Source: Daphnia pulex (Eukaryota; Arthropoda; Branchiopoda; Diplostraca; Daphniidae). Taken from it: a DNA stretch of 64,000 nucleotides. Shown piece after piece: positions 1 to 64,000 of this stretch. The stretch is taken from contig NC_060024.1 in NCBI RefSeq assembly GCF_021134715.1, positions 12,028,001 through 12,092,000 of the forward strand. The letters are read 5' to 3'. Position numbers and translations under genes: made by a program. The notes under the pieces were generated by a model. The model had not been told where the DNA came from and searched no databases. It saw nothing but the letters and a program-made list of their open reading frames with translations. The number at the start of each line of letters is the position of its first letter. Positions within the stretch are counted from its first letter, which is position 1.

Positions 1-2775
1 TTTACAAATTACAACTATCTTATTTTCAACTTTTCCCTGCATGTTATTGTTCCTTTAAATATTATTTCGTAACTCATTGTTGACTTTTTTTATTTAGATA
101 AACAGCATCCCGTTTAATTGGAGAAACTTCCAGTGTCGGCCGAGTTAAGGATCTCGTCGCTTCCCCTTTCTCTAAAATGTGTATGCGAGTGTGGGTGTAT
201 TCAGCACGATGACTCACTTTTACCTATCCCTCCTGGTGGATTCAACTTTCCTGTGGATGAAGCACTTGGGGATGCCTGGCTGTGGATTTCCTAGGCACAA
301 AGGTAGGACAAATTCATCTCTATTCTTCCTTTTTGACTATTTGGGTGCGTTGATTTTAAATCGTTATGTAGTACGGAGTACGATTACTCCTGCCCATACA
401 GTTGGCTGAAACTGTTATCCCTTGCTCTTTTTGTTTTTTCTCAGTCAGGTTTCATTAAATAGTTCACGCGTAGAACCACCTCAGATCAGGCCTGTTTTTG
501 TACCTCGCAACTTTGTCTTAAACAATCAAATTCAGAAATATTTGAACTTGAAACACTTGAATCAAAGTAGGCTACAACTTGAAAAATTTTTTTGGAGGGT
601 CTTGCCGCCACACCAGCACTTCAGTAGAGTGCGGTTATAGGATGTGGCAACGCTCAATTCCATCAGCACTCAACAGCAAACCCCAGCAAACCCTATCTTT
701 TGAAAATGCACTTTCGACAACACAACAAGCCCCTCTACATTTACAGTTTATAATACTGACGTGAAAGATATGTGTTTACATACACAAGCGAAGAAACATA
801 ACGAAAACATGTTTTTCGGTCAGTTTTCCCGTGATATTATTGCCTCATTCAATCTGTTTTTCCGAAACTCTCGCCCGTTTATGAAAATACCGTGCACACA
901 TATTGCCTATAGAGAGAGAGATTGACGCTATTTGGGCGCCTACAGCACACAACATCGCCTAAGATATTCACCTATACCCATTGAGGAATAGGAAGAGGGA
1001 ACGGCTATAATGTTCGATGATGTGTTTTTCGACCACTGTGGCGGCCCTCACAGTCGTGGGAAGAACTCTGGCCCTCCTCAGCTGCGCCCTGTATATGACA
1101 GCAGCAGCAGAGGACCGTTTCACGGACAAACATATTCACCTCAAAGTGGATGAGGGAAGAAAAAGAGAGTCCATCGTCCAGTTTTCAGAGCTGTTCTCAT
1201 CATCGGTACACGGCAGCAGTTGTCGGTAAACGACCCTGTTGATCTTCCAGTGAAGGGAATCGAATCAATGAAACGGCTGATGGAACTCTCAAGTGGCTGA
1301 TTCAGGGACGTCCAAAAGATATGTGCTGTGCCGCCGGCTCATTCACATATAAATGTATAACCCTGTTATAGTCTCTAATACAGTCTCTAGCGGCGATGGT
1401 ATATAAAGCGGCGTACAGCAGCAAACGAGAGAGAAAGAGATGGATGAGCATCATCATTTATGAAGCTCCGTGCATATAGGCCTATAGTGCGATCAGTAGT
1501 TTATTGCCGCTCCATTTTGCATCTATACACAATATCAAAAGGAGCGGTGTATAAATATCCCCCCCACAAACCCTCTTACCCCCTACCGAGAATTCATGAA
1601 TGCGCATGTATCTATGCAGCTACTACACCACCACCAGTCTGCGGTGTAGTATACATTTATCCCATTCTTTCTAGCCGTGTTCTCAACGACGTTGAAATCA
1701 GAAGCGTGAACACTAATAATAGATTAGGCCCTCAAGTGTTGTAGGTACTAGGCCCTTTTGCTCCGAATGGGAAAGAATATTTTCAAGTGCCTCTACTGAC
1801 CGATAATAACCATTTACGGTCATCTGTATACACCATTGGCGAGATGTGTCCAGCTGCCACGGGAAAAGGAAAGAAAGGTGTGTGCTGGAAAAAGTTGAAA
1901 CGTTTTCCAATATAATTGGTGGAACAAACAAATGTTCATCGATGACATTTTCGCATCGCCTTTTTTTTCTTTTGGGGGTGGGACTCGATAATTAACGCCA
2001 TATCGTCGAGACTGTTTAAGTGTTTAGATATATACACACACACACACACAGCGGGATAGATATATGCATGACAAGCGTGTGATGGAAAGTTCCCAGCGCT
2101 AATTGGCCATCGTAAATCTGCTGCCTTGTCCGAGATGATCTAAACTGCTTCTTCCCACAGGAGTAGCCCATAAACGTTCGTCATGGCCACAGCAAAAGTG
2201 ATTACAGCACCATAAGATATAGCGCCCTGTTGTCGTCCAGTCTCACCGTTTCAAAGTAACATGAATCTCTTTTTCTCCCGCATCTCTCCCTGCAACTAAT
2301 GTTTGCGCGTGAATCAAATGCTCCCATCGGGAGACCTAGCACCGGAGAAGTATAACCACCACTTAGCGATGTCGTACGAGATTCTGTTCTGGGTAAACAC
2401 CCGTTTGTCATATCAGAAAACCCGCCCTCTCTCTCGGCCATATCAAGGTGCGAACAACGTGATCAAATAAACGCACAGTTGATGTATATGCCGAATACGA
2501 TATGACCATCCCCCCAGCCCTATGCTGGCGTGATCACTCTGCGCCTGTCCCTCGGCGCACTATGCACCTTCCTCACGCTCCTGAAGAGAGAAAAGAAGAT
2601 TATTTACGACTTGTTATTTTCTTATGTATTTTTCTCTCTCTCTCGTTTTCATTCGATGGCATTGAAGAGGAAGACCAGCACAGCAGTTGCACAGGTGATT
2701 TTACAATTTTGGTCGGAAACATCCGCTCGGCTACTGCCAGTTTGTCGCAAGACGCTCCGCTGAACTGAACGCGTG
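1..2775. other. 5' flank of the homeobox gene, no gene assigned
   Basis: I find no convincing coding exon here. A donor-like AAAG/GTAGGA at about 303 and a T-rich acceptor at about 443 could bracket an intron, but every way of joining the flanking frames meets a stop within a few codons. A short AC microsatellite lies at 2034-2050. The stretch from about 900 to 2750 is of mixed composition and could hold promoter or enhancer DNA for the downstream homeobox gene, or the end of a gene lying off the window. Nothing in the sequence decides this. Confidence 0.5.
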
Positions 2776-3856
2776 ATGACGGAGCGGAAGCCAAACAATC
2801 GCAAGGATTTTTCCATCGAGCGCATCCTCGGTGTTGAGCGCTCGGACGATCGGCAAGAGATAGCGGCGGTTATTAAAGACGTTGAATTATCAGCCGCCAG
2901 CAGTTCCAGCAGCAGTAGCAGTTGCGATGAAGAAGATTTATTCCGCCGCAACATTGAAGGGACGGTGACGGGAAATTCATCGTCCGCTCATTTTCCGGAC
3001 GCTTCTTCCTGGTTGCAAAACAGTTACGGTTGCCCGCCATTCTTTAACCGAGGATGGTTCAGTCAGACCATCCGACCGCCTTTCTTCACTCTTCAAGGTG
3101 AAGAGTTTTTTAAATGTTGTGTTTGTTTGGATGAATTATGTTGACGTAATTAATTTTTTTAGCACCGAAACCTGTCGGTCGGAGACATCGCCGACCAGGA
3201 GCCGATCGAAAACCGAGACAGGCTTATAGTGTCAAACAACTGGAGCAGCTCGAATCCGAATTTAAGGTATAGATTTTTCAAAATAAAATGTGTTTACGGA
3301 ACGTAACGACTAGGAAACACCCTAGATGGCAGTGAGTTTCCCGCTGGAAACACATATCCAGTATAACGGTCTATAATCTGATTTGTTGGAATTATTGGAC
3401 AACCATCAGGTGGACAAATACTTGAGCGTGAATAAGCGGATGGAATTATCGAAAAGCTTGTCGCTGACAGAAGTGCAGATCAAAACTTGGTTCCAGAATC
3501 GGCGCACCAAGTGGAAGAAACAAATGACGGCTCGATTTAAACTAAGCGCGGCTCCTTCGCCTATCGACTCGGCCAGCGGTAGGCCATTCATCAGCTCGAC
3601 GGTGCCATCGTTGTGGATGGTTGATTGGACGTCGTCAGCCCAACAACACCAAACATCCCAGCAGCAGCATCCAGTGGCTAATAACAACGTCGTGTACAAC
3701 AGCAATCTGTCGCCTTGGAATAAGACGATCCAGTCCCAACAACAGCCAGCGGCAGCCGGAAGGCGATTCGACGATCATCATCTTCTTATTCCTTGTGTCG
3801 TCGGACCGGCTCCTATCGACTCCCACAGGAGCGACACTCCGTCACAGCAGCCATAG
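2776..3856 (+). CDS. Bar/NK-related (lms/Nedx-like) homeodomain transcription factor
   Basis: Three exons, 2776-3097, 3163-3266 and 3410-3856, join in frame (introns 65 and 143 nt) to give about 290 residues. The ATG at 2776 is the first after an in-frame TGA at 2761. Near the N terminus, FSIERILG is an eh1-like motif, the type that recruits Groucho co-repressors. A serine run follows. The homeodomain starts near RKPRQAYS at the end of exon 2 and continues in exon 3. It has F20, Y25, L26, W48, F49, N51 and R53, with Thr47 as in Bar/NK-type domains. Recognition helix: TEVQIKTWFQNRRTKWKK. The C terminus is Q/S/P-rich. Expected role: nuclear DNA-binding repressor. The KYLSVNKRMELSKSLSLTE stretch is Bar-like but not BarH proper; I think lms/Nedx or Bari is closest, from memory. 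The family is sure, the orthologue is not. Confidence 0.9.
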
Positions 3857-5356
3857 AAATATATACAGCGCCCAGCGGCGACCAACCGCTGCTGTCGCCA
3901 ATCGACGGAAATGTATCCAATTTGACACCATCCCTCAGTCGGAGCGCGCACTCTCTCCTATATTTAATATCACTTGTAATATATACCAGAGCCAAAGGCA
4001 AAAGAAGAAAAAGAAGAGAAGAATTGATCGAAAATTGTCGTCGCCAGTTCTTTATACATGTCGGAAGGGGCGTTTTATCTTGTAGCTAACAGTCGGTCGG
4101 CACACACACATACAGCACAGGCCATCGTGTCTGTCTGTCTCTTTTTTTCCTTTTTTCTTTCAATAGTTTGCGCGTATATAACAGCAGTTTATCAGTCCGG
4201 TACCAGACGTTACTTACACCCGTTTCGACGATATATAAAGAAAAAAAGCCTGCTCTTTTCCTCTGGTACACTATAAATATCTGTGTGTGTCCCCTCGTCG
4301 CCATTTTCCCTCCTCTTTATTACAAATGATCTATTCCGCTTCGGTGCTCTCCGCTCTTGAGCGCCCGGACCTTTATTGTCGTTGTCGTTGTTTAAACTTT
4401 TTTGACATTCTGTTTTTTTCATACAACAGATCTTTGATGCTCCGGATTTTTCTAAACAAGTAACAGACAGAAAAATAGTGAAACACGTCTACACTTAATT
4501 CTCTGTGTTGGTTTTATTTGCATGTCTGTCAGTCTCATTAGTAATATAAAGGATCATTACGGTTTTCTATTCGACATGTGTGGGCCGGTTAGATATCGCT
4601 GTCATTAATGCCGCTGAGTTGTATTGGAGACTTGGGATTGATGACGTTTGCTTTTGACAGAAACCTCATAGCCCAACCCTCCCAACCCCCCTATAGGGGC
4701 TCATTAGAGGAGCTGACAACTTATAAGAAAAGCTTTATTCCACACATTGGCTACAAAATATATACACGCGGGAGCTTATTTTCTTCCCCCCAACCGAAAT
4801 GCAAACTGTGTGCATAGGGTCATCCCTCTCATCGACAAGGATTTCTATACTATATGCTGGTGGGGGTTCCTCTGTCTTTTTGTTTTTCGGGGCTTTTTAT
4901 CTTAAATACATTTGCCTTATTTGGTTCTGTGAAACTACACAATGCCTTCGGTTGGGCTTCTCTCTGTACATATATGCACGCCCGCGACGCTTGCGCCCAG
5001 GAATTGTTCCCTTCCAATGTTTGACTTGCACCGGGATCTTTTCGGGACTCTCACACTTTTGGGGGGTGTGTAGTACGTCAGTATGTCTGTTGAACACAAC
5101 TACTTTTGGTCTTGGCCGAAAGAGTCCTTTTTTTCCTTCTCCTTGACGCACAAGGGGGTAGAAACGCGCGTGCAACAACCGCGGATTTTTTTAACCGGGC
5201 ATAGCAAACAGTGATTTGGGTGGTTGTTGTGTTGTTTATACGTGGGACCTGCGTTCCTGGTTTACACAAATAGAAAGAGACCCGAAGAGACCTGTTGTAA
5301 ATATTTTGAACCCCAAAGTTGTGCTATTGTTGGCTCCCATCAATTGATAATAAACA
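3857..5356. other. Homeobox 3'UTR and upstream region of the SLC45 gene
   Basis: No coding exon can be supported. The first few hundred bases should be the 3'UTR of the homeobox gene, though I could not single out a convincing AATAAA signal. The part just before 5357 should hold the promoter and 5'UTR of the transporter gene. TA-rich strings and short CA/GT runs (for example near 4104) are the only visible structure. Confidence 0.5.
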
Positions 5357-8300
5357 ATGGCTGAGCGTTTGGCCGGCTACACGGGCAATCTCCACCTGCT
5401 CAAAGGTAGGGCTCTGGATGTCTGGCACGCATTCCAGGAGAACGTTTCCGCCCAAGGAGGTGGACTGCACGGGATCAAAGCGAAGACGTCGGAGAAAATC
5501 TCCGGTTTGAAAGAGAAAGCCATCGACAGTTTGAATAAAGGCAACGATGGCGACTATTCCCACGTTTACAGGTAATAACGTATCAAACAGATTTCGTTTT
5601 TAAATCATTCAATTTGATGTTTTCTCTTTCTGAATTAACGCCGCAACTTAAAAGAACACGCCAAAAAAAGCGATGCTATTTAATCCAATTAGTAAGATAC
5701 AGTATTTTTTTTCCAGCGGCTCAGATGCGCGTTCCGCACTGCTGTCGAAATTTTCTAAAGCCTTTTTTTTTTCTATCATCACACGGTGTATATTTACCTA
5801 GTGAGAGCGTCAAGCCAACGAACGGTGTTACATAATAGAGAAAAACAGGGGAGTCGCCGAATAATCCAATTAGGAGCTAGACCGTAATTCTGGCAGCAGC
5901 TGGTATTTCACTTTCGTCTTGGAATAAAAATAATAATACAAAATAGGTTCAAGACAGAAATTGAATAAATTGACATTGCGACACATGACGTAAATAGCAC
6001 AAATTTCCAATAGACGGGGAATTGATCCCCCCTTCATTTGTTGGCTATAATGTGTGAAAATCAGACGAACTGGTTTTATTCCCCCCCCCATTCCAATCCG
6101 TCGCGGACGATTTTTGCATTAGAATCTAAACCGAATAACGATTAATGATGCAAGATCAGTGAACTGTGCACGTCTTCTTTTCTCCCCGACTAAATGAAAA
6201 TCCATTAAGAAAAAGCAGGAGCAACAGCAGGGCTTGTAATTAGCGCCACTATAATAGAGATCCGCTTTAAGGATTTTTATTGAGCGCCGCAAAGAGTTCG
6301 TTGTCGGAGTTTAATGGCCAAGAAATCAAATTCAACATCTGAAAAGAGATCCCCGGAATTGAATTGATGGAAGAAAAATAACAAAAAAAAAAAAGAAAAA
6401 ATATCCCAAGACCATAAGGCACACACCATGTGATGGAAACCTTTTGATATTAAATGATCAATGAAGGAAAGAGTGTGTGTGTGCGCCAGACTGCGCTGAT
6501 GCCGCCGGACCCACTTTTTCTCCCTCGTATTTCTCTCGTTGAATTTTTATTCCTTTTGGCTCTACATTTTCTATTAGGTCATCGGGCGCGGTATAGACCC
6601 GATAAATATACACTCTTGGCGAGCTGCTCTCTCTCTCTCTATCGGTTGTTTATGTTCTCGTGCGAAACACACGGGGGAACTTTAGATCAAATTGAATTGC
6701 TGCTGGTGCGCCCGCGCAAAAACCACACCACGCGGTGTATAGCATAGCTTTTTTTTCCTTCTTCTATCCCCTCGTATTAGATTTCCATTTGAATAGGGCG
6801 CGCTCGCTTTTATACTTCACGACCGTGTCTAATCTATTCGGCGACAATAAATATATAGGCCCACCATATTAAAAAAAAACAGGAGGTTCTATTCTTCAGA
6901 TGACCTCAAATAATGTCGATTGAACGATTAGAAAAAGAAAAATTAGATTTTAAAAATGGCGCCATTTGATTCGAATTTTTTTTAAAATCTCGATTTCAAT
7001 TTTTGATTGCAGGAGGAAATCGAGAGCGGAATTGGTCCGCGTTTCGGCGGCCGTGATGGGCATCGAATTCGCCTACTCGGCCGAAACGGCCTTTGTCTCG
7101 CCGACACTTCTCGGCATCGGCATCCAGCACCGCAACATGACGCTCATCTGGTGCCTCAGTCCAATGATCGGCTTCTTTCTCACGCCGCTACTCGGCTCGT
7201 TCAGCGATCGCTGCAAATCACGGCTCGGACGCAGACGGCCTTTCATCATCCTTTTGTCCATCGGCATCATTTTAGGTCAGTATGTGATTTGATCTAAATT
7301 TAGAAAACTATTATACAATTTGTTATTTATACTTTGGGGGCTCCCCGAGGAATAATCATAATCTCAGGGGCGGATTTCAATAGCGAAAAAACCGACCGTG
7401 TTTCATACTTTTGCGACCGGTATATAAGGAATAATAATTATTGTGGAAGTCCTTGTCACAGCAAATAATGTCGTGTCAATCATTCGTGAGACGAACTTTC
7501 AATAGTGAAACTAATAGCTTGTGACAGAAAAAGTCTTTTGAGAGAAAACAGGCAATAAAAGAACGGATTTAGAAATTGAGAAAAAAAAGAATTGATAGAA
7601 TAAGAATTTGGGCCAATAAAGTACCGCGTACAACTATTGTTAGACTCCACGTTCGAACCTTTTTTTTTCTTTCTTTCTTGTCATTGATTTCATAGGAGAA
7701 TAAAAAGTGAAAAAAAAGTTGTTTGTACAGCAGTTAAGATCGGGCTGTGTGTGTGTAGAATTATTATGGAAATATCAATTTTCAAGCTGTAATTGATTCA
7801 ACAATGGAGGCACCACCGGCAGTCATTTTTTTTCTTCTATGAAATCCTTTTAACGTGTTCCTGAAGAAAGAAAAAAACTAAACTAAACTAAAAAGAAAAA
7901 AACACAGAGCCTATGAGATAAGAATGAAGTGTATTCAAGCTGACAGACTCTGTGAAGGTGAGGAGGAAACTCTCTTCTGCTGCAAGGGCATCTCACGTCA
8001 CAGTCATCCACACGGGGACTATATATACGCACAATAGAAAACTCCATAGACGTATATAAGGATCGAGATTGACAAAAGAACCAACAACGCTTAGATATCC
8101 CCCACCCTCCATCACAGCTGCGCAACGTCTGGTGAGAGACTGGCCCCAACCTTTGAGGACCTATACACACAGGCAGGAGGACCTTTACCTCGTTTGATAA
8201 TATAAAAGGTTCCATCCGGGTTCCATCACATCCTGTACGCATAGTTATATAGTGCACTACATATAAAGGCATATGATGTAGCCTCTACACACTTTCATGT

Positions 8301-11300
8301 CTATATGCTTATGTGTGTGTGAAATTTTGTATTTTTAGGCTTACTTTTGGTACCCAACGGCAAATATTTCGGCCAGCTCATGGGCGACGTCTACCCGGAG
8401 GAGGAACTTTTGGCCAAGGAGATGGAAACGGGCGGCGGCGGCGGCGGTAATTTTCTGGTTAACTCGACAGCCGTGGCGGACGAGGCGGACGTTATCAATG
8501 AAGTGGTGGACACGTCTTCTCATCCGTGGGGCATTTTCCTGACCGTTTTGGGCACCGTTCTCCTTGACTTTGATGCCGACGCTTGCCAGAGCCCTTCGCG
8601 GGCTTATCTCCTGGACGTCTGCATTCCAGGTTGTTGCCATCATCATTCATCTCTCCCTCCCGCCACAGATGCAGACGATTTGATAACGCTAGATCATACA
8701 TGATGATATGTAATTACCCTAAATTATTATTTTTTTTTCAACCTGTGACTGTAGAGGATCACGCATTAGGTTTGAGCACATTCACAATTATGGCCGGACT
8801 CGGAGGATCATTAGGCTACGCAATGGGTGGAATTAATTGGGACGCCACGTTTATCGGTAAATATTCTTAATTGAATTCGTTCTGTTATACAAAGATTGAT
8901 GAAATCAGATAACACCCAATAGACACACAGAATAAGGAAAATAGTTCTATAACTGGCAAGCGCTTGCGTGACTCCATTTTATGGTCTTGAAAACAAAACT
9001 CCGTGACCATGTAGAAAAATTCTGACGATTCCAATGCAAAGTTCAGAAATTCCTTATACAACCCACGTCGTCCATTGGGTATATACACATGCAATTCTAC
9101 GTATAATGTATGTACGGATATGTTGACAATTTTATATGTAAAGCCCCTAAAAAGATTTTATGGACAAAGTTTTCAGTAACTTGAGGTCTATATATAGCGT
9201 TCGTGTTATTCGGTAGTTTATTCGACTGTATATGTAAGTCATTGGATGAATCCAGCCCAATGTTCTCTCGCTATGTGGAAGGAGGAAGAAGACCCTTCCA
9301 TATTTCGATGTAGAGTCAAACCGATAAACTATAGTGTATACGATTTCTTTTTTTCCCCTCCGATTTCTCGGCACCCGGTGTCTATAGGCGTCATGCTGGG
9401 TGGACACGTCAGGGCCGTGTTTACACTGGTGACATTCATATTCATCGCGTGCGTCATCGTCACGTTGTACAGCTTCAGCGAGATCCCGCTCGACGTCCTC
9501 TCCGACACTTCCAATATCGACATGGTCAATGTATGTAAGCTTTTTTTACAAACACACACACTCTAGTCTAGACAAATATACGTAACCCGATTTACACTCT
9601 GATTGAATGATGTAATCAAACATATTAAGGAGCGCCGGATGTTGGATGGCCAGACGTACGGCAAGTTCGACGAGGATTACGAGGCTTCCAAGACGTACGG
9701 AACCATGGGCGATAATCCCACGCAAGTCAATCACATGGGTCTCGATAATCCTGGATTCCAAGAGTCGACTTTCACCGAGTACCCCAATAACCAGGTTATA
9801 TAAATAAGTTTCTATATTATACATTTGGAGAGAAATGGATTTTCTACAATGAAAACCTTGCTGAATTCCTGCGCATTTCAGAATGAATTTTATCAAGATC
9901 CTGGCCAGCAGCAGCAGGTCGACCAACCGGAAATTCAAGCCATACCGCACGTGGGTGAGATCAGTCTGCGCGAATACGTTCACTCCATCATCTACATGCC
10001 GAAATCGATGAGGATCCTCTGCTTGACGAACCTGTTTTGTTGGATGTCGCTCGTTTGCTACTCGCTCTACTTTACCGATTTCGTCGGCGAGGCCGTCTTC
10101 GGTGGTAATCCCAAGGTCGGCCGTTGTTATTTCCACTTGGCTAATCTCTCGTAACTTTGCGGTCAAAGAATCTGACAAAAGAAAAAGGAACAAGAAATAA
10201 CAATTGCTTTTTGTGAAAACAATTTTCCCACACATTCACACACAGGCTCCAGTGGGAAGTGTTGAACGGGAAATTTACGAGGAAGGCGTCCGTTTCGCCT
10301 GCTGGGGCATGGCCATGTACTCGTTATCCTGCTCTTGCTACTCTTTCATCATCGAGCGACTCGTCAAACGATTCAAGTAATATTACACAGAAATCATTTT
10401 GCCATCAAACGTTTGAAACTGTTGAATTTTCTTTTTCAAACAGGGCGCGACAGGTTTACATGGCCGGTCAACTAGTCTACACTTTCGGTACATTTATTTC
10501 CTTAATTTTCTCTAGTTGTTCGGGACTGATAATCGAATGACATTATTTCCTGTTTGGCCGAAAACAGGTATGATACTAATGGCTGTGACACGCAGTCCGG
10601 CTGGCGTTATCATCTTCTCCTGGACGGCCGGCGTCATGTACTCAACTCTGTTCACCATGCCCTACTTGCTGGTGGCCCATTACCACGCATCTCAAGTGGT
10701 ACGTATAATATATGCTCTTTTGAGTTTTTCATATTTGTACGACTTTGTAATACGTTTCGGGTTTCACTCTCCCGAAAGGAAACATTTTTGATTTTCGACA
10801 TGTCAAATATAGATAACTGAAAGTATTTTGGAGCTGAGACTGTATAAGGTCACGCAGGACATGCCAGCAGACGTATCGATAAGCTTCGAACGGGCATTAT
10901 ATGTTGGGAACGAATCACGTAGACCGGGAAACCCGGCCGGGGATTGACATTTTACCGTCAATCCTTCCAAGTTTTTTCGTACATAGTATTATACATGCAG
11001 TGACGATAGCCAAATTAACTGTGACGTCAGGTGACATGTCGGATAAGCTCTCACCTTTTCAATGACCTACTTTTGTTTTGTTCTTTTGGGAGGACAGACA
11101 GCAACTGTCACATAATATGCGACTGTGGAAAATTAATTGGCTTTATTATATGTGCATTCCTTTCTTTATCTTGTTTTATTTTCCAACGCCAAAGTTTGCC
11201 GAGGATGCCAGCGGAACCCGTCAGTGTTCGACGACCGTCCGAGGTCTTGGTACCGACGTCGCTCTCGTGTCCTCCATGGTCTTCTTGGCTCAGTTCATCC

Positions 11301-11425
11301 TCTCGTCTTCAATGGGTTCAATCATTTCTGCCGCAGGCAGCACTACCGCCGTCATCGTGTCAGCTGCAGTTCTAAGTTTCTGCGGAAGCATGTCCGCCTC
11401 TCAAGTCATGTACCTTGACTTGTAG
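5357..11425 (+). CDS. SLC45-family sugar/H+ symporter (MFS)
   Basis: Eleven exons join without a frame break: 5357-5571, 7013-7275, 8339-8629, 8755-8856, 9388-9530, 9630-9794, 9882-10115, 10246-10376, 10444-10487, 10568-10698 and 11195-11425, about 649 residues. The N terminus (1-71) is cytosolic-like. The first membrane block starts at residue 80. Residues 142-148, RLGRRRP, form the loop signature of SLC45 and plant sucrose carriers (R-x-G-R-R), following SFSDRCKS. Later blocks match the family order, including DFDADACQSP and RGLGTDVALVSS. A central loop (about 305-375) is polar and Q-rich, and the 160-256 segment holds a Gly run. SLC45 proteins move sucrose or glucose with protons across plasma or organelle membranes. 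The paralogue (A1/A4-like or A2-like) cannot be fixed. Exon 6 has a weak acceptor (no clear pyrimidine tract before 9630), so its 5' edge is the least certain. Confidence 0.93.
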
Positions 11426-11554
11426 CTTGGCATTTTTGTTCTCCCCCCACCAAAACTTGTTATCGTGTGTCGTCAGTTGGTTTTGATCATCGGTGTTTCT
11501 TAAAACTTAATATTATTAACTGTTCAAATCAAAATAACAACATTGAAAAAAAGA

Positions 11555-11560
11555 AATAAA
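11555..11560 (+). promoter_or_regulatory. Polyadenylation signal of the SLC45 gene
   Basis: A canonical AATAAA lies about 130 nt after the transporter stop codon and about 80 nt before the GC-rich DNA that I read as the start of the next gene, so the two transcription units sit tail to head with almost no spacer. Confidence 0.65.
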
Positions 11561-11639
11561 TTCTGAAAGTAGATCATCACTCGACTTGAATAAGAATTTT
11601 GTGTTTGTCTGCGTGGGCATATATGGGCCTGTGCTGCAT

Positions 11640-12158
11640 CCTTTGTCGTCACTCGTCGGTGCGCGCGCCCCTTTGCTGCCACATTCGTATTTGGCGCCAC
11701 TGCGGACTAGTTGTATACTAACTGTCTGGCTGTAGATTGCGCGGAAAAATGGTGAAGCGTCTTGTCAACAGAAAAGAAAAAGCCAAGCACAGGTGCGAAG
11801 TTTTCTTTCTCTCTGTTTTGAAGTAATTCCACATCATATCGAACCACAACAAAAACTATACACTTTCGGCCAGATCTTGCAACATCAACTGTGTAACAAT
11901 TGGGTCACTGCCAGCAAACTCCTTGTGTTTGGTGCAACTTATTTTCAGCCTGTGCTCTGGCACGTTCAAAGAATCGCACTCGGTGTCGATTGATTTCTCG
12001 TCAGACTGTTTCGCAGTTTTATTAGCAGACTGTTACATCAATAGCCAGACTCATCAATTGGTGACCCCAGAGACTAGTTTGCGTGCTTGAAGAACATGTT
12101 CTCGTTGGTTGACAACATTTAGAAACATTTCACGTCTGAAGAAACCACTTTGGTGAGA
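11640..12158 (+). promoter_or_regulatory. CenG1A: Probable promoter and 5'UTR of the short CenG1A transcript
   Basis: This stretch is GC-richer and less repetitive than the flanking intron DNA, and it directly precedes the first coding exon of the short form. It carries a small upstream open frame beginning with ATG at 11749 (MVKRLVNRKEKAKHR), which runs into a donor-like CACAG/GTGCGA at 11793. An acceptor-like CATTTAG ends at 12122. If that intron is used, the small frame ends at a TGA near 12155, just before the main ATG at 12159. I therefore read it as a leader uORF, not a protein exon. No TATA box stands out. Confidence 0.45.
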
Positions 12159-42003
<29,845 letters not shown>

Positions 42004-42975
42004 ATTAACAGGATAACATTTGGAAAGACAAAGAAGAAAAAAAAAAGGCCCGTTCAAAAATCCAATTGCCAGTCACAGCACGTTGTTCAATTTCGTCAAC
42101 ACTCACACAGACACTACTACTAAACTGCATTTGTTTCTATACATATATATAGAGCAACAATCACACTTGTTTCCCCTTAGAAAGTAAAAATACGGAAAAT
42201 ATCCACTTGCAAAAAACAATTGTACCAGTTGAATCTTTACGTTCTAGGAAAGATAACTCCCTTCCGTCAGGCGGCAATACGCCCGGATTTGTCTTTTTCT
42301 GCGAACAGTTTTTCTTTTTCTTCTTATTCTTGATTTTTACAGTGCTCTCTATTTCCCCCTTGATTCACGTCGAAACCTTTTCAAATCACCAGCGCGTCCA
42401 TTTTTAGCCACCACACACTTATCCTATCCTACCCCTCTCCGTCTCAGACGTGTTATTTGAAATTGAGGAAGAGAAAAGAAATTGACAAAATTTTTATGAC
42501 ATTCCGTCTCTTATCGGGTTTTATCCACGTTAAATTATATGCCCCATAGGATGAAAGTGAAACCTCCTTGCCTCGCTATCCTTTCTGTGACCGTGTTTTT
42601 TCTCTTTCCTTTTCCGTTTACGAACAACCGAAATTGTTTGTTTGATTCTAATTCTTTTCTTTTTTTTTAGTTTTGGCATCGACTAAGTGTCTAGTGAGAC
42701 CTTTTTCCGATAACGTCTGAGTTGTGTGTCTACAACTCGACATTGAAAAATTGAAAAATAAAAAACGAATGGCACAAAATTCGGTGAAATCGCAATCTAT
42801 TTATCTGATGATTGGCTTGGTGCGCCCAAGATAGGAAAGATTACAAAAATGTTTTGATGTTTAATTCTGTCTGTAATTTTCTGTGTGCGTATGTTTGTGA
42901 GTCTGGCCCTGTGTGCATTTGAAAAAAGAAACTGAAGAGTTTGAAATTCAATAAATATGTCCCGTCATTGTTACT
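42004..42975 (+). other. CenG1A: 3'UTR of CenG1A
   Basis: The sequence after the stop codon at 42001-42003 is AT-rich and non-coding, with many short T tracts. It ends at AATAAA (42950-42955), the first canonical signal in a good position, which gives a 3'UTR of about 970 nt. Confidence 0.7.
42950..42955 (+). promoter_or_regulatory. CenG1A: Polyadenylation signal of CenG1A
   Basis: Canonical AATAAA followed by a GT-rich stretch within about 40 nt. It lies 730 nt before the convergent CCHamide gene's own signal. Confidence 0.65.
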
Positions 42976-43660
42976 TCATGAGTTCCTGGCGTCGTTTGTT
43001 TTCATTTCTGAGCAAGTGACACATTAATAATTTTCGTATAAATAGCATTTCCGGTTCCACTAAAAAAAAACCTTAAATATTCATTACACCAACGACAACC
43101 ACGCGTTTATTATTAATTAATTCAATTTCCCACACATGACAACAAAAAATAAAAAAATAAAAGTTGCAACGCTGACCTGTTGAGAAAAAAGTTAAATGTG
43201 CTCAACCAGACTTCAACCAGCCCAGCTGTCAACTCCCACATTCTTGTTCGGCTTTCTATTGTTCCTGTCGAAATATAAAGAATAGAATAAGTTTTTTTTT
43301 AATGGTGTAGGATGAGTTGAGATACATAAGTGGTGTACTTTACTGCCCAAATACCTGACCATCACCGTAACGTGTGAAATCTAAAATGTTAATTCAAGGT
43401 AAGGCATATAATTTACGGTTTATTCTAGCATGCACATGGCATATGCATATTCGTACTTCATAATTGAATTGTTAAACGGTTTCGTTCCATTTGTTAGTCT
43501 TTCAGGTTAACTGTTAACAAGTTTTGTAGTAGTTTGGCTTTGTTTGTTAAATGGGTAATGATGTAGCACCTCCAGTTTCAGTGTGTATTATTTTTAACGA
43601 GTTTAGCAACCTTGCTATTTTAAAGTGAGATAATGTTAATAACAACTGTACATACACACA
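42976..43660. other. Intergenic spacer between two convergent genes
   Basis: AT-rich DNA with no open frame of note. It separates the 3' ends of CenG1A (+) and the CCHamide gene (-). Confidence 0.6.
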
Positions 43661-43684
43661 CTTTTGATTCTTAACAGTGTTTTG

Positions 43685-43690
43685 TTTATT
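43685..43690 (-). promoter_or_regulatory. CCHa1: Polyadenylation signal of the CCHamide gene
   Basis: TTTATT on the + strand reads AATAAA on the minus strand, about 380 nt beyond the neuropeptide stop codon. It is the first canonical signal I see downstream of that gene. Confidence 0.55.
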
Positions 43691-44068
43691 GTGGTCTGCT
43701 TTTAAATGACGTAAAATTCAAGCATGCATTTGTTACATTTTCTAGGTGAATTTAATGGCGGAACCGAGTTATATAGCGGCCTGAGCACGTTGAACCAACT
43801 GAAATGCATCAAGTCCCATAATCCGTTTGGAAGAAGGTAATATTCTCGATTATGACTATTTTTGTGAAAATTATAATACGACAGGGAAACAGTACAGGAC
43901 GATTGATTGAGTTTTCTAAATTGAATCTTTACATGAAAGGTATATAATGAGCTCAAATTCCAGCCAAAAGTCAACTCGAATCGGGTAGCAGCATGAACGA
44001 TTATTATTGTCCTATTCTGCATCGGGCATGAATGGGAATGTGAAAGCAACCATTGAGTTTGTGGAAAA

Positions 44069-44765
44069 CTAGTCTTCCTTGAATCGCGACTTCAACATGT
44101 TGAAAATGAATCGAGGGGGCAAGTGTCGTTTGATCAAATCACGAGCACGAGTGACGGAATGGCGGCCTGGGTCGACGGCCGCCATGATTCCTTCGGATGA
44201 ATCCGGTAGAGAATGAAGAATTCGGGAAGACAGCGGAACTGATTCCATCGTCAAAGTTCCTCCAGCTCGTTTCTTTCCATGAGCTTTATATTAGGTTCGT
44301 TTCAAAGGGAAATGGTTAAAGTTACTTTTAGTGATTATATATTTTTTAATCAGATCCAATCAGTCACTTAAAAAAAATAAATAAAAATGTTCTTGATAAG
44401 AATGACATAGAATTGGGACATAACTCCCGCCCTTAATTATTCAAAACGGTCAAGATAAAAAAATACATTTTTTGCTTACCTCCCAGACAAGCGTGACCGT
44501 AGTGTTGGCACTTGCCTTCACGATTTTTTGTTGATGAGTCGTCCGTTGAAATTCCAGTAATTTTTTATACAGAGAAAAAATAGAAACAGGTCAGTTTTTG
44601 TACTATCTTACACATTTTTTCGTTAGGTTAGTGCGTTATCGTCAAACAGACTTAAATTTGTAATTAATCAACGAATTTACCTGTCGTTAGATGAATCCAT
44701 GTGATCAGGAAGAGGCTGACCAGCATCCAGCGAGGGACTGACCATGAACTTGTGACTCCTTCCAT
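44069..44765 (-). CDS. CCHa1: CCHamide-1-type neuropeptide precursor
   Basis: Minus-strand exons 44765-44681, 44515-44480 and 44283-44069 join with single spare bases at both junctions to give 111 residues. Residues 1-29 are a signal peptide with a hydrophobic core WMLVSLFLITWI. The peptide follows at once: KCQHYGHACLGAHGKKR (30-46). It shows the CCHamide pattern: two Cys with six residues between them, YGH before the second, then GAH, a Gly amide donor and a dibasic cleavage site. The expected product is a disulfide-bridged, amidated 13-mer secreted by neurons or gut endocrine cells, acting on a bombesin-receptor-like GPCR. In insects CCHamides affect feeding and growth. The rest (47-111) is a poorly conserved-looking tail with further basic sites. 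The middle exon is only 36 nt; its acceptor has a distant pyrimidine tract, but no other AG intervenes. CTTCTCAG at 44786-44779 suggests a 5'UTR intron. Confidence 0.88.
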
Positions 44766-44778
44766 TGCACCAATAATA

Positions 44779-46900
44779 CTGAGAAGTGATGCGCTCAGTT
44801 TATGAAAGGTAATATAGCAGATTTCTTTGCGAAAGATACTTTTTGGGGTCAGTAGCGAGTTTATCTGATAGTTCCGGCAACCTCTTGAATATCCAACCAC
44901 GTCTCTTTGGATACTGCTACTTTTCCAGTCTCAAGGGAAAGAAGTTATAAGTTTTGTCGCTCTCTCCTCCGCCTCCACATCTTGCGTCTTTCTCCGTGCA
45001 TCTTGATCCAGCGCAAGTCCGTCTGGATATTTGAGCGTCAGGGCTGTGGCGACAAACTTGCACTTTTCTTTAAAAAGGTTACGCAGGTTTTAGTCTTCTT
45101 TGGCGAAGAAAACCAGCCACTCGATTTCAACAGCATGAGACTGATCAAATCCGACTCGACTTTAAAGATGGATTCTGATTGAAAGATATGACGCTTTTAA
45201 CGTCTCGATGCGCCCATTTTTCTCGATATTCCAAAAGAAAACGAACTGGAACGAAAATGCTCGATTGATTCATTAGCGTATTCTTTGGGGAAGACGTCAG
45301 CTTTCTTACGCCGACAATCCTTTCGCTTCTCCCGAAAAGGTTCCATTCTCTCATTTATCTTCCGATATTAAACGCGCATGAGAGCTTCCGCCGGCAGTCG
45401 ATTTCCAACCTAGTTAACATAGAACTTTATAGCACATGTACTCTATGTGTGTGCTTCATGCATCGACTTTTTTTTTTGTAAGCAGAATAACTGGCGCTCG
45501 TTGTACCGCATAGCCTAGTTTTTATTTCTCGCAATTGAAAGTTCCCCAACAAAGCGTAACAACTACACAACACGGATACCTTAACGTTCATTCGGTAATA
45601 GGCATGTTCGTTTTCTCTTTTTTTTTTCCTCTTTGCTCTTTTCCTGAAAAAACAAAAATTGCTTCAACACCTTTCCAGAATAGCGCCCAATTATCGGGTG
45701 GTAAAATAAGCGATTTTGCGGCAAAGTTAAACGCTCCCTCGTTTTTTTTAAATTCCTCGAAAATATGTGAAAATTGCATCGCATTCGAGTTGTTGCTGCT
45801 TGTTGCTGAAATCGTAATTTACAGTGTAATTCCCTTGTTTAAGGATGCCGGCAACCTTTTACAGCGAGTGGGTTGGTTACCGCACAACACGCACCGCCAG
45901 TCTAGCAGTAAGAGAGAGAGAGAGTCGCAACGTGTGAATGGTTAGCGTGCTCTAGCGGACTAAACAAGGTCCAGAAACTTTGTATGGGCCATGATATGTA
46001 CGGACCTGAATTTTTGGTGAGCTAGACGTACACATGAATCCGGATTTTTTATTCCATGCGACAAGGATCTCTTCCACCCTCCTCGATCGATGTAGCAATG
46101 TTTTATTAACACGTCTGTTTTTCAAGGAGAACAAAATAACGTTGCTAGGGACCGGCCGACCACGAGTCTGGTGCCGAGTCTGTTTCTCATACAAAGCATT
46201 TGGGGAGGGTGAAATCATTGTTTATGTTTAATGTTAATCTCACTCTCCTGTTTCATTAGCTCTAGCGATTGCTGGTTATAAAGGACTCGATTTGACGTGA
46301 CGGGAAATTTTTTTTGGGTTGTGTCAACATTTGCGTTCACTTTCACGTTTTCGCACGCAAGGAACTAGTTTAAAATTCCGTCTGGCTTGAATTCGTTTGC
46401 TAAACGTTGTACGTCGCACGTCTTGCCTTGCTTCGAAGCGTATTAAGTTCAGTTTGCTATGGGCGTGACAAAATTGCAATTTTTTTGTTTTCATTTTTTG
46501 GCCATCACAGTTGATTCGATCTAAACCGGATAGCTGAATAGCAAGAAAGCCCGTGTGCCGACAACAGGTAAGTGAAAGTGATTCCACCTGGCGGGAAAGT
46601 GCATCACGCTGGCGAATCTAACGGCGAAGGACATCTTTTGGTGGATCGAAGGAATGCTCATATTCCATTCCCAGGGCCCAGCATGATGCTTATTGCATTA
46701 CACACGTAACAAGCCCTCGTGGAGTACTCTCCATGACTACTTACAAATTCACGTCATTATTTATATAACGACGAGGCAAATCAATGGAGGTCAGCGGTGA
46801 ACGTGCAACGTACCCCCAACTCAGCTGATTACGTGAGTGACATCTCCCCCAATTTATCGGGGATTCGTCAGACTTGAGACTTTAATCACATGCTCATTAT
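44779..46900. other. Upstream region of the CCHamide gene, no gene assigned
   Basis: The block 44880-45360 has open frames on both strands and fairly even base composition, but none matches a family I know and none has clean splice sites on both sides. From 45400 to 46600 several frames of 60-90 codons exist on either strand and lack support. Part of this region must hold the promoter and any non-coding first exon of the minus-strand neuropeptide gene. Confidence 0.4.
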
Positions 46901-46932
46901 CTACTGACGCACGGCGGCGGGGGATTTAGAAT

Positions 46933-46939
46933 TATAAAA
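46933..46939 (+). promoter_or_regulatory. Isolated TATA-box candidate
   Basis: TATAAAA is followed after about 20 nt by CATACAGTA, a plausible initiator. No open frame follows: the nearest ATG gives a nine-codon peptide. It could be an alternative start for the calexcitin gene, the start of a non-coding RNA, or chance. Confidence 0.3.
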
Positions 46940-47276
46940 CCGAGGTTTAGTCATACAGTACGTCACAGTGGATCATTTGCAATGAATAGCCGGCGTTGTT
47001 TTTGTTTATAATTAGATATCAATGAGTTGAGGTGTCACGGCACCTTAAACCGCCTTTCTCGGTGGGGTTTTCCGGTGATATGCGGAATGAAACTTGGCCA
47101 GCCGCATCCGTCTTGATGGATGCGACTACCTCACGTTGAGCGGAACGTTGAACGGTCACTCTCCACTTCCATCCTTCCATCCGTCCGCCCCCTTTAAACT
47201 AGGGTGCAGCATGTGTAACGAACGACAGTGCCGTCGTGAACTACCTATCTGATCCGTCTGCTCCGCCCACTTTGGT

Positions 47277-47393
47277 TATATGTACAAGAACGAGGCCTGA
47301 CGTGACCAGAGAGCACATTACATCGTCAACTTTTCCAGAGCACAGTCCATTACTGTCATTACATCTCTCCACTATTGTCGCTCCAGTCGAACC
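47277..47393 (+). promoter_or_regulatory. Probable promoter and non-coding first exon of the calexcitin gene
   Basis: TTATATGT at 47277-47284 could act as a TATA box, with transcription starting near 47305. The following sequence ends in ACC/GTAAGTT, a strong donor at 47394. The matching acceptor would be TTGGTAG at 49088-49093, directly before the short leader and the ATG at 49112, which implies a 1.7-kb first intron. Confidence 0.5.
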
Positions 47394-49093
47394 GTAAGTT
47401 CAAATTTGTTTGTTGCCCTTTACTTCATTAATACCTGTAGTCTGAAACCCTTACGTATTGAGTAATCTGTTTTCACCTTTCCTGCTTTTGGGTGAATCAG
47501 ATAGCGTTATTTGTTTAAATAGATTGTTGTGCCTTAGGATACTGTCTGTTATCCTTCTTATAGAGACGTTCCCAAAGTACTGTTTTTTTTAAATCAAATT
47601 AAAGCAACCTTGGTCAAGATAAATGGCAGTGAGGTTATACATATTGATCGCGATGCAATCCTTTAGTGACGAGAGGCTTCTCAGGAGTCGTCCGGTTTAA
47701 GCGAGAATCAATCTCATTGAAGATGCCAGCAAAGTTTGTCGCTAGGGTGCAATTGTATGTGGTAACAACGGGAACCAGCTTGTACATTTCGCTTGTAAAT
47801 CATTGAAAAGGTCGTTTTTTCCCCCCCTTATGTTAAAGGCATTAGCTGACCGAATAAAGAGACCACTAGTTCCGCCAATCCACGTATCCCCTTAAGCGGA
47901 TAACTGGCGCAGCTTGCTTGCCGTTAGATTAGATGATGCGGTAATCAATAGTGGTTTTTTTAGACTAGCTCTGAATTGCGGCGTATGTTATTTGTGTTTT
48001 CCCCCTAGCTCTCTGCCGTATAGCGCTATTCATTTCGCCATCTTTCTTTTTTCCTCATGTAGTAAGACTTGTTGAAATATCGACCTCACTCATTTTTTTA
48101 AGGACTTTCTGCACATCAGCTTCCCTTCTCGCCTTCACAGCTACTTCTTTTATTTTCCTGAATAATATGTCATCGTCGTAATGATGTCTGCTGCTTGCCG
48201 TTAAAAGCTTTTTCGAACAAAGGTGTACCGTGTGCGTACACGAGTAGGAAAGCTCCGATTCTGGGCAACGGAGCATATTAACTCTGGTGTATGATGCACT
48301 AGGCGCTTTCAAAAGAAATAGTCCCATCTCTCCAAAGAAGAGAGAGAGAGAGAGAAAAAAAATTGTTAATAATACTCGTGGGTGAAATCTGTCAAAGAAG
48401 TAGAACTCTTCAGTAACCAACAAGACATCAACAGGTATTGATTGAAATGTCTTGAAATCGATCAGGCCACGTTCTATGCTTTCAAAAGAAGTTCGCCGAG
48501 CGCGATAATGGAACGCGCGTTTTCTCTCCGTCGCTACCTTCCAATGCCGCCTTTGATATGCCGAGTCATTTCAAGTTCCAATAAAAGGCTACTTCGTTAG
48601 TCCACGGCGAAGATAGTGGCCTCCAAACAAATTGCAAGGAATTTAATCCCACCAGGGGGAGGTGATTTCCAAGTCACATGGGAACCGTACAATAGCGAAT
48701 GCTTTTGGCCAGTTCCTGTGGATTTTCCTCCTTGCAGAATGTCTCCTATGGGTTTTCCTATCGATCAATCTGTTGTGCAGAGCGCAACACGTTTCACGGG
48801 ACATGGAACATTCAAATGAGTGGGATGCAAAGGGGGATGCGGAAGGGTCACAATTTACACTGTGACATTTACCTCATTGCAAGATGTAGGGGGGCTACGT
48901 ATCGACTGCTCCAACACTCTTGGGTGTTTCTTGTATGGAGGGGATCGTTAATTTTCATCACGAAACACCCGCTCTTTGAAGACGATCGATCGTTTCACCT
49001 GTTTCCCAAACTTGATATTATTGGCTGTAGTTTTTGTTTTGTTTTTTTTTCTTTTTTCATCAATTTTATTTTTTTTTTTATTTTTTTTGGTAG
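47394..49093 (+). other. Probable first intron of the calexcitin gene
   Basis: It is bounded by GTAAGT at 47394 and a long T tract ending in TAG at 49093. The AG microsatellite at about 48337-48357 produces a misleading Ser/Leu-rich frame on the minus strand. I see no nested gene. Confidence 0.45.
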
Positions 49094-49111
49094 GTTAATA
49101 AAGAACCAAAT

Positions 49112-50369
49112 ATGGCAATGTCAGATTTCCGTCGCAACAAATTGATTTACGTCTTCAAGGCTTTTTTCGGTTTGTTCACTTTTCTCATAACAAGATTTCA
49201 ATTAATGATGTTATCTTCTTTCGTCGCAAAATGTTTCCTTCCCATAGATGTGGATAACAGTGGCGCCATCGATCAACAAGATTTTCGCCTGGCTGCCGAG
49301 GTATATTAACAGGATTCCCTTTTCATTTTTGTTTTTTTCCTGTCCCTTTTATGTAGGGTAGTCTGTTTGAAGTAATTGGTTTCTTCCGTGAAGTATGTTA
49401 TTGTCCTTGGTTTATCTTCAAAACGGTGTTCGTTTCCCCACTACCCAAACGCAGATTTAAGATGGATTGATAGGCCCATCACTTTCACGTAAAAGTCTGG
49501 AACCTTTCTGTTTTTTTGTTTAAAAAAAAAGGACTATTCGCGTGTTTCACGAGTCTACCCGATTCGAAAGCATTCGACTCGACCCGCTTTCACGTGACCA
49601 CCTAAAATTCTTTGTCGTTGTGTATAGTTCGATGTTCGACTCCCGTGACCGAAATACCTGCCAAAGTAATTTAACGCCACTTCTTGTTCGTGTCTAGCGC
49701 ATATGTCGAGTGCACGGATGGAGTGTGAACGAGGGCAAGGGCGCCCAAGTATTGCAGCGACTTCTCGACGTCTGGGAGGCCCTTAAAAGAGCTGATTCCG
49801 ACAACGACGGTTCGGTAAGATTGGCTTCTTTTATTGTATGAGAAACTGCACTCGCATGTAACAAATATGGCTTTTGTTGCAAAAAATGTCTCTAAGGTTG
49901 ATCAAAAAGAGTGGTGTGCCATGTGGGAAGCTTACGCCAAGGGCGAAACTGATTACCAGGAATGGCAGGACAAATATCGAGATTTTTACTTTAGCATTAT
50001 GGACACCTCAGGTTGGAAAGAATTTTAAAAGTCATTCGTCAAATACTGTCTCTTAATCATATCGCGTTTATTTTGAATTTTATCAGGTGAAGGAACAATT
50101 GAACTAGATGAATTTGCGGCAGTGAACAGACGTAACGACGTTTCGGACAATGACTGCTCCGAAGCTTTTAAATTGATGTCCAAGGTAAGTTGGCTGCAGA
50201 GAGCTTTCTTATTTTTAAAAGCGGTTTCTTAAAAGAGTTGAATGGTGTTTGGCAGGACAATTCGGTTGTTGTGAATTCGTCCACTTTCGCTCAACTGTGG
50301 AATGAGTTTTTCACTTCGGACGATCCTTCATCCCCCGGAAATTATATTTATGGGAAATTGAAGTTCTAA
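49112..50369 (+). CDS. Calexcitin-like EF-hand calcium-binding protein
   Basis: Six exons, 49112-49169, 49248-49300, 49698-49814, 49897-50011, 50087-50184 and 50256-50369, join in frame to 184 residues, the usual size of calexcitins and sarcoplasmic calcium-binding proteins. The start MAMSDFRRNKLIYVFKAFFD matches that family closely. EF-hand loops: D20-D31 (DVDNSGAIDQQD), D70-E81 (split by the exon 3/4 junction) and D112-E123 (DTSGEGTIELDE). The fourth site, around residues 148-160 (SKDNSVVVNSS), lacks calcium ligands and is probably dead. The C terminus has the family's DDPSSPGNYIYG. Role: cytosolic calcium sensor or buffer. Squid calexcitin also acts on K+ channels and ryanodine receptors, but that is not shown here. 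The ATG at 49112 lies 18 nt after the inferred acceptor. Confidence 0.93.
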
Positions 50370-52163
50370 ACTAAAGTTCATGTGGCACATATCTATAGTT
50401 TTTAACATTCCAGTTATAGAGAAACTGAATAATTCAGTTAAATATGGGAGGGAATCTGCAATGACCTTCTATAATTTACCACTTCTTCAATTCAGAACTG
50501 GTATGCCATTTCTTTACCCTCACTTGCTTTAGAAGTTTTCTTACCTTTTTCTTGTAATCCACTCCTCCCTATCTTCCAAATAACATCCCCTGTGCTGCTG
50601 TGTTCTCCTTTGATCAATACAAAATAAGGAAAATGTTTCAGCTCGGTGCTGACAACCATCTGCTACTCAATTATATTTTCATGTTAGATTACGCAATTGC
50701 TCGTAACCAAGAAGAAACTTCCTCTAGGAAGGGCCTGAAACCTAGCTCCTGTAAATTGAGACATAGATCTGACACTAATCAAAATAATACTATTTTTTCA
50801 TCGCGGTTGCCCGTCAGACAGCTATTGGTGCTTTAAGCCTTATTTCTCCTGCGTGCACGTTGTTGTTTCCTTGGGATACGACAATGTAGGTTTAATATAA
50901 AGATGCATTCAATCTCTTTTCTTCCTCGTCGGTAATTGGGATTCAAACGCTTCCGCCATCAATCAAACGCTAAAAGACGCCGGCAGTGTGAATTATCGCA
51001 ATCGTGACGTGCGAAAAAAAGCCAGAAAAAAAAACACACAAATCAAGAGGCAGAAGCCTCGGCTGTCTTGTCAAGACACGAAAATAAAGCACGAGTATAT
51101 CCCAGTTGAAGTCGAGGACTTACTTCCGCTCATTTCATTTCGTACCAAGCCCCCAACTCATTACTAGGTAAGTATACGTTCCTAGTATGGTTCTTTAGGG
51201 CTTTCTCGACGTGCTCCATATCTGAAGTTGTAAAAACAAAGCCCTTGTTAACAAAAATGAAGGAATATAACCGGAATCATTAGGACACGATTCTATTCTT
51301 GCTTATTTGGCTGCTGGAGAAATTTTGACAACAAATATTCTTGTCATTTTTTCCCCTTGGTCTCGTACATGCTGATGACCCTCTAAGAGGATATGAAAGC
51401 TGGCATCATAGATCATGACATTGCATTTCAAATGGATGATGAACTAACGAGATTGAAACATAAGCCACGGCGACAAGAGTCGGGAAGCCTTAATAACTGC
51501 TGTAACACCCAAAACAATTGTTTTCCCCTCTCCTCTTTTGTTCAAGAAGAAAATAAATCTTTGGTCTGAACTGAAAGTCGGTAAAGATTAATTAATTATA
51601 ATGATTTATGCCTGATTTACGAAGTTACAGTGGATATTTATAGTGAATACAAATACTGACTGTCAAGGACGTTGATAAAAGCGGGACTTTTTGAAATTGG
51701 CGTGAAATTTGAGGAAAATAAAAAGGCATAAAAAGGATAACAAGAATGATGAAATTGATAATGAAAGGCGTTTAAAAATAGGAGTGAAACTCGACTTGAT
51801 TGAAATCGCTTTCATCGCGAACGCGGACTGTCAAGTAGAGATAAGAAGGACATTTTCAAAATTTGAATCCGATAAGGAGACCACACCAGAATATTTTTAA
51901 ATAGATTTTTTTTTCTTCAAGAGGGAGATCCAAAATGTGGGCTAAGATTTTTATTTTTGTATATCACGGTAATTTCTAATTTGATCCTGCGGACAGAAGG
52001 TCTGTAAAATGACAACAGTGTAGAATAATTTGACAACTATGTCTTTGTTAGTTTGTTTACGTTTACTCACCACGTCTAGTAAATTGTTCAATCGTCTCTA
52101 CTGGCACCGGGAATACCTTTAAACCAGTAAGTGTTTTTCAAATGTATTATTTAATAATTCGGT
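50370..52163. other. Calexcitin 3' flank and a possible orphan first exon
   Basis: The first part should hold the calexcitin 3'UTR. At 50930-51170 the sequence is GC-richer and ends in ACTAG/GTAAGTATA, a near-perfect donor at 51171, as in a non-coding first exon. I cannot find the exon it would join. Another donor-like CCA/GTAAGTG lies near 52129. A 63-codon frame at 51709-51900 lacks an ATG and is not called. Confidence 0.35.
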
Positions 52164-54413
52164 GATTTCGTCTGTTGTTTTGTGTGATGCTGCGGTGGTG
52201 GCTTTTTATGGTGAAGACTGAAGACGAGATATAAATTGGAGGGGAGAATATTACGTGAGAATCAAAGTTATTTGCATTTGTTTGTTGGATCTTTCAATTA
52301 AGTGTTAACTGATAACGAGCTAGAGCGGACATTGTTTTAGTGTTTCTTTTAAACGTTTCTTCTTTCTGACGCTAGACAGCATAGCCTTTGATCATTTTCC
52401 ACTATAAGAAGCATCAGTTTAGTTACGTTTATGCAGTCCACTGTAAGATGCAAAAGTTTAGTAACGTTTACTTTGCACATCTCTGAAGAAATTTCTCGCT
52501 TCCGCTATAACGAAATTTTGGGTGATAACTGTCAGTTTCTGTTTCAGCAACAAAGATCACTTGTTTGATTTTTAATAATGTGGGTTTTTTTCTACTTCCG
52601 GTTTTCTCATTTCTGTCAGTAATTCAGTAAATATTCATCTGACGCACAAAAGAACCACATATTCGTGAATCTCGTCAAATTTGTGGTAAAGTTCATGTTT
52701 TTTTTTTGTACGTACGCGTACTTCCGGTTTCGAGAATTATCCTGAACTATAGGTCAGGAAAAATCTCGATTTTGACCAAATTCTGGATTTCATTTAAATT
52801 ACACCTAATCGACCCCAAATTTCACGTAGATCACGAATTTTTGGTTTATCTTGTCGACAGCTCAATGGTTAGGGAGCTATCGCTTACTTCCGGTATACTT
52901 CCGGAAAATTTGCATGAAACTAACAAGTGAGCTTTGTTCTCTGTAGAATTCTAAAGATTCCATGCTAATTTAAGCAAAGAGAGATGGTCTTTTTGATTAC
53001 TTCTATGACTTGTGACTATCTAAGGCAAGTGCTTTAGATATTGAGTTTTGAACGTGACAAATAGATGGCGTGAAAGAATGTTGTTTGTTGTGTCACATAT
53101 ATGGGCTAATGGCTGTTCGTTGTCAAAAGTTCAGCTACAGCTATCTTCTTCGAAAATTACCAATGAATTTGTTGGTAAATTGATTAGATTTCCTGTGCAA
53201 TTTGTTTGGCATGTGTTGTTTACCGAATATTTGTTTAATAACATCATTATTTCTCCTCCATTTCCAGGAAAAAATGTGAAAGGTGCATGAAGCCAGTACC
53301 GTCAACTATTGTGTTAAAAATCCTGGTATCCTACAGAATATGTCATCCAAATGACCAAATAACAGAGTGGTAACAACCAATGCTAGCTTTAGTAAAGTAT
53401 TGCTTGAACATAGTCTTCTCATCTTTTATTAGGATTCATCACTATTATCGGCTGAATTATTCTATGGGACTTGCCAGATCACCAACCGCCAAAGCATGGA
53501 CCAATTTCTCATTCCATCTTCTAGAGAACCTTACATAACCGATTGGTGGTTTAGTGTTTAAGTTTACTTGTCATGTCACTAAACTTATTTTGTTGCAGTC
53601 TTATAGGTATTTAAAGTATTGTTCTGCACTTAAGTCTATCAATGTTTAAGTTTAATTTTTCTTTTAGATCATAGACATCAAGCACATTGATGCCACAAAT
53701 TATAGACAAGGTAACTTTATTTTTTATTTACAGGTTTTAAGTTTCTAATGTAGCATGATGATGATAGACTTTATGAGAAGTCATGTTGTTTGAAGAAAAA
53801 GGACTATACAGTCGACAAGGTTCTTTGCTAACCCGTTGGCTGCTACCCTTGAATCTCCCTGTTTACTTCCTTACACGGGTCCTCTTGATTTAAGGTACTG
53901 TTTTGAGTGTTTTCTGTTGCTACAACCTTGTTTGAATATTATCCAAATAAATGTTCATTCTGCTTACAGGGTAATCCTTCGCTACTGATCATACACCCAC
54001 TTGTGAAAACCGACGAGAGAATGCTGTAATCCAAGACTGATACATTGTGTAGTTGTTAGATAAATGACAAGTGCATATCTGGGCTCCCTTCTTTTCTGTG
54101 GCCCCGTTTCCCTAACTAACCACTAACCAACGCCCGCCGGTGGTCACTCACCCGCTGTGAAACCAGGAGGAGGGGAGGGCTCTGGTCGAACGGGGACTTG
54201 GAAGGCGCATGATCCGATGAAAACTTTTGGAGGGTCATGAGTCTAACCCGGAAGCCTAGTATGACTACATCTCCCCGGAAAAACTTGCCTCGTACTTCTC
54301 TCTTCTTCTCGGTCCAGATACTATCTCTGGGGGCCGTAGACAAATCCTATAACAGCATGTGCGATTTAAACAATGCAACCCACTACCCAATGAAACAAAT
54401 AGCCATGGTTTAT

Positions 54414-54470
54414 GTTTTGTGGAAATCTCTGTCAGTCAAGTTACAAAGACTATGCAGATTTCCGCAAAAC
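54414..54470. repeat. Short fold-back remnant in left arm
   Basis: GTTTTGTGGAAATCTCTGTC is followed about 20 nt later by its imperfect reverse complement ending in GATTTCCGCAAAAC. The counterpart in the right arm (58430-58741) has the same ends but about 255 bp more interior, so this copy looks internally deleted. Confidence 0.7.
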
Positions 54471-54693
54471 TAAAACATCGCTTTTTGTCTCATTGCCGCA
54501 GCGGTGGTGGCGGGTTGCGTTTAAACTCGTGCAGAAGAAAATCGTCTTAAACCGGACGCTCTGTTTATTTAATTTTTTGAACATTTTAAAAAGAAAATAA
54601 AAATTATTTCATGTAGAGTATTTTTTTATTTATTACAGATATTACATGGTTAAGGTTTGAAATTGGTTTATAGGGTTGAGGGTATAGATTTAA

Positions 54694-54821
54694 GGGTTGG
54701 TAGGTGTATGTTTTCGGGGTTTGAAGGGTTGGTAGGTGTATGTTTTCGGGGTTTGAAAGATTGGAAGGCATATGTTTGTGGGGTTTGGAGATTAATTGGT
54801 AGGGATACGTTTGTAGGGTTA
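54694..54821. repeat. 32-bp minisatellite, four units
   Basis: Units at 54694-54725 and 54726-54757 are identical; 54758-54789 and 54790-54821 are diverged. The right palindrome arm has only three units (58112-58207, reverse orientation), so the arrays changed copy number after the arms were duplicated. Confidence 0.85.
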
Positions 54822-55353
54822 TAGATTAACTGAATTTTTATCCAAACTTGAAATATCCTCCAACATCCACCACTAACCCTTCCCAACCCCAAAACATGTT
54901 TATTATTTGTTTGACATAAACATCCCATATTTGTTTTTGTTTCTTCTGAACTTATAAACGGTAAACTGCAATAGTCTCACGATGACAATTTAACAAAATA
55001 TGATGCAACTTCGGTAACACACCATCAGCACCAAGGAACGGTCAATTGAACTTGATGTAGAAAGATCTTTCACCAGCATAGGCTTCAACAACGTGCCACA
55101 TCGGACAGCAACTACGCGAACATAAAACACTAAACCTATAACCAAAATGAAATGAATTAATCTAGATGAATAAATGTCACTTTACGTTATTTACAAGAGT
55201 TAAAGCCCTCAGCTGGCTGCATCAAATCCATATGTACGTGCAACAAAGAAGCTCATACTTTTACCAGACTGATAATCCTATTTATAAAAAAAAAACTCAA
55301 TTACTATCAACTATCAAGGAAAAAATGTCTTAAATTACAAAAACAAAAATTAC

Positions 55354-55597
55354 AGAAGTCAAAGTAAACTATGCAAACACAATCCTTCAGAATAAAAGTT
55401 GCAAAAGAACCTACAGCTAGCAAACATTTACAAGGCAGGCAACTGAAAATACTAAAACAAATAAGTAAGGAGACGAGTCACCAACTAAGTCTGTAGTCTC
55501 ACAGTTAGAAAGTTGAACTTATTTACCTGAATAGTTCTGAAGTGTTTCTTAAAAAACATACAGCCGGTACAGAAAAAAGAGGAATTTATCCTTGGCA
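55354..55597 (+). repeat. First copy of an old direct duplication
   Basis: It begins near GAAGTCAAAGTAAAC and includes CCTACAGCTAGCAA and CATACAGCCGGTACAG. A diverged second copy, same orientation, starts about 540 bp later at 55895. The right arm matches this first copy more closely than the second. Confidence 0.75.
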
Positions 55598-55876
55598 TGG
55601 TTGTCCAATTTCAAAGAGCTCAATTTCACCTACATGAGGGAAGAAAAGAGTTACTTATAACAGGAAATCAAATGCGGTTTTTTTTTTCTTCTTTTCAGAC
55701 CTGGAGTGTTACAATTCTGGCTCGGGCATCACTCAATGAGGGGAAAGAATTGAGGTAATCGCTAGTTGTGATTGTGATGGGTGTCAATCTTTTCGTTGAT
55801 ATCCAACTCTTACAGCACTCTGTGCAGAACTCTACAAACAAATAATGGTTAAAGCTTTATTAAAATATCTATTATA

Positions 55877-57024
55877 AGGACACAGGATCTCAAATGAAGT
55901 TAAAGTTAACTACACAATTCTTTGGAATAAATGTTGCAAAGGAACCTACAGCTAGCAAGCTTTTCCAAGATAGACAACTAAAGTTCTACAACAGGCAAGT
56001 TAAGACATAGTTACCAACTAACTTAAATCTCACAGTTCGAAAGTTGAACATATTTATCTGATTTCTTCTGAATTGTTTCTTACGAAACGTACAGCCGGTA
56101 CAGGAAAAAGAGACGACATCTTGGCAAAATGTACTCAGGCTCTGCATCTCTGCACATGATCAGCTGGAATTTCCAAGTAGAAATTATAGGCTAGGTTACC
56201 ACACAAATAACTAAATTCACACACAAATAATTAAGATTCAGTAACATCTAACAATCCAAACGGGAAATACCATTTTTATGAAGAAATATGTGAGGAAGGA
56301 AAATACGCCGTACGAATAACGATACGAATAACGATCAGTGTTCGAAAAAAAATGGCGGCGACTCGGCGAGCGAAGACTTATTGTTCAATATGAGTAGTTG
56401 TAAATGTGAATCATAGATGGCTATGAAACTTGTATTATAGTCTGCTAAAAAAGAGTCAAATAAAATGTCTGCACACGATTGTCAACCTACGTAATTTCAG
56501 CAGTTTGTGTCAACTAGACCCATTTCTAATTGTCCCACATCATTTCGCAAAAATGAAAAAATTCAAAAAGTGTATAGTAACTATCATCTTTTTACAATGG
56601 CGGTTAGTATCATTAGATTATTCGTGAATGCCTGAATGGCATGTGCTGTAACCTGCTTTCTGTTTAAATTTATTAGGAGATGACGAACTCCGTTCGCTGG
56701 ATCTGAGTCCGAACAAGTCGTTGAATATGAGATCTTACGGACGTAAAGTATACAAGAGAGCAGCAGTTCACGTTCAAACATAACGAGCTTTTGATCAAGA
56801 CTGGGCCTCAGTTAGGCCAGGTGCCAGGTCTTTCCATCCAGCTAGTGTCCTGCTGGCCTTGCATAGTTGCATCAGGGCTGGGTTGTTCCGGGGGCAACAC
56901 CACCCGGTAAATTTGCCAAGGTAGAGTTGATGAAGATCACCAACTTTCTTCACTTGACACCACCCACTATTGAATTGAGAGACAAATGCCAAGCATTGAA
57001 AAGTGAGAATCCTGCAGGCTGCAG
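55877..57024. other. Loop of the giant inverted repeat
   Basis: About 1.15 kb of unpaired DNA between the arms. Its left part (55895-56127) is the second copy of the direct duplication. The remainder, about 56130-57024, looks unique, is AT-rich and has no credible gene; frames of 65 codons at 56430-56627 (+) and 56584-56992 (-) have no recognisable features. Confidence 0.75.
55895..56127 (+). repeat. Second copy of an old direct duplication
   Basis: It shares CCTACAGCTAGCAA, AGTTGAACATATTTA and GTACAGCCGGTACAGG with the copy at 55354-55597 but has many substitutions, so it predates the much more similar palindrome arms. Confidence 0.75.
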
Positions 57025-60000
57025 TATAATAGATAGTTTAATAAAGCTTTAACCATTATTTGTTTGTAGAGTTCTGCACAGAGTGCCGTAAGAGTTGGAT
57101 ACCAACGAAAAGATTGAAAATCATTTACCTATCACAATCACAACTAGTGATTACCTCAATTCTTTCCCCTCATTGAGTGATGCCGAGCCAGAATTGTAAC
57201 ACTCCAGGTCTGAAAAGAAGAAAACAAAACCGCATTTGATTTCCTGTTATAAGTAACTCTTTTCTCCCCTCATGTAGGTGAAATTGAGCTCGTTGAAATT
57301 GGACAACCATGCCAAGGATAAATTCCTCTGTTTCCTGTACCGGCTGTACGTTTTGTAAGAAACACTTCAGAACTATTCAGGTAAATATGTTCAACTTTCT
57401 AACTGTGAGACTACAGACTTAGTTAGTCGGTGACTATCTCTTACCTTATTTGTTGTAGATTTTTCAGTTGTCTACCTTGTTAATGCTTGCTAGCTGTAGG
57501 CCTGTAGGTTCTTTTGCAACTTTTATTCTGAAGGATTGTGTTTGCAAAGTTTACTTTGACTTCTGTCTTTTTTGTTTTTGTAATTTAAGACATTGTTTCC
57601 TTGATAGTTGATAGTAATTTAGTTTTTTTTATAAATAGGATTATCAGTCTAGTAAAAGTATGAGCTTCTTTGTTGCTGCCCAACGTACACATGGATTTGA
57701 TGCAGCCAGCTGAGTGCTTTAACTCTTGTAAATAACGTAAAGTGACATTTATTCATCTAGATTAATTAATTTCATTTTGTTAATAGGTTTAGTGTTTTAT
57801 GTTCGCGTAGTTGCTGTCCGATGTGGCACGTTGTTGAAACCTATGCTGATGAAATTTCTTTCTACATCAAGTTCAACTGGCCGTTCCTTGGTGCTGATGT
57901 TGTGTTACCGAAGTTGCATCATATTTTGTTAAATTGTCATCGTGACTTGCAGTTTACCGTTTAATCGTTTATAAGTTCAGAAGCAACAAAAACAAATATG
58001 GGATGTTCATGTCAAACAAATAATAAACATGTTTTTGGGGTTGGGAAAGTGGTGGATGTATGAGGGGGGAAGGAGGATATTTCAAGTTTGGATAAAAATT
58101 CATTTAATCTATAACCCTACAAATGTATCCCTACCAATTAATCTCCAAGCCCCACAGACTTGTACCTTCCAATCCTTCAAACCCCGATAACATACACCTA
58201 TCAACCCTTAAATCTATACCCTTAACCCTATAAACCAATGTTAAACCTTAACCATGTAATATCTGTAATAAATAAAAAAAACACTATATGAAATAATTTT
58301 TATTTTCTTTTTAAAATGTTCAAAAAATTCAATAAACAGAGCGTCCGGTTCAAAACCATTTTCTTCTGCACGAGTTTAAACGCAACCCGCCACCACCGCT
58401 GCGGCAATGAGACAAAAAGCGATGGTTTAGTTTTGCGGAAATCTGCGTCAGTCAGGTTACAAGTTTTTCATAATCAATAACTTCTGTTGAATTTTGCATC
58501 TACTATACTGGTGCAAATAGCTATCCTATGTGTTTGGTAGTTGATGGTTGTTTAAAAAACAAACAATGGTGAGTTTTTTTGGCTACTCAGAACACCCCAT
58601 TGTTTGTTTCTTAAACAACCATTTTGTTAACTACCAAACACATGGAATGGCGATTTGCACTAATAGATTACATGCAAAATTCTACGCGAGTTGTGGAATA
58701 GGAAAAATTTGTAACTTGACTAACGCAGATTTGCGCAAAACATAAACCATGGCTATTTGTTTCATTGGGTAGTGGGTTGCATTGTTTAAATCGCACATGC
58801 TGTTATAGGACATGTCTACGGCCCCCAGAGATAAGTATCTGGACCGAGAAGAAGAGAGAAGTACGAGGCAAGTTTTTCCGGGGAGATGGTAGTCATACTA
58901 GGCTTCCGGGTTAGACTCATGACCCTCCAAAAGTTTTCATCGGATCATGCGCCTTCCAAGTCCCCGTTCGACCAGAGCCCTCCCCTCCTCCTGGTTTCAC
59001 AGCGGGTGAGTGACCACCGGCGGGCGTTGGTTAGTGGTTAGTTAGGGAAACGGGGCCACAGAAAAGAAGGGAGCCCAGATATGCACTTGTCATTTATCTA
59101 ACAACTACACAATGTATCAGTCTTGGATTACAGCATTCTCTCGTCGGTTTTCACAAGTGGGTGTATGATCAGTAGCGAAGGATTACCCTGTAAGCAGAAT
59201 GAACATTTATTTGGATAATATTCAAACCAGGTTGTAGCAACAGAAAGTAGTACCTCAAATCAAGAGGACCCGTGTAAGGAAGTAAACAGGGAGATTCAAG
59301 GGTAGCAGCCAACGGGTTAGCAAAGAACCTTGTCGACTGTATAGTCCTTTTTCTTCAAACAACATGACTTCTCATAAAGTCTATCATCATCATGCTACAT
59401 TAGAAACTTAAAACCTGTAAATAAAAAATAAAGTTACCTTGTCTATAATTTGTGGCATCAATGTGCTTGATGTCTATGATCTAAAAGAAAAATTAAACTT
59501 AAACATTGATAGACTTAAGTGCAGAACAATACTTTAAATACCTATAAGACTGCAACAAAATAAGTTCAGTGACATGACAAGTAAACTTGCACACTAAACC
59601 ACCAATCGGTTATGTAAGGTTCTCTAGAAGATGGAATGAGAAATTGGTCCATGCTTTGGAGGTTGGTGATCTGGCAAGTCCCATAGAATGATTCAGCCAA
59701 TAATAGTGATGAATCCTAATAAAAGATGAGAAGACTATGTTCCAGCAATACTTTACTAAAGCTAGCATTGGTTGTTACCACTCTGTCATTTGGTCATTTG
59801 GATGACATATTCTGTAGGATACCAGGATTTTTAACACAATAGTTGACGGTACTGGCTTCATGCACCTTTCACATTTTTTCCTGGAAATGGAGGAGAAATA
59901 ATGATGTTATTAAACACATATTCGGTAAACAACACATGCCAAACAAATTGCACAGGAAATCTAATCAACTTACCAACAAATTCATTGGTAATTTTCGAAG

Positions 60001-61008
60001 AAGATAGCTGTAGCTGAACTTTTGACAACGAACAGCCATTAGCCCATATGTGACACAACAAACAACATTCTTTCACGCCATCTATTTGACACGTTCAAAA
60101 CTCAATATCTAAAGGAATGACCTTAGATAGTCACAAGTCATAAAAGTAATCAAAAAGACCATTTCTCTTTGCTTAAATTAGCACGGAATCTATAGAATTC
60201 TACAGAGAACAAAGCTCACTTGTTAGTTTCATGCAAATTTTCCGGAAGTATACCGGAAGTAAGGGATAGCTCCTTAACCATTGAGCTGTCGACAAAATAA
60301 ACCAAAAATTCATGATCTACGTGAAATTTGGGGTCGATTAGGTGTAATTTAAAAGAAATCCAGAATTTGGTCAAAATCGAAATTTTTCCTGAACTAGTTC
60401 AGGATAATTCTCGAAACCGGAAGTACGCGAACGTACAAAAAAAACTTGAACTTTACCACACATTTAACGAGGATCACGAAAATGTGGTTCTTTTGTGCGT
60501 CAGATGAAATATTTATTAAACTATTGACAGAAATGAGAAAACCGGAAGTAGAAAAAAATCACATTATTAAAAATCTAACAAGTGAGCTTTGTTGCTGAAA
60601 CAGAAACTGACAGTTATCACCCAAAATTTCGTTATAGCGGAAGCGAGAAATTTCTTCAGAGATGTGCAAAGTAAACGTTACTAAACTTATGCATCTTACA
60701 GTGGACTGCATAAACGTAACTAAACTGATGCTTCTTTTAGTTAAAAATCAAAAATGATCAAAGGCTATGCTGTCTACAGTGTCTAGCGTCAGAAAGAAGA
60801 AACGTTTAAAAGAAACATAAAACTTAAAAGTTAAAAGCAATGTCCGCTCTAGCTCGTTATCAGTTAACACTTAATTGAAAGATCCAACAAACAACGGCAA
60901 ATAACTTTGATTCTCACGTAATATTCTCCCCTCCAATTTATATCTCGTCTTCAGTCTTCACCATAAAAAGCCACCACCGCAGCATCACACAAAACAACAG
61001 ACGAAATC
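57025..61008 (-). repeat. Right arm of giant inverted repeat
   Basis: Reverse-complement counterpart of 52164-55876. It is about 270 bp longer, mainly because of the intact fold-back element at 58430-58741, and it lacks one minisatellite unit. The outer end (CAACAGACGAAATC) stops abruptly at 61008. I see no target-site duplication at the two outer junctions. Confidence 0.95.
58430..58741. repeat. Fold-back (MITE-like) element inside right arm
   Basis: About 312 bp whose halves are reverse complements of each other: GTTTTGCGGAAATCTGCGTC at the left end against GACTAACGCAGATTTGCGC at the right, and TGTGTTTGGTAGTT against AACTACCAAACACA towards the centre. A short unpaired loop lies near 58567-58590. 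It has no coding capacity beyond a chance frame. Structure and size fit a non-autonomous fold-back transposon. Confidence 0.75.
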
Positions 61009-64000
61009 CCCAAGGTGATAATGGACGTCAGTCCAACTTCTACGATGAGGAGAAGGAAGACCTCTTGATATTCTGTTATGTGCTTTGTATGTGGCATCTG
61101 TTTGTGATTCCAGACGTTCTAGGATCAGGGCAACAGCTCTTAAGACAATGGACTGCTGATAGAATACCCAGTTGGTAAAGTAAACCTGCCTGTCATACAG
61201 AATATTTTTCTATTAAATGTTAAGTCAATTTTATAACAAACTTCGATGTTTTCATTTTCGAGTTTGGCGAGTTCCCTAAAAAAAGGCCATTTGTCCGCCT
61301 TCGAGATTTAGTGGCCTGCTCTAGGCAAACGCCAAAATATTTATCATAAAAGGTTAGTAGTATTATTTCTATGCAATCAGCCACTGGCTATAAAAATATT
61401 AGTGATTTCGACAAATCCGACGACAGACATGTACATAACGATAGATCTGTTAGTTACCTTGTCCATTGTTAGTTATTCAATGTGTACTTCTGCTCACTTA
61501 CTTTATACCGGTAGTTACTTTCGCCCATAAGATCCTCTAGGTCCGTTTTGGTTATTATCGTTCAACAGATAGACCCATTCGTTTCTCACTACCAGACATC
61601 GATGCATCGCGAGCCGAATTTCTGCAACATATAAAATAAGCTGAAAACAATAATTCCTCTTAAAACTTCTCTAACCACTTCACGTTCAGTTCAGCTTCTT
61701 TTCTTCTTGTAGGAAAGGATCCTATTCCTACAATGTAGAGCAGACATCATTGGGGCTTCAACAAAGGTGCATCGTCAGGGATCGGCTTGGAGCTGAGATG
61801 TGTTATTAGGGGGTTGGGGCATTACACAAAGGATCACCAGTAATAAATGTTCCTGCCACCAGGTGGTGGTGTTTCGTTGGGCTTAAAAAGCACGTATTCT
61901 GATAAAATTGCATAAACCGCAGTAACTCTTACTCTCTGACTATTGGTTTGTCGCATATTGAATAAATTTTATACGATATGAGGATTTGAGTAGAGGTTAT
62001 GAGTAGAATAAACTCAGTAAAGGGTCCTAGCTCCTACTGAATTATTTCTCGAATCGTAACGAAATTTTGGCAGTCTTTGATTTTCACTCCAATGCAGCTC
62101 TAGCCTCTAGTACACAAAAAAACATTTTGTGAACCTTTGTGCTTTGTTTTATCACTTGAAAAAGACGGTGAAAACACCAAACAGACCTGATGTCTAAACG
62201 CCATCTGTGAGTAGGCTATACAACGACATAATTCTGACAAATCCGTTCAAATAAGATGTCACCTTCATTTCTCGGTTATTTAGTGTCATTTTTCTGATTT
62301 TTGCCTTGTTTCAGTTAAGGCACTTCTGAGCGACTCATCAAAGAAATGACCTATGAAAGAAAAGATAACAAATATAAATTAAATAGTACTATAAACACGA
62401 CCGATTAGTCATTAGTAGAGACAACATCATTAAATAACCCTTCATTAAATACTTATTTTTAAAAATTATGCTTTAGTCATGCGATTGAATCCAAAAGGTT
62501 AAAACTTCGTAAACTAGAATCCAAAAATTAGCCAATGCGCCATTTACTGGCGGTTGTACTACTAGATCACTAGGATCGCAAATCTAGTTCAGGACAGACA
62601 TAGTAAAAGCACGCTCTTTGAACTCCCGCGTGTATTCGGATAGAACAGCATTCTATAACCTTAAACAGTGTCGGAGTTAGATCTCAATAGAACTCTAGAA
62701 AGCAACTCTAGAAGGCCAAAGTACATAATGTGTATGCAGTCTATGCTGAATGTCGGCTGAATGTCGAATAGCACATTCCCAAAAGCTGGTTTTTCTAGCC
62801 GACAGAATAACCGTATAGGTGGTTCCTAGGTGAAAGCGAGGGTTCTAAAATAACTTCGCTGAAGGGTAACGTGGCATATTTTTTAAAAAATGTGTCACAA
62901 GGTTAATTGCAGCAGTAAATGTGATCATGTCTTTAGATTTAAGCTGTTCAAAGATATCAGGGGGAAATTCATTTATTTTCCGTAGAAGGATCTGTTGCGT
63001 CATGTAAGGAACTCATACAGACAGCTCGTTTTAAATCATATAAAATTTTGTCAACCACGACTTCGTCCCAATTAAAGCCCAGTTGCGCATTTCGGTTAAT
63101 TAATCAATAACAGGAATTAAGTAACAAATGCTATCTCAGCTACGTGTGTTGAGACGACGAGAAACAAATACTTGATTTGAAACATACGAGCCTAGTACAC
63201 TAGCCCCGTAAAATTGCATCGCCATTGTAATAACAACATTTGTAGTGGAGAGATTCTTTAAAGGCATAGGATAGGATTACGTAACCCAGAAAAACCAGTT
63301 TTTGTTTGGTCTGAGACACCGTCTCAAAAATATAAAAAATATCATTGTTGTATAATAAATCTTATGTTAGGCTAAATACTATCTTTTGGCATTGTTTTAA
63401 CATCTACTGAGGTTATCTTGAAGTAGCTTTCTAGGTTCTTTTAAATCTACGTCGAGAAGAAACCAGCAGAATAGGAAACATTCAAATTTATTTAAAAAAA
63501 AAGGTGCGGTGGTGCAATGGTGGTTGAAAAAAAGCAACCAAACGAGCTTGACAAAAATAGATGATGGTTACGAATGGAAAAAAATTGCCGGGAATTTCAA
63601 AAACAAGTCATAACTACATAACTCCTTCATTCATTCTTTCATTCATTCATCAACACTGTCTTAAAAACAAGTTCAAGTACCAGCACCGATGATACATATC
63701 TGGCGAGAGATTAGAAATCAAATCAGAAAAAGAAATCTGAGAAAGGCGAGTCTGGTTTCGCAACCAGTAAAAGTTCGTGAGAGCGAAGTTTGCATGCATG
63801 ATCATTAAGGTGCTGATTCATTTACAGAAATGTAACCCATAGTCAACTTGAAAACTATATATTATGGTGCTGTCCTTGTTTTTGTTTGGTTGCGCAAGAA
63901 CGAGACACCGCACATGGAACCAGTTTGTTTTTGTTTTGCGGATCAAATGTATGTGGGTCAATAACGTATAAGCCAGACGAGAACCCTAAAAGTTAACGCA
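61009..64000. other. Right flank, no gene recognised
   Basis: Three kilobases of AT-rich DNA with no open frame long enough to call, no recognisable splice-bounded exon, and no tRNA or rRNA. A short ATTC-type run occurs near 63630-63650. It may be intergenic or part of an intron of a gene beyond the window. Confidence 0.5.

What the first reader, a model, noticed from the sequence alone, without database searches (positions are those of the whole stretch)
52164..61008. 8.8-kb palindrome with arms of about 3.7 and 4.0 kb
Almost the whole interval folds back on itself around a 1.15-kb loop, with few differences in the parts aligned by eye. High similarity between arms suggests a recent inverted duplication or ongoing gene conversion. 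If transcribed across the loop it would make a very long double-stranded RNA that could feed an siRNA pathway. No transposase or target-site duplication is visible, so it is not an obvious single transposon.
Basis: partly seen in the sequence, partly recalled or inferred. Interest (0 to 1): 0.75.

Follow-up and report, generated by a model that had tools for sequence, protein, structure and literature searches.

The report
Dispersed palindromes carrying a ribosomal-gene fragment
In the water flea Daphnia pulex this 8.8-kb mirror-image stretch is one copy of a repeat family scattered over several chromosomes, built from a piece of a mitochondrial-ribosome gene and an inverted duplicate of the DNA upstream of it, with arms that partly overwrite one another.

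Summary
The palindrome is real. Arms 52161-55876 and 57025-61011 are 95.7% identical at aligned sites around a 1,148-b loop. They differ by substitutions and indels, so a read-level artefact is unlikely. It is neither unique nor a recent local inverted duplication. The loop is the 5' end of a broken copy of the mitochondrial ribosomal protein gene mS35. The arms match a sequence (U) that stands once, not inverted, directly upstream of an apparently intact mS35 gene on C6. Layout: U, mS35 to mid-exon 4, U inverted. The same exon-4/U junction occurs at 26 places on six contigs, so an old inverted duplication was dispersed; a second junction type shows it arose at least twice. In most sister palindromes tested the two arms are each other's closest relatives. 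Over most of the window copy they are not: right arm and loop match a palindrome 1 Mb away, though a short tract (59257-59547, p=0.0014) points to local arm-to-arm gene conversion. How copies move is unresolved: no transposase or target-site duplication was found. A dsRNA role is untested.

The parts
52161..55582 (+). Left arm, U segment: from 52514 inward it matches the sequence upstream of the intact mS35 gene on C6; the outermost 353 b found no BLAST match there
   Evidence: pieces between 52514 and 55581 match par 346-571, 571-2138, 2409-3084 and 3492-3832 at 75-84%
55583..55876 (-). Left arm, inner end: inverted copy of mS35 exon 3 to mid-exon 4 (arm extended into the loop)
   Evidence: 55585-55876 matches par 5099-4798 at 90%; C8:12083695-12083832 minus, residues 146-194
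55877..57024 (.). Loop: second copy of the U end (55896-56112), mS35 upstream region, pseudo-exons 1-2
56492..56581 (+). mS35 pseudo-exon 1 (1 TAA)
   Evidence: C8:12084492-12084581
56673..57004 (+). mS35 pseudo-exon 2, frame changes and stops
   Evidence: C8:12084673-12084867 (1 TAA) and 12084849-12085004 (1 TAG)
57025..57324 (+). Right arm, inner end: mS35 exon 3 and about the first 47 b of exon 4, up to the founding junction
   Evidence: junction 31-mer at 57311-57341, +
57325..61011 (-). Right arm, inverted U
61012..61229 (+). Right-arm extension found in other copies, absent from the left arm; end approximate
59257..59547 (.). Candidate arm-to-arm gene conversion tract (longest run of shared variant sites)
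   Evidence: 19 sites, permutation p=0.0014; windows 59025-60024
54066..54325 (+). 260-b block, 97-100% identical in 31 of 33 arm copies aligned, in left arm
58825..59093 (-). Same block in right arm

Best explanation
The window holds one degenerate copy of a dispersed palindromic repeat family of D. pulex. Origin (shown by junctions): a locus consisting of repeat U upstream of mS35 suffered an inverted duplication that joined mid-exon 4 of mS35 to an inverted copy of U, giving U - mS35 5' half - inverted U. That unit, or its right half, then spread to at least 22 loci. Later (tree and run tests, partly inferred) the arms of many copies were homogenised by arm-to-arm gene conversion, to nearly 100% in several, over only a short tract in this one. 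In this copy and its sister on C8 the left arm was also lengthened into the loop, so that it carries an inverted exon 3-4. The means of dispersal (transposition of a non-autonomous fold-back-like element, or replication-based and segmental duplication) is inferred and open. No working gene product or RNA of this copy is shown; most likely it is selectively neutral, recombinogenic repeat DNA.
For:: loop exons belong to mS35; mS35 exons 1-5 open on C6, with a single U upstream; the same junction in 16 of 16 arm sequences from 13 loci, chosen because BLAST had shown it there; L026 and L019 have small insertions beside it; junction 31-mer (up to 3 mismatches) at 26 places on C2, C3, C6, C8, C9, C10, none for the reversed control; L019 and L026 are missed by it; of 40 scored outer-arm matches (663 first-look candidates) 20 form 10 inverted pairs 6.5-9.5 kb apart, all 10 with the same polarity; 20 are unpaired; arms pair with each other in 6 of 9 (segment B), 7 of 8 (A) and 4 of 5 (C) two-armed loci; no other match to the window's left flank except the arm tip and one 54-b stretch, so this is a separate site; mosaic and candidate conversion tract.
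Against: Arms pairing together could also reflect repeated inverted duplication of a single arm; for L009 and L014, whose centres are symmetric, that is likely. The outer ends of the repeat were not reached, so the unit may be larger (L009 and L010 palindromes run past the fetched DNA). The outermost 353 b of the arm were not matched upstream of the intact gene. No TSD at the window's apparent ends. Some half copies could be ancestral rather than derived. The 260-b block is far more alike among copies than the rest, which a simple history does not explain. The conversion p value is the lowest of five pairs tested, uncorrected, and three other pairs also fall below 0.05 (0.015, 0.036, 0.039), so mosaicism among copies is general.
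Confidence: 0.75

Rival explanations
1. It is a non-autonomous fold-back DNA transposon (Galileo type): the arms are long terminal inverted repeats, mS35 was captured in the middle, and a transposase elsewhere moves it.
For: Dispersed copies with inverted arms in constant polarity, a window site with its own left flank; solo arms exist, as in Galileo (PMC4168063 passages).
Against: No transposase recognised: none by eye among ORFs of 120 aa or more in L009-L044, none in Pfam scans of 16 ORFs and 7 database proteins; no TSD; ends of the two arms differ by about 218 b; L009/L010 palindromes run on into longer arms; U exists un-inverted beside the intact gene.
Confidence: 0.3
2. Segmental or break-induced inverted duplication, template switching: palindromes arise on the spot at breaks next to short inverted repeats and spread by unequal exchange and segmental duplication, no transposase needed.
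For: At least two junction types (exon 4/U; exon 5/U); L009 and L014 are centred on a 160-200-b inverted-repeat sequence that also caps half copies L015 and L023; many copies lie on C8, C6 and C3; direct, not inverted, arrangement on C7 and C5.
Against: The shared junction on six contigs needs many interchromosomal copies; the window's left flank has no duplicate found.
Confidence: 0.4
3. Hairpin-RNA locus: transcription across the loop makes a long dsRNA that yields endo-siRNAs against U-family transcripts or mS35.
For: Arms carry inverted mS35 exons; 36 of 921 21-mers of mS35 exons 1-5 occur exactly in the window's inverted part, 191 and 226 of 921 in two C6 copies, 80 in L009.
Against: No expression data; only 1,809 of 3,967 right-arm 21-mers pair perfectly; the sister copy L010 keeps only 12 of 921.
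Confidence: 0.07
4. Assembly artefact (palindromic reads joined).
For: Some sister palindromes have arms 99.8-100% identical, which an assembler could create.
Against: Window arms differ by 4.3% plus indels and, over most of their length, have different nearest relatives.
Confidence: 0.03

Closest known systems
Fold-back / long-TIR DNA transposons (Galileo, P superfamily, Drosophila)
   Same: Dispersed copies with long inverted arms, solo-arm and two-arm forms
   Different: No transposase, TSD or defined termini found here; arms are a repeat also found un-inverted upstream of a host gene; arms joined through host-gene sequence
Gene-converting chromosome palindromes (human Y; bdelloid Adineta vaga; springtail Folsomia candida)
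   Same: Inverted arms nearly identical in several copies, with signs of arm-to-arm conversion
   Different: About 9 kb, many copies of one family, no working gene pair seen in the arms; the window copy is only slightly homogenised. D. pulex was not screened in the survey of parthenogens (PMC7953838 passages)
Transposons with captured host-gene fragments (Pack-MULEs, Helitrons; recalled)
   Same: Intron-containing fragment of a host gene multiplied with a repeat
   Different: Parent gene itself stands next to the repeat; Helitron or MULE ends were not specifically searched for
Drosophila hairpin RNA (hpRNA) loci (recalled)
   Same: Inverted repeat homologous to a host gene
   Different: No small-RNA evidence; low identity to the gene for this copy

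Membership tests
Fold-back / long-TIR DNA transposon | Long inverted arms around a middle | tested here: met
Fold-back / long-TIR DNA transposon | Many dispersed copies | tested here: met
Fold-back / long-TIR DNA transposon | Target-site duplication | tested here: inconclusive
   no direct repeat abutting both apparent ends of the window copy (one 5-mer, not abutting); true outer ends not established
Fold-back / long-TIR DNA transposon | Transposase in the element or a related autonomous copy | tested here: inconclusive
   none recognised by eye among ORFs of 120 aa or more in L009-L044 or in Pfam scans of selected ORFs (29, 36, 69); whole family not read
Gene-converting palindrome | Arms nearer to each other than to any other copy | tested here: not met
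   over the whole arm 95.7% to its partner against 98.2% to L010; not sisters in any of 3 trees. Against this: in segment A (58708-59498) the window's arms are by a hair each other's nearest by identity (98.61% against 98.48%). Other two-armed loci: sisters in 6 of 9, 7 of 8, 4 of 5, the window counted among the misses
Gene-converting palindrome | Conversion tract between arms | tested here: met
   run of 19 sites, p=0.0014 (lowest of 5 pairs, uncorrected)
hpRNA / endo-siRNA locus | 21-22-nt RNAs from both arms | not testable with these tools
   no expression data

The most novel reading that the evidence does not exclude
The palindromes are a family of hairpin-RNA loci born from mS35 and its upstream repeat: arms bearing inverted mS35 exons, kept alike by conversion, yield siRNAs that dampen mS35 or the U repeat, a recurrent self-silencing arms race in Daphnia.
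Probability: 0.05. Interest if true: 0.85.

Novelty: new variant of a known kind. Interest (0 to 1): 0.5.

Why it matters
It gives a series of related palindromes with a candidate ancestor (U plus intact mS35), a shared founding junction, partly and nearly fully homogenised arms, lengthened arms and half copies. That makes palindrome birth, spread and arm-to-arm conversion directly testable in an animal with sexual and asexual lineages (recalled). It also warns that at least one annotated 'mS35-like' gene of D. pulex (P0017) has its best matches inside a palindromic C6 locus.

Tried and rejected
Transposase or coding content in the arms: no supported domain other than mS35 itself in database proteins. 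Known structured RNA: none at Rfam gathering scores in the window, nothing credible at lax E-values in 54000-54500, no tRNA (bacterial-code setting), the 260-b block not more structured than shuffles on either strand. TSD: none abutting the apparent ends. I first took 52161/61011 for element termini because many genome matches begin there; this was an artefact of where I cut the queries and I dropped it. I first took shared loops as proof of shared palindromes; the intact mS35 gene has the same upstream sequence, so the exon-4/U junction is used instead. L013, L031 and the C5/C7 copies did not show that junction. In one search hits covering under 85% of a segment were dropped before the trees. 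In some searches my hand-set exon edges of the intact gene were off by one base (exon 2/3 edge in 72, exon 5 start in both), so those printed translations break; the open reading of exons 1-5 rests on tblastn, where one TAG falls at the splice acceptor before exon 4; residues after 312 were not seen. Literature: no paper on D. pulex palindromes with gene conversion or on mS35 copies was evident in the listings (open-access library only; one search listed 10 of 20 papers); of these papers I opened passages of three (PMC2884549, PMC7953838, PMC5490193). Searches gave background listings.

Full report
WHERE. The window is G000:C8:12028001-12092000 of a 133.19-Mb genome in 13 contigs. A protein labelled [Daphnia pulex] comes from a contig of 14,242,098 b, exactly the length of C8, so the host is D. 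pulex.

OBSERVATION. The inverted repeat is there at the stated place: arms 52161-55876 and 57025-61011, loop 55877-57024. Arms are 95.7% identical over 3,661 aligned sites; the best inverted match scores 3,688 bits against at most 48 in 50 dinucleotide shuffles. The right arm carries a segment of about 260 b that the left lacks, and extends about 218 b further out.

NOT UNIQUE. The left arm with 124 b of loop as query gave 102 matching stretches, self and pieces of one locus included (40 of 1,046 first-look candidates scored). With the outer right arm as query, 40 of 663 candidates were scored (47 stretches); 20 of those 40 form 10 inverted pairs 6.5-9.5 kb apart on C4, C6 and C8, all with the same polarity as in the window, and 20 are unpaired. 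The window's left flank (49000-52160) found no other match except the arm tip and one 54-b stretch (that search skips very common words).

WHAT THE LOOP IS. An arm ORF of a C6 copy hit D. pulex 'mitochondrial 28S ribosomal protein S35-like' proteins. One of these, P0017, matches solved mS35 chains (E 3.6e-60). A D. pulex protein of 333 aa, P0144, looks full-length. Searching with it finds exons 1-5 (residues 1-312) at C6:1381734-1382993, the single TAG reported falling at a splice acceptor, and in the window pseudo-exons 1 (56492-56581), 2 (56673-57004) and 3 (57083-57196), plus an inverted exon 3 at 55695-55832. The window exons have stops and frame changes.

WHERE THE ARMS COME FROM. I read C6:1381650-1387250. 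The apparently intact mS35 gene has one, not inverted, copy of the arm sequence, U, directly upstream; the outermost 353 b of the window's arm were not matched there. So the palindrome is U, upstream region, exons 1-3 and about 47 b of exon 4, then U inverted. I extracted 16 arm sequences from 13 loci where BLAST had shown the exon-4/U junction: 16 of 16 have it at the same place, L026 and L019 with small insertions. Genome-wide the junction 31-mer with up to 3 mismatches occurs 26 times on C2, C3, C6, C8, C9 and C10, and the reversed control 0 times; four loci, the window among them, have it twice, facing outward, so 22 loci in all, a lower bound since L019 and L026 are missed. C6 copies L034 and L036 have a different junction, in exon 5, so inverted duplication happened at least twice. 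C5 and C7 copies (L035, L032, L033) look like direct repeats.

ARMS, CONVERSION AND THE WINDOW. In trees of three arm segments, the two arms of a locus are sisters in 6 of 9 (B), 7 of 8 (A) and 4 of 5 (C) two-armed loci, with 98.65-100% arm identity in those; the window fails in all three, L026 and L031 fail in B only. Against this, in segment A the window's arms are by identity just each other's nearest (98.61% against 98.48%). L026 is identical between arms in A and 85% in B, a conversion-tract pattern. The window's right arm and loop are nearest to L010 at C8:11.09 Mb (98.2% for the arm, 98.5 and 99.0% for the loop halves); the left arm is nearer to other copies. Between 59025 and 60024 the window's arms agree at 97.2-100% per 250-b window while the right arm falls to 95.9-97.5% against L010. 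The longest run of shared variant sites between the arms, 59257-59547, has permutation p=0.0014; it is the lowest of five pairs, uncorrected, and three other pairs have p of 0.015-0.039. This fits a left-to-right conversion in this copy; direction is inferred.

ARM GROWTH. In the window and L010 the left arm ends in an inverted exon 3-4; BLAST shows none in the left arms of L011, L012, L026 and L027. L009 and L014 are mirrored almost to the middle, around a 160-200-b inverted-repeat sequence that also caps the half copies L015 and L023. Copying across the loop edge, or a second inverted duplication at that sequence, would explain this; I cannot choose. L009 and L010 run to the end of the fetched DNA as palindromes of at least 11.3 and 12.5 kb.

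MECHANISM. Shown: a founding junction, many sites, partial homogenisation. Inferred: how copies move. No transposase, TSD or shared terminus was found, but the outer ends were not reached and only selected ORFs were scanned. The dsRNA idea cannot be tested here; 1,809 of 3,967 right-arm 21-mers have an exact partner in the left arm, and 36 of 921 21-mers of mS35 exons 1-5 lie in the window's inverted part, 12 in that of L010, 80 in L009, 191 and 226 in L034 and L036.

LITERATURE. Seen as passages: PMC7953838 lists palindromes in parthenogens and says D. pulex was not screened for lack of annotation; PMC5490193 reports 11 palindromes in F. candida; PMC4168063 describes Galileo; PMC2884549, D. 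pulex DNA transposons, mentions palindromes once, for Helitrons. hpRNA, Pack-transposon and sexual/asexual statements are recalled.

Noticed in passing
window 54066-54325 and 58825-59093: A 260-b block inside the arms is 97-100% identical in 31 of 33 arm copies aligned (about 92% in L021 and L022) while flanking arm sequence is often 73-90%; 441 first-look candidates genome-wide, the best 40 scored all at 99-100%; copies outside the arms (L015, L040, L041 flanks) are 79-85%. Sharp edges, no Rfam or Pfam match, not unusually structured. Selection, conversion or recent spread?
   Followed up: partly
L009:4870-5080, L014:4500-4670, L015:6450-6600, L023:8675-8890: A 160-200-b inverted-repeat sequence (starting like GCGGCGGATTAAAAGTACCCGACA) sits at the centre of two near-perfect palindromes and at the cut end of two half copies; a candidate seed for palindrome formation.
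   Followed up: partly
L045/L046, C6:1381650-1387250: The apparently intact mS35 gene of D. pulex has a dispersed repeat as its upstream region; P0017, an annotated mS35-like gene of D. pulex, has its best matches in the palindromic locus C6:3411631-3420614.
   Followed up: partly
window 58405-58767: Imperfect inverted repeat of about 360 b in the right arm, also upstream of the intact mS35 gene (par 2051-2486), largely missing from the left arm.
   Followed up: no
L013:8159-8800 and L035:3-569: Fragments that read like non-LTR retrotransposon coding sequence lie beside arm sequence (recognised by eye).
   Followed up: no
C12:8979214-8982239 and C12:8986591-8989741: The 203-b right-arm extension recurs as inward-facing pairs about 3 kb apart; no arm match was reported there in the capped lists. 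Perhaps the ends of another element.
   Followed up: no
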